Shown here one piece after another: positions 1-64,000 of a stretch of 64,000 bases of DNA (position 1 is its first letter; each line of letters opens with the position of its first letter). Origin of the DNA: Prostheceraeus crozeri (taxonomy: Eukaryota; Platyhelminthes; Polycladida; Euryleptidae). The notes under the pieces are model-generated. The model made no database searches. It was not told the origin of the DNA and worked only from the letters and a program-made list of their open reading frames with translations. The translations under genes were made by a program, and so were the position numbers. The stretch covers positions 372,001 to 436,000 of the forward strand of contig CAJQUW010011506.1 in NCBI GenBank assembly GCA_907163375.1, given 5' to 3'.

Positions 1-195
1 AACGGGTATGAAAATGTCGTGTTATACTTCCGATGTAGAATTGTTGCAAATTTTGTATTTGGAACAGCTTCTTTCTCTAGTTAACCAAGCATAACCCTCT
101 TTTTAGGAAACCTATTTATCAATGTAACAAATACTTAAAACAAACAGCCTTACTGCCGCGTTTATTTGCATTTTTAATTCCTATGTATCGCTTAC
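1..195. other. Intron sequence left of the LRR exon
   Basis: Downstream (minus-strand sense) of the donor GTAAGC at 195-190. I see no coding exon or repeat here. The rest of the host gene lies beyond the left edge of the window. Confidence 0.5.
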
Positions 196-371
196 CATCA
201 AAGGAATAGCTGCTGCTTTGATGCCGTGTGGCCCGAGACCGTAATTGCTCATGTCTAGTGTGTCTTCTTCTCTCAGCTTTTGACCATATCGTGCTGATAT
301 TGGAGCTCCATATTTTCGACAAGCTTTGAAGTATGCTCTTTCTCCAGTTTTGTCATATTCTGGTGGTTTCT
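196..371 (-). CDS. Internal exon of an LRRC74A-like leucine-rich-repeat gene
   Basis: A 176-nt exon on the minus strand. It is preceded by a textbook acceptor, a run of T then ACAG, and followed by the donor GTAAGC. The frame enters with two bases (AG) of a split codon and leaves in phase 0. The 58 whole codons read KPPEYDKTGERAYFKACRKY, then a short linker, then LDMSNYGLGPHGIKAAAIPL. The last part matches the ribonuclease-inhibitor type of leucine-rich repeat. The order 'YxxAC, short Gly/Pro linker, GLGPxG' is, from memory, that of the start of the LRR region in LRRC74A-type proteins. Such proteins are usually thought of as intracellular LRR scaffolds with poorly known function. Two exons farther right on the same strand are phase-compatible. 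An alternative acceptor two bases later (AG at 371-370) would give phase 0. Family assignment is by recognition, not by search. Confidence 0.8.
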
Positions 372-912
372 CTGTAAAAAAAATAATGGAGTGATAGAAT
401 TCAGAGATGAGCAAAATCATTCTAAAAATGCAGCTTTATTGCAAGATTGGAGGCAATATTTCTGGTTAATTTACATTCTAACAAAAACCGTGTCATCCTG
501 GCAATAAACCATAATTTGTGGTAGCCTATTATTCTCATTGTTTAATGTATAGATCCTGATTGCTTTTGTACTTTAATATGATAATACTTCAAGAAAATTA
601 GTACCAGCTCGATGTAGCTGGCATTCCGGTGTTGTATAGAATTTCCTACGCATTTTGGTTTACGATGGGAAACAGAATAATAAAAAGATTTTCCGGTGGG
701 AAATAAATTCATAGATAGGTTTTCCACGACATGCTTATAGCTCGATTTTCCGATGATATAGATTTTCCTATTAATGTTGGCATATAACACTCATGTCTGT
801 TAACCACAGCAAAGCTACGGAAATTCAAACATCGTGAGAAAATGTAAATCACAGTTTATGTTGAGATTTAAAAGCACCAGACGGAAAATCGATAATGCAT
901 CCATTCTATGAT
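372..912. other. Intron, no recognised feature
   Basis: AT-rich intron sequence upstream of the LRR exon. Several short GATTTTCC/GGAAAATC motifs cluster between 690 and 930, running up to the palindrome that hosts the mariner element. No coding signal seen. Confidence 0.4.
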
Positions 913-933
913 GCATTTTCCTGCCGGAAAATA

Positions 934-2355
934 CAGGATGGATACCATGCCTTGTCCGATTTGTATGATATGAATAATGAAATGTCTTAATCAAATTCCT
1001 TGCTTATATTTGTATAAGATATCTATGTTTGCTCTTAAATTTAAAATTTCTTACGGTTCGCAATCATCCAGTGATATTTGCGGTTTCAAATTCTACTAAG
1101 TTAATTCAAAATTTCAAATCGCACGTACAATTTTATTATACACGCCGCTCAATACAGGTGCTTCACTTTATAACGAAATGAAAAGCGTCGAACGAAATGC
1201 TAGACTGGTTGCTTAGTGTATAGCTTACGGAAACAGCGAACATGCAAGAAGACGCTATTTTGAGGAATATTGGAGAAGAAGCACCTGATGGAAGAACAGT
1301 CAGACGATGGTCCGACAAGTTCCTTAACAACGGTTCCATCTTGCCTTGATCCAGCTCAGGAAATCGTACTTCTCGCGTATTGAATGAGAAGAAGGATTCG
1401 ATCGTGAGCGCCATTATGGACAACCCTCGTACATCACAACTAGTGATCGCAAAGGATGTCGGAGTTTCACATAGGACAGTCGGGAAAACTCTGAAGGAGA
1501 ATGGATATAAACCATACAAGGTTCATCAGATGCCGCAAATTTTCGACCATGACGAAGAGGCAAGACTTGTTTTTTGTCAAGCCATCCTTCGAAAGAACAG
1601 TGAAGAGAGTTCATGATCTAACAAAATCATCTTCATCGATGAGTGCACATTTAACATGTCCGGTCGAGTAAATCATCACAATGATTTCTAGTACGCGACA
1701 GACAATCCTCATGTTTATGACGAGGTACCCATAAGGTCAAAAGGCCTGACCGTTTTCGTCGCGATATCATTTAATGGTATTATAGCAGTGGACATCAGTG
1801 AATAAACCATGACAAGTGATCGCTACTGTGACATTCTGACCGAGAAAGTGTTCCCCGTTCTTGCTCTCCGGTCTCACCGCACCTCTTTGTTTCAACAAGA
1901 TGGTGCTCCACCCCATTTTAGCACCCAGACAAGGAACTTGCTCAACGATTGGTTGAAAAATCGATGTATTGGAAGGGGTGGTCCAATTCCGTGGCCCGCC
2001 AGATCTCCCAACCTCACTATCTTCGATTTCTGTCTGTGGGATAATGTCCAGAATAAAGTGTATTCGTTCAGCTTCGAAAGCAATAAATAACTCAAACTGC
2101 AAATTGAGAAGGAACTCAAGGACATTCTTACATCCATGATAAGAAAATCATATAGGAAGTTTATTCGTCGATGTGAACTTTGTGTGGAACAAAATGGCGG
2201 TCATTTTCAAACTTTATTGTAGGCATTATTGTAACATGATTTTTCGAATGCCTATGATTCATGTTAGTTTAATAAATACAATTTAGCTAATAGTCGCTGG
2301 AAAACTTTTCGTTTTTTTCTGAAAACATATCAAACTAGGTATGGTATCCACCCTG
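934..2355 (+). mobile_element. Mariner-like DNA transposon, decayed
   Basis: Terminal inverted repeats begin CAGGATGGATACCATGCC at the left and CAGGGTGGATACCATACC (reverse complement) at the right. Both are bordered by TA (932-933 and 2356-2357), the target duplication of the Tc1/mariner superfamily. The element is 1,422 bp and carries a broken transposase on the plus strand. It lies inside the proposed intron of the host gene. Ends and TA are seen directly; superfamily assignment rests on the transposase motifs and TA. Confidence 0.88.
1216..2222 (+). pseudogene. Mariner transposase pseudogene (D..41..D type)
   Basis: Several frames carry pieces of one transposase. An N-terminal helix-turn-helix begins YGNSEHARRRYFEEYW, then changes frame near 1280 to GRTVRRWSDKFLNNGSI. 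A second helix-turn-helix lies at 1380-1600. The first catalytic Asp is in FIDECTF near 1635. An in-frame stop follows near 1690 and another just before 1809. The second Asp is in FQQDGAPPHF near 1893 and the third in SPNLTIFDFCLW near 2030. By my count 41 residues separate the second and third Asp, as in DD41D-class mariner-like elements. The usual Asp of the SPDL motif is Asn here. Stops and frameshifts rule out function. Related proteins are widespread in animals as SETMAR/Tc3-like annotations. Confidence 0.85.
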
Positions 2356-2375
2356 TATATTAGGCAGGAAAATGC

Positions 2376-5300
2376 AAATCATGACACCGGTGAATCGAAT
2401 GTGCATAATGTTTGACCCCTCAACTAAATCGACTCAATGATATTCACATCTCATATTCCCCATGACAAGCGTTTTATTTCGTCACAAATTTCCAAGTTTG
2501 CAACAGTTTGATTAGTGCTTGCCAGTTTGAAGCCAGATTTTCAGCAGGCATAGTTAACAGTTAACGAAGGCTTCGGTTGAAGATATGTGCTCAGTTTAGT
2601 AAAGCTTTATTCGAGTTCCAAAAATTTCTCCTGTCATAATGAAACACTATGGTTTTATAAAAGTAGTAGTTGTAAATGTGTGGTGAAGCTAGCGTACCCA
2701 AAACATACTACGCTATGAAGCGTCTTGAGATCACGGAGGGAATCAACCCTCTCCATATCCGATTAACTCATAAAATATTACACCGAATCACACGAATTAC
2801 TCTACATGCGGTGCAGCATATGTAGGGTGCGAAATGTCTCATTTATTTGCTATGACTCACTCACCTTCGTACTAATAATAGCAATTTAAAATTTAAAATC
2901 GCCAGGTTTGACAGACTTTTGATGAAATTGGCTATAAATCTCCTTTATGATTCCTGTATTTTTGAATATTTGTGAATATATACTTCAGCCAAGCTGGCTG
3001 AATGTGTTGAGAAACTGCTCTGAGCACAAAAATAATTGACTACCTCAATTCTCATACGATGATGAAAATCATCCCAGCAGCCATTTATAATAGAATATAA
3101 TGCTTACTAATTCAAATTATTAATTGAAGTAGTCCTAATGAGGACTGATGGCGTTCTCCAATCCGCAAGTGTACAGGTACAATGCTACTGTGACCATTGG
3201 ATTAATCAGTTCTTAAAGAACTCAATGTAGCTTTCTCGTGGCAACGAATTAAAATTGATCAGCTTTGGCCCAATATCTGGTAAAAGTGGAAATCTTAAGA
3301 TTTGTAACACTACTCATTCTTGCTGTTAATATACTAATACCATAGATTCCAAACACTGCCGCATACATGTTCAAAACAGACGTCTAATATACCTTACCGA
3401 CTACAGATGCAGGTAGTGGAAATACAATGGGACAATGGTCATCATAGGGTAAGGAAATTAAAAATGGATGTTATAAAACAACAGGAAAAACAACAACGAT
3501 GGATAAAAATTGGAAAAGTGGAGGTAAAACATGGAAATACAATAATGCTACTACACCGATTCTGACACTACACATGGTGGATAATGGTAATAGTGGATAA
3601 GTGGAAAGTGGACAATGGAGGCAAACAATAGAACTATAATGACACTCTACTACACCGAAAGCAACGAAATTATACACACTATACCTAAGACTAAATATGG
3701 AAAATACTATTTCTTCACTTGAATTTGTTATCGCCAGTTTCTTAATCCGCCTATAATACTGTACTTCATGTAATCCCACATATCTTCATTTGCTCTTCAT
3801 TTGAAATACAATACATCGATCACTACTTCAGCTACCGATTAAGGGATATAAAACATAATACTGCAGTCCGTCAGTCATCAGCAGGTACTCGTCTAGTTGT
3901 GTTTCGACCCCTACAGCAAGGACCCCTACATCAAGGAATACAGCAAAGGAAATGTGGAAGCTTTCTTTAAAAGCAAGCATTAGAATGTATCTGTGAAAAG
4001 GTGTTCGACATTTCCAAGCACCTTTAAATATGATTCTAAGGAAGAAGGACGACGACTTGCAGATACCCTCAGAATTTAAATGACTAGGAAAAGACAAAAC
4101 AATTGCTAATATCGATAATGAATGACTTGCCACTACCGCAAAGCATTTTGTTAAGTAGAGTTAACAAAACATTTGAATTTCCAATGTTCTATTCGATGTC
4201 TATGGTGTAGAAGATGATCAGATTATGATTCAAAGACTTACATCGCCATAACATGCAACAATATATTGAAAATCGATGCGTTTCGCTGAAAGTTATTGCA
4301 CAAAATGTTAGCAAAAATATCACAAAATTCCAGCTTGCGACAAAAATGTCTTTCAAAATAGATAGTATATTTGACATTCCACAGAGCTAAGTAAAGATTT
4401 CTGGAAAAAAATCGGATGATGCACTAAAGCTAAGTCACAACAGCGCAGGTCAGGACCACAAAACAAATACAACAGGGGCAAACGCCCCCTTTCCCCGGCA
4501 TAGAAAGAGTTAATTTGTGAGCTGCCCCCCGAAAATACATTTGACTCTCGGTAATAAGCTTCCGTAGAGTGTGACTAGAGCATTTCTGCTGATCCTTGAT
4601 TCCCGTCTTTTAATATGTTGATGTTGTCTTTAAATAGCAACAGCAAAGGCAACACTGCAAGGTGTTATGCATGCTATTTAATTTTTGGCATATGTTCACC
4701 TTTTCTAACTAAATACCCATTTTGTTCTTCAAAAATATTATCAACGTATCTGCAATAATTTGAATTAAGAGCAAGTAGGGTAGTATACTTGTATTTACAT
4801 TATACTTCAGATTTTGGAGTGTATCATGGAGTAAGCATATAGTAGATGGAGTGTCAACTAAAAAATGTTGGCGGACAGTGAAAATCTTTGCGACGTATGT
4901 CAAAAGATTCGGCCTTTTTCGGAGATTGCGAGCCAGAGGTCTAAAAAACATTTGATCAATTTTTAAAAGGTTCAAGTATTCTGCTCAAGTGTCCATAGGT
5001 TTAGTGGTACTTAAATCAAGTCAGCTTCCAGGCTGAGAAGAACATATTGGATGGAATACCAACTACTATGTTTTCTGAAGTAATAGGCCCTAATCGATGT
5101 GGAAAACAAATTGTTCGCAAAATACATGCTTATGAATCCAATGTCAACCGAATACGAAAATCTACAACCTGCATCAAGATCCATGTACGAAACATAAACG
5201 AAATTACTGTCTTTTGAACTCTGAACGTGATGACTTTTTAGCACTAAACTAGGAGTTGCTGGAGAAAACATGATTTCAAGTCAATGAAAAACTGCTTTTT

Positions 5301-6409
5301 TTCATACATTGCACAAACTTTTCCATCGCCCATCAGCAAAGCTTAATTTCCCATGAAATTGAAAATATTTTAGTTATCTCAACTTCGGTAATGCCAGCTG
5401 TCTGGCTTTTTAATTGAAGCTGTACAAAGTTCTGCAATTTCCTTTTGAATGGAAAAATTATGTTCAGTAGAATGAATTGGCTGATTCTAAATTTTTATAG
5501 CTTTGTTTCAAAGTTGGAAATAGAACGAAATAATGCATCTGCTTTTCGTCCAATGATCATTTATAATCACCCTTATTGCTGAAATGAAGGGCAAATGCCA
5601 TTAGAGTAATGTACCGTCTAGACATGCACCACAAGGAGTAATGGAAGAAGTTTCTCTGTCTGTTAATGTCATTTTCTTTATACTGTTAAGCCGTGATCAA
5701 ATATCCCTCACTTGCGAGCAGAGATAGAATAATATTTATGATGCTTCATAAATCTTGTGTGCACAGCTTCAATCAACGTGTCCAGAGATTACATTAGGAA
5801 TGTAAGCAATTTACTAGATTCATTTTCCCCAAAAGCTTGTCACGCTTTCAGTCTAAATTTTTGGACATGCATGTATGTGACAAAATTATCATCTTTATTT
5901 TAATATTCATCATTTTAGATTTAATCGTCAATTTTGGAATGAATACCTTACATTAGTAAAGCAGGCCCTCTATATTAAAACATAATCTTTCATACTTTTG
6001 CGAGCATGATTATTCATCTTCCATATTAGTTCTTGTCTTCATATTCTGCGTTACGTTGACGACAATTATTTAAAGGACTCTGAATGACGACAAAAACATT
6101 TCGTTTGAAGTATCATGTATTTCAAACCTGTTGTTATTATAAAGTGAACAAACCTGTCAGTAATACAGCCAAACGCGTTTTAAATATTATCTGTGGCATT
6201 AAAAATTGATCATTGGATATTGAGTCTATTTCGGACACTGTCCACATCTTTCCTCAAGAACAAAAATGAGCTCATCAACAGATAAACTTCTCAAAAACGG
6301 CCAGAAATTGAACCAGACGTACACATGGTCATTGACTCTATTGCAAGAATTAACGCTTAATAAATGCTCTAATTTTAGTCTGCTTTTGAATTTTTGAATG
6401 ATTCAAAAA
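2376..6409. other. Intron, mostly unassigned; purine-rich patch
   Basis: I recognise no gene. Between about 3415 and 3640 there is a purine-rich degenerate repeat of GTGGA/ATGG/GGAAA words, with the clearest run at 3569-3620. At 4175-4205 there is a 31-bp word that recurs at about 33,802 with two differences. Short reading frames here lack family motifs and splice context. Confidence 0.4.
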
Positions 6410-6890
6410 TCAATAATTGACAAGTAAGTAAGAATATATCAATACAATCAAGGGTTTTCCTTGTAAAACCCAGTCATTGTAAAGCATTTCGCTAACCGTC
6501 TTTAAGCTTGCAAGCACAGTATTAAAAATATATGGTCCCAAAACAGATCGATGTAAAGATGACTTCACTGACAAGGATATAAATACGAACGCTTTGTGTG
6601 CGATTTGAAAAGAGTAATTGAACAAAGTTTGTAAAAAATTGCTGTAGATTGCAGTGAACTGGACGAGAAATAGAAGCGTGGTGATCTAATCCATCAAATG
6701 CCTTTGTCAAATCGTGTGCCAGTAGTTGTATTCCTTGCACACTATCTTTGTCAAGTACATGTATAACTGCGATGCGTTCATGAAGAGAATAACAACTGTT
6801 GCTGTCGAAGTATTGCTCTTTCCATTGTCTGAGAGACTCCAAGTGCTTTTCCAAGATCAGCTTTGAAGTGGTTTACGAACACCGGCGTGC
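6410..6890 (-). pseudogene. Non-LTR retrotransposon RT fragment
   Basis: Two overlapping minus-strand frames carry reverse-transcriptase blocks. The first includes RIAVIHVLDKDSVQGIQLLA, then HDLTKAFDGLDHH (RT motif A, normally DFSKAFDxVDH), and then LFSNRTQSVRI (normally FLSNRxQxV). A frame change leads to SVLGPYIFNT, the remnant of the PQGSVLGPLLF block. The order matches CR1/jockey/I-type RTs. The YADD block is not visible, and frame changes show it is a fossil. Clade assignment would need a tree. Confidence 0.72.
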
Positions 6891-8754
6891 GACAGCATTC
6901 ATTTCTTTTTGTATTAAGCTGTGTAATTTATATGTATGTTGATTTTATATTCTCTTTTTGAACTCTATCAATGTTTTTCTTTTCATTACTTTTATTTTAT
7001 AATCTCTATTGCGCATAACGGTCTTCTAATCGGCAATTTTCTATCTCTATTGTGCTTATGCTATCAACGCGTGCGTCATTTCTGTGTTACTGTGTGATTT
7101 TCATTCTGAATAAAGACACTATTATTGGCCGTTTACATGTATTTTATTACTATATATATTTATATTATTATATATTATTATATTGGCCATTTTGTGTGAT
7201 TTCTGTATGCTTTCTGTATGATCACCTAAAGCGGAAAACTGTAGCTGGTGGACCACACGTAGCCGCGAGATGAATTCGTGCAATTCTCTGGTGTCGGTGA
7301 TGGCCTCTGAACTAAAATCATAATCTGATTGATGCAATGATTAATATCATAATTTCGAAATCTCTTGGCCAGAACAGAAGCAAACTCTTTGAAAAAGACG
7401 ACTACTACAGAGTTTTAAAAGAACTGCTATATATAGGCTTACAATGGAAACAATGCAGTTATATCAGTTCATGCCGTCACCGTAAATGTTTCAGAAGAAA
7501 CAAATTTCCAGGTTTCAGAGCATTTGCAGGAAAGACAGAGGGAAGTTTGACTCAACATAACGATTTGTGAATAGTGTCAACGGTACTTTCGAGACAAACT
7601 TCATGGGATCTCTGTTTCGATCCACCTCCACCGAAGAAAAATTAGAAAAAGGTTTCAGGATGGCAGCGACATCTCTAAAATCTGACTTCTTCAATTCAGC
7701 GATAGAATCTTCATAGTATGCCTAAACTTTTCATGAATGAATTTATATAGTTATCTATCATATTGCACTGAGCTACAGGGCATTGAGCATTTCTTGGAAG
7801 ACTTTTCCGAGTCATTTGGGTTTTTTAATCAAGACTTTAAATTTTGTGACATTTACTGTCCGTCAAAAGTCCTTGCACCCCTCAGAAAATCAAAGTCTAC
7901 ATTGTTTCTATTAGTTGCTACCACATAATTAGATTCATCTGCGCGCGCTTCGGTTTCCTAGAAAGGAAGGGTTATATGTAACCCAAATATCGAAATGGCA
8001 CATCACAGAATTAGACAACTTGTTCCTTCTCGAATGGATAATTCGTGTATCGCTAGCTATTGGAAATGGCAAACAATAAGCTGTCAGCAGAGGACACCAG
8101 AGACACCAGAGAGATGCGTGCGTGCTGTGATATCACTTCGCACACACCAAAACACACATCGCCTGGCTAACATTCGATTCAGCGTATGCACTATACAGTG
8201 AGAAATGCCTAGGAGAGGATGTGAAATCATCAAGTGAACTAATTTTCGTACGCCTGCTACTTTTTTAATAATGATCGGAAGGGCCAACATTATGGAGAAA
8301 ACTTGTGGGCAATGATCTGAATTCTTCGAATCTGAAGGAATTTTGGCAATCGAAGCACTTTGCTGGAATCCGCAAGCGACGCACGACTTTTTCCTATCTC
8401 AGTAAGGTATAAGGAATTCCTTTTTGTCCACTTAATAGGTTCCTCGATGTGCCGTCAATTTCGTATTAATCACACTTCTAGCAACGCTACAAATACTAAA
8501 TAGTGACACTATGTGAAAAGGCTTGTGTGTGTGGACATAAAGTTCCCCACTATAACCATCATATTGCGCGTGAACTGGCTATAAAACACTGCCCAGAAAC
8601 AACAGTGGTCAAATCAAAACTATGAGGTGTAAACAACTTCTTGTCTAATCGAAACGAAATACAATGAAAAATGAGACATGCATGTGACAAAATGTACATG
8701 TAAATTTACAAATCGACGTATTCTGTGCCTAGTGCTGCATCAGAATCAAAATTT
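6891..8754. other. Intron, AT microsatellite, otherwise nothing seen
   Basis: An AT-rich simple-sequence patch (TAT/TATATTAT words) lies at about 7141-7183. Short frames at 7337-7570 and 7995-8201 have no recognisable motifs or convincing splice signals. Confidence 0.4.
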
Positions 8755-9510
8755 TCTGTACTTCGTGTCCCCGCATTTGAACTGCAATGACATTGTCACA
8801 GCGAAAGAGCATGGGCCAAATGACAAGACGAATACTGTTCTGAAGATTGTTGCTCCATTCTTTCTGGAAAAAGAACGTTGCTTTGAGATACGCCCACCGA
8901 GCTCATTCATCTCAAACGTGTTCAATAAGATTGAAATCGGGACTGACTGCTACTCGATCATCCCCATGTGAGTAAAGTCCTCGTTTTGCAGGTGGGACCA
9001 TTCAATATCAGTAGATCGGATTTCTCGTTCCAGACGATACACCTGTCCAGACAATTACTAATCTACAATTACCATCAATCGCGACGCTCTCGATTTGGGA
9101 CGACAGGACCATTGAGTGTTTCTTTTTTCTCAAATCCCACGATCGACCATCTGTACGATGAACTTAGAAGCCGCTTTCGTCAGTGAAGATGATCTGAAGC
9201 CATACTTGACCGGTAGACCATGAGAATTGCTGCCATGCTCGCAACAAACGAGCAAGCGCTAGTTAGAGAAAGAAATTTGATCAAACAGTAACTGTGAAGA
9301 TCGGCATCATGAAGACGTCTGTCTACCTATGGATGACTCACGAACAAGTCTTTGTAATTCTGGAGTGATGCTTGAAAAGAAAGGATCAATGCATCAATGC
9401 GAGGGTGAGAGTGCATTGAGTGAGAATCAAAGAATGATAATGCGCCACCGGATCTCTTCGGTTAAGTCGTCCAGCATGACTACTGACTAAGGTCTGACCA
9501 CAGTTTGTGC
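8755..9510 (-). pseudogene. Eroded Tc1/mariner-type transposase
   Basis: Reading the minus strand from 9510 leftward, frames carry RWRIIIL (start of the first helix-turn-helix), then TPELQRLVRESS, then IFTDESGF near 9195, which is the first catalytic Asp block. VIVWTGVSSGTRNPIY near 9050 corresponds to the usual V-W-G-G-I block. Near 8935 SPDFNLIEHV carries the catalytic Glu, followed by the EEWNN-like block KEWSNN near 8860. The block with the second Asp (normally QQDNARPH) is absent between about 8940 and 8990, so there is a deletion as well as frameshifts and stops. Clearly dead. I could not find its terminal repeats. Confidence 0.75.
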
Positions 9511-10422
9511 TTTCATTGTTCTTGATTTCATTTGCGTGTGAGTGGCATTTACAACAAATCAACGAAACTTAATGAAATTTATTGTTGTTGTTTTAGTGAA
9601 GAATTGCGTAAAATTCCGATTTTTTCTGCGGTAAAAAAACTACCTGCTGTGTTGCAGATTTTTCTTAACTTTCTTGGCTGCAAAGACTTTGACCCAGATT
9701 ATGGGCGCACTTGCATAAATACTTAAAAAATGTGTTTCCATCATGAATTTATGACTGATATAATGCGATCATTTTTATGCTGCGAAACTTAAGGCCCTAA
9801 GCGTTCATCGGATCCTAGTTGGTCCACATGAATTTTAAATAGTGCCCATCTCTGATATAAAACAATATCATTTTCAAAATTTTGCGCATTTTTTCAAACC
9901 GTATCTAACAATCATTCGCTCCCTTTCAATCCATTTTCCATATTATGTCGCCTGTGGTTGTTGTGTTTGTTTGAAGCGACAGAATGCCTCGAAGATGACA
10001 TGAGAACTGCTTAAACAACTCTGTTGGATAACGACTTTCCTTTGCTTCTTCTATTGATAAATTCATATTGAATAATTTATTCAACATGCAATTGAAGATG
10101 GTTGCTGATAGCGTCCGAAGCATATTAACATCAACATCTAATGCCTCATCAACCATGTGCTTTCTTGTGCTGCATTTGATGACATCGAATTTATGCGAAA
10201 TATCAAATCAAAATTTTCATAACAATCATTTTTGAAGTTAAGTTACTAATACGGGACTTTGCATTAACCCCGTCAGCGGCTCAGCCGAGTAATTCATCTT
10301 TAACATACGTCTTACATGTCTAAACTTGGTACAATCAGTAAAAACAGAAATCTGTGAATTTCTAGCGATGTCGGTTTTATATGCACGGCAATTTATGCTA
10401 CATTCTCAGTTACAGAATTTAC
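9511..10422. other. Intron, nothing recognised
   Basis: No gene, repeat pair or RNA gene recognised between the eroded transposase and the next proposed exon. Confidence 0.4.
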
Positions 10423-10585
10423 CTGTCAAATCAAGGACTGTTTCTAGATCCTCCGGCCTTTTCCTTCCTCCAGCGGTCGAATGAACAGTAGAAGTTAAAC
10501 CAAGTTTTCTCGAGGACTTTCCACTCAATAGAGACAGTGATGTGTAAGATCGTTTCATGGGAGAGGGAGCTCCCGACCGTAAAAA
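10423..10585 (-). CDS. Candidate internal exon of the LRR gene
   Basis: A 163-nt minus-strand segment bounded by a good acceptor (pyrimidine-rich, ending CACTTGCAG, with AG at 10587-10586) and the donor ACAG|GTAAAT (GT at 10422-10421). It enters in phase 0 and leaves with one base of a split codon. That is exactly what the LRR exon at 371-196 needs: G + AG gives Glu. The 54 codons are rich in Ser, Arg, Lys and Leu, for example SPMKRSYTSLSLLSGKSSRK and later GGRKRPEDLETVLDLT. No known domain; it reads like a disordered, possibly phosphorylated linker. Codon choice and GC content are higher than in the surrounding intron. It lies on the same strand between the two other proposed exons. Membership of the gene is inferred from phase, strand and order, not from transcripts. 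Confidence 0.6.
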
Positions 10586-10799
10586 CTGCAAGTGATGGGT
10601 AAAGTCAAAATCTCATCGAAATTCAACAGTATTTCGAAATGCAATATTCAATGTTACTTTATTTTACTTTCTATATTGCTTTAACAAAAAGACTCCACGC
10701 CACTTGTCAGTAAGATTCCATCTCAAACCATCTGACATATCATGATTAGGGCGAGATTCATACAGATAATAAAGGACTCCCTTAAAAACATTGTCAACC
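10586..10799. other. Intron spacer
   Basis: Between the acceptor of the middle exon and the first recognisable reverse-transcriptase sequence. It contains the pyrimidine tract of the acceptor; nothing else recognised. Confidence 0.4.
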
Positions 10800-11360
10800 A
10801 TCATTAGAAAATGAAACAATGAAACGCCCAATGTCTTTGTGCTTCGTAGATTTATCAAATGCGTTTGATTCTACTCCCAAAAAGCGATTGATTGATAAAT
10901 TGAAACGCTTGATACCTGAATGCAACCATATATCATCATAGTAAAGCCTATGATAAACAAAGAATACAAGGTACTTTTTGGTGGCAACGGGACACAATCC
11001 TTCAAACTTGAAAATGGAATTTCCCAAGGTGACGCTTTATCACCAAATTTATTCAGTATTTATGAAAAAGATTTAATTCATATCTTAAATGCTGACAAAA
11101 GCAAAAGTGACTCAATAAAAATATTTGATTTTGAGATATTATCACTGATTTATTCAGATGATATACTGTCAATGAGTGAGGGCAAGCGGTGCTTGGGTGA
11201 TCAAATTGCAACGCTTTACAAATTTAATTCAGAAAATGGACTTAGCATCAATCATGACGAGATTAGGATTATGACTCATAATATCAGCACTAAATTGAGT
11301 AAATTAGATATCAATCTTAATAGCAGAAAGGTGCCCATTGAGGTTGTTGGCATGTCTTCA
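10800..11360 (+). pseudogene. Non-LTR retrotransposon RT domain (broken element, part 1)
   Basis: At about 10830 one frame reads LCFVDLSNAFDST, the RT motif A with its catalytic Asp. It hits a stop near 10938, and another frame takes over with FKLENGISQGDALSPNLFSI (motif B). Next comes LIYSDDIL near 11155, the YxDD active-site block in variant YSDD. The long frame ends near 11430. Later parts of the same element continue at 11690-12180 and 13289-13690. Between them sit two insertions. Catalytic residues survive but at least one frameshift breaks the protein. No upstream endonuclease is visible, so the copy is probably 5' truncated, as most non-LTR copies are. Confidence 0.85.
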
Positions 11361-11590
11361 GGAATAATAATAATAAGTAGTATTTATATAACGCATTGCC
11401 CAAAAGACTCAGAGCGGAGCAAATCAATGTAAAATTATACAAGCAAATGTGATCAAGTCAATGAAAGTAGATGTTTCTTCAAAAAACGTTTAAAGCGGGA
11501 AAAGGGTTTGGTCGATCGCAATCCACGTGGCAAGTCATTCCACCAAAGAGAGGCTTGTGAAGTAGACGCTCTGTCAGCCGAAATTTGGCT
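11361..11590. repeat. Widespread TATTTATATAACGC-type repeat fragment
   Basis: Starts with an AAT microsatellite (11361-11376), then TATTTATATAACGCATTGCC. Near 11497 come GGGTTTGGTCGATCGCAATC and GGCAAGTCATTCCACCAAAG, then GACGCTCTGTCAGCC. From memory this order (microsatellite, TATTTATATAGCGC, 'GGxGxGxGTTCCA', 'GAAxGCTCTGTC') recurs in many animal genomes as the end of an abundant retroelement-related repeat. Here it interrupts the non-LTR element. The right boundary is vague, somewhere between 11590 and 11690. Confidence 0.55.
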
Positions 11591-11689
11591 TTTGAATGCT
11601 GGAATATTTAAAACTTTAATACTTTTTTTTACTTTAATAATTTTTTAATACTTTTGAAATGCTGACGCTATCGAACATAAATGCTATCC

Positions 11690-12178
11690 AGAGGCATGTT
11701 TCTTCAATAATTTAAAAGGTTTAGATCAACTGCAATTTCAATTTTATAAAAGGTATCATCATTTAAGGCGAAGAAGCGGAATTCTCCAATTTACTGTCCT
11801 ATCATTGAATTTGGAATGCATCCAATGAATTTTCATTTTTATTAAGCAGCAATATGTTATTGGATGCAAATCATTACAATCGATGAAAGAAGTATTGTGA
11901 TAAAGGAAGCACATAATGCGATTTATTCAAATGTTATTTCAAACGGACAGTATATAGAAGATGCACTTGATGCTGGTGAATAAAGCAATTGCTGACAAAA
12001 CTTAGCCTATTTCAATTATGGGATACACACCTGATAGTGTTAAAAAAATCACAAGGATTACAAAGGGTCGATTACCTGATTATCATAGGGAACAATGGCT
12101 ATCCTCAGCAATAGTCATTATCCTCAAAATAGTCATTCTGAGTTAAATTATTTGGAGTTATGTCTCTTTGAGGATATA
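11690..12178 (+). pseudogene. Non-LTR element, post-RT region (part 2)
   Basis: Degenerate frames resemble the region after the RT domain. NNLKGLDQLQFQFYKRY starts near 11707. IIEFGMHPMNFHFY near 11802 corresponds to the 'ElGryPL' block of such elements, and CYWMQIIT near 11850 to the 'YWxKL' block. Frameshifts and stops separate the blocks. The segment ends exactly at the hAT insertion site (target duplication 12179-12186), and the reading resumes on the other side at 13289. Confidence 0.6.
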
Positions 12179-12186
12179 CCATGAGG

Positions 12187-13288
12187 CAGTGGCGGCTTTA
12201 GCGATCATGCCCTTCATGCTCAGCATGACCAAGTATTTTGTCTAATTTTCCTCCACACAAATCAACGATGTCAACCACAAGAAAGGGAAAGTTTTGAATC
12301 AACAAAAAAACTTCCAACATCATTTGATTACATTTGACAACATTTGATTACTATGTCAGATCATGTTGCTGTGACATTAAGATCATACTCAATTAAGATT
12401 TATCAAGTACCTAACTTGTTCTAAAAAATTCAGGGGAACGGAAGTCAATTCGAGCATACCTCATTTGTTATTGGCCGGATCATCTGACGGGAGAACAATA
12501 GCAAAATCTGCGGATGACGATTTTCATACTCCATCTCATGCCGTGGACGGGAAGCACAAATGATACGTATAGCTCGTTTCAACCAACTAACGGTAGCTGA
12601 TTGGACGGCAATCTGCTGATTTTATCGGTGTAGTGAGATCATGAGATGTCTCGAGTCTCAGTTGCACGATTGAAACCCCATCGAATTGACTTCCTTTATA
12701 AGTAATTCAATATCTTCCAATGTTAATACAGCTTGTGATTTTGTGCGATTGACGGTTTTTTTACTATCTTAAATGCATGCTTCAAATAACTAGAACTTGA
12801 ATAATATTTAATATACATTATCTGGTGATTAAAGTTAGCCGTGGTCTTCTACATGCTTGCATATGTAGATGTGTCTAGGAGCAAATGGTATAATAGGCTA
12901 TGCATGCATCAGATTATCATCGGATGTACTCAAACATACAAATCATGTAGCCTACACCTGGAATTTTATATTAAGCGTATTTTGGCTGATACAGTATGTA
13001 GATCATTAGAATTATGCCTAGCCCTACACCATATTCACTGGATTACCTGATGTGAAAAGTAGTCGGCTTGCATGTTTGAAATATAATTAGGAAAGGGCAA
13101 ATGCAAATGGAATGATATTAAAATTTTGTTCATCGAATTCGTAACTGTTTCTTAAGTTGCATGATATTAAGCTACATCAGTTGCATGGTTAAAAATCCTC
13201 GTATGATAGCTGTCACACATACTTTTTTCCTCATGATGCGAAAAATTTGATGAGCATGACCTAACAGAAATCCATAGAGCCGCCACTG
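12187..13288. mobile_element. hAT-type DNA transposon, non-autonomous
   Basis: Terminal inverted repeats CAGTGGCGGCT at 12187-12197 and its exact reverse complement AGCCGCCACTG at 13278-13288. Both sides carry the same 8-bp direct repeat CCATGAGG (12179-12186 and 13289-13296). An 8-bp target duplication and CAGTGGCG-like ends are hallmarks of the hAT superfamily. The 1,102-bp interior has no recognisable transposase, so it probably moves, or moved, with an enzyme supplied elsewhere. It is inserted in the non-LTR element, so it is the younger of the two. The orientation is undetermined. The end motif CAGTGGCGGCT recurs alone at 45395. Confidence 0.92.
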
Positions 13289-13690
13289 CCATGAGGTCAT
13301 ATCTACATGTAAATGTTGACATCGATTATAATTATATGATTATCATATTGAAGTTTAGAGTACAAAACCACAACTTAGAAGCTGTCACTGGCATTTATAG
13401 AAATCAATTGAGGTATGAAGAACGTCGATGTGAGCAATGTAATGATTCACAGATAGAAAATTTGCATTCATTTCGTGACTGAATGTTCAAAACATCGAGA
13501 TTACGACAGGAGCTAGCATCGGCATTATGCCACTGTGAAAGTACAGCTGAGTTTTATAAGTTGATGAATACGCAGATTCCAAAAGATCTTAAAGGTATTG
13601 CTAAATTTCTCCAAAAAGCTAGAAGTTACGACAATCTGCAAAAGAAAGCACAAACTAAAGGACATTTAGGAGCAAATTTTAGATTCTGAT
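13289..13690 (+). pseudogene. Non-LTR element C-terminal zinc-knuckle region (part 3)
   Basis: Resumes the element after the hAT insertion. KFRVQNHNLEAVTGIYRNQ (13350-13410) and RYEERRCEQCND match the C-terminal 'FRxxxHxLxxExGR..eeRxCxxC' region of many animal non-LTR elements. A frameshift near 13480 moves the following Cys/His part (FVTECSKHRDYR) into another frame. A frame to 13689 then carries the tail. The next element copy boundary or poly(A) tail is not clear; similarity fades before 13740. Confidence 0.7.
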
Positions 13691-13699
13691 TATTTTCCT

Positions 13700-15510
13700 C
13701 TCCTTCCTGATCACGATATTTTTGTTGTTGAAATTGAATGCACGCCTGAAATGTATGATGTCTTATTAAGTTTCAATAGTTATGTTTTGAGTTACGAAAG
13801 TTTCTTGTTCACAGTTTCTTCCATCTTTTCCAATGTATTTGGAAATAAACATTTATTGTTTTATTGACATCAATCTGCATTTACCTCGAACCACAGTTGT
13901 AAAACCTCAGTGATAAGATTTTACATGTATGTTCTCTTTGTATTCTCTCTCTCTCTCTACAATATGAAAGGTTGAGCAAATTTCATCATTGTTTTCATAC
14001 ATGCGATTTGAAAGTCGACTAGATAATGAATATTGATATTAGCTCATATTTCCCATGTGATCTGCATGAGCTACTTTCGAAATTTATTTATAAACACCGC
14101 GATACTGCTTTCTCTAATAACTTAAACGCTGGACAACGTCATACCATCAGAAAAATTATCAAGCTGCGAATATAAAATAATGAGACTGAACAATGTAACA
14201 ATGCAAACATGAGGAGAAAGAATGACTGTTGAAAAGTGATTGAAACCCTGAAACTTGCTTCAAAAATATAATTACGTAATTTTGACCTAATACCGCATAC
14301 ACCCATCGCGCTCATTCTAGCTGAAGAGGATAACAGATTGTATTGATATCGACTGCTTTATTGCGTGCTTATATTCATCAACGAAAATCCATTTAAAGCT
14401 GCAGCCAGACATATTATGAAACTTTTCCCACAATTTGTTTGGATAATGCGAGAAAGATTTAGGGCTCTAGTTTATATTACAAGGAAACACTAATCGTGAG
14501 ATAAAAACGGGACATTTTTCTTCCTGATAAAACATGTCTGCGATGGAGTCACGTGGAAATGTGATGGAAAATGTCGGAGCATAATTTACAGACGAAATTG
14601 AGATCGTCAAATAGTCTTAATATACTTAGCAGAAATTTTCAGCAGAAGGATTAAAAGCGAATGTCAAACGAATATCAACTCGCACAAATTAGTTGCCACG
14701 AATTGCATGTACATCAGAAGATGTCTTTCGCGAGAATGTATTGTTTCAGTTAAGAGAACAGCTTAAGGGAGGTGCTCTGCAGATCTGCGATAAAGTGAGA
14801 CTAAGATTAAATGAACACCAATGCTAATACGTTGTAACCATAGAGATAAATTGCTTTGCCTACGTGTTAAGGTCTAGAGATGAGTTTCCTCAGTCCTGAT
14901 GGCAACGGCCAGAACTAGTCTCGGGGGCAAGATCAGTTTCCCATTGAACGTAATGCAAATTCAAGTTCAAATGCTGACGAACCAGAAAAATGACATCGCA
15001 TTAAATATAAACAATCAGTGAATTTGATGACAATGTGTCCACTGCACACGCTGGGTCAATCACACAAGCCAATGAGAGACGAATATCTATGTCAGTCTCT
15101 ATCACTTGCTGACATTGCATACAATGGTTGTGATAGGGTTGCGTCCGCTCTAGACTAACCCACACGCAAATACATGTAAATCATTCACTGTGGCAGTAAC
15201 TCGCAAAATAAACAAGAAACATGCAAGTATAACCACATTTCTACCTTTATGTTCTGATAATAATGGAAACAATAACACTGTATTATCTCGCAAGTTTAAC
15301 ATCGGATACATTATAAAAAGTGTGACGAATCACTGAATCCACCAAAAAATATCTGTATCTGTTTACATTCAAAGACAGCAATCCCGTAAGGATCTCGGAT
15401 GTATCCGGATGCATCCGAATACTAATTATGCATCACTTCTGCTTTGGAATGTATTATTCTGTAGGCGGAATCATTCTGGAAAATAATTATATGCATTATT
15501 GATTTAACGC
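13700..15510. other. Intron, (CT)n microsatellite, otherwise unassigned
   Basis: A short (CT)n run at about 13943-13958. No gene, RNA or paired ends recognised in the rest. Confidence 0.4.
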
Positions 15511-15513
15511 TGC

Positions 15514-16546
15514 CAGCGGTGCACCGGTGCACCGATTCTTTTGCGAGAACCGGTTTTTGATCCGAAACGTTCGAATTTGGTTCAAATTGACATTTTTCTG
15601 TACAGTTTTACCTAACATTAATTAATTCTATCCGCAAATCTTAGTCGCAGCAGATATAGAAGAATGATCTTTAAGCATGCAGTATTATTAATCCAACTAG
15701 GGGAATATTATTCAATGTTATTTATCAATACAATTCATTTTAACTTCAAATTTCTAAGTGATAAAATTGAAGCATTTTGAAAATCAAAGATATATCATTA
15801 ACTTATTGAAGAATTTCATATTAATGAGAAAAAATGAGAAAAAGTGACGAAAATAGATTATTCAAGTTTATAAATCAGTTTAGGGCCACAAAATCTCATT
15901 TCTCGCGACCTCAGAATCTCGGAATTTCATAGTGAATATGTCATAATCCATCTAGTGTTCATATAGAAATTTCAAAGTCCAGAATCTCAAGATATATCCA
16001 GCGTTCTGTCCAACAGATTTTTTTCGTGCGTTCTGATTGCATAGTATCAAAACAGACAGTAGTGAAATTGATTCGATTCATTCAGACGTTGTATTTTTCA
16101 TGATTTTGAAAAAGTATCAGTGATAAGCTTTCTTTGCTATACTCGTATACTGCACGTGCATATTACGTTTTTTAAAAGAAGCAATTAAAACGCGGACGTT
16201 TTGTCCGCCACTGACTTGCGGACAATCAATTTAGTCAATGCAATGTTCTGCCATTTTCTGTTTGCGGCTAAGCATGATAAAAGTCACTTGCAATTATTGG
16301 CAAAGTAAAAGAGGCCTGTAAGTTTGCTGAATTTTCATAGTACTTTATGAAGTTTGCATTGAATTCTGAACATTTATAACAGAAGATAGAGACCCTACCT
16401 TCAAGATCTTGAATTTTTCATTAACTATCATACTAGAGCGAAAAGGAAGTAACATTTTGGCTACCCTTCAGTCCTTCAATGCAACTTATAAATTTGCGGT
16501 GCACCGGTTATCATGCCTGGTGCACCTGTGCAAGCAGGTGTGGCTA
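15514..16546. mobile_element. Possible non-autonomous element bounded by GGTGCACC repeats
   Basis: At 15519 the sequence reads CAGCGGTGCACCGGTGCACC. At 16496-16540 the reverse strand reads TAGCCACACCTGCTTGCACA and then GGTGCACC, with a further GGTGCACCGG copy inward. GGTGCACC thus occurs twice at each end of a roughly 1-kb AT-rich interval, partly as inverted repeats. I could not find a convincing target duplication. It may be a hAT-like element or simply a cluster of palindromes. Confidence 0.35.
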
Positions 16547-16550
16547 GCGC

Positions 16551-17830
16551 ACAGCCATAATCAATATATCTTTGAGTAGTAATGATAGCATATTTGCTTA
16601 ATCTGAAAACACATTGAACTCATTCCAATCAGCTGAAAAGTCTAGGCATCCAATCAATCTTAAAATAGGATTTAATGCACCAAGAAATGCCGCGACAAAA
16701 GCAAAGAAATGATTCCAATATCTATAACCGTTGTAAATAAACGCATATTGAATGTTGGATAGTTATAAAGGAAAGTAGAGTTGAGACGGCTGTGGCAGTA
16801 ACCTACATATGGTGAGGATAGTCATGATTTACTTAAACTATTGCAAAAAATATGGAATGGATGCAATTTTCCTCGTTAAAGACTGCTTTTTGAACTGATG
16901 AGTGAGAAATGTTGTCGTGTTAAAACAATCTATTAATTCCGCATGGCAGGATCGACTGAGCACTTATTGTGTTTCTGTCATGTAGCTGCTGGGCACGCGT
17001 GAATACTGAAACTCTGATAAATGAAATGGACTGGGCAGCAATGTAGGAAAAAAGCGGACAGCAATGCTGCAAATGCACATGTAGATAATACTCCAAATAA
17101 GATTTTTGAAGCATCTTTCACATGCATTGATATAGTTATCATCATTACGTGATACATTGTTGCCTTCATTTTTCCAGATTGTACCATACCTAAATTGCGC
17201 ACAATACACCCATGGACTATTTGCATATCTCTACTATTTAGACATCTTCACATGTCCATGATTGGACCAGAAATGATCCCTGTCCTTATCTGACGCACAT
17301 TTCATTAATTAGTAGGCCTAATTAAAATCATTGATTTGCAGTTGTGCCAAGGCCTCAATAATCCATGATATTCCCATATATGTGAGATACACATTTCTGA
17401 TATAACTGAAAATAGAATAGCAATACCTTTCATGACAGCGTCAGGAATTGTAAGCCGGAAGCAAACCATCGAAACAATAAATAAAAGAGATTAATTGACG
17501 TGCATCCGTCCGTTATCCGACTTTTCACCTATCTCAAATCCGACGCAAAACTCAATATGATAAAATTCCAGACTAGCAGACCGCGCAATTGATCATTAAT
17601 TTCTAAATTATGGTAATAGAGATTTAATCAGAATCGGAACCCAAATGATTGCCATGAAAATTGGTGGTGGAGTCTAATAACAAAATGTCGTTAGCTTAAT
17701 TGAAAATTTGATGGCAAAGGCATTTACTAACAGATTGTTTCATGTAAGTTGATGAAACAATATAATGTAGGCCTACAGATCTAAACGGATCTAGACGTCT
17801 GTTTATTCATTGGACAAATTTTAATTGCAA
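16551..17830. other. Intron, nothing recognised
   Basis: No coding, RNA or repeat feature recognised, apart from TAGGCCTA palindromes at 17313 and 17768. Confidence 0.4.
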
Positions 17831-18043
17831 TTATTGCTCGACCGACGATGAATGTTCCTCATCGCGCAATAAGTATTATCGAAGAATTTATCGCTACATG
17901 GCTGTTGAAATTTCTTATTGCATTGTTATAGTATGTAATGTATTCGTTGTATATTTCAGGACATAGAAATAGAACAACTGATATTTACAATGGTGAAGTG
18001 TAGAGTTATTCTGGAGCACTTGCCAAATATTCTGATAAACGAG
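17831..18043. repeat. Dispersed repeat, copy 1
   Basis: Shares a long, mostly colinear stretch with 44539-44739 in the same orientation. It starts at TTATTGCTCGACC and includes TATTATCGAAGAATTTATCG, TTTCAGGACATAGAAATAGA and TTGATATTTACAATGG-like blocks. Near the end the copies share ATTCTGATAAACGA (copy 2 has ATTCGGATAAACGA). Identity is roughly 85% by eye, with small indels. It is probably a fragment of an unidentified transposable element; no coding capacity. Confidence 0.8.
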
Positions 18044-18333
18044 TCAATTCCATAGAAACCCGACACATTAATAATAATGGACAACAACTGACATGGACTT
18101 TGAACGCAATAGCATGCCGGGGACATGTGTTTCCATTCAGTAATTCTAGGGTGCACAACATGCTGCCGGTGAAATAATTTTTGTGGCCCGCGAGATTAAT
18201 ATAGAAACGCCTCTAGAATATAAAGATACCGTTAAGTGGGGGAGATTGTCCATTGTGGGATTTGTCCGCCCACTGCAATATTCAACCTTTTTTTAGCTTG
18301 CATTGAATCACTGACGACAGGCATCGATTTTGT
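18044..18333. other. Spacer before Harbinger relic
   Basis: No feature recognised. A G-rich segment, GTTAAGTGGGGGAGATTGTC, lies near 18230. Confidence 0.35.
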
Positions 18334-18840
18334 CTACTTACAGTATGAACCATTGTTGTATACCATATTCGTTTGTAAATATTTGAATGTGATATACATT
18401 CGTACAAGTTGATGTCGTAAATATGGTGTAAATTCAGTGATGAGTTTTTCAATAATTGCATCATTCAAACGAAATCGGCACTTACAATCGATGCCAGAAA
18501 AATCGAAGTTGATGCGTAGCTTGAAGGGCCTCTGTCGTTGCATTCCTGTTGCAACAAAATCATCATCACTTGAACTCGAGGAATCCAGCATGCTGAATAT
18601 TAGGAGTATTCATAAGTGATCTGAGACTATTGAAACTATTGAATCGGAATTGACATCCAACTAAGTTTTATGAACACTTTCTATTGAATGCTGCTATTTT
18701 CACTACTGAAGCAGACTATGGAGCATTGAACTTTAATACTGTTTCAATAGTGTGTTATATGCAACGGAGTTTATCGATACTAATATAAATAGTTCAATAC
18801 TATTGAAAGCTTTATGCAACAAGGCCCTGGTCTCACTGAC
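18334..18840 (-). mobile_element. PIF/Harbinger-type relic with transposase N-terminus
   Basis: A minus-strand frame at 18591-18334 begins MLDSSSSSDDDFVATGMQRQ. It continues with RPFKLRINFDFSG, RFRLNDAIIEKLITEF and TPYLRH. The pattern 'RxxxxRxNxD......FRLsxxxixxLxxxlxpxLxh' is that of the start of HARBI1-like transposases. The nuclease part with its DDE residues is missing downstream. To the right, at about 18816-18832, the minus strand reads GGGCCTTGTTGCATAAAG, similar to Harbinger ends, so the frame lies inside one element whose left end I cannot place. Truncated and non-functional. Confidence 0.55.
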
Positions 18841-21320
18841 TTAAATAAAGCGAAAGTCGGATTTCTATGGCTACAACCTCTATCGATACGCGGTTCAGAA
18901 TAGCACTTCACTTATTAGGTGTGATTAATCAAGGTGCGGTTTAGGGACGAAGAATTCAAATTTTTCTCAAAGTAAGTATAGTTCACAAAAAAACGTTCAA
19001 TTCTACAGTCTTTGAGCATTTAAATTCAAAGTTAATATATTTGTGGCTGAAGCATCTCACTATTTAGTTTCATCCTTCAAAGAGCTGACAGAGGAGAGAA
19101 CGAATGAACATATTATGCCAAGCCATCAAAAATTTGGAATTCACTTACATTCCGCTTGTGATTAGGGCTCATAGAAATATGTCGTCTTTTAAAGCACTTT
19201 TCTACAGCATATTTTCTGTATGTTTCTTTTGCTTTTTCAGAAATTATGAAATAATGACATTTGGCATCAGATTGGCGTAACTAAATAAATACGTATTGAC
19301 TTTAATAATATTTCCAGCTTCTAAGTGTCATTTAATAGTCGCACATTGCATATTTCATTGTACATTTATAATGATCATTAGCACCTAGAATGCATATTAA
19401 CGTAAGGCACGATTACCACAAGCTGTATTTTGCTAGATAATGTCGCAATGTTTCGAATGTCAATTGAAGAACTGCTTAACCAGAGAGACAAAAATAGAAG
19501 TTTTGACGCAATAGTATATAGTTGCTCTAAAACCAGATTTTTAAACATTATTTTAGAGCAGTGAATTGTAAATTGTTCCAAAGCACCGTTTTCGATGATG
19601 ACTTTGAAACCTCGCTTTTGGAAATGATTTTCATAGTGCTGTAGACACTGAGGAAAATCCCTTTTATAAATAGGGTTTTAAAACCGTGGTTTTGGGGATG
19701 GTTCTTCAACAGTCTTTAAAACATGTTTTGGAATACATTAGTTTTAAACTATACATTAATTGAGATGACTATGACACAAAAACACATTGATAGCCACCCT
19801 GCTGCTATATCCAAAGCGAGAGCAGATTAAGCAGACTAATAATCCGATTGTCTATCAATGTCACACTGTATAGGGAAATGCAAAAAATACTTTCAGGAAT
19901 CAAGTCAATATCACAAAAATGTAATTAGGATGATATAAACATTCAAATTAGTTAACTCACGAATGACATGTTATCGACGCTGCATAATTATGCTTGTTTT
20001 ATTTAGGTCATAAAAAACAGATTTTGTGGTTCAGACACATTTAATGGATTGTTTGATAGAAAAGAAACGATCCAAAATGCTGAAATAATAAGACAAAAAG
20101 CATAGAAAACAGAAACCTCAAATATCAAAAAGCATGATACTTTTAAGATGATGTTTTAAAGTATTTATAAAAACACGAGTTTTTAACTCTATTCATACTT
20201 TATTCAATCAGTCAAATTGACAAATCGTTGCTCAGGATGAGTCAATGGTCAACATGTAACGGTATCATTGAATGCGGGCTTGATAAGCGTCTGTGAAAGC
20301 AGGTTGGGCCACTATTTATAGATGAATAATTTCTTTAACTAAACGGCACCACAATATTTGATAATTTCTCTCTATGAGAGATCATTTTCATGAATCCTTT
20401 CATAATATTGACAATATAGCAAGCAGTATCAACTCAATTTGATTGTTTGGCTGAAAGTTATGGTTATGAAAAAACACTACTGATAGGAGTGACTATTGCT
20501 TCTTTGCGACGAATATTAGTGGAGGAGAAAGTCATACAAAAACTATTTCTCCACCTTCACCGTGTCGACAGCCAACGCAAATAGACAAGGATGTAGCAAA
20601 TATTGCCAATAATTTGAAAAAGTATGAATTATGTAGATTTTTCATTAAATATTCACCTAGCAATCAGATTAACAGCATCTAATGTTGTAGCAAATGACGA
20701 CGATTAACTTTCACTGCTATCGTGAGGATGACTTTTAGCATCCAATTATCACCTCATCCTAATCGAATTTGTATCTTTTCGCCAAAGGAAAGCCAATTTG
20801 TATACATTTTAACGAAATGAACTGATCAAGGCATCTTATGTGAGCTAATCTCATCATTGCTGTGTATGGAAAACAGGATAAATATAATCTTGAAAACCTT
20901 TTATATTTTTTAGCAAAATTAATGTATTCCACAATCAACTAATGGGATGTTTATCATTTTTGCATGCGAATTGCTATTCATGTACATTTGAAAAAGAGAA
21001 ATCGAAGGACTCATATTGCAAAAGATTATGAAGCAAATATCGGAGGTCGCTTGGCAGCGTTTAGCTTTATTGACGAGTGGGAACATCTTAGTGTAAGTTG
21101 CAAACATGCTATACAGGAAATACACATGCATAGTGAAAGTATTGGCCAAAGAGAGACAACTAAGTTAACCATGAATAACGCAAATTGCTAGACCAGCAGT
21201 GTGATGAACGGATATAACGCAAATCTTTCAAATGCTACCAACAAGACATGATACTGCAGGCAAATCAGCTGTACGCAAGGTCACAGTCACATTGCTAGCT
21301 TTTCCAGGTTAATGATCATT
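18841..21320. other. Intron, nothing recognised
   Basis: AT-rich sequence without recognised genes or paired repeats. Short frames at 20919-21191 on both strands overlap each other and have no motif. Confidence 0.4.
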
Positions 21321-21324
21321 TCCA

Positions 21325-21408
21325 AAAGAGCCAAAAATGATTCAAAAGAGCCAAAATCACAAAAGAGCCAAAAAAGCCACAGAATGAAGCCGATTACCCA
21401 AAAAGCCA
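21325..21408. repeat. Degenerate AAAAGAGCC short tandem repeat
   Basis: The word CAAAAGAGCCAAAA and variants recur about five times in this stretch (for example at 21326, 21343 and 21360). A simple-sequence expansion beside the possible MITE at 21412. Confidence 0.6.
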
Positions 21409-21411
21409 AAC

Positions 21412-21592
21412 TTACGCTCAGCACACAAGTCTACGTCCACACTATCAGTTTCATTACCATAGCTATCGATGCCACTCCTCCACAGCAATTCAAATCCACA
21501 AAATCAGTCCACATTTCGCTACTCAAATCCAAAAAGGTCAAAATATTCTGCGCTACTGCACCGATTGCTCTGCTTTCAGTGTGGTTGAGGCC
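21412..21592. mobile_element. Probable MITE, diverged relative of the 39.8-kb copy
   Basis: The right end reads AGTGTGGTTGAGGCC followed by TTA (21593-21595), nearly the same as the right end of the TTA-flanked MITE at 39788-39973. The left end would be TTA|CGCTCAGCACACAAG at about 21409, a degenerate match. The implied length (about 181 bp) agrees with 186 bp for the other copy. Interior similarity is weak. Confidence 0.45.
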
Positions 21593-21925
21593 TTATACTC
21601 GTAGTTATTATTACACTCTGACCATGCATATGCATTAACTGTGGCAGCTTCGGTCAAATCGACATAAAGTTCTAAATTACTTGCACTGCATTCTCGTGTA
21701 AGTGCAGTTGATGCCTTCTACAAATGTTGAAGAAAGATAGAATCATAGATATCAGATCATCAGATAGAGTCAGGTTCTTTGACGAATGTATGAGCTGTAT
21801 GAATCACAGATGTCGCACTGTGAAACTAAGTACTTTATTACTTATGTCACACGCAAACATTTTATATGTCTTGTATGAAATGTTTTCTTTCGAAGCAATG
21901 TCCGACCCGAGTTTAACTAATATGG

Positions 21926-22210
21926 CAAGGAGAACGCTAAGATAGCGTTTTCAGACGCTACAACAATGCGACATCTGATAAAAACTATTCTGATAAATAC
22001 GAATTTCGGCTTTCTATGTTATTTTCACATGGTGACGTCATGATCAGCTGGCAGTTGCTATTGTTAAGGACAAGAAATCGAAGCGATTGATATGAAACCA
22101 ACAAGTATTTTCGCTAGCAATATCTGGAGTTTATTATGACAGTGCTATTCTTTGAAACACTTTCGCTTGAGAACGCTATGATAGCGCTACGATAGCGTTT
22201 TTCTGACGAC
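21926..22210. repeat. Paired AACGCTA..TAGCGTT hairpin motifs
   Basis: GAGAACGCTAAGATAGCGTT near 21930 and GAGAACGCTATGATAGCG near 22170 are the same motif in direct orientation, about 240 bp apart. Each is itself a short palindrome, AACGCTA with TAGCGTT. The second is extended by an extra GCTACGATAGCG unit. Both are followed by TTTTC(T)GACG. They may be the two ends of a small foldback element; no target duplication was found. Confidence 0.4.
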
Positions 22211-22390
22211 GCTGTCTGAACAATAATCCTGGCCACATCGACAGATAGTTGGTCAGCCTAAATCGTTGGTTATAAATATCTATGTTTGAAAGACGATTTC
22301 TATGCCATTCATTGCGGAACAATAGGGTGCAGACTCTTAACATAGTGTAGGCAATTACATAGAAATCGGCTAACTGTGGTGATAAATCGC

Positions 22391-22757
22391 TTGCATCCAT
22401 AGAAATTGACAACAATAAAACCTCTAGAATGGAAATTAAGCTTCATGCAATGCACAATAACGGCACATAAACCGCACGCATTTTCACTTAGATGCACCTG
22501 CCAACGTCTGTATCATTGGGTTAGAATCAGTCACATGAGTAAATCGAAGCTTTTAATTGGTTCTTCATGCCCCAACTTAGTTCCCTCGGATGTGCCGCGA
22601 CCTTGAGTCAATTTCCATTCTAGCCAACTTCAGATAAACAGTTTATTTCTATGCTTGCATCACTCTTGCAAAGAAGCAGTGTAACAATTCGGTTGCAACC
22701 ATAGAAATTGATAACAATAACTTCAAGATAAACGACAATCTATTTCTATGGTTGCAG
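22391..22757. repeat. Cluster of TTGCAACCATAGAAAT motifs in both orientations
   Basis: TTGCATCCATAGAAATTGAC at 22391, the reverse version TATTTCTATGCTTGCAT at 22644, TGCAACCATAGAAATT at 22694 and the reverse TATTTCTATGGTTGCA at 22741. The last two form a hairpin with 16-bp arms (one mismatch) and a loop of about 31 nt. The motif also begins the SINE-like body at 22398. Confidence 0.6.
22398..22505 (-). mobile_element. Headless copy of the SINE body seen at 36.3 kb
   Basis: Colinear with 36330-36432 in the same orientation: CATAGAAATTGACAACAAT, then AGCTTCATGCAATGCACAAT, then GCAC(G)..TTTTCAC and TGCACC. The tRNA-like head present at 36.4 kb is absent, so this copy is 5' truncated or represents only the shared body. 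Identity is about 75-80% by eye. Confidence 0.6.
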
Positions 22758-22759
22758 CA

Positions 22760-23304
22760 CTCGTTTGTCCATCTTGGACTTCGTCATCGATCGACACTCG
22801 TGATGCAACCTTCAATTGCACTGGGAGTACATTCGAGTGAGCAGCGCGAGACTGGCTTCCAGTTCGACAACTAACTTATCGGCACTGCTTGCTCTGCACG
22901 GTGTCACACAAATCTTCCCTTTTTCTTGTGTGAGCTATGTGTGAGCAAAGAGAACTAAAGAGAAGATAAAAAGTTAGAAAGTCAGAATTACACTGAAGTT
23001 GTCTCCAAGCACCTTGTTCTTATTTTAAATCATCTCCACATGAGGACTAACCGTCAAACATAAAATGCTTTTGATTGTACTGTTCGCTTAAATCACCTCG
23101 ATTTTACTATCATTTCTAAGTGTAATTTTAGGTACGTTTTATGGAGCGCGTTTTGCATATATGAGGAGCGAGCGTCATACTGCTGTGGCATTGAAACGCG
23201 GAGTAATTATTTCTCTGATATGAGTGACAGTTACATGTGGATCATTAATTGGGAGTCTGCAGTACGAGGGTTGAGAGAAGATGAAACGTCAAACATTCTT
23301 AGAT
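22760..23304. other. Intron, nothing recognised
   Basis: No gene or paired repeat recognised. Confidence 0.35.
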
Positions 23305-23725
23305 TTTCATAGAAGTGTCTCTTTTCCTTGCTTTTCCATTATCTCTACACTTCATGATTGATCGCTTTCATTCTTGTAATAACAATAGGGGCCTACGCGG
23401 CATCAATTGGTTTGAGAAATTTAAAGATTGCGTGACTCAGGTGGTCAAAGAATTTGACAGAATGTTCCATGTTTTGCTCAATTTTATCGAGATCAGAGCT
23501 GACCGCTTTCTTTCCACAGCAACGAAAACTTCTACCACTTCACTTTGTGATCAATTTTTTAAGAGCGATAAAGTTTTCTACGTTTCCTATGGTGTCAGTT
23601 ATCGATCTTCTCACTTATTTATGTGTAATTTTATATATATTATGGTTTTCATCACTCCTAGAACTCTCTTTAAAAATCGCCCTCCTGAATTTAGTACATT
23701 ATCTTCCATCTCACTGTGCAGTATG
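23305..23725. repeat. Diverged direct duplication, copy 1
   Basis: Roughly colinear with 26235-26600. Shared blocks include GTCAAAGAATT(T/C), TGATCGCTTTC-like words, ACCACTTCACT..TATCAAT, GTTTCCT(A/T)TGGTGTCA, CACTTAT..TGTGTAATT and TCATCACTC..GAACT. Identity is perhaps 65-70% by eye with indels. The young Penelope-like element sits between the copies. It may be two copies of an old transposable element or a local duplication. Confidence 0.6.
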
Positions 23726-23731
23726 GAACGC

Positions 23732-23743
23732 CCTACTTTTTCG
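23732..23743. repeat. Target-site duplication of the Penelope-like element, left
   Basis: CCTACTTTTTCG, identical to 25901-25912. Twelve bases is in the range reported for Penelope-like elements. Confidence 0.88.
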
Positions 23744-23744
23744 T

Positions 23745-23928
23745 AATTTTCCACGTTGTAAACAAAAAGATAGCTCTCCCTCAATTTAGACGATTTATTT
23801 ATTTTTTTAAAAAATAAAGTTCCCCGACGCGTTTCGTCACGGTGGACAGTATCAAGGGGGTAAGTAAATGAACAGGCAGTTGGCTTAAATATAAAAATGA
23901 TTAGGCAGTGACGACTCGTTAGATCAAT
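23745..23928 (-). repeat. Penelope terminal repeat, 3' copy (sense)
   Basis: 184 bp. It is the exact reverse complement of 25682-25865. The stop codon of the RT frame (minus-strand TAA at 23921-23919) lies inside it. It holds the hammerhead-like motif at 23822-23859 in the sense of the RT frame. Confidence 0.95.
23822..23859 (-). ncRNA. Hammerhead-ribozyme-like motif in Penelope repeat
   Basis: On the minus strand: CCCC, then TTGATAC, then GTCCACCGTGAC, then GAAA, then CGCGTC, then GGGG. The outer CCCC/GGGG can pair as stem I, GTC/GAC as stem II, and GAAA-C..G-UC has the form of the hammerhead 3' core with a tiny stem III. Penelope-like elements are known to carry minimal hammerheads of this kind. 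The 5' core here is UUGAUAC instead of the consensus CUGAUGA. The usual C3, G8 and A9 are changed, so activity is doubtful. Both terminal repeats have the same sequence, so the change predates this insertion. Confidence 0.5.
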
Positions 23929-25709
23929 TCATGTTTGCGGTTGATTTGTGGCTTGTTCAACGCTATGAAGCGTGCTTCGGCCATTTTAGTTTGCATCGAA
24001 TTCTTTTGTTTATTTAGGACAGAAAGCTGGAAATTATCGATGTTCATCATTCTATCGACATGGTCAGTCAAACTATGTTCAGATAGTGCACTTTTACGAT
24101 CTTGACAGTTCAAACTACGTCTGTGTTCATCATGCCGTAACTTTAAAGGTCGGCAAGTTTGACCAATGTAATTTTTATGACAAATTTTACATTCAAAATT
24201 ATACACAATGTATTTATCTTTACACATATATTTAGGTCCAATATCCCTGCACAGTTTACAATTACATTTGTTATTGTTTTCAATAGTATTTATGCTATTA
24301 ACTAAAGTTTGACCGGGTTTGCAGGTAACACGAACAGGAAGTTCATACTTACTGACCAGTTTATTAATTTTTCTTAAGTAGCTATCACTAATGAAATCAA
24401 CACAAAGGTTAATTTGATTTTCATTACTTTTAGTATTGGATTTTGATTTTGGTGTAATTGAGTTAGGCTTAAATCCATTTTCATACAGACGTTTTTTCAT
24501 TACATTAACTGACTCTAAGGAAGTATCCGAACAAAGATCTTGCACATATTTAATACTACTGAGTACAAAATTATTTTTTATGTGATTTGGCAACCAACTA
24601 TCTTTACGCATCGTAATTCCAGAATGACAGGATTTACTATACCATTTATACCGCAACCTTTGACTTACGGAAATACTTATATCCAAAAAATTCAAGTAAT
24701 CGTTTTCAGGAATTTCAATTGTGAAATTGATGTTATTGTTTGCTGAATTAAAGAGATGTAATATATCCTGAAAAAACTTTTCACTTTTTGGATATGGTCC
24801 CAAGATTATATCATCGATATACCGCTTGTAAATTAAGGGTACAGTACCTAAATTTTTATTTAAGTTATCAAGAGCTATGGTTTCAATTGCATTCATGTAA
24901 ATGATCGCAAAAGGCGGAGCAAAATGAGCCCCCATAGGGCATCCTTTAATCTGTAAATATGTCTTATTATTGTAGGTTATTTCATAATTATAGGATATGA
25001 ATTTCAAAAAGTCAACTAGGTCTTCAACTCTAAAGCCATAATTATCAATTTTATTCCAATGTATTTTAGCAAACGTCTCTATTTCTGCGATAGCCTCAGC
25101 AATTGGTATACTCGGATATAAGTTTTGAACGTCCAGTGAAATAAACACATAGTCCTCATTTACAAATTTGTCAGCATTTTCATTAAGAATTTTGATCAAA
25201 GATTTAGAACTATCCAAATGGGCTGGAACAAATTTTACTAATTGGTTGAGGAGAACACTCACAAGCCAATCAACTTTCTGAGTAGGGGTGCCAATTACTG
25301 AAGCGATGGGCCTTAAGGGAAAGAAATTATTAATCTTATCTTTATGATCTTTTATGTTTACACGAAAGTAAGCCGGATGACTTCCACAAGTCAGTAGTTT
25401 TTGATAGTCTATGTAAGCATTGTTCCGACATTTATTACGAATCAAGCAATTCGCTTGATTTTCTATACTAGAATTTTTGGATTTTTCTCTATATTTGTAT
25501 GTACTATTGTCATTCAAAATGTCTTCTGTCCTTGAAATAATACTTTTTTTATCTACCACTATGTTCCGATTTGACTTATCAGACGGAATGACAAGTAAAT
25601 TGTTTTGTTTAAGGAAAATCCTTGAATCAGATTTTATTCTATTAGTTTTTTTGTATGAATTCCCTTGATACTGTCCTTGATATTGATCTAACGAGTCGTC
25701 ACTGCCTAA
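23919..25709 (-). CDS. Penelope-like reverse transcriptase with GIY-YIG nuclease, 5'-truncated
   Basis: Uninterrupted frame of 596 codons, open from a stop inside the upstream repeat (25712-25710) and without an ATG before the conserved part. Early motif VIPSDKSNRNIVVD is the Penelope 'DKGxxxVV' block. RT follows: LRPIASVIGTPTQK, FISLDVQNLYPS (catalytic Asp), GCPMGAHFAPPFA, and YKRYIDDI (two catalytic Asp, near codons 299-300). After the thumb comes a Cys cluster (CNCKLC, YMC, FECKIC). The C-terminal GIY-YIG domain reads YNFECKIC..NYIGQT, then LRHDEHRRS and ALSEH. A full-length protein of the family is about 800 residues, so the N-terminal third is missing. No stops or frameshifts. The enzyme would copy RNA at a nicked target; the truncation makes this copy probably non-autonomous. 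Confidence 0.93.
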   Translation of the reverse strand, partial: LGSDDSLDQYQGQYQGNSYKKTNRIKSDSRIFLKQNNLLVIPSDKSNRNIVVDKKSIISRTEDILNDNSTYKYREKSKNSSIENQANCLIRNKCRNNAYIDYQKLLTCGSHPAYFRVNIKDHKDKINNFFPLRPIASVIGTPTQKVDWLVSVLLNQLVKFVPAHLDSSKSLIKILNENADKFVNEDYVFISLDVQNLYPSIPIAEAIAEIETFAKIHWNKIDNYGFRVEDLVDFLKFISYNYEITYNNKTYLQIKGCPMGAHFAPPFAIIYMNAIETIALDNLNKNLGTVPLIYKRYIDDIILGPYPKSEKFFQDILHLFNSANNNINFTIEIPENDYLNFLDISISVSQRLRYKWYSKSCHSGITMRKDSWLPNHIKNNFVLSSIKYVQDLCSDTSLESVNVMKKRLYENGFKPNSITPKSKSNTKSNENQINLCVDFISDSYLRKINKLVSKYELPVRVTCKPGQTLVNSINTIENNNKCNCKLCRDIGPKYMCKDKYIVYNFECKICHKNYIGQTCRPLKLRHDEHRRSLNCQDRKSALSEHSLTDHVDRMMNIDNFQLSVLNKQKNSMQTKMAEARFIALNKPQINRKHELI

Positions 25710-25765
25710 TCATTTTTATATTTAAGCCAACTGCCTGTTCATTTACTTACCCCCTTGATACTGTC
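25665..25765. repeat. 14-bp direct repeat at the ORF/terminal-repeat junction
   Basis: CCTTGATACTGTCC occurs at 25665-25678, just inside the truncated reading frame, and again at 25753-25766 inside the inverted terminal repeat (the hammerhead-like region). It could be the microhomology at which reverse transcription switched strand and joined the inverted repeat to the truncated frame. Confidence 0.6.
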
Positions 25766-25865
25766 CACCGTGACGAAACGCGTCGGGGAACTTTATTTTT
25801 TAAAAAAATAAATAAATCGTCTAAATTGAGGGAGAGCTATCTTTTTGTTTACAACGTGGAAAATT
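25682..25865 (+). repeat. Penelope terminal repeat, 5' copy (inverted)
   Basis: 184 bp, exact reverse complement of 23745-23928. Its hammerhead-like motif (25751-25788) therefore points away from the reading frame. The 35-nt tail 25866-25900 follows it. Confidence 0.95.
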
Positions 25866-25900
25866 GCATAATGAACCTCCCGTATAAGACAACAAAAGAT

Positions 25901-25912
25901 CCTACTTTTTCG
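25901..25912. repeat. Target-site duplication of the Penelope-like element, right
   Basis: CCTACTTTTTCG, identical to 23732-23743. Confidence 0.88.
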
Positions 25913-26234
25913 GCACACAAGAAATTGAGTGGGTTATTCGGAGACAGAAGCCTGCAAATACTCGAAGGGCCAATACATTCGCTATCCACGTTTCCGACGA
26001 GTGGGTTGCTGCCCTAAGTTCAGCTTTCCCAAACGATCCCTTCCCTACACTGCATCAACTTCCCGACGTACCCATAAACAAGTTGAACGTTTTAAACATT
26101 TCGTCCGCTTTCTCATGTATTTCATTATACACGGGAAATGGGATAATAGGTTATTATTCATGGAGACTGGAACATAGCCTAGCACAATTAAAATCTGGCA
26201 TCATAAATGTGGAGGTAACTTACTTGGGATTTAT
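25913..26234. other. Intron, GC-richer unassigned stretch
   Basis: Somewhat GC-richer than the surroundings (about 25920-26080), with open frames on the plus strand that I do not recognise and no convincing splice sites. Confidence 0.3.
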
Positions 26235-26600
26235 AATAGCTTTTCACATAAGTGTCTACACTTCCGGATTGATTCACTACTGTAAGAGCATCACGCGGAA
26301 TAAATTAATTGTCTTGGTTCTGAGAAATTGAAGGATTGAGATGGTTGACGGTCAAAGAATTCTATTGAAGTGTGTCGTCTCCATGTTTTTGCTGTATTTC
26401 ATCGCTACATCAGGGCTGATCGCTTTCCTTCTACGACACCGATAATTTACACCACTTCACTATCTTATCAATCTTCGAGGAGCGACAGTCGCCCGCGTTT
26501 CCTTTGGTGTCAATTGCTTTTTCACTTATGTGTAATTGTATCTGAATTATATTTTTCATCACTCGGAGAACTTTCTATAAAATCTCCCCCGTGAATTTAA
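26235..26600. repeat. Diverged direct duplication, copy 2
   Basis: Partner of 23305-23725, same orientation; shared blocks are listed there. Confidence 0.6.
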
Positions 26601-29600
26601 AATCTTGGAATTCTTATCTTTTTGTATTGCTCACCGGTACCATTGAAACATCTGAAACAATCCCGATTAGAGAGCAGACTAAAAGAATTCGCATGAATTA
26701 CCACAAAATTGTAAGCGCAAGACCCAAAACCATCCCAAAACATGTTTTTGTCCACTGTGTGATATGACCAAGACTTGACTTCATACATTTGCTTTCTCAT
26801 CCGTAAACAGACTTCACTTTCAACTTGTGTTTATGATGTAAGCACAGTGATTCATTCCATTCCTACACAATGGCATTCACACATTGCACATGAGCCATGA
26901 TTTCGCGATGCCTGGAGGAGTGCAATAAGACAGGAAAAAAGTTCGTTGTGCGATAAAACTTGTTACAACACATCACCAAAAAACATTTTGTTCAGATTTT
27001 ATAAAGTCATTATCAAGTACTAGGAAAAGCAGTCGGAAAGAATAATTGTTCATTTTAGTGAGGCTTCTCGGATCAGCGAAGATCGTTAACATCAGTGGCG
27101 TCTTCTCCGTACCTGCGAGGCCTTCGGCGCATCCTATATAATAATTTACCAACATTTATAAAAATGAAAAGTGTCATCATTCATTATATTTCATTTCAAA
27201 TTTGATAGCTTCTCGTGGTAGCTCTCCGTCTCAAAATCAGACGCTCAACCTTAGAGTGAACAGTAAGTTTTGCTGCGCGTGCACGAATCACAGCTGCTTC
27301 TAACGATTAGACACACATGCTAGTCGTGTGTTCAGACGGAGCGAAAGAGAGCTGTGTGCGTGTGAGTCAGCAAGCGCACGCGCCCGCACCAATATTGGCT
27401 TTTTCGATAGACATAATGCTTTGCCTTCTCCAATTTTTACAATGAAATTCTCCGTTATTCTTGATCGAGGCTCGGTACCTAAATATAGAAAGGGAAGCGC
27501 AACCCAATTGTTCCTGTCCTTCATTTCTCGTCGGAGAGGCCACTACGTCAACAGTAGCAACTGACTGACAATAGCAACTGATAAGACTGTGATTAGATGA
27601 TGAGCGTTCGCCAATGAGTGCAGAGTAATGCATCTGACTCGAACACCCAGATTCCGTAGAATTCCATGATTTGTTTTTGCGTGATTGATGTGACGATATG
27701 TTTAGTACTGTAGATGAGCTCATAATCACGCCTTTCGTCCGAAGGGAATATACTGAAAAGATGACAGTCGTCAAGCAAGGTAGGCCAACACCTGATTTAA
27801 AAATTGAAAGAACTCACAGAGAAAGAAATAACAAATACACTAGACATTTTAATGCATCAAAGTTCAAGCACATGAGTGGCTGACCAGCCGTGAGAAACGC
27901 AATAAACTGTTTCCTTTCCTCCTTTTTTCTCGAGAAAATGTGGTCTGGACAGAGAGGGGATCTAGTAATATCAGCTCCTTGAGTAAGGCGGTTAAGCGAC
28001 ATGAGCAATCAACTTCTCATGTGCACATTCACTTGGCACTAAAACATGTTCGGGAAATTGTTATTAAAAATTCATCTTTTATGAAAATTAGTGTCATAGC
28101 ATAAAAAAGTCTAGTGTAGAAATACTATTCCAATGCCGAGCGATGGCCTGTTGTCTGGGAGCACGCGACGCCACTGGTTAACATTTCAAACTACCACCTC
28201 TTATACAATCTGTATGAGATTTTACATCTAGACCAAATATGCAATCATACTTGCGAACTTTTGTGACAATTGATAGAATTTTGTTTAATGTTGATTTTTT
28301 GAAAACCTGGAAGGGAGATTGCATAGGCTAAGTAGGCCTAGCGTTAGGTCATGAATAAGTTTCATCAAAAGCATTTGTGCACGAAAATATAAATTGACCA
28401 GTGTAGAGTCAGGAAAGGTCAGAGAAGATATGTCGCTATAGTCTGAAATAAAATAAATTGCGGGCTTTCCTCGTTAGGCATTATCATTTCACACTAATAA
28501 AAATCAGTTGTTGTTGATAGATAAGTAAAGTCTGTGAACTGCATTTCAGTTCTTCCTTTCAGTCATCTTCTGGGACTTAGAGATATTTTTAAATTATATA
28601 TTAAATTAGAGATATTTAGAGATATAGGACTTAGCATATTTTCTTCACGAGGTGTCGCGATCGGATGACAGCAGACAGTGAAACTGTAAAATGTAAGGCC
28701 AGGCATTGATAGTGCAAGCTGAAAATGGTCTAGTTTTGCAAATATGATTTTCGACTCCCATGACGGGTGGGGCCACACATGCTGACTGTGGAATGTCTCA
28801 GGTTCAAATGAACGGGATTGAAGTTTCGTAGCACCTTTGGCGTCAAGCCTACGCACTTCTACGCTGAAGAAGGTTAAATTCTTAAAGAAAAACGTCAAGA
28901 AGTCAAGTTGTGTCTGTCAAGCGGATCACATACCTGGCTGAAGTGCTTCTGCTTTTACGGCCATGCATTCGACGGATTTCTGCTACAAATGTTGAGATAC
29001 TGATGCGACTATTTCTTCAGCGATGAAATCCGAGAAGGATGACAAACTTGCAGATGATGGAATAAACGGCACGAACATTCCATGTTGCTGCGCGTGATGA
29101 GCTGAGTATTGACATTGCAGTGGAGTCTTCACGCGAGTATCCATATGATGGTGATTATGAGGCTTGTCAGAAGTGACACAGAGACTTTGAAAGGTCAGAG
29201 CAGGGGCTGCAGTGATGGAGATGAAGAGGTTTTGAAGGTAGGCCTAGGCTACTTTGAAGGTCCGCTCATACATGAGAGCTGATAGCTGAGATAGGATCCG
29301 TTGGCCAATCAAATGGCTGAATTGAGGTTTCCGCGTCGACTTCAAACGTCAATCAAATTACTATAACGATCACAACTATCAAGTGCGGTCAACCCTGAAT
29401 GACCATCAGTTTCGATGTTCTTCGGTGAGGAGCGATGTAGGAATCTTCATAATTTCTCTAAAGCACTAATTTTCATTATCTCACCTAAAGGTCAATCATT
29501 ATCATAATTATTGCTATTTATTTCTCAAGTATTATGTATAGTGGCACGCGCAAGGATTCCGGCTGTCTAGTGGTGCGCGATGAAGAAACGTTTGAGAAAC

Positions 29601-29854
29601 GCTGGTTTAGTGAATCTACTCCAAAAAGTCAGAAGCTTAGTTCTTCATTTGAATGGACTTTTGAAATAATTAAAAGTCTGATTGCATAATGTGAACCATC
29701 ATTGTTTGTGGGCCGGATCGGACGGATAAAAAAGGCACTGACGAAAGAGGAGTGATGTCTTTCAGACAATATCGACTTCGATGAAAAATCAAAACTTCAT
29801 ACTTTTATCATGTAGTTCTCCTACAAGATTCAAATCAAAATGCTAATTTTTGTA
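26601..29854. other. Intron, mostly unassigned
   Basis: No gene recognised. A GC-rich patch with GCGCACGCGCCCGCAC lies near 27374. An AGAGATATTTA short repeat lies at 28578-28640. Overlapping short frames at 27300-27780 have no motifs. Confidence 0.4.
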
Positions 29855-29868
29855 ACTTGATTTATGTA
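29855..29868. repeat. 14-bp direct repeat left of the Tc1 element
   Basis: ACTTGATTTATGTA immediately outside the left inverted repeat, identical to 31693-31706. A Tc1 insertion should show only TA. Confidence 0.85.
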
Positions 29869-31692
29869 CAGTACCTGTCATAAGTTTGGAAACCCCATAC
29901 ACGAAAGCAATAATTTTGTTAAATCAAAACTATACAAAGTAATCCAAAATTTACATGTATTTCTGAAGTGACTATGAATGTCTTTATTATATTATATTAT
30001 CGTGGCAGGCTACTTACATCAGTATTTTGATGGATAGTACTTATTCTTCATCACTGCTTGAATTCTTGAAGGCATTGATGCCACAAGTCTGTTGCACAAC
30101 ATTGGATCAGTTTGTTGGGTCCACAGATCAATTATTGCTTGTTTCAACTGCATGATGGAGGTTATCTTCAATTTGTTGATTTTTCTTTTCATTATGCACC
30201 ATAAATTTTCAGTGGGATTTAGGTCGGGTGAATTCGGTGGCCACTTCAGAGTCTGGATAGCATGATTTTCAAGCCATTCTGTGACTTTCTTTGATCTATG
30301 GCACAGTGCGCCGTCTTGCATGAAAATGCTTGCGTCTCGGATCGTCATGAACGGAAGGAGATGAGACTCTAGAGTTTCTAAATATCTTGATGAATCCATA
30401 TTGACATTCTGAGGTAAGATAGCCAAACCTCCTCTTCCAGTGGCGGAAAAACAAGCCCATACCATCACGTGCGGAGGATGCTTCACCGTTGGTTGGGTAA
30501 ACCGATGATCGGACGGATCAGATTGTTTTGGTCTTCGGACACGCCACCTTGATTGATCAAACAAATAAAAGTTTGACTCATCTGACCAAATGATGTGACC
30601 CCAATCGTCAGCTGTCCAATCTTTTGTTCGCATACAAAATTCTTTCCTTTTCTGCAAATGGCCTTTCGTCATTAGAGGTTTTCGCTGAACTTTGCGAGCC
30701 CATAAGTTAAAGTCTTTCCGCAAAACACGAGAAACTGTTTCCGTAGACACACACCGTAGAGGAGATACTTCTCGGATGAGATCATTAGAAGTTAGGAAAG
30801 GATCTGCCGATATGACCTTCTTCATTCGTCTCTTTGTATGTTTGGATACCTTGGAAGGTCGACCGCAACGGCTACGAACTGAGAAATTTCCTTCCATGTT
30901 GTATCGTTTCAAAATCTTTGATACAGCTGATTTTGAAACTTTCAGCTGTATGCAAATCATCTTGTGGCTGAGTCCTGCTCTTTTCAGCTCCACAATCGCG
31001 CCTCTCTGTGCATCAGTTAGTTGTTTCCCTGATCCCATTGCAATGCAGAAATGAAAATGAGATGACTCGTCACTGATACTTAGAACATACACCCGTATTA
31101 GTAAGCTATCTATGCTATCGCTATGACGACGACAATGCAGTAAGCTCGAATGGGATTGACAGCCTAGATATCTGATAATCATTGAAATCATTAACTGCTA
31201 TTACCATAGAATCTCTGTTATCTAGGGGACATTCCAAGCACATATTTTGCAATCAGTGGAAACGCAACAGCCTATGACAATGGCAGGCTTCAAGCGCACA
31301 TCTAATTGTAACCGATCACGGTCAAATTTGGTCAAATACCCGAGATGAATTGTAGACGAAAATCTGAATTTTCATGTCCCACCTGGAATAATTGGAATCG
31401 GACAGTCCTAGCGGAATCTACAGCTTCCCCAGTTCACATCTACTCTCATTTTTCAATCTCAACAATGAATTTTGCTTCGGAGCATGACCCGCCTTGCTAG
31501 TCTTCCATGGTGCCACTGGCATTTCGTCATGTCTCCTCTAGACAAGCAGAGGAGGGAAACATCCATTTCTATGGTTATTACTGTGGAGTGAGATAATTTT
31601 GACAAAAAAATTAGGATACGAGTGAATGCACTATGAATTTCATAAAATCATTGACTTGGGACACGGGGTTTCCAAACTTATGACAGGTACTG
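29869..31692 (-). mobile_element. Tc1-type DNA transposon, apparently complete
   Basis: 1,824 bp. The ends are CAGTACCTGTCATAAGTTTG and GAAACCCC at the left, repeated in inverted form at the right, where the last base is 31692. About 28 bp are identical, and weaker similarity runs to about 55 bp. It encodes one intact DD34E transposase on the minus strand. Flanked by a 14-bp direct repeat rather than a plain TA, although the left copy ends in TA next to the element. High similarity of the ends and the open frame suggest a fairly recent arrival. Confidence 0.93.
30019..31038 (-). CDS. Tc1-family transposase, intact, DD34E
   Basis: 339 residues, the usual length for Tc1 transposases. The start chosen is the Met of MGSGKQLTDAQRG (31038-31036). 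The frame stays open 51 codons further upstream, but that part has no family similarity. Residues 7-47 form the first helix-turn-helix. A CGRPSK segment at 58-63 resembles the GRPR-like hook. The second helix-turn-helix follows at about 65-110. The DDE core has Asp153 in WSDESNF, Asp242 in FMQDGALCH and Glu277 in NPTENLW, with exactly 34 residues between the last two. No stop or frameshift. It would bind the terminal repeats and cut and paste the element at TA sites. It is the only full-length transposase in the window. Confidence 0.95.
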   Translation of the reverse strand: MGSGKQLTDAQRGAIVELKRAGLSHKMICIQLKVSKSAVSKILKRYNMEGNFSVRSRCGRPSKVSKHTKRRMKKVISADPFLTSNDLIREVSPLRCVSTETVSRVLRKDFNLWARKVQRKPLMTKGHLQKRKEFCMRTKDWTADDWGHIIWSDESNFYLFDQSRWRVRRPKQSDPSDHRFTQPTVKHPPHVMVWACFSATGRGGLAILPQNVNMDSSRYLETLESHLLPFMTIRDASIFMQDGALCHRSKKVTEWLENHAIQTLKWPPNSPDLNPTENLWCIMKRKINKLKITSIMQLKQAIIDLWTQQTDPMLCNRLVASMPSRIQAVMKNKYYPSKY

Positions 31693-31706
31693 ACTTGATT
31701 TATGTA
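31693..31706. repeat. 14-bp direct repeat right of the Tc1 element
   Basis: ACTTGATTTATGTA, identical to 29855-29868. Confidence 0.85.
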
Positions 31707-34084
31707 TATGTAACATTAATAGAAGACCTAAGTTTTGTATAGAAAACTGAAGTTTTGTAGCACTTATCCTGGATCGACCCAAAACCCAAGGTCCAACCTT
31801 GCCTGTAGCAACTGAAATTGGTCTCTTGTGAAGGCCGCCGATTAGAAAATTTTTCAACTGCAGGTGTAGTCATGGCATCCTCCATGACCGCACTATATAG
31901 TATTACAGATCATTCAGGCATGAACGCTAGTCATTTTTTCATGTTCAGTTTTGCTAAACACAATAATTGCATTGCAACAATTCATCTTAGCACGAAATAG
32001 AAAAGTGTTAGAACAAAAGACTGGCTCTATTTTTGTGCGAAAATGCCCAAATAATGCAATGCAGTCTTTACAATGAATATTGAAGTACGAGATGAGATGC
32101 AAGGCTATAAAAATATGGAATTTATGAAGCTGTTCAGTCATCTCATTATGAAAACGCTAATGCCAAAACTGTCCAAAATGAATCCTCTCTCTTTCAGTTT
32201 CCAACTGCAAATTGAAAATGCGATTGAAGCTTTGATAGAATAGTAAATACGGTACTAATTTTGTTTGTATAATTTCCAGACCTGTGGATGCAAGGGGAAG
32301 GAAAATCTAAACTGTTTCTAGAATTCCCAATATGAAAATGAGACCCTTGGGGTTCGCATCTAATCTTCCTACCGTAAAGTATTCTCATGCTAGACTAAGT
32401 ATACCGCAGCACCCAAAGGTCTCATTAAATTTTCACTTTTAATATCACAGAATTGAAAAGTTCGGAAGCTGAGGAAATTTTAAATGTACTTTAAAATCCT
32501 GTACGTGCAGTCATGCATATTTCGAAATTTGAGTTCACGTTCCATTAAACTTAGCTACTTCCTTCAAACTTTATTATTTGATATTTTCTATCAAGGAAGC
32601 TGTCACGAATTATTTAAGCACTTTGACAAAACTTCCGCCGCTCAAAAGAGCAGCGACATAATTCCAAGCAACTTTTTGTGATGAAATATCATCACGTACA
32701 AGGCTTGATAGACTTAAACTTTTCTTTCTCAAAGATTTAGCGAAAACATCCTGCATGATGATAAAATGTGTGAATTTGAACTTCAAGCAAAACAAAACGT
32801 GATGCAAATGTTTGCTAAACGAATCCGTCTTGGTCACCGACCTTTGTATGGCTGCACGATAGTCGCATCTGTTCGCAACGGTGCATTGAAAAAAGACTTA
32901 AATGTTTATTGAAAAGATTTTTACGCAGTCCATCAAATCATGCACATTATAGATTCTTTTTTTCAAATATTTCACAAGAACTTTTAACTTTCATTACTGT
33001 AAATGTGCGCAAATGCGTTTAGGTAGCGCAATACCTAACCAACAAAAATCATATAAACCAAGGGCACAGGAGTTTCGGGAAAGATAATACCATTGAATGC
33101 CGCCATTAAGCAGCTGGCATGCTAAATGTGCTGTACTTGCAAGGTGAATTTCATGCAATTTGGAGAAGTTCGTTGGAAATTGACCTTGTCCATACTGGTC
33201 TATGCGGCGGGTTGCTATCCCCAGTGGTCGATCCGCCTTCCCTTCTCCTTATCTTCTAAAGCATTGATCCAAATCGCTGGAAATTCACGCTGCAAACTAT
33301 TTCGTGTGAGAACTTTCAAGTGGTCGCATTCTCTTGCTCTGACTCACTTTGTACTATAAATAGCATTTCAACAATTAAAATAACCAAATTTAACCACTTT
33401 TGAAAATGTTGAAATTTAATGAATTTTCGTCAATAATTTATCTTTCTGATTGACATTTACGATGCCTAACAAGTTGGTAGCGCTGCTAGGAAGTTACTAA
33501 TGAATCCAAAAAGGGATAAGATTGATTTATGCAAGGAATAGGCTACAACGCAAATATACGTTTATGAAGTGTGGAAGATTTTCCCTCTAAAACAACCCTT
33601 CCAATTTAGCTGTGGAGTGATATTTTACAGTTCAAAACCGGCTCAAAATAACTTAAGAAAATTTGGCTATAAATTAGAAGATGACCCTCTTAATTCAAAA
33701 TATTAGGAAGAGACGCAGAAATGACTGCTTACTGTATTGCAGCCATTACTAAAAGCTGTTGATTACTATTGCGTAAGTAGTGTTTCACAACTTCATTTCG
33801 GGAATTTCCAATGTTGCATTCGATGTCTATGGAATGATAGCACAGATTTAAAGGGAAAGGATGAACTATTCGTGCAATTGCGAAGCCCGTAAACACACGC
33901 CGGGGAGACACTGGTGTGGGACAAACGGACAGGAAACAAATCGCGATATGATTACAAGCGATGACTGCTGCAGGACAAACATGCTTGAATAGCCATCATT
34001 GTCATATTGTCAAATTATTTCTTTGTTAACAAAGTAAACAGAAACATGTATAATGCGACAATGAGATTTACAGTGGTACGCTGT
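31707..34084. other. Intron, nothing named
   Basis: No gene recognised. GAATTTCCAATGTTGCATTC followed by GATGTCTATGG at 33802-33832 matches 4175-4205 (29 of 31). A weakly similar word (AATTTCAYGCAATTYGGA) is shared between 33147 and 38768. Confidence 0.4.
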
Positions 34085-34170
34085 GGTAAAATAATAGCGC
34101 CAAGTTGTCGAATTATATATCCCGACGTTTCGGACGTTCGTCCTTTGTCACGGTAGGAAAATTCAAAATA
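34085..34170 (-). repeat. Solo Penelope-type terminal-repeat fragment with hammerhead-like core
   Basis: Minus strand reads CCGTGACAAAGGAC, then GAAC, then GTCC, GAAAC, GTC and GGG at 34153-34121. GGAC/GTCC can form a perfect stem II, and GAAAC-GUC-GGG has the layout of the hammerhead 3' core used in Penelope terminal repeats. The 5' core (UGACAAA) departs from CUGAUGA. There is no RT or GIY-YIG frame next to it. A relic of a family different from the 23.7-kb element. Confidence 0.5.
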
Positions 34171-36327
34171 TGGATATGTGTACACTAACTGAATGAGCTT
34201 CTAAACAGTTTTATGAAACTCGGTGGACAAATCGATCAGAAGTCAGTCTTTAAGTTCATGTTCCAAATATCTGATTTGACAAGATTCGGACAATATAGAA
34301 TCGACACGAGCCCTACATTTGTCAATAATTTGAACATACATCAGAATAATCAGTAGAACCGTTATTGTGGTTACGATCCATAAAATATGATATTTTGAAT
34401 TTATATTCAATACATGTTTCAAATTTTAATAAACAATTTTAAAATATGATATTTTTGTTATGTTATAATTTTTTAGGCCCATTGCTTTTCCTATAAAGGA
34501 TTCTTTTCTTTCTTCGATACACAATCCAACAGTTCCTACGATGATATAACCCTAATTGCGTATGAAATTTCAGCAAATCTATCCTTCTACAAGCGTGCTT
34601 CCGATAGCAAAACTAGTAGAGCGAGGATGGTTTACTGTATAACCACAGGTAACGATATTCGAATCTACCGTGGCACAATTTGTGTGAAATTGTGGAGCTA
34701 TGGTTGATTATCACCAGCAGAACCATAGCAAGGTTGCTAAGCTAAGAAAGATTGTGTGCAACAGAGGATTCAAGACCTCAGGAAGAGTTTTGCGTTATTG
34801 ATTGTCTCCTATTTGATTCTGATAATTAAAGTGACTTTGAGTGAGTTGAGTGATGTTGAGTAAGCTAAGTGAGCGAGTAACCATATTCAACAAAAATTGC
34901 TTTTACTGTCATTTATATTCTTCCAATGTGGTTGCTTTGTTAACTTTTATTTTCATTTACGACATACCGGTAAAATATTTCTTCTAATTTTCTATATTAT
35001 CTCAGATACTTTATTATTTGCTTCTCTTCATTATCCCTCATATTCAGTCTAATCTGACTAAATATTATTTACTGCTTCAAAGGTGAATCTGTGTAATTGA
35101 ATTGAAGTGAATTAAAAAAAATGATAAACATTCCGAAATAGATGATGAAATGTCACTGTCAGTGATAGTCAAACTTAATGCTTTTATAAGGCATTCTAAC
35201 TAAAGACTTTGCCAAATTAAAGGAGTCTTTTTGGCTTATTTGCATTATCTTATGTTTTCTTTTAATTCCTCAAATTTTTAGGGAAGGCATCAAGGTAATT
35301 CTCCTAATGACTACTGCAGGTCTGATCAATTATATAAAAAACGAAGAGCATGTAATAAACACATTTAAAAAGCGTCTTCCTTGTTTTCTTTCGTGATGCT
35401 TTATTTCATTCTTGTATTGAGGAAATATTAGATCTCCAATTTCATGCACAGTCATCTTTGTCTTCTTTTTCTCCTTCGTGAGGTCAAATTATTTTAAAGT
35501 CATTCTCTAAGAATAATCTCACTAAACACGAATGAAACATGTAGAGATGGCTGCCAGAATTACTGCTCAAGCAATTGAGGATCGCTGTGAAGAAACTTGT
35601 GAAATGAAACATTCGAATATTTAGATATTCTGTTACTACAATGAGGAGCACAACATGAATTCACAATAGCGCTGGAATTATAATTATAAAGTACAGCCTA
35701 CTTATGACGATTTTTGAAGTCAACACCTGTGTGACGACTTGTCATTTCATTAAATCAAAAAAATAAATTTAAAAATTTAAATTCATTGAAAGAAAGAATT
35801 ACATCGACATCAATTTATCTCATCGTAGACTTAACATGCCACGCAGATGAGTATAGTAAGCAAATTGTCAAAAGAGTGAGATATCATCGACTCAATAAGC
35901 ATCCCCTATGTTCAATACATTTTTTGTCCGTTTATAACTGAGTATTATCAAAGTAAACACCGATCGGCTGGCTTCAACTCCCATCAGCGTGAATTGGGGA
36001 AAGCAGTAAGTCTGCTCTTCTCTAAGTTCGTGCATCATAGACAGCACTTCTAAAATAAAGCACTCGTATTGAAAATCGATGCATTTTGTTAGAAGTAATG
36101 ATACAAAATGCTTGAAAAAAGCGGCAACATTCAGACCTTAAAAAGCAGCACTTTTCAAAGTAGGTCATAAATTTGAACTTTTTGGGAGTTAAAACAAACA
36201 ATTTTTTTGAGAAAGTTTGAAAGTGCTGTAAAACTAGATGTCACACAGGCGCAAGTCAAGCAAATTAGCTATAAGTTCATTAGTTGACCAAGGCAAAATT
36301 GCGAGAGGGTGCGGATATCATCCCCTC
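34171..36327. other. Intron, nothing named
   Basis: No gene recognised. A degenerate GAGTGAGTTGAGTGATGTTG short repeat at 34838-34876. Confidence 0.4.
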
Positions 36328-36548
36328 ATAGAAATTGACAACAATGAAATCTCTAGACCGGAAAAATAGCTTCATGCAATGCACAATAGTGGAATAAAAA
36401 TCGCACGTCTTTACACTTCGTTGCAAGTGCACCAACACCCTTGATTCCCGGACCACACTCGCTGGATACAGGAATCGAACCAAAGCCCGCAGTGCTAGGA
36501 GACGAGCTCGCGCCTTCTTCACTGGGCCACACTGACGGGTACAGATCA
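36328..36548 (-). mobile_element. tRNA-derived SINE
   Basis: On the minus strand the head has an RNA polymerase III box A (TGGCCCAGTGAAGAAGG, near 36530) and a perfect box B GGTTCGATTCC (36481-36471). The spacing between the boxes is as in a tRNA gene with a long D/anticodon region. A unique body follows, ending GTTGTCAATTTCTATG. The body recurs without the head at 22398-22505. Transcribed toward lower coordinates if active. The host gene runs the same way. Target duplication not found. Confidence 0.75.
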
Positions 36549-39500
36549 ATCAGCGTACCGTATATCCTCAGATGTATGAATTTTTTCAATTTGCAAGTAA
36601 GTGCGGGATTCCAGGGCGTGTAATATTTGAGGGCGTATTGTATGAATACATTTTTGAGCATTATTCTATCATTTCAATTTAAGAGTGAGAACCCAAGAGT
36701 AAAGAAATTAACCATGAATGATCATTTGCGGTTTTCTGGGAAAAATTCTACCTAATTATATGACCCCATCATGTCATAGCATGTCATCTACATGTAAGCT
36801 TAAATGTATGTACATGCAAATGTGTAACCTACTTCAACCGCACGATTGGTCTTTCTATGATAAAACTGTGCTATCATCAACTTTGATATAGACTTACCGT
36901 AAATGTCTACTTGATAGTTTGTTTAATTAGCTTTTTAAACTGTGCTTTGATTACCTATGGCTTCCTTGTGACTTTAATCCATTAAACTAGATGTAGCGCA
37001 TATTGTGTTAGACAGAATTTTGTATATATCATTTTGCGTGAAATAAAACAAATAATAAACGAAAAAATGCAATGCATGAAACCAACACCTGTGTAACGCT
37101 TATGCTGTTAAATTGGTAGCCTACAACAATTCGTAGATAACTTGCTTCATATAGCCTCTTGCCTTGAAAGTCAAAAGCTTCGGCCTATATATTGTTTATT
37201 CTTCCATAGGCTACACGTATTAGAAATAGAAAGATATCGGCATCATTTAATGCAGTGACATTCTTTGATGATTGCTTCTTGCGATTAGTAAAAATGTCGT
37301 TATATCTACATTTGTGCTATTTTCATCTTATACGAGGCCTATGTTATGTGTGTTTCGTTTCTCGATCAGATATGTTGTAAGGAATGTAGCTTAGTCATGC
37401 ATGTTGTTCTAATTAGGAAATTATTAGGCTGTAGACATAAACATGGTTGATGATATTAAGCCCACAGATAACCTATGCCGATAATTAAAACTTTTAGCTG
37501 AATATTAATATGGCCTCAATTCCGCAATAACAAATTCATGTGATAAATAATAATTTATATGAAAATTAGATACATATTAATTGGATAGCAATATGTACAA
37601 TATGGTGTGATTCAAAATATCTTCATGCAATTTTTAATCTCAATCAAAATTCCAAACATATTCTGGAAATTGTTGTTCCACTTCATTAGAGAAATAGCCA
37701 CTCTTGGATCCAATCTTGGGGTACCCATGATTAGACCCAACCTTGCTTGAAGGAAACTCTACATTTGAAATGAAATTGAATGATAATCATACATGCCATG
37801 TTGATTATGTAGAAGTCAAGATCTTGTTGTTAGGTCAACCGTTGAACAATGATAATGACTAATTGTAACTAAGCCGAACGATTTACGCTTATTGTGACTT
37901 GTCATTTTAACGTGGAGAGAGAAGACTTTATTCTCGGCAAATTCATGCATGTGACTACAATATAACATGATAACACTCGAAGAGAATTGAAATAAAAGTA
38001 AAAGTAACATAGGAGTAAATAAAAATTAAAAATTTCTGAAAAATTTCACATAACTATTCCACTTGACCTCCGTATGTAATTCCGAATAACTTCTAAAGAT
38101 AATGTCGATTTGTGATGACAGGCTCGGGCGTTCGGAGGAATTCTATTTCAAAAGCTAGCCAGCGCATTTTGCAACTTTTCACATAACATCGCTGGATTTG
38201 ACGAGCTTCAACAGCGAACAATACCGAAAATGTGATTTCCACTGAATGATGCTCATCCGTTGCCTATTTCGAATCTGAGCGTCTACCAAGTTCTAATCGA
38301 TTCCTCTTCTTGTCAGATAGGATCGAAGAAAAGCACATGCTGATTTCCTATGATTTTCTCTGATAAGAGTGCTAAGTCTTCGGCATGGGATGTCTTCAGG
38401 TCATTTTCTATCAATGTTTGCGTACCTTTGTCAGTGAAACAAAATATCGTCCGATTTTGCAATACTCCAATGTCGGCAAAGACAACATTTTGGACATGCG
38501 ACCAACTTCTCGCATGACAATAATACATGTACATTGAATTCATTAGTACTCGCGCAATCCTATAGTGCATTCAAACAGTTTGGCATCGTAAATAGCGATC
38601 AGTAAGATGATCTATAGCTTACTTCTGATACATTGAATAAAATTTCAAAAATTTCAAGAATCGATCAAATTTGGAGATTTAAATTTTGTATTGCGAAGAG
38701 GTGCAAGCAAGCTAGAGCAAACGAATGCCATCTACGATTGTCCACACACAGATTATATTGTGTCGTAAATTTCACGCAATTCGGAATGATACTTTCAAAG
38801 TTAAGAAGAAGAAATGGCGGATCGGCCCCTATGGAAGTCCATTCGATTCAGAGCCCCGTATGGAAAGGGTTAGAAAAAGTCTTGAAGATTTTCACCTTCA
38901 TGACGGTGATTTACTGTCCTGAGAGTTGACTAACATTCCTCAACGGTGACTGTATTTGTAGATGGCAATCCCTCCGGGGATTCTGTGACAGACCTGTGTC
39001 TGCTTTATAAAAATTCCAGTAAATTGCATTTCATTCGTTACATTTAGAATAGAACAAGCAATAAGCACGCTCACACAATAAAGAGGTGCGATGTATCAAT
39101 AGTTAATGGGATTTTTATGGCACGCATGAATTCATATCTTCAGTTATGACTGCGTGACATTGGAAATTCTTCTAAAAAAGGGAAATTGATGCATTTGGAT
39201 AAGTTATTATTCAGTTACAACAGACAGAGACACCGCGTATTTACAATGACATCTGTTGTGGGAATTGAAGAGTTTTATTGCTCGGAATTTAGGGTATTGA
39301 AGGCTAAAATGTTTGATTATTCGCGGATGGCTTGGAAGTGAATCCTATTTTTGGCAATGCAAATTGACTCTATCAATTTCCAAACTCGACGTAAACTCCG
39401 CGGGTCGAGTCGACCTTTATGGTCGTAAAGAATATTGGAGGTATAAGTGAAAGGGGAGTTCAATGCAACGAATTCACCAACTTAAAACTTTACTATGAAA

Positions 39501-39784
39501 CTCTGTCATTGATATTCCATTTTAAGTATATCTTTCAGTTTTTGACGAGATGTCAATGTTCTATCATTTAAACAGAGAATTGAGAGAATTCAACAAGCCG
39601 GGCCTCTGCGAACAAAGTTTTGTCACCAAATTGGACAACATTCAAGTATTTATGATAACACGCCTAAGTTCTTTGACTGCTATTTCTATATTACGTTTCT
39701 GCTAATCATCAATGCCCCTTCTGAATATAATATGCAAACTTTATTAAGATTTGCCATTTATATTAGAAATATCACATGAAAGCA
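36549..39784. other. Intron, nothing named
   Basis: AT-rich, no gene recognised. A minus-strand frame at 38570-38313 and plus frames at 38633-38929 contain plausible-looking peptides but no known motif or clear splice pair. Confidence 0.35.
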
Positions 39785-39787
39785 TTA

Positions 39788-39973
39788 GGCTTCAGTCACA
39801 CTGAAAGCAAAGCAAACACGAGCGTCCCAAAGAAACGTATGTCCGTCAGCTATCAATCGCTCTTCCTTTGCTCGCAGTGTGGCAGTCTGCAACTGGTGCA
39901 TTGATGACTTTATATTTGCTGCAAAACGCTTTAATCGGAAACGCTCGGAAAAGATCGCAGTGTGGCTGAGGCC
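39788..39973. mobile_element. MITE with TTA target duplication (PIF/Harbinger-like)
   Basis: 186 bp. The left end is GGCTTCAGTCACACTG and the right end is CAGTGTGGCTGAGGCC, imperfect inverted repeats of about 16 bp. Both sides carry TTA (39785-39787 and 39974-39976). A 3-bp TTA/TAA duplication is typical of PIF/Harbinger and ISL2EU-type elements. No coding capacity. A diverged relative appears at 21412-21592. Confidence 0.72.
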
Positions 39974-40133
39974 TTATAATTTTACAATGCTTGAAAAGAA
40001 GCATCAGATGCAAGTATTATTAATAGTGGTGTGGAAAGTCTTTTGAAGTCTTTTGGAAGGTCATTTGAGTCCAAAAGATTCAATATAATGAAAGCAATGC
40101 TTTGAATATGCATAAATTATGCCTTACGCTTTT

Positions 40134-40340
40134 GGGCCTCAGCAGTATATTCGAGCCACCAATATATCGAAGCTCGCTTGCATCTCAAGCCCGCAGTCAC
40201 ATACGCATGGCGTGCGAGGAGCTTGTCGACAAAGCGGGCACGTCAATCAAGGCCGAAGCCGACCATTTCAAACACTCCGCCACCTGGAAAGCCTCGAATG
40301 CCCTGACTGGTCGTCAAGTCCAATGTGCATGTGTAATTAT
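40134..40340 (+). other. GC-rich exon-like stretch, unassigned
   Basis: Much GC-richer than its surroundings, with codon-like bias. After a possible acceptor (TTTTGGGCCTCAG, 40128-40140) a plus frame reads through SSLASQARSHIRMACEELVD and KAGTSIKAEADHFKHSATWK. I recognise no family. No strong donor follows; TGTGTAATT near 40333 is weak. On the minus strand the same DNA has an acceptor-like TTTCCAG and a donor-like GTATGT enclosing 79 nt, but that would break the phase of the LRR gene. It could be an exon of another gene, an alternative exon or a transposon fragment. Confidence 0.25.
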
Positions 40341-41314
40341 CATTCTTCTTATGGGTGATGCATGGAAGAATGTGGTTAAAAGTGCCAAAATTGGTCAAAA
40401 TCTTGTGTATGGCACTATTAGGATGCTTACTAAATCTCTGTCCAGCTTCATAGACAAAGGTGCATAGACGAAAAGGCTTGAAGTCATTCCATTTCAATCA
40501 TTGTGGTTCTAGACTGAGTGTTTTTCTATTAAATGAGGGAAACATGAAAATCTCATTTTTATCGAAAACTTTAATTTTTCCATTGGATTTGCATGTGTTT
40601 TCTTTGATTCTGTCTGACAAGAAGATGAACAGGGTAGAACTCGCAGACGCAAAGATTCTTATCCTATGCTGTGTAAGTCACATTTTCAGTCTCGTTTCCT
40701 GCAGAAACTTGCTCTCGATGGAGGACTAGTACACATATACAGATTCTGTCTTGCCCTGAATGCATTATGCTTATTCTATCAACTGTGAATGAATTATTGT
40801 AGTGAGACTGTTTCATAATGCAACTGTTGCACCATTAGTCAATGATAGAGTGTTTGAATACTCCTTTTCTGAGTTTCTGGAATGTTCAAGGAGTTAAAGG
40901 AAGTTTAAGGAAAAGTTTCGAGGAATTTAACAAGGAGTGTTGCCAATCAAGACAGAAAAAGAAGATATCAATACCGTCGATGTATACAGCAGAGATGAAA
41001 TGGGCGAAAACTGCGTGATTTTGAAGAGTATGTTGCTAAATTAGAGGACTTCATACTTTTAGTTCCTGCTCTGCCATAGTTTATTACTTCTTAGTAAAAT
41101 GGAATATTATCATTTATCAAGTTTTGAATTAATTGGCCACTGCAGTACAGTATTTCCTCTCAGTCGTGCAGAATGTTCGGATCTGATTGCCCAGACGAAA
41201 AGAAGATTTGATTGTAATTCTACGACCCACATTGCCACTTCAATTGGCCACATAGACGGTGGATATGCGAATCCTACTTTATGTCTTCAAATCTTAAATC
41301 AATCTCGAACATAC
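40341..41314. other. First intron, 5' part
   Basis: Begins (minus-strand sense) with the donor GTATGT at 41314-41309. Nothing else recognised. Confidence 0.4.
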
Positions 41315-41803
41315 CTCTGGTACAATATCGTTTTCTTCATCCTCATAATCTTCATACCCGTCGACCGTAGATTCCGGATCATCAGGATATTCTCTCATTG
41401 CGAGGCTATCACTGGAAACCATCGACCTTTCATCAGCTGCAAAGGCAGCCAAGTCCTCTGTACTTGAAGGATCGGACAATTCATCAACGGTTGTTTCTTC
41501 CACACCATTTCCTACTATTGCGTCCTTGTCCACTATTAGGGCCTCTGTTTCATTTAGAGAGTGAGAGAGTGAAATTCTGTCACTTTGTTCTGGAGAAGGT
41601 CCTCTCTCACTTACCGCTGAGAACGTCGTTGAATGAAATGGTCCGGCCGTTGGAAGCGCTTTCCACCAGTTTGGGGTAAGAGGCAGGGCAATCCGATAAA
41701 TCTGATGGACATCTGTCTTTTTTTCATCTGTAACTTCTGTCGTTGTTGATAGCTTTCCTTCTGCATTTTCATGATTGTCATTAGAATCGCGATGATCATT
41801 CAT
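41315..41803 (-). CDS. Candidate first coding exon of the LRR gene (acidic N-terminus)
   Basis: 163 codons from ATG at 41803 to a strong donor, CCAGAG|GTATGT, in phase 0. An in-frame TAG lies three codons before the ATG, so translation of this exon can start there. The peptide has no known domain. It is rich in Asp, Glu, Ser and Thr, and ends in a strongly acidic stretch, DGYEDYEDEENDIVPE. LRRC74A-type proteins have, from memory, an acidic low-complexity N-terminus before the LRRs, which fits. The donor phase matches the candidate exon at 10585, giving a first intron of about 30.7 kb. The opposite strand also has open frames (41398-41679), but they lack splice context. The ATG context is ordinary (C at -3). 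Without transcripts, membership is inference. Confidence 0.55.
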
Positions 41804-42130
41804 TCGCTTCTAATTGTCAATTATGAAATTCGAAGACGATAAAGTTCACTTCCAGTTTAACTTCTTCACGTCCCCGAAGGTCGACAACTCTCAGAGAAAT
41901 GATCTTTAGCGTGACTGGTGTTGAAATTTTTAGTACACTGATCTCAGCTTTCTGGCGCACGAGACACATTGAGACGATTAAACAATAACCCGTTCACAAC
42001 AACAGCTTTTACCTTGTGAATTCCCGCCCGCGCCCAAAGCAGTGAAGCAAACGAATTAAACATCTTCAACCGGTAACTCCGCAAAACTGCGCGATAAGGC
42101 ATTTATTTCACAAGCTCACTTAATAAGGAA
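41804..42130 (-). promoter_or_regulatory. Possible 5' UTR/promoter region of the LRR gene
   Basis: Directly upstream of the candidate first exon. It includes a GC- and CpG-rich patch, CCCGCCCGCGCCCAAAG at about 42025-42041, unusual in this AT-rich window. No TATA box could be tied to a start site. Purely positional inference. Confidence 0.3.
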
Positions 42131-43399
42131 TGCAGTTACACAAGACTTGCCTTTTCAAAAACTTCTTTTATAGCTGCCGATGGCAATGTTTGATTAAGTG
42201 AAAGGAAACTTACATAAAAAGAAATAATTAACGGGTAGAAGGGTTCAGAAAACAAATTGTAATCTGTATGTTATCGACTGCAATTAATGTTGTTCTTATT
42301 ATTTGAAGTACATACGGAATAATATTTTCAAATCACGATTGAAGATTTCTTGTTAAACAAACAACATTCTTGTCAAGTTTCACAGATGTCAGCGTGATTT
42401 CTCTTATTTTCTTTCCTGCAAATGAAATAATATTTTCAAAGATTCAATCAGATTACCCGACACAGTGACCTGGCAGTATAGTGATTGCTATAAGTTTGAA
42501 TCTTAAAACCTATCGGAGAATGATTTGACATACTTTGACAGTAACCTTCCAAATTTATTCTTTCCCCCTCCCCACCCACATTTTCCAATTTTTTCAAATT
42601 CATCAAATTTCATCAAACTTAGTGATATTGGACTGTCACTGAGTGATAGCACAACACCACTTAGAAGTCTTACTTGAACCCTGGGATGAAGGATTGGTCC
42701 CTTGGATACTTAGAATACAGTACAAGATACAGCTGTGATCATGAGCTTAGTGGGATTGTTATTTACAGTGAGCGACAAAGCAAGTGCTGTAAATTTTCTA
42801 CAAACCAGAGGATTTTTGCTCACTCTACGCTTTTGCGACGGCAGTAAGACTGCACTTAGGAGCAAGAGAAGATCGTTGACGATGCAACACTCGCGGGTAT
42901 TAATAACAAAATGTGTGGGGTGGAATAGAAGTACCTTTGTTACCAAATTTTAAGCCAAAGCACGGAACTTCTGATTCTATTGAGTTTGCCATGATTGCTT
43001 CCACGATGATGGTGTTAGGAAAGTTTTCCACGATGATGTTCTATGCTGACAAGTTTTATGCAATCCTAATTTCAGCTGGGGTTCTTAGATGTAGACCTAT
43101 CATAGTAGTGAGATACGCTGCCAGAATATTTATCAGATAAAATTCTCAAAGATTATAATCCTATAATTCTACATGTAATTTGAAAGATTTTGATATAATG
43201 ATGCTCAATGATAATTATGATAGTGCTAGAAAAGTCAATTCTCTAGATATTGAAACCTGATCAGAAGTTTCTAATGACAAAGTATTGTTAGTCCGACATA
43301 TTTTGGATGTGCTTTGATGCTTGATCAGAAATATGTCATTGAATGCATCAAAGGAATCTGATATCATGCCCAGCGTTGCCATGATGAAAATGCAAATAT
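42131..43399. other. Upstream region, nothing named
   Basis: No gene recognised. Frames on both strands around 42710-42953 overlap without motifs. Confidence 0.35.
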
Positions 43400-44235
43400 T
43401 GCAAACAGGTTAGCAGAATGTCAGTTGCCTGTCAATTGCATCAAGTGGATCTTGATCACTCGACAGATAGACAGCAAAGCGTCTCTATTAGAGCAGATTC
43501 ACCAAAGTTAATTCAGGAATTCCTCAAGGATCAACATCAGGCCCTTATCTATTGCACTATCGATCACTACTTTCAAGGTCCATTCTCTGAACTGCAAATG
43601 GACTTAACGGTTATTGCTTCTACTCCGAAACGAAATTTTCACGACAATCTGAATTTTCCTGACATTCCCATGGTTAACTCTCTTGACTTACTTGGAGTTC
43701 GCTTCAATTCTCGATGGACTAGGTCGACCACATAGATAAAATAGATCAATCTGCTTCAAAGCGTATGTACGTTATGCGTGTTCTCAATTCGTGTATCCCA
43801 ATTAGTGATCATCTAATTGTATATAAAATATTTATGCGCTGTCTTTGAGTTTTTATGCCCAATATGCGCTGGGTTGTCCTGTACTGATGCTGCCCATATT
43901 GAATGTCTTCAGCGCAGATTTCACCGCATCATTTGCGGCAGTGAATGTCGAAGTGCCTGCCTGGAGCCTGCACATTCTCGTAGAGATGCATTGACCGATA
44001 AAATCATTCACAACGTAATGGAAGCAAGCCACATTCTTCACGAGCTTTTGCCATCCCATGTCTCGTGCCAATCGACTTTTGCCTCCAGAAATCCGACGTA
44101 TGAACTCCTTTGTGCTGCCTGCCAGTAGACGGTATAATGGCCACTTTTGTCGCTGGTCTCATTGCTATAATCTTCCTCGATGTACTTTTTCCTTGTGAAA
44201 CTTTGATGTATCTTCTGATTTTCATTTTAAGGAAT
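43400..44235 (+). pseudogene. Non-LTR retrotransposon RT and C-terminal relic
   Basis: Frames shift along one decayed RT. DRQQSVSIRADSPK (43456-43510, usually 'DRxQxVxVxGxxS') is followed in another frame by NSGIPQGSTSGP near 43512, the PQG block. PMVNSLDLLGVRFNS near 43665 is the 'xxxKxLGvxxD' block. Near 43890 comes HIECLQRRFHRIICG and then RRDALTDKIIHNVMEASHIL, LHELLP. This matches the C-terminal tail 'iE.vQrRAlRII...RReaLt.kff..i.....lh.LLP' of a common animal non-LTR family. The YADD block is lost. Stops and frameshifts make it a fossil. Similarity ends before the SINE at 44332. Confidence 0.75.
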
Positions 44236-44331
44236 AAATACGCATATGATTATATGCTTTTATAGAAATGCCAAACCTTAAATAGCAATTGAAAAAAATG
44301 AATTTTTATACATATCTTAAAGCATGTTATT

Positions 44332-44530
44332 TTTGGTCTCCGCGGTACAGTGGTTAAGTGCTTGGCTTAGCGATCTTTTAGTACAGAGGTCGAGCCCCGA
44401 AAGTGTCATTGGAAATCGGCAGGAAGGGCACCCGGACTAAAAGTATTACAACGCTCCAGAAAAGTCTGACTATGTCAGCAACGCCCAAACCCTAAGTATG
44501 GGGAACAGTGATGTAAAAGCTTCATTCATG
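44332..44530 (+). mobile_element. tRNA-derived SINE with 13-bp target duplication
   Basis: Starts GGTCTCCGCGGTACAGTGG and contains a box A-like TGGTTAAGTGC and a box B-like GGTCGAGCCCC (one T short of GGTTCGAGCCCC). Then follow GGCAGGAAGGGCACCCGGAC and a tail ending AAAAGCTTCATTCATG. Flanked by AAAGCATGTTATT on both sides (44319-44331 and 44531-44543), a clean L1-style target duplication. The head could drive RNA polymerase III transcription rightward. The box B defect and moderate decay argue against activity now. Confidence 0.88.
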
Positions 44531-44538
44531 AAAGCATG

Positions 44539-44739
44539 TTATTGCTCGACGGATGATACATGACCCTTATCGCGCAATAAATATTATCGAAGAATTTATC
44601 GCTACATGGTTGTTCAAATTTCTTATTGCACTGTTATTGTATGCAATGTATTCGTTGTATGCAAACGCACATTTCAGGACATAGAAATAGAACTATTGAT
44701 ATTTACAATGGTTACTTTCCAACTATTCGGATAAACGAC
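44539..44739. repeat. Dispersed repeat, copy 2
   Basis: Partner of 17831-18043, same orientation. It has about 11 extra bases (GCAAACGCAC region near 44662) and lacks a block present in copy 1 near 17998-18025. The SINE target lies at its left edge, so copy 2 may be the remainder of a repeat cut by the SINE. Confidence 0.8.
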
Positions 44740-45394
44740 ACTATGGTCACGCTAAGGCAGCTTTCACTTCAAGAGCTCTATCATGGATAGTTGGGGTGCT
44801 AAGTCGACAATAAGGGCTGAACCGTGCAAATAGAGGGCAGAGGTCCAGATTTTTGCTCAAATGCAGATTAAGGTATGAGTATTTTATCTTGATATGTATC
44901 TCTTTGGACACTTTTATATTTGACGCATAGTCATCAGCCAAAAAATGCTTGTTTTACATGGAGAATCCCTATCTAAGATATTAATTGTTTTAGTCCGCCG
45001 CAATTCACTGCTGCTACATTTGCAAGCGTCACTATGGTAACAATAATTAGCGAAGTTTGATTTTAGTCAGCTGCAAAATATTTATCTGAAATGAGACGTG
45101 CTCCAATATAATAAACAAGTTGAATGGTGAAATTGTACTTCAGACTTAACGAAATTGATGATATAGATATAGTTTGGTGAACTTAATGTGTTTTAAGAAT
45201 GACATCAGCTGGTGTAATGCAAGCATACACCCACAGCATCGTTATAATCGATTTTGAACAATTTGCGGTTATTTGTGACATCGTGGAGATCGTCTCGGCA
45301 TTTTTCAGTAAATATAGCATTTCGTTAAATAATGTATCGACAACAATTGAAAGTAGGTCGTTCATTCAACTATTTCTATAAAAAGAAATGCATG
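44740..45394. other. Upstream region, nothing named
   Basis: No gene or repeat recognised. Confidence 0.35.
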
Positions 45395-45440
45395 CAGTGG
45401 CGGCTAAAATACATCGAAGGTCAAAATGAAAACTAATAAA
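45395..45440. repeat. Solo hAT-type end
   Basis: CAGTGGCGGCTAAAATACAT repeats the first 11 bp of the hAT element at 12187. No matching right end with AGCCGCCACTG was found downstream in the window, so this is a truncated end or a chance match. Confidence 0.35.
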
Positions 45441-45565
45441 GTACACGAAATCCAAAAAACTCATAAAAGAGGGCATTTTTGCGCTAAATAATTCATGTAC
45501 GACTCGCAAGTGGAGCGAGCGTACAAAATATGTCACATTTGGACTGCTGACTTTTAGGACAAAAT

Positions 45566-45661
45566 TATTAGGTAATGGCTATTACGCTGGCTGAGCTGGA
45601 ACAATTTTAATCTGGCGACTGTTACACCGAATTAGCCAGCAAGGCTGATTACCTAATAGAT
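45566..45661. repeat. Small foldback with ATTAGGTAAT ends
   Basis: TTATTAGGTAATGGCTATTA (from 45568) and, on the other strand at 45661, CTATTAGGTAATCAGCCTTG. Both contain CTGGCT inward. About 96 bp in all. Related words with GTGTAATAGCCA occur at 45959 and 50764. Confidence 0.55.
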
Positions 45662-46059
45662 AAGTGGGATATGGAAAGTATCTGCATTAAATAAAGCACT
45701 AAATTAAACTTTGTTACATTAAGAGTTTCCGAATCACCGTAGGGAAATAATTTTGCTTCGCTTAAGAAATCACTAAGTATCTCAGAAAACATCGAAGACA
45801 AAGATAAACCAAGCAAGGCTAAGCAAGGCAAGCAACGAGTCAAGACACATTCTGATGCAATTTTTTGTCTTATTGAATGATCTGCAGCCATGCTTGTAGC
45901 TAAAAAACATGAGGCGTGTTGATAGATATGGAAGACTTTTGTACAGGCTTTAATACCGGGTGTAATAGCCACTGCATAATCAAAAAGTTCACTGAATATA
46001 TCAGTCAATACCCAAAGCATTCAAATTATAGATAATTTCGTTTAAAATGTTGGTGCATC

Positions 46060-47540
46060 CCTTCTTAGTGTCATTCTCTAGATCGCATCAAACAGGAACA
46101 CCCAACGGACAAATCTGTCCTGAGAAACATTTTACGCAGTAAATACATGTTTTTACCAATTTTACAAAAAAGATTATCACCATCATTACTTTACAGCACA
46201 CCGACAGTCAAATTTGCCAATACTCATTTGTGTGGAGAAATATAAAACGTCAACTTCCCTTAGTAGACTAAATGTTTCAATAAAGTAAGGTAAGTCAAAC
46301 ATAAGGTCGAAGTTTCGACAGTCTGTCAGATTCAGGGTGCAGTAGTTTTTTTACTGTGACTTGAAGTTGACAGAGACTGCAAGAAACGTTGGCTTTGTAT
46401 ATGCATGCATATTTTGCCTACCGTACTTTATGAAAACGTTCGTCCTACTAAAAGGAGTTCACTTTTAATAATTTTTCCCCACAGATGACCATGAAACTCC
46501 TGTGTCAAGCAAAACGTTGTCAATACTGCTTCAATCACCACCAACCTAGCTAGCTTCACGCATTCTAAGCAAGCCTTCACCAATATGACAAGAATATCTT
46601 TAGCAACATAACTGGTCTGTGTACACTGACAGACAGAAATACCTCAATCACAATCAAACTTGTCCCACATCTTTTCAGTGTCATTCAGTAGAGCGTTTCA
46701 AAATACAGCGGAAAACGGGAACTCTGGGCGGAAAAGCGGTTCTACGAGTAAAAGTACTTGGTCGGATGGATGCATTTCCGGCTACAGTTTCAGTTGTGGA
46801 TCTGCATCTGAAAAGGCAGCGCATCGATACCAAAGGCCTTGTCAATGCTGCCTCAATTCAAACCAAATGTTCCATACATCTTCTCAGTGTCATTCACTAG
46901 ATCACTCTAAAAAACAGTAGTCAACGGGCGACTCTGGGCCAAAAAATAATTCTCAAAGTATAAGTACTCCTCGGATAGATGCACCTCCGGGTGCAGTTTC
47001 AGTTGTGGATCTGCATCTGAAAATGGCAGTGCAAAGATACCGAAAACCTTGTCAATGCTGCCTCAATTCGAACCAAACTGGCATCAGTCAGGCATGGGAA
47101 GCACCTCGCGCAATCAACGCACGCCTTCACCAATTCTGCAAAAATTGTATTTTTCCCACAATTCTTTACACTGTCAGTCAAAACGTTGATAGTATTGTCT
47201 CAACCACAACCAACTCATTATCATTCTGCAGAGCACATCAAAAGACAACAGCGCAACTCAGGCCTGACATGCACTGCATGTTATCATCACACATTTTCAC
47301 CATTTTTACAAAACATAGTTTTCGATCATATCTTCACGCTGTCAGCCAAAAACTTTGTTAGTAGGCCTACTGCCTCAATCAGCACCGGAGTTGCCCAAAA
47401 CCTCAGTATCATTATCCGTAGCGTTTCAAAACATTAGAGCAAAGGATAACTCCAGCTTGAGAACCACTTCTCCGAGATAAAGTACTTCGTCAAGTACATT
47501 GTAGATCTATGCTCACAGCATCATTTCAATTGTGGATCTG
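46060..47540. repeat. Degenerate tandem array, period about 209 bp
   Basis: Recurring words include CAGTGTCATTCAGTAGAGCG at 46676 and CAGTGTCATTCACTAGATC at 46884 (208 bp apart). GTTTCAGTTGTGGATCTGCA occurs at 46787 and 46996 (209 bp apart). CCTTGTCAATGCTGCCTCAA occurs in both units. More diverged versions occur at about 46066, 46515, 47175, 47404 and 47523. Reading frames across the array are by-products of the repetition. No transposon ends seen. Confidence 0.8.
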
Positions 47541-47551
47541 CATCTGAAAAT

Positions 47552-48250
47552 GTGTGGACCTACTTTGGTTGCAAGTGAAGCAGGATCATTTATGTTTTTC
47601 TTGACGATGTGAAGTTGTGTTGCAAAGAAAATGTCGTACAATTCGCATATTGCTGGAAACATTCAAGGATTTCATGAGTTGTTTCACAGGTCATTGCTGT
47701 CTGTTGCGTGTTACGTTATTGCACCCTATGGAGTATTATCATGAGAAGGTGTGGACAGACCTTGGTTGCAACTGAGCCATAATCATCAAGGTTTTTCTTG
47801 ACGATGTGAAGTCATGTTGCGAAGAAAATGACGTGAAATTCGAGAGGTGATGGAAAATTAAGATGATTGCATGATTTGTTTCTCAGGTCATTGCTGTCCG
47901 TTGCTTGTTGCGTTGTAGCACCCTATGGAGTATTATCATGAGAAGGTGTGGACAGACTTTGGCTGCAATTCCGTTAGGGTAACAAATGTCTTCCTGACGT
48001 CATGAAGCTTTGTTGCGAAGGTAATATGGAAAAGTTTAAAAATTGGTTCGATGATTGCATGACGCAAAACATTCCATGATTGCATGAATTGTTTTTCTTG
48101 TCAGAGTCATCGATTGGTTACCGTTTTTTTGTAATGCCATTTCGAGAATCGTCATGTGAAAGTGTGGGCAGACTTTGCTTGCAATTGAGCCAGAGTCACT
48201 AATGTTTTTCTTGACGTTTTAAAGGTGTTGTGTATGTTTTTTTCAACGAT
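47552..48250. repeat. Tandem array, period about 197 bp, four units
   Basis: Units begin GTGTGGAC(C/AGAC) at 47552, 47749, 47946 and GTGTGGGCAGAC at 48162 (spacings 197, 197, 216). Shared blocks are TTTTTCTTGACGATGTGAAG, GTCATTGCTGTC and GCACCCTATGGAGTATTATC. The first two copies are the most alike. The array begins right after the last recognisable word of the 209-bp array. Confidence 0.88.
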
Positions 48251-48633
48251 GAGGCATGCTAAAAATTCAATTGATAGTATATTATTTAAAGAAACGGATT
48301 GAAATACTTTTTTGCTAACTGTACTGTGCAACCTCGTGTATAACACGGTATGAAACTCATTTTTGGAGAGCATGGTTTTAAAAGGTGGCTTTAAAACATG
48401 GCTTTGGGAAAATGTACTATGAAAGATTGCACAACTATATAGAAAACCTAGTTTTCAGGGAGCACTATTCTGAAAGAATTTCTCTTGGTATCTTCCAAAC
48501 ATTTTTGCTCTTTTCCCGATGTCATTTTTTATAGGTTCCGGTGCCATGTTGGTGCTCCTTTTTGGTAGAATTACATCACAAGACCCAAACATATTTTGAT
48601 TATTTTCAATAATTTGAATTTTCGGAAATTCAA
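48251..48633. other. Spacer between tandem arrays
   Basis: No repeat unit or gene recognised. Confidence 0.35.
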
Positions 48634-48701
48634 TGGGACCCACCACGTAGAGGAGGAAGTATAAAAAAACTTATACTTCCTCCTCTACGTAGTGGGTCCC
48701 A
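48634..48701. repeat. Long perfect-stem hairpin
   Basis: Arms 48634-48664 and 48671-48701 are 31 bp each with one mismatch (CACCACG against CACTACG) and a 6-nt loop. The stem contains ACGTAGAGGAGGAAGTATAA. It lies between two tandem arrays. It could be a MITE-like foldback, a head-to-head element junction or a small-RNA hairpin. The nearly perfect pairing is more like a recent inverted duplication than a typical animal pre-miRNA. Confidence 0.9.
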
Positions 48702-48757
48702 ATTAACAAAAACGGGTATTCGCATCTGACCTCACTACAGAATGCACATCATGCAGC

Positions 48758-49650
48758 AGAAAAATTCCGCAAAGATGAGAAGGGGTTGTGAATGGCAGTG
48801 TGTCTGAAAACGGCAGATTTTCAATCAGTAGGCCATCTTTTCAAACTTGCGAAGGATCTGTAGGACAGAATATTACATGGAATTTAACGAAACGTGATCT
48901 AAATCTGAGTGAGATGCCATGGAACGTTGCTGTAGCTCTACAGAAGCTTCGGCAATGAAGAATGGGAGTTGTGACTACCTTTGTTTTTGAAAATTTGAAA
49001 TTCGATTAAAGCGGTCATCTTGTGTAGGCCCTATAGGACAAAGCACTGCATGGATTTTGATGAAAATTGACGCAAATGTGAGTGAGATGCCATAGAACGT
49101 TGGTGCAGCTCTACGGAATTGTCTGCAACGAGGAACAGTAGTTGTGTGTAGCTGTGTTTTTGAAAATGTGAAAATCAGTTGCGTAAGCTGTTATTTTTAG
49201 CTTATGAGTTCTCTGTAGGACAGGTCACTGTTTGGATTTTGATGAAACTTAATGTGAAGGTGATAGCGGTACCGTGGAGCATTGCTGTAGCTCTACAGAA
49301 GTTTCGGCAATGAAGAATGGGAGTTGTGACTTTTTGACTGAGAGTTTGAAATTCAACATTCATGTCGGTCATCTTGTGTAGGCCCTGAAGCACAGTGCTC
49401 GGGAGCATAGAATTTGATAAAATTTAGATTGATGCTGAGTACGGTGCTGTCGAGCATCTTTGTAATTCTACTTAATTTTCTGCAGTGAGGAAAGGATGTT
49501 GTGGGTAGCTGTGTTTTTGAAAATTGGAGATTCAATACTCTGTTGGACAGGGTTTTCTATGACTTTCTATTAAACTTGATGGGATGATCGGGCTTCTTGT
49601 AGCTTTGGTTAGGCTGTATTTCGTTTTCTGAAAGAAAGTGCATGAGATTC
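48758..49650. repeat. Tandem array, period about 175 bp, about five units
   Basis: The block TGTAGCTCTACAGAAG(C/T)TTCGG with following GCAATGAAGAATGGGAGTTG recurs at 48931, 49104 (diverged), 49286 and 49461 (diverged), spacings 173, 182 and 175. A unit begins at about 48758 and a partial one at about 49590. Units 1 and 3 are more alike than neighbours, suggesting a two-unit higher-order repeat of about 355 bp. Other shared words are GGATTTTGATGAAA and CATCTTGTGTAGGCCCT. Confidence 0.85.
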
Positions 49651-50248
49651 GTTTTGCTTTAGTCTCTCGGATGGCTGCATTTGTTTAGGTGGTAAAAAAA
49701 TTGTGAGCCGAAAATGTTTCCGGCTGTCAATTGTGCGACTACAAATTTAGAGAGTATTTGAGAATCTATTTTGCTAACTGTTGTCGATGTATGTAAAAGT
49801 CAATATCTCAAGGTCTTCTAATATTGAAATGATTTCATGACATGACTTTGAATGACGAAATTCTTCCATACCTCATTACACAAAAGAAATTGAAACCCTC
49901 AAATCAACCCACTATAATTTTGTTGTTATCGGACGTTTCTTCGTCACAACATTGCCACTTTTCAAAGGAAAAAATTTTCAAAAAACAGCTTGCAAATGTG
50001 CCCTTCTCACAAATAGTTTACTACTGACAATAGAATTGAGAATCAAAAGCCATTTTTCTATTTTCAAGTTATATTTTCAGTAATTTCTCCGATATTTTAA
50101 GTTTCTATAACTTTCTCGACGATCATTCACATATTTATCATAAAAATTTTCACATTTCTATCAGTGAATTTCCATAATTTCAAATTTCAACCACTGCTGA
50201 TACCTCTTTGTGAAACGCAATTCCTCTGCAGACTGCTTAATAATACTG
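49651..50248. other. Unassigned
   Basis: No gene or repeat recognised. Confidence 0.35.
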
Positions 50249-50470
50249 ATTAGGCAGTCGAAATTAACAGCGTTTCACAAAACCAAGTATTAAGCAGTGT
50301 GGGACTAATATAAATCACTGCTTAATAGGCTATGTGGTTTTGTGAAGCGCTGCTAATTTCGACTGTTTGAATCACTGATTTAAATCACTGCTGTAAATTT
50401 ATTTTATGAAACGCAAAACATTTTCCACACTGATATAGAGCACTAATTTATTTAATGAAACGGGCCCCAG
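50209..50470. mobile_element. Foldback/MITE with TGAAACG motifs
   Basis: Arms 50255-50299 and 50316-50365 are inverted repeats (CAGTCGAAATTAACAGCG against CAGTCGAAATTAGCAGCG, then TTCACAAAACCA, and TATTAAGCAGTG), with a few-base gap. On either side come TTTGTGAAACGC (50212), TTTATGAAACGC (50403) and finally TTAATGAAACGGGCCCC (50452-50468). The last resembles the GGGGCCCGTTTCATTAA-type ends of Harbinger-like MITEs. A matching left end with GGGCCC was not found. Confidence 0.55.
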
Positions 50471-50756
50471 ATAATGCTGATTGCCTCAAATAAAAAATAG
50501 ATAAAATTATCAACAGCACTTGAAAATTGAGATTTTGTTATGTTAGTCGTTTGTCGCCTAGAAATCTGTTTAGTTCTTTTCAGAAACCACTAAATTTTTC
50601 AAAAAATTAGAAAGTGAGGCAAGTCTATGTAAGGCGATGAAAGACAGAGGCGAGCCTAGTCACTTTCTGATACAAATACCTCTTCTTGTTACATTGAGTG
50701 ATTCTGTTATCTGATATAGCTGAGAAATACGATGCGTGACAATACAGATGGAAGAA

Positions 50757-50830
50757 TATTGTAATGGATCAGCCGGTGTAATAGCCAGGAGACCAAACTT
50801 GTACCGGTTCAGCCGATGTCATAGCCATTG
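50757..50830. repeat. GCCGGTGTAATAGCC motif pair
   Basis: CAGCCGGTGTAATAGCC at 50760 and CAGCCGATGTCATAGCCATT at 50810 are two related words 50 bp apart. They match, in reverse orientation, the end of the small foldback at 45566, and in direct orientation CCGGGTGTAATAGCCACTGC at 45956. Confidence 0.45.
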
Positions 50831-51383
50831 CCATAGATTTTTGCCATTACTATTTTCAGCTGGTAAATTTTGAAATATTTGTGTACTGCGTCACTATGAC
50901 GAAACATCCACTCTTGCTTCCGCATTTAAACACTAGAATTATTTTTAGTCATTGAAATCTGTGCGAAATCCCATTGGTGTAATGTATTTCAGGGAGAAGT
51001 AAATGCAGAAATTCAGAAAGAGATACACATCAGGAATTGTTCACAGGATGAAAAATAAGATATATGCAAAAATCTGGCCCTCTACCCTCAATTTGCACGG
51101 TTTTAGAGTTATCACCCCCACTAGGAGCGATTGGTAAGCCAGTGCATTGCTATTTGAGCCATAGAAATCGAATAATCATTGTCAATGGTTTACGCTATGA
51201 GGACGTAAACTTAGCGTTCCATCGGTAGCTCCGTTTCAGATTGAATGACAGTGTTGACAAGATGAATAGATACGTAGAACCCTTTTGTGTATTTTATTCT
51301 CTAAATGGTTAATTTAAGTGTCAAAGTATGACAGTGTGCTGAAACCGTGTAATTCGTCTTCGCCGCGCTGTCAAGCAATAAGG

Positions 51384-51418
51384 TAGTTATCGCACTGAAT
51401 CCTAGAGTGCGATAACTA
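51384..51418. repeat. Hairpin TAGTTATCGCACT
   Basis: Arms 51384-51396 and 51406-51418 are exact 13-bp reverse complements around a 9-nt loop. No neighbouring gene end to suggest a terminator. Confidence 0.7.
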
Positions 51419-51886
51419 TCACTTATTTCCGTGGTCCGACAGAAAGACTTAATTATTTTTTGTGTTTTCTATCAAATATATTAGTTATTGTAAATACTTG
51501 TAGAATAGCCAGAATCAAGTTTTGAATATACTTTGTACATGTAACTAACAAAATATGGATCTACTATATTGAGATTGGGAAACATACTTGGGAAAAGTCA
51601 CAGAAATTTTTTTACGGTCGTTTGAACTGTAAGAAATGTATCAGCAGATAGAGTTAAGTTATATGCAGAAAATTTATATATTTTCCAATGTAATCTGAAA
51701 AATTCGATAAATGTTTGCACTTCCAGCGCCAAGCGTGCTAAAATGATTATCAGGAATTTCTATACAGTTTTAATTAAGAATTGAAACAAATTAGGAACTT
51801 ATTCTAGCAAGTAGAGCTCGGATGAGAATTAAAACCTGCGCTCGTTCCTGTGAGTCTTATTTGTTAAACTAGTAGAACAGAATGAT

Positions 51887-52745
51887 CAGTGGTGGCCGTT
51901 GCGAGAAGCAAAGCGATAAAGAGATAAAGATAATATCGCTTTAGTCGAAAATTTATCGCTTATCGCAGAGACCGGAAAATTTTATCGCTTATATTTATCG
52001 CTTTAAAATTTTCCGCGATAAATCCTGCGATAAATTAAGTGATAAAGAAGAAAACAAAAAACCGTTTTTTTAGCATTATTTACAACTAGCTTCATTTTCC
52101 ATTTCACGTGATTCGTTTGACGGAATCGGTGAGTGAGGAGTTTAATTAGCTTCAACTGAAATGGTCTCGGAGACTGTATTGAGCTGTTTTTCACATATTT
52201 CATTATCGGAACAACATCAGTACAAGTGCTATGAATTAGCCAGTTAATGGTCAGTTGATACATTTATCCCGCTATTCCGCATTCAGTACAGCTGGGGACG
52301 TCCTGAGGCCTCAGTGAACATTATTTTGAAAATCTTGTTCTTTTGAAAGGGACCTCCTCAACCAGAGGTTCAAGGTACCAAGGGGGTGTATTAGGAGGAT
52401 GATGAATTACATGTGCCTTCAATTGTTGTATTTGTGTTTGTGATGTTGTGCTGTGACAATTTTCCTGATTTGTATGTTGTTAGAAAGTAACAAAGTGTTA
52501 ATTTCGAGTCTTCTGGTGTTACTGTTTTATTCAATATTACATGCATATGTATATTGTGTTTTAAGTGTAAAAAAGAGGTTTTTAATACATAAAGTAGTAA
52601 CAAATGTAGTACCATATTTTTGGATTTATCGCAGGATCTATCGTTATCGCTTTATTTCGGAGGTCCAAGTTCATCGCATTGTCGTCATCTGACTTACCGG
52701 GAAAATGTATCGGTTTATCGAAATATTTTTCGCTGCCCACCACTA
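51887..52745. mobile_element. hAT-type element with TTATCGC subterminal repeats
   Basis: 859 bp. Ends are CAGTGGTGG at 51887 and the inverse CCACCACTA at 52745. Flanks are AGAATGAT and CGAATGAT, an 8-bp duplication with one difference. About eight copies of TTATCGC/GCGATAA lie in the first 150 bp, and four or five in the last 125 bp. The block ATTTATCGCAGGATYTATCG is inverted between the two ends (about 52017-52036 and 52624-52643). Dense subterminal motifs are typical transposase-binding sites of hAT elements. No transposase recognised inside, so non-autonomous. Confidence 0.85.
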
Positions 52746-52753
52746 CGAATGAT

Positions 52754-55700
52754 ATTATCATAACATAAAATAGGTTGCTTCACATACAGATAAATATCAC
52801 CGAACAGTAGAGGAATAGCTCAACTCAATGTATCTGTAGAGCACGATTTGTCATGTTGCTTTTAAAGCGGCTCATACTGTGCAATATGGAAAGTCTAATA
52901 TTTCTTCGGAGAGTGACCTTTACCAGCTTCAACTTACATTATAATAAAAAACTGTGAGGAATGCGGATATCTAAAATTGTTAAAGTCCACTACAATGTTA
53001 TGTACGTACATCTAAACACGATAACCAAGCCTACCTAGAGCGCATTCACATATCCTAATTGCAAGTTCAGTACATAAGAATTTCATGTATTGGAATAGGA
53101 GGAATGCAATTTACATTTTTGTATGAATAATAATCACATGATGACAAACACTAAAGGAAATTACAAAATGAAAGTAATTACACAGCTCAAACTGTTATGT
53201 TTATGAAATCATTGAGATGCAGAGACATACGAGTATCAACGATGAATATCAACACTGTTTAAATAGCTGAGTTGAGGTTTTGAGACGCCTTTCAAGCAAT
53301 TTATTGACTTTTATACACAGATGCAACATTAAATGATACAAAGAATTCTGATATGTAACTATAATAACAATCCTATACTTTTCCTGGGGTTATTGCCATT
53401 TGAATTATGATGATGACTCGTGTAGTTTGCACTCAAAACAAAACTTGTTGCATCTAAAGAAAAGATGCTTCCTTTTTCCATTTCTTTGCTTTTGCTGTCA
53501 ATGTTATTATCCATGGATCAAGTGACATCTTTTCAAGAGACTCTTAAAGAGTGCACACAATTTTACTTCAAAAAATTCTCCCTCAGTTCACTGATATTTA
53601 AGACTAAGCTCAATGAGTTTTTTTCAAGCCAGAAGTCAATCAGATGTGTCATTTCCATTGCAAAATTTTAAGTGGGCGTTATTTTCATCAATGTTCGAAC
53701 TGATCTCTACGAAAATGAATAGAAATAATATCGAAACATTCAATTATATTTGGAAAGTTAAAAAGAATACATGTATTGTTAGAAGCGAAATGTCATTGAC
53801 TTCTAATGATAAGTTATAAATAATAATTATAAATAAATTCCTAGAAGAACAACGTTTCCAGAGAAATTTCAAATTTTGTGATATTGCATTATGTTAACAT
53901 CAAACGAAGAAACTGGCTTTACGATTTGCTTTACGTGTTATGAACTTTCTTTCTTCATTCAGCAGAATATGGTGTGGATAGCTCTCTACCACGTATCGAA
54001 GATTCAATGCAACAGAATCCTCACAAAAATTATGCTTGAACTTTGTACCACCTAAAGCTGCATCTACTTTATATTTTTCCAGAAATATGAGACATTCAAT
54101 GCGACTACCAATGTCATGACAATTGCCTGACTTCACATCAGATGATGGCTATAGACAATGAAGGCGTGGTCTAATAGACAAAACACCAACTAATTCGAAA
54201 ACATACAGAACCTAAATGGGTCATATTTACATTGCAATCATCGTGCAAGGATTTTGGTGCTGAAGTTTTCTTCTGAATTAATGTAGAATGAGCATATTTT
54301 TGTCGTTACAAAAGTCTGTTCATCTCGACTTCATCTTTGCCAGAAGATTCAAGCCAATTTTTAGATAAAAGAGATTTAATACGTGCAATACTGCACCGCC
54401 CTGTCATCACCACGATTTTGACTTACACCTCATCAGTGAGTGGAATTGAATTTATCACCTCCCAAGCAGAAAAACTATTTAATTATAGAATTCATCGCAT
54501 GTTGGGAGCGGTTTTGATTGCGACTCTTTTAAAGATCCTGTATCCGTCTGAAGCAATCAATCTTTTGTCGATTGCCGATCAGAATGCGAACCATTTGAAC
54601 CAACTTCGGACGTCTTTCACAAGAATTTCCGTCTTCAAAACTCTTTTCCCGTACATCATTGACTGAATGAATTTACCAAATCAGTAACGAAATTGTCTGT
54701 GAGTCACATAGAGCTGTCACAATAGCCGTGTCCTACACTATCCAATGTGTCGTATCACTGTCAATTTTTCGATTCCAATGTTATAAATATGAACGCCTCT
54801 CTGCTGATATTCTCTCACTCACTCATTCACTCACTAACTAAAGTTTCATCAAATCTTCCAATGAACAAACACAATAAGATTCCGCCACTAGCGGTTTTTG
54901 GCGGAATCTTGTTAATTCAGCGGAAAATGCGGAATATCAGCATAACGTTGGCATTTTGTTTTTTTACAGTTTGATAGAAGAAACAATTAGCAAAAGCTCG
55001 AAACATTAGCGACACTTTGTTGGGCGCCGTGCATTTTTTTAATTCCCCAAAAATGCCATAATTTCTCAGCTATCAAGATTTGACGTTTTTGGCGTTCAAG
55101 AATGGCTTCATTCATCGACGTAATAAGTCTTCGGTGGGGTAAGTCGATGTCACAATCGATGGGACAAGAGCCGATGGTGATCTAAAAGTCAATGACTTAC
55201 TATGATTTTCCGTGCTTGTTTTGTATTCATGAATCCCATAATGATCACTTTACATGAACTAATGTTCAGTAGATGCATGCCGTGTGTGTATCAGTAATTT
55301 TCCTTTTCAATGTAGCTGCATGATTCAGAAACATCTTTTTTGTTTTGTATGATTAAGCTAGTTCAAAATATAACGGTTGTAGGCTAAATACCAAGTTAAT
55401 TATGAATTGAAATGCATGTACACTCAACCTATTTTTTTCGGTATTAATAAGAACTTTTGATATACTTTGTCTGTAATTAGTGCTGATAAAAGTCAATTAA
55501 ATGTTTCCAACTTAGAATAGTCATGCATAGGCTTTGCTGTCAAAAATAGTCTATGAACCTAGACGCAAAATGCAGTCTATAGTACTAATAAATTGTCCTA
55601 TCAAGTTATTCACTTCCGGATTTAAGGAATTACCTTTGGTGTTGAACATAAAATCAATCTTTCTAATTGAATTTAGATGCATAGCCAATTGATTTCTTCT

Positions 55701-58700
55701 TATGCAGGTCTCATTTAGCCGACAATAGACCAACAAATAATGCGTATTGAAATTGTGAATATCAAATAGAATAATATAAGGCATCCATAAAGCAATTATG
55801 AGCTTTCTGTGATGATAAAGTTTAAAAGCGGAATTTAAATATAACAGCAACGGAATTAGCTTTAAAGAGTGGCGGAATCTCCTTATGTTTGACAATGATT
55901 TTACTATCACGATATTTAAGCAGGATCATTTCAAAATATATTATTACATGTAGAAATGTAGAATCATAATCGCTTTGAATTATATCCAATGTACATTCTG
56001 GCAGCAAATCTTGCTGTTGTAGGCCTACGTGTAGAATTACAACTGAAGAATGTAGAATTGCAGCTCACATAAAGCATGCCAGCATGTAAAATCCCGGCAA
56101 CGAAGATGAAACTTTACAAAACTATCTTTGATTTCACATTCAGCTTTTGAAAGCTCATAATTTCAAAAGATTTAGTGAAACAGAGCACAAACACTTTCGA
56201 TGTGATTATTTCCATGGATTTATCATTCACTCAAAATTGAAGTGCTGTTTTTTAAAGTTCAATTGCGTCGACAAACAATAGACCTAAAAGGTCAGATGCT
56301 CAACTTCCGTGACTAAAATGCTGTAATGAGAGTTTCCTTTCTCATCTATTTATTGCGTCAAGAGCTCATTTATAGCGACTGAGCTTCTCATATTTTGATC
56401 GCAGTGATTTGCGATGATTTCCGCAGAGTTCAGTATATTACATTAGCCTACAACACAGAATGGCTAAGATGATAATTTATGAATATACGTCCGTATTAGT
56501 TGCTCACAGACTTCAATAGTCTGATGATGCGGAAGATAAATGCAATTTGTCATGTGGTATTGGAAAGCATAAAAATCGTATCTCATATGCGCGATTTTGA
56601 TCCGAGAATATCACCAAATAAGTGCGTTGATAATAAAGTTTATCAGAGGTGACTTGCCATCGTGACAAAATTGCAATTATTTTGAATAAGAGTAGCTTCG
56701 ATTTCTACTTTATCAAGCATGCAAGAAACTTTCTGATTTTTTCATTTTGTGGCAATTGTATGAATATAGATTGCGCATTTAAAGCAGTGCATCATTAGTT
56801 ATCCGGATGTTAAAAACCTAGCAGGTCAGCGAAAGATACTGATACAAAATATCCGGATAAACAAATTTTCAAATCCCATGTTTGCAAAAGCTTGTGGGCT
56901 AAGCTCAAAGACGTTTGATTATATATCACTAACTCCCTAGAATATTATTTACATTTATACATATAGTCAATATGTACATGTCCATCCTGTGTATCTACCT
57001 AAAATATGATATCTAGTATCTTTGTTTCCATTACTTCGACTGTTTAATGAAAGTATGAGCATAAATTATACATATACATGTTTTACTACATGTATATATG
57101 TATCCACTGTCGCTACTATAAAAGTACACAAGTAAACGAATACAAACAATGTTGACATGCATGTAATTGGTAGAAAGATAGAATTTTCACGTTTCAGTTG
57201 GTTACATGTCTATTGCTCAGAGAACGGGAAGAACTATAAACTTAGCCAATGAGATGCAAGTAAAGCAAGAGTGCCTGATATATGTATTACCTAAAGAGGA
57301 GAGCAATGATAAAATGAGCATTCAATTCCATTCACATGGCTTGACGGAATCACAGAGAATCGAACGGATTCCAAAATTTCGTCCGGATAATGGAAATTCG
57401 AATGATCGATATCTGAATAATCGAAGATGCATTGCATAGTTATGCAGAATTCGCTCGCCTTAATTTTAGACTTTCTGTCAGAGTGAAGGAATTGCATAAT
57501 TAATTAATTAGCCTACACAATCATGATTATTTCAGAAAAAACTTAAACTTTAGAATGTTCCTGTCTATCAGACAAATGTACATCAATTACCAGAGTAGTA
57601 GGTGCAGCACACATACAAAGGTGCGAGCATAATAATCAAAGTACAGGTTTTGGAGTTCAAGAGTGATACCGAAGCTTTGATTTATGCAATATTTTCAAAG
57701 AATAAAAAAAAGTGAGCATGTGTTCATATAAGAAATTACGAACAGTCACAATTATACGAAAAAACAATCTACGTTTCTTAGGAGCAATAAGTAAACTTTG
57801 GGAATTAAAGCTTGGAGAAAAGAACTTCTTGCATAGCTTCGACAGAGATGTAAATCAATTCTTGAACCAGGCAAACAGGTGCCTTGTTTCAGTCATTCTC
57901 TGGAAGGTGAATTATGATTTAGAAAATTAGCACTTAGTTTCGCAGAATTAATAATTTGCATTTAAAATTTCAGTGAAATCGTAAAGACAACAATTTTTAA
58001 GCTTTGCTATTTCATAAAAAGTAAAAGAAAAAAATCTCAAAATAGGCCATTGGCATTTCTAATTGGTTCAATTTTCCACGCTCACATTTTTTACCGTATA
58101 TGATCAAGGGCGCAGCCAGAGATGCCAGGGAGTCATGCCTCCACCTTTACTCCGTGCCTGGCAGAAATATATAGTGCATTTTACAGTTATAGAAATTATA
58201 TTCTCAAGGCATGCATTGAAAATTTACATCAACTGAATAAAATATACAGATGTGCAGTGGTGTGATGCGAAGTGACAGCGAGTGATATGCAATGGATCGC
58301 AATTATACGAAGCGCATGTTGATGCACTTCGCTAATGTGAAAAAAACACGTCCGACTACTTGAGCCTTGTCCATTGTCATAATCGCAACTCCACTTTCAA
58401 TAACAGCTCCGCTGACTACATTTGTATATGCAATTGCTACAATCCTTACTTACATGTACATAACAGGGTTGGAATTGACATTCTAGCTTAACATTTGAAT
58501 ACCCACCCTCAGGTTGCATTAGCGACGGCCACCGGCTGCGCTAAACGCTTCAGTTCCAGTGCACTAGTTGCAACACTTCCGACAACCGGCCAGCGGTTGA
58601 ATTAATTTTGAATAAATTTCATCGCAATAAAGATACAGTGATATCTCAATAAAATCAGGTTTATTCCACGTGAGACTATAGTTTTATAAGCAGGCGGTGT

Positions 58701-58893
58701 TATAAAGTAGCGTTTTGCTAAAACATCGGAAAAATTCGGTCTAAAAAATATGGTTGCAATAACCGACAGGTTCAACCGTGGCAATATAAACAATGTAGAT
58801 ATAATGTCAAGCAATAATATCGTCATTTTAAATGATAATAAAAATGTGATGCAAAAGTTGAACAAATACAAAATATTAAAACCTATGGATGCA
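52754..58893. other. Upstream region, nothing named
   Basis: No gene or paired repeat recognised. ATCCGGATAA words occur at about 56801, 56851 and 57381. TACATGTA-like palindromes cluster at 56976-57110. A plus frame at 54337-54666 is open but shows no motif. A minus frame at 55910-55551 likewise. Confidence 0.4.
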
Positions 58894-59118
58894 CTAGATA
58901 TGTATATCGGTACTTTTATAAATTAGTGCGGCTTTTTCGCCACGCGGATTTTCGATTACGCCAGTATCCGATCCAACAACGGCTGGTCGCTTGCTATGCA
59001 ATGACTTCATGACATAGGCCACAAGTCCGACACACATGCTGTTTAAGGGAAATGGCAACCGCCAACCCTCCCTGGCCTGCCAAAACACGGGCCGGTTACT
59101 CAACAAGGAACATTGTCA
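58894..59118 (-). other. GC-richer open stretch, unassigned
   Basis: A minus-strand frame with balanced codons reads WQAREGWRLPFPLN, MCVGLVAYVMKSLHSKRPAV and VGSDTGVIENPRGEKAAL. A possible acceptor (GTTTTGGCAG) precedes part of it, but no donor follows. I recognise no family. The plus strand is also partly open (59052-59249). Exon or transposon fragment are both possible. Confidence 0.2.
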
Positions 59119-59281
59119 TCAAATTACGTGATAGATTGAATAGACTCACACTTGCGGTCATCTATACATGCTGCTACTACTGCAGATACCGAATGTGTGC
59201 TGCACATGTTGAACGCCAAAAAATGATCACCGAATCATTTTCTAACTGATCGCTCTATTATTTGTATACTGCAATTAATTT

Positions 59282-59335
59282 AACCCCCGCTCCGCTGGGG
59301 TGTTTTGACAAACGCGCCCTGCTTGGGGAGGGCGC
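59282..59335. other. Two GC hairpins in AT-rich DNA
   Basis: CCCCGCTCCGCTGGGG (4-bp stem) followed by GCGCCCT, an 8-nt loop and AGGGCGC (7-bp perfect stem). No gene context explains them. Confidence 0.4.
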
Positions 59336-59339
59336 TCAG

Positions 59340-61336
59340 AGCACCTGCTTATTTCCGATACCGAAAGTCAAAATTCAAAGCAAAATACATCAAATGAAAG
59401 CTCACATCATGACGAGTCAGAATATTGCCATTGTTTTGATATTCAAGGTCACTGTGGGGGTCAAATGTAAGATCAAAAAGATGATTTTTTTTATTATGGC
59501 TGATACTTCTTGCCCTATCTCAGAGCAATTTTAAATTTTGAATTTTGAATTCAAAACGTAGAAGTGTAAACAGAATTGACAAGAGAATTATCATTTGCTG
59601 TTCAAATTGATGCGAGAACACTATCTTTTATGTATTCGAATAGTTTTGATATTATATATGGACATCTCAAAACATTCAAAGCGACAAATCTGTCGTACAT
59701 TCAAATTTTTGTATTAAGCCGATGTTATTCAAAATAGGTGGAAAGCTGTGGAATACGGTACCGAAAGAAAGCTGTAGAAAATAAGCTATCTAAAATTTGG
59801 AGTTCGTATCGTCCTTCGTTCAGGAGCTAGATAAAATGTTCGGTAGGGGGCTGGCAACGAACTAAGGTTGTTAGGTTGCTAACGAAGGTTAACAATTCTA
59901 ATCATGTATAAGTTGTCTGGCGCTTAATTAATTAATTGCAAATATAAAAATCAACAATCGATCATATAAGATATAGGCGGCTCTGTCTTTGCATCGCTAA
60001 GAGCCATGAATGAAGCTATCGGTTGTCCGATGAAAAATGAGTAAATTGTACGTAGATTAAAATTTCAGAATCGTATTTGACGGGGAAAGTGGTGCTCTGA
60101 GGTAGCTGATACCACAGCAGCACTTTGTGAACAAAATTCTTTTCGAGCGATTCCCAGAAGGCCTTTGTGTGCACTCTATGTTTTTTTGATAGCACGTTCA
60201 GTCTTTAATGAAATATCATGATTGGAAGTAGAGTAAGAAGTTGGATTTGATGCTTCACATTATCCAACTTCCATAAACCAACTTATATATAAACTTAATA
60301 ACTAAAAATTTCTTTTGAAGATTTAGGTGGCTCATGTCAATTGATTGCACTTTAAACATGATGTTTCTTTAATTTCCCCGCATATGACAAGAAAGTGTGC
60401 TATTATCTACCTCCATCTGCTTATACATGTACATGTAGGTCATCATCAGACAATTTGATTAATGAACGTGGAATATAGTGAAAAGTACCAGAAGGTCATG
60501 AAATAAGCATATTTAAAATACTAGAAAAAAATTACAAATACCCATCTCCATAACAAAACAATCCTATCTATCTCCATTAAGACATTTAGTTGCCTGTGTA
60601 CATGAAAATTCAATGTGGAGTCTTACAAAAACATCAGAGTTCCCATAAATTTCTATTTTTGGTATTGAGTTCGTGTTGTTGATGATGACATTGCACTTTT
60701 TCAAAAATTTTCTGTTTGCACTGTGAATTGGATAGTGAAAATATTTTTGAAGAAGAGTTATTAAACACATTGCTGTTTGCATGAACGAAGTAATAAACAA
60801 ACATTTGCAACAATTTCATCCATTGTCTAAATAGTCTGAGAAACGAAATTTGAGGCGTTGAGTGCGAAGTAATTTTAAGCAGAAATAATGTCATAATAGA
60901 ATCCGATGAAATTACGAGATTGCCAAGCAAACTGAACATATAACTATATTAATTCTAGTTTAATAAACTTCTCATTTTTCAAAAGCACTTAATAACAAAT
61001 TGTGGCAATTGTATATTATTGACAAATAAAAATAGTTCATTTCCTTAATAGAATTGAATAGATTTTAGAAAAAATATCTTGATGCCTAGCAGATGAACCT
61101 TGAAATATATGCTTTATATATGACCTTTACTTTTTGCACTTTTATGAAAACAAAGACCGTCTTTCCAAAATAGAATAATTATTTAAACTTAGAAAAACAT
61201 AAATTTTAACTTGGAAGTCGAAAAGGGTATATGTACATATTATCATAAGTTAGTAAATTTGAAAATTTGGTTGTCATATATCATTGAAGACTAAATCATA
61301 AGTAAGGAGAAGTCACACAGAAAATCACTCATAGAA
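59340..61336. other. Upstream region, nothing named
   Basis: AT-rich, no gene or repeat recognised. Confidence 0.4.
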
Positions 61337-61790
61337 TTAGGACATCGTCATAGGAGATTTGGGCTCAGAAATTGATGATCGTTGTAAAACATGCTGCATC
61401 TTTATTCCATCAGGCCAATCTTTCATCACTTGACTGATGAACCTGAGTTCTTCTGCTTTTCCTGGTTTCTCGCTTCCGTTTAGTTCTTTTAGTATAGATA
61501 TTTCCATTTCAGATTCATCCTGTTTTGTGTTCTGTCCAATGAAATGAAACAACTTATTTCTATGCTTATGGACAATGTCATGACGATGTTCATTCATATG
61601 CTTTCTCAACCTCTTACCAGATTCACCGGTGTAAATGAAGCCACAATCAGTAAAACGAACAGAATACACAATGTTTTCATTATGCATGTTGTGTTACATG
61701 CAGTTATTTTGTGTGATAAATTTGTAACTGACGGTGTTATAAATTCATCCGACGAAAGAATATACGTATTTTGCACCTTGTGGAACAACA
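61337..61790 (-). pseudogene. Penelope-like element C-terminus (GIY-YIG) relic
   Basis: Minus frame reads NIVYSVRFTDCGFIYTGESG, then KRLRKHMNEHRHDI, KLFHFIGQN. The spacing of VYS..C..CG..YxGE(S/T)G..L..R..EH matches the GIY-YIG nuclease of Penelope-like proteins, where the conserved Arg and Glu follow the YxG motif. A frameshift near 61690 moves the upstream linker (FITPSVTNLSHKITACNTTC) to another frame. No RT domain is recognisable farther right. Different sequence from the 23.7-kb element, hence a second, older family or clade. Confidence 0.78.
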
Positions 61791-62518
61791 GCTTGAAACA
61801 ATCTCGTATTCTGTTGATCTTTGAGGTCGAGCATCGCGTAATTTTAAGAAACTAAAAACTGCTTAATTCTTGTTGGAGGTTTCCACCATAGTTCAACTGA
61901 TACTTGAATTTCATTAAGAAAATGCTTAATATTTGTCTAAGATTTCTATAGGAAAAATATGTCAAAAAAAAACTCAACAACCCTAGTAATAAGAGGACAT
62001 AAAATCGATCAGGGAGCGGCTTTCAGCTCCGCAACATTTTTATAATACTCCTATAATATACTAAACAAGTGGGACATTGGCATAATCTACTCTTCCCTGC
62101 TTAGTCTGTAATGCTCATGGGATAACATTCGAAAGTCCTCGAGCGACCGAGTCAAGCATGAAACATAGGAGTTGTTTAGTCAAAACAAATTACTATGCCA
62201 ACAATATGAAGCTCAATTTCATGAGAGAATATTTACATTAGCGCTAATTGTCGATAAAGCGCATTCTTCCTGACTGAATTATAGTAAGGACGTACGCACA
62301 TTTACACCTATGCTGATGAACTAATTTATGAGAAGATCTTTGACACCAAGTCGATATAAAAATTGCTTTAGCAGAATTCTTTGGTTTATCTATGATATTA
62401 ATGTCAAGAATGGCTGAAACAGTATTGCTCAGATCATGCCAAATATGAATAGTTGTCAAGAATTGCAGTAAATTATCATCACTTTTAGATATAAACCACT
62501 TTCGAATTTTTATTGTCA
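61791..62518. other. Decayed Penelope interior or unrelated
   Basis: Between the GIY-YIG relic and the terminal-repeat-like motif. A minus frame at 62519-62244 is open but not recognisable as RT. Confidence 0.3.
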
Positions 62519-62570
62519 TCCCTTGATACTAAACGAAATGCGTCAGAACTTTTAAAAAAAAGATATTTCA
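62519..62570 (+). repeat. Penelope terminal-repeat-like fragment
   Basis: CCCTTGATACTAAACGAAAT, then GCGTCAGAACTTTTAAAAAA. It parallels the plus-strand sequence of the 25.75-kb repeat (CCTTGATACT, a stem, ACGAAACGCGTC, GGGGAACTTTA) with the stem II hairpin deleted. Probably the remains of the terminal repeat that belonged to the GIY-YIG relic at 61.3 kb, in inverted orientation relative to it. Confidence 0.5.
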
Positions 62571-62869
62571 ATACAAGTGTTCTACTGAAAGTGGGAGTGA
62601 TTTTCATTATTACTTGAAATTCAAAACTATAAATCTTCATGTTTCAAAGTATCTGCTAAAAATCTGCCACTGTTGGTTGCTAACCACATCTACAAATTTA
62701 TCTGCAATGCTCACTCCTGGCATTGGAATTTTCTTTCCAGCAAATAAACTAGCAAACGTGTTTTTCATTTGATTATTTACAAATTATCTTCACACAACCA
62801 TTTTGCAAAACGTTTAAATTTTCGATAGTTTAACGATTACATTTTTATTAAATTTTTTAAATTTAACGA
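62571..62869. other. Unassigned
   Basis: AT-rich, nothing recognised. Confidence 0.35.
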
Positions 62870-62961
62870 TTCTTCTCTTTCGTTTGTCCTCTTATTGTAG
62901 ACAGGAAGTAGATCAAAATTGCATGAACTGAATATGCGTTAATTTAATTTAGAAGCTAGAA
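62870..62961. repeat. Direct repeat, copy A
   Basis: Starts TTCTTCTCTTTCGTTTGTCC and continues TCTTATTGTAGACAGGAAGT, AGATCAAAATTGCATGAACT, GAATATGCGTTAATTTAA. It matches 63909-64000 at about 93%. Confidence 0.9.
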
Positions 62962-63375
62962 AGGTTAAAAAGAAGCTATGATGAATCATTTCAAATTTAG
63001 ACATTGAAATAAAAAGTAGCAAGTTCCATATTGAAAATTACGCATAGCCGTCTGTACTGCTCACTATGATCAGTGTAGTGAATCCAGGTAGCACCAAGTC
63101 AGCACACAATCTAGATATCTGCCAAAAATACTTTTACAGAGCTCGCATATACATAATGTATATTATGATTTGCGGTTAAATAATTCATGAAGAAAATCAA
63201 TCAAGCTTGTTTTATAAACTTTATTGTTTTGCATCAAGGGCAAATACGAGCCAGCCTGTGCCATTCATTATCAGGTTGAAGGTCAGTGCTATCGTATATA
63301 TTGTATACTTATCTTGTAATTAATAATTAGAATGAAGTAAGCTAAACGATGGCTCAAATTTGCATGTAAAAGACG

Positions 63376-63449
63376 TGCAACTGGTGAGACTCGCACCTAT
63401 GACTCCAGATTATTTAGATCTGCCACGGTACTAACTGAGCTATAAGGGC
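63376..63449 (-). tRNA. tRNA-like sequence, probably a pseudo-tRNA or SINE head
   Basis: Minus strand reads GCCCTTATAGCTCAGTTAGT, with a good box A. An anticodon-like stem-loop CAGAT-CTAAATA-ATCTG follows (anticodon would be AAA), then GGTGCGAGTCT, a box B with two deviations. The acceptor ends GCCCTTA and CAGTTGC do not pair, and the T stem is poor. A functional tRNA is therefore unlikely; a decayed tRNA or the head of a SINE is more probable. It lies between the two direct repeats at 62.87 and 63.91 kb. Confidence 0.4.
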
Positions 63450-63908
63450 TTCCTTGCAAGCGATGTCACTTGGCAGGATCAAGTCCTCACCATCACTTAT
63501 TAGCTGTTATGGCAATTATATTCAATAAACAAATATTTGTGATAACTGCGACTGCCGTGGTGACACGATGCACGTTTTGATGAGCAACAGACGATGACGC
63601 TTCATTTTTCATTTTGCACGTGGAATTTTAATTCTTATAAATATTCTTTTCATTCAAAAAATTTTGCTGCAAATGGTAGAATGTCCGAACATTTTATGGA
63701 TGTGTATCCTCTATTATTTGTATTGCCTTCGAAGAAAATATTTAATTACATGCAGATACTCATGCAGCATACTGTGCGGTCAAAGAGTTCGCAACATCTG
63801 AATATCATCAAATCATTTTTTTCATTCTATCTTTATTCGAACCCTGTGAACTTCTTGGAATGAAAGCAATAGATGTCGATTCTACACTTCAGATATGACG
63901 AGAAATTT

Positions 63909-64000
63909 TCTTCTCTTTCGTTTGTCCTCTTATTGTAGACATGAAGTAGATCAAAATTGCACGAACTGAATATGCGTCAATTTAAGTTAGAAACAAGAAC
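63909..64000. repeat. Direct repeat, copy B (runs off the window)
   Basis: Matches 62870-62961 in the same orientation with about six differences (for example ACATGAAG for ACAGGAAG). Starts are 1,039 bp apart. The copy reaches the last base of the window, so its true end is unknown. Confidence 0.9.

Follow-up and report, generated by a model that had tools for sequence, protein, structure and literature searches.

A Penelope-like insertion in Prostheceraeus crozeri best read as two cDNAs joined head-to-head, with one tail end in each two-armed copy sampled

In the genome of Prostheceraeus crozeri we found that the 2,157 bp between two copies of the word CCTACTTTTTCG, within a 64-kb window (the whole stretch of 64,000 nucleotides analysed), are a 5'-truncated insertion of a Penelope-like element (PLE). 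The insertion is best read as the product of two cDNAs, a reading that jointly explains its inverted repeat, the exactness of that repeat, the one-sided tail, the target duplication and the truncation. We estimate a probability of roughly 0.8 that each cDNA was primed on its own target strand from its own internal site in the element RNA, and that the two were joined head-to-head. The anatomy recurs in sister copies across the genome, and all two-armed insertions of our sample have exactly one end at the tail site. For PLE integration, with its inverted pseudo-LTRs (pLTRs) and one-sided tail, the dozens of young copies present here make cDNA starts, cDNA stops and the pairing of start sites countable.

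The original prediction had described perfect inverted repeats of 184 bp, a flanking duplication of 12 bp, a 35-nt tail on one side only and an RT/GIY-YIG frame free of stops, and these features were borne out base for base. Over all 184 nt, the repeat at 23745-23928 is the exact reverse complement of that at 25682-25865. On either strand of the window CCTACTTTTTCG occurs only at 23732-23743 and 25901-25912, the left and right target-site duplications, and none of 200 flank shuffles matched the length of this common word. The left duplication is followed by a single extra base (23744), apparently untemplated, and by a long cDNA arm (23745-25666, on the minus strand, which is the element sense) that begins at the pLTR end and corresponds to positions 2840 down to 919 of the family unit; its pLTR portion (23745-23928, minus strand) is the left inverted repeat. 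A filler of 15 nt (25667-25681) lies between this arm and the short cDNA arm (25682-25900, plus strand), which begins at the tail site and consists of the pLTR (25682-25865) and the tail (25866-25900, plus strand). A 15-nt stretch spanning this inner junction (25662-25676) repeats pLTR sequence at 25752-25766.

The minus-strand frame runs from 25709 to 23919 over 596 codons from stop to stop, and the element's coding part (approximately 23922-25667) represents codons 305-886 with the RT and GIY-YIG domains, amounting to about two thirds of a Penelope-like RT/GIY-YIG protein counted from its C-terminus. The predicted 5' truncation was likewise found: codons 1-304 of the 886-aa family ORF are missing, and the window copy is therefore incapable of making the whole protein. 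Profile searches with the frame matched RVT_1 (E 1.3e-7) and, below threshold, GIY-YIG (E 0.087). In an alignment of 15 proteins, the D and Y.DD columns of the RT and the Y, Y.G, R, E and N columns of GIY-YIG, which we take to be catalytic residues, were invariant. Among the best 120 of 305 relatives, those with domain labels carried only PF00078, PF28514, PF26215 and PF01541. The family combines an RT with a C-terminal GIY-YIG in a single ORF, pseudo-LTRs, partial tandem units (with tandem units on contig C2423), inverted pLTRs, a short tail and target-site duplications whose length varies (from 9 to 15 bp among the 27 insertions, out of 33, that have a clear one). The window element is thus an endonuclease-bearing (EN+) PLE, in agreement with the Penelope-like identity proposed at the outset, of a family new within the known PLEs. 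A DNA transposon with true terminal inverted repeats was rejected because the window frame matches RT and GIY-YIG only, and one with fixed inverted repeats because the shared inverted stretch varies from copy to copy. Searches for solved structures with a sequence match to the window protein, and for confirmed relatives in viral and prokaryote collections, returned none.

In the reading direction of the pLTR, the 35-nt tail extends this repeat into the beginning of the family's ORF: a 5-nt leader is followed by the ATG (25871-25873) and the first ten codons, MNLPYKTTKD. The best relative, P0001 (920 aa), shares 98% identity over 582 residues, counted from its residue 339. Its extra N-terminus matches pLTR DNA, which in the window begins with GTG, and for this reason is probably an extension made by the gene caller. 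P0001 was also rejected as proof of an ORF start in the hammerhead-like region of the pLTR: of 18 other relatives read, eight have an LP motif like NLP in their first 14 residues, two start with MVLPP and six start further in. Since the tail continues the pLTR into the ORF start and relatives have similar starts, it is the stretch that directly follows in the RNA of the element itself and not foreign sequence.

For sister copies, the genome (2.05 Gb, 14,165 contigs) was searched with the element body, which gave at least 107 matching pieces among the best 40 of 2,384 candidates. All listed pieces were annotated and mapped on the 2,840-bp family unit taken from C2423, yielding 33 distinct insertions; the sample consists of the best-scoring candidates, so that the family has at least 33 copies. 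Two subfamilies were present, A with 19 insertions at 99.4% identity or more to the unit and B with 14 at 97.4-98.7%. In the following, T denotes the tail site, which lies near codon 10 of the ORF; an end counts as P, the pLTR end, when it falls at unit position 2835-2840 or no more than 5 nt past it.

Two cDNAs converging head-to-head, with their 5' sides inward, made up 20 of the 33 insertions. Exactly one T end was found in each of the 20, which under independent even odds has a chance of about 1e-6. The second end was P in 15, lay 15-19 nt before P (2821 or 2825) in two, and was at 2726, 2602 and 2360 in the remaining three. Twelve insertions were one-armed, six with T and six with P, the other end being less sure in the three of them that have no clear duplication; one further insertion was cut by a contig end. 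The original prediction had proposed a search for the tail at other insertions, and a T end was indeed present in 20 of 20 two-armed and 6 of 12 one-armed copies. Because 12 of 33 insertions are one-armed and six of these lack T, an insertion requires neither a second arm nor a T end. Likewise, because three of 20 second arms begin inside the element and 2602-2604 recurs, P is not the sole partner of T. This position, near the ORF end, represents a third recurrent cDNA start (L031, L056 and L058).

A tail-signature script found the same T ends in all 31 loci given to it, and its stricter P label missed L034 (start at 2838). The P arm of L021 is only 22 nt long, and a plain search would miss such an arm. 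Eight more insertions selected by their T ends (the first eight of 17 new ones) comprised five two-armed copies with one T each and three one-armed T copies; the second ends of the five were P in two, 2827 in one and 2604 in two. In C1942, a P end predicted from piece L052 was present at the expected base. Among the best 40 of 1,100 candidates for T ends, 29 ends lay on 29 contigs and formed no pairs. A statement that two-armed insertions always have exactly one tail was not found in the literature searched, which left several core PLE papers outside its reach, and the portion consulted of the in vitro study of an Anolis PLE (PMC11167929) did not report it. To this extent the one-T rule is an addition to known PLE anatomy.

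The two arms of an insertion belong together. Inverted structures and arrays might in principle stem from two separate insertions or from later recombination between copies, for which the abundance of the family and the many units of the C2423 array could speak, but in 18 of 20 two-armed insertions, an array of 18.8 kb included, the structure sits as a whole inside a single duplication, and insertion-specific variants are mostly common to both arms. We consider such an origin extremely improbable. Among the 27 duplications, whose lengths include shared bases, 12 bp was the commonest (nine); three were read by eye (L027/L044, L038/L045 and L043), and those of L017, L018, L033 and L039 were weaker (shuffle p 0.01-0.035). 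Six of the 33 insertions had no clear duplication, in one case owing to a contig end. One word of an apparent other host repeat, ATTGACATCATATATTG, was hit in both L009 (C8039) and L043 (C13304), in opposite orientation.

At family-polymorphic positions, which are linked so that cell counts are not independent, the arms agreed in 62 of 64 cells in subfamily A (array left out) and in 110 of 123 in subfamily B, whereas different insertions mismatched at 23% (A) and 32% (B) of such positions. Eight of the 13 disagreeing cells in B fell at 2762-2780, an AT-rich stretch. Pooled substitutions amounted to 57 in 68,664 within insertions versus 27,624 in 2,110,964 between them, where the former figure is dominated by the C2423 array and the latter mixes subfamilies. 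Of the 18,777 bp of this array, 7,589 nt (2.67 units) belong to the P arm and 11,180 nt (3.94 units) to the T arm; an 8-nt filler joins the two, and all of it lies within one 12-bp duplication of CATAACCCCATA. The full units of the array differ by no more than one base per pair. Arms longer than one unit were also found in C8039, C135, C7023, C9681, C10760, C203, C10071 and C7708.

Where the arms meet, microhomology of 5, 4, 6 and 3 nt was seen in L036, L037, L038 and L043, respectively. Other junctions carried short or longer fillers, and nearby sequence was repeated in L015, L010, C2423 and the window. Judged from their sequence, these junctions resemble the products of alternative end joining, templated insertions included. 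Arm stops clustered at about 555-590, 915-933, 1148-1184 and 2525-2575, more than a uniform model would predict (p 0.003-0.011). An inverted copy could also form if a single cDNA or antisense template folded back and primed on itself, as was proposed for Adineta PLEs with palindromic junctions in the part consulted of that report (PMC3846280). Fold-back would give the head-to-head orientation and the near-symmetric junctions seen in two of 20 insertions (L015 at 2526/2525 and L040 at 1282/1264). However, the arms end at clearly different template positions in the other 18, fold-back does not predict second arms whose outer ends fall on P or no more than 19 nt away, as 17 of 20 do, and the symmetric L015 falls in the frequent stop region at about 2525-2575. 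We therefore regard self-priming as very unlikely.

In LINE-1 twin priming two cDNAs, one per target strand, produce an inversion within one target duplication. Applied to our family, ordinary target-primed reverse transcription, in which the second strand happens to prime at an arbitrary RNA position, would account for inverted arms and target duplications, for microhomology at an internal start (8 nt common with the target in L040) and possibly for the three internal starts among the 20. It is nevertheless quite unlikely as a general explanation, since the second start lies at P or no more than 19 nt off in 17 of 20 and is not random, and the other arm begins at T in all 20. The family thus differs from LINE-1 in having a mostly site-specific second start, and in starting inside the template where LINE-1 starts at the 3' poly(A).

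Under the preferred reading of two separately primed cDNAs, the element protein would cut both target strands 12 bp apart, and each cut 3' end would prime its own reverse transcription inside the element RNA, at sites about 35 nt apart, namely T (near codon 10 of the ORF) and P (at the pLTR end, immediately ahead of the start codon). In the window, the P-started strand would have run for 1,922 nt and ended at codon 305 of the ORF lying upstream, while the T-started strand would comprise tail and pLTR (219 nt). Joining of the two cDNA ends head-to-head with a short filler, and subsequent gap filling, would then produce the target duplication. Because both cDNAs contain the pLTR, the apparent terminal inverted repeats would be their shared stretch. 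Priming on both strands, the order of the steps and the pathway of joining are all suggested by the arrangement of the copies. The counts agree with biochemical work, as far as the consulted portion of that study goes, in which the purified protein of an Anolis PLE cleaves the two target strands and extends each of them, and reverse transcription begins at two adjacent internal RNA sites that bound the tail (PMC11167929).

As a more specific proposal, an asymmetric complex may pair one RT set to T with a partner set to P or another non-T site, each strand-primed on RNA from the same source and never T with T or P with P, and on multi-unit or circular templates may build a head-to-head concatemer of about 19 kb per event. 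We offer this tentatively and at somewhat less than even odds: our evidence that a T start is paired with a non-T start is genomic, and in the Anolis assay, as described in the section consulted, the start site was alike on top and bottom strand (PMC11167929). If the one-T rule holds in other families, the halves of the integration complex would be non-equivalent. A convoy model, in which both enzymes travel on one linear RNA with T behind P, was rejected because the longer arm varies, being T in L010, L014, L020, L021 and L029 and P in L001, L034, L036 and L037.

It is possible, though doubtful, that the multi-unit arms reflect lap-after-lap copying of circular RNA and not long tandem transcripts. 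The arms span 1.0 to 3.9 units, full units of the C2423 array differ at no more than one base per pair, and the pLTR copies examined carry a near-identical hammerhead-like motif at unit position 2725-2763. Transcripts of homogeneous tandem units would look identical, however, and the motif, which reads CCCCC..GACGAAACGCGTC..GGGG and is present in the window in the long arm (23822-23860, minus strand) and the short arm (25750-25788, plus strand), has no canonical hammerhead core. This core is CUGANGA; the 3' half of the motif is conventional (GACGAAACGCGTC), but UUGAUAC stands at the expected CUGANGA position, and the Rfam hammerhead models gave no match. Divergence among copies is too small for conservation of the motif above its surroundings to be detectable. 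The predicted RNA fold spanning P and T is a hairpin (z -1.94).

The family resembles the Poseidon PLE of Anolis carolinensis (PAc), as far as described in the part of the study consulted (PMC11167929), in its RT and GIY-YIG protein, its pLTRs in tandem units, a tail whose limits are a pair of neighbouring internal RT start sites close to the ORF start, and an AC-rich start site, which in our family was judged by eye. It differs in that the start codon lies about 80 nt past the hammerhead-like motif, whereas in PAc it lies within the motif, and in that T is about 30 nt into the ORF, compared with 111-118 in PAc. Cutting and extension of both strands were demonstrated in vitro for PAc, whereas our family is known from the genome alone (PMC11167929). 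Penelope elements of Adineta vaga (Pen2a_Av and others) similarly have inverted pLTRs, target duplications of 9-10 bp, 5'-truncated and tandem copies, and a 31-bp tail that is optional on one of the inverted pLTRs, according to the portion consulted of that paper (PMC3846280). Each of these families has one copy or a few, and the paper proposed self-priming for them, in contrast to the dozens of young copies with symmetric junctions in two of 20 insertions here (PMC3846280).

The joined flanks of the window insertion had at least 14 other matches in the genome that span no fewer than 340 of 351 bp, with 75-88% identity (best 40 of 346 candidates), and as the flanks recur in this way, the insertion sits in a dispersed host repeat. 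Four of the 14 were aligned and carry a single copy of the target word with few changes, i.e. they are paralogous unoccupied sites. Among the listed matches only such paralogous sites, and no allelic unoccupied site, were present. The host repeat extends over 23520-23731 and 25913-26600 of the window, and a diverged piece (73%) adjoins it in tandem.

The insertion had been called very young, partly on account of its perfect repeats. Recent insertion is supported by 99.91% identity of the window copy to the C2423 unit, by matches to copies on several further contigs whose identity rounds to 100%, and by full-length copies with an open 886-aa ORF in the same genome. The perfect repeats themselves are weak evidence: zero differences in 184 bp bound the pairwise divergence of the arms at about 1.6% (95%), and arms expected to be alike at birth make a weak clock. 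The full-length relatives that had been anticipated were thus found, but for the family 'master' a single locus is a less apt description than a group of near-identical copies and tandem units.

Further PLE-like ORFs were seen in the same genome in a protein search with P0006 (best 55 of 49,314 candidates). Tandem units of other PLE families with uninterrupted frames were present on C11977, C2433 and C367, and repeated units, likewise with uninterrupted frames, also on C339. Among the matches listed were four neighbouring head-to-head PLE pairs with their 5' sides inward (C11786, C11662, C9149 and C339). The window itself additionally contains a fragment of another reverse transcriptase at 10920-11432 (RVT_1 E 3.5e-10), LINE-like by eye, and a Tc1/mariner-type element at 29869-31692 with inverted repeats of 56 bp (82%) and a stop-free transposase frame of 392 aa at 30019-31197 on the minus strand (DDE_3 E 4e-14).
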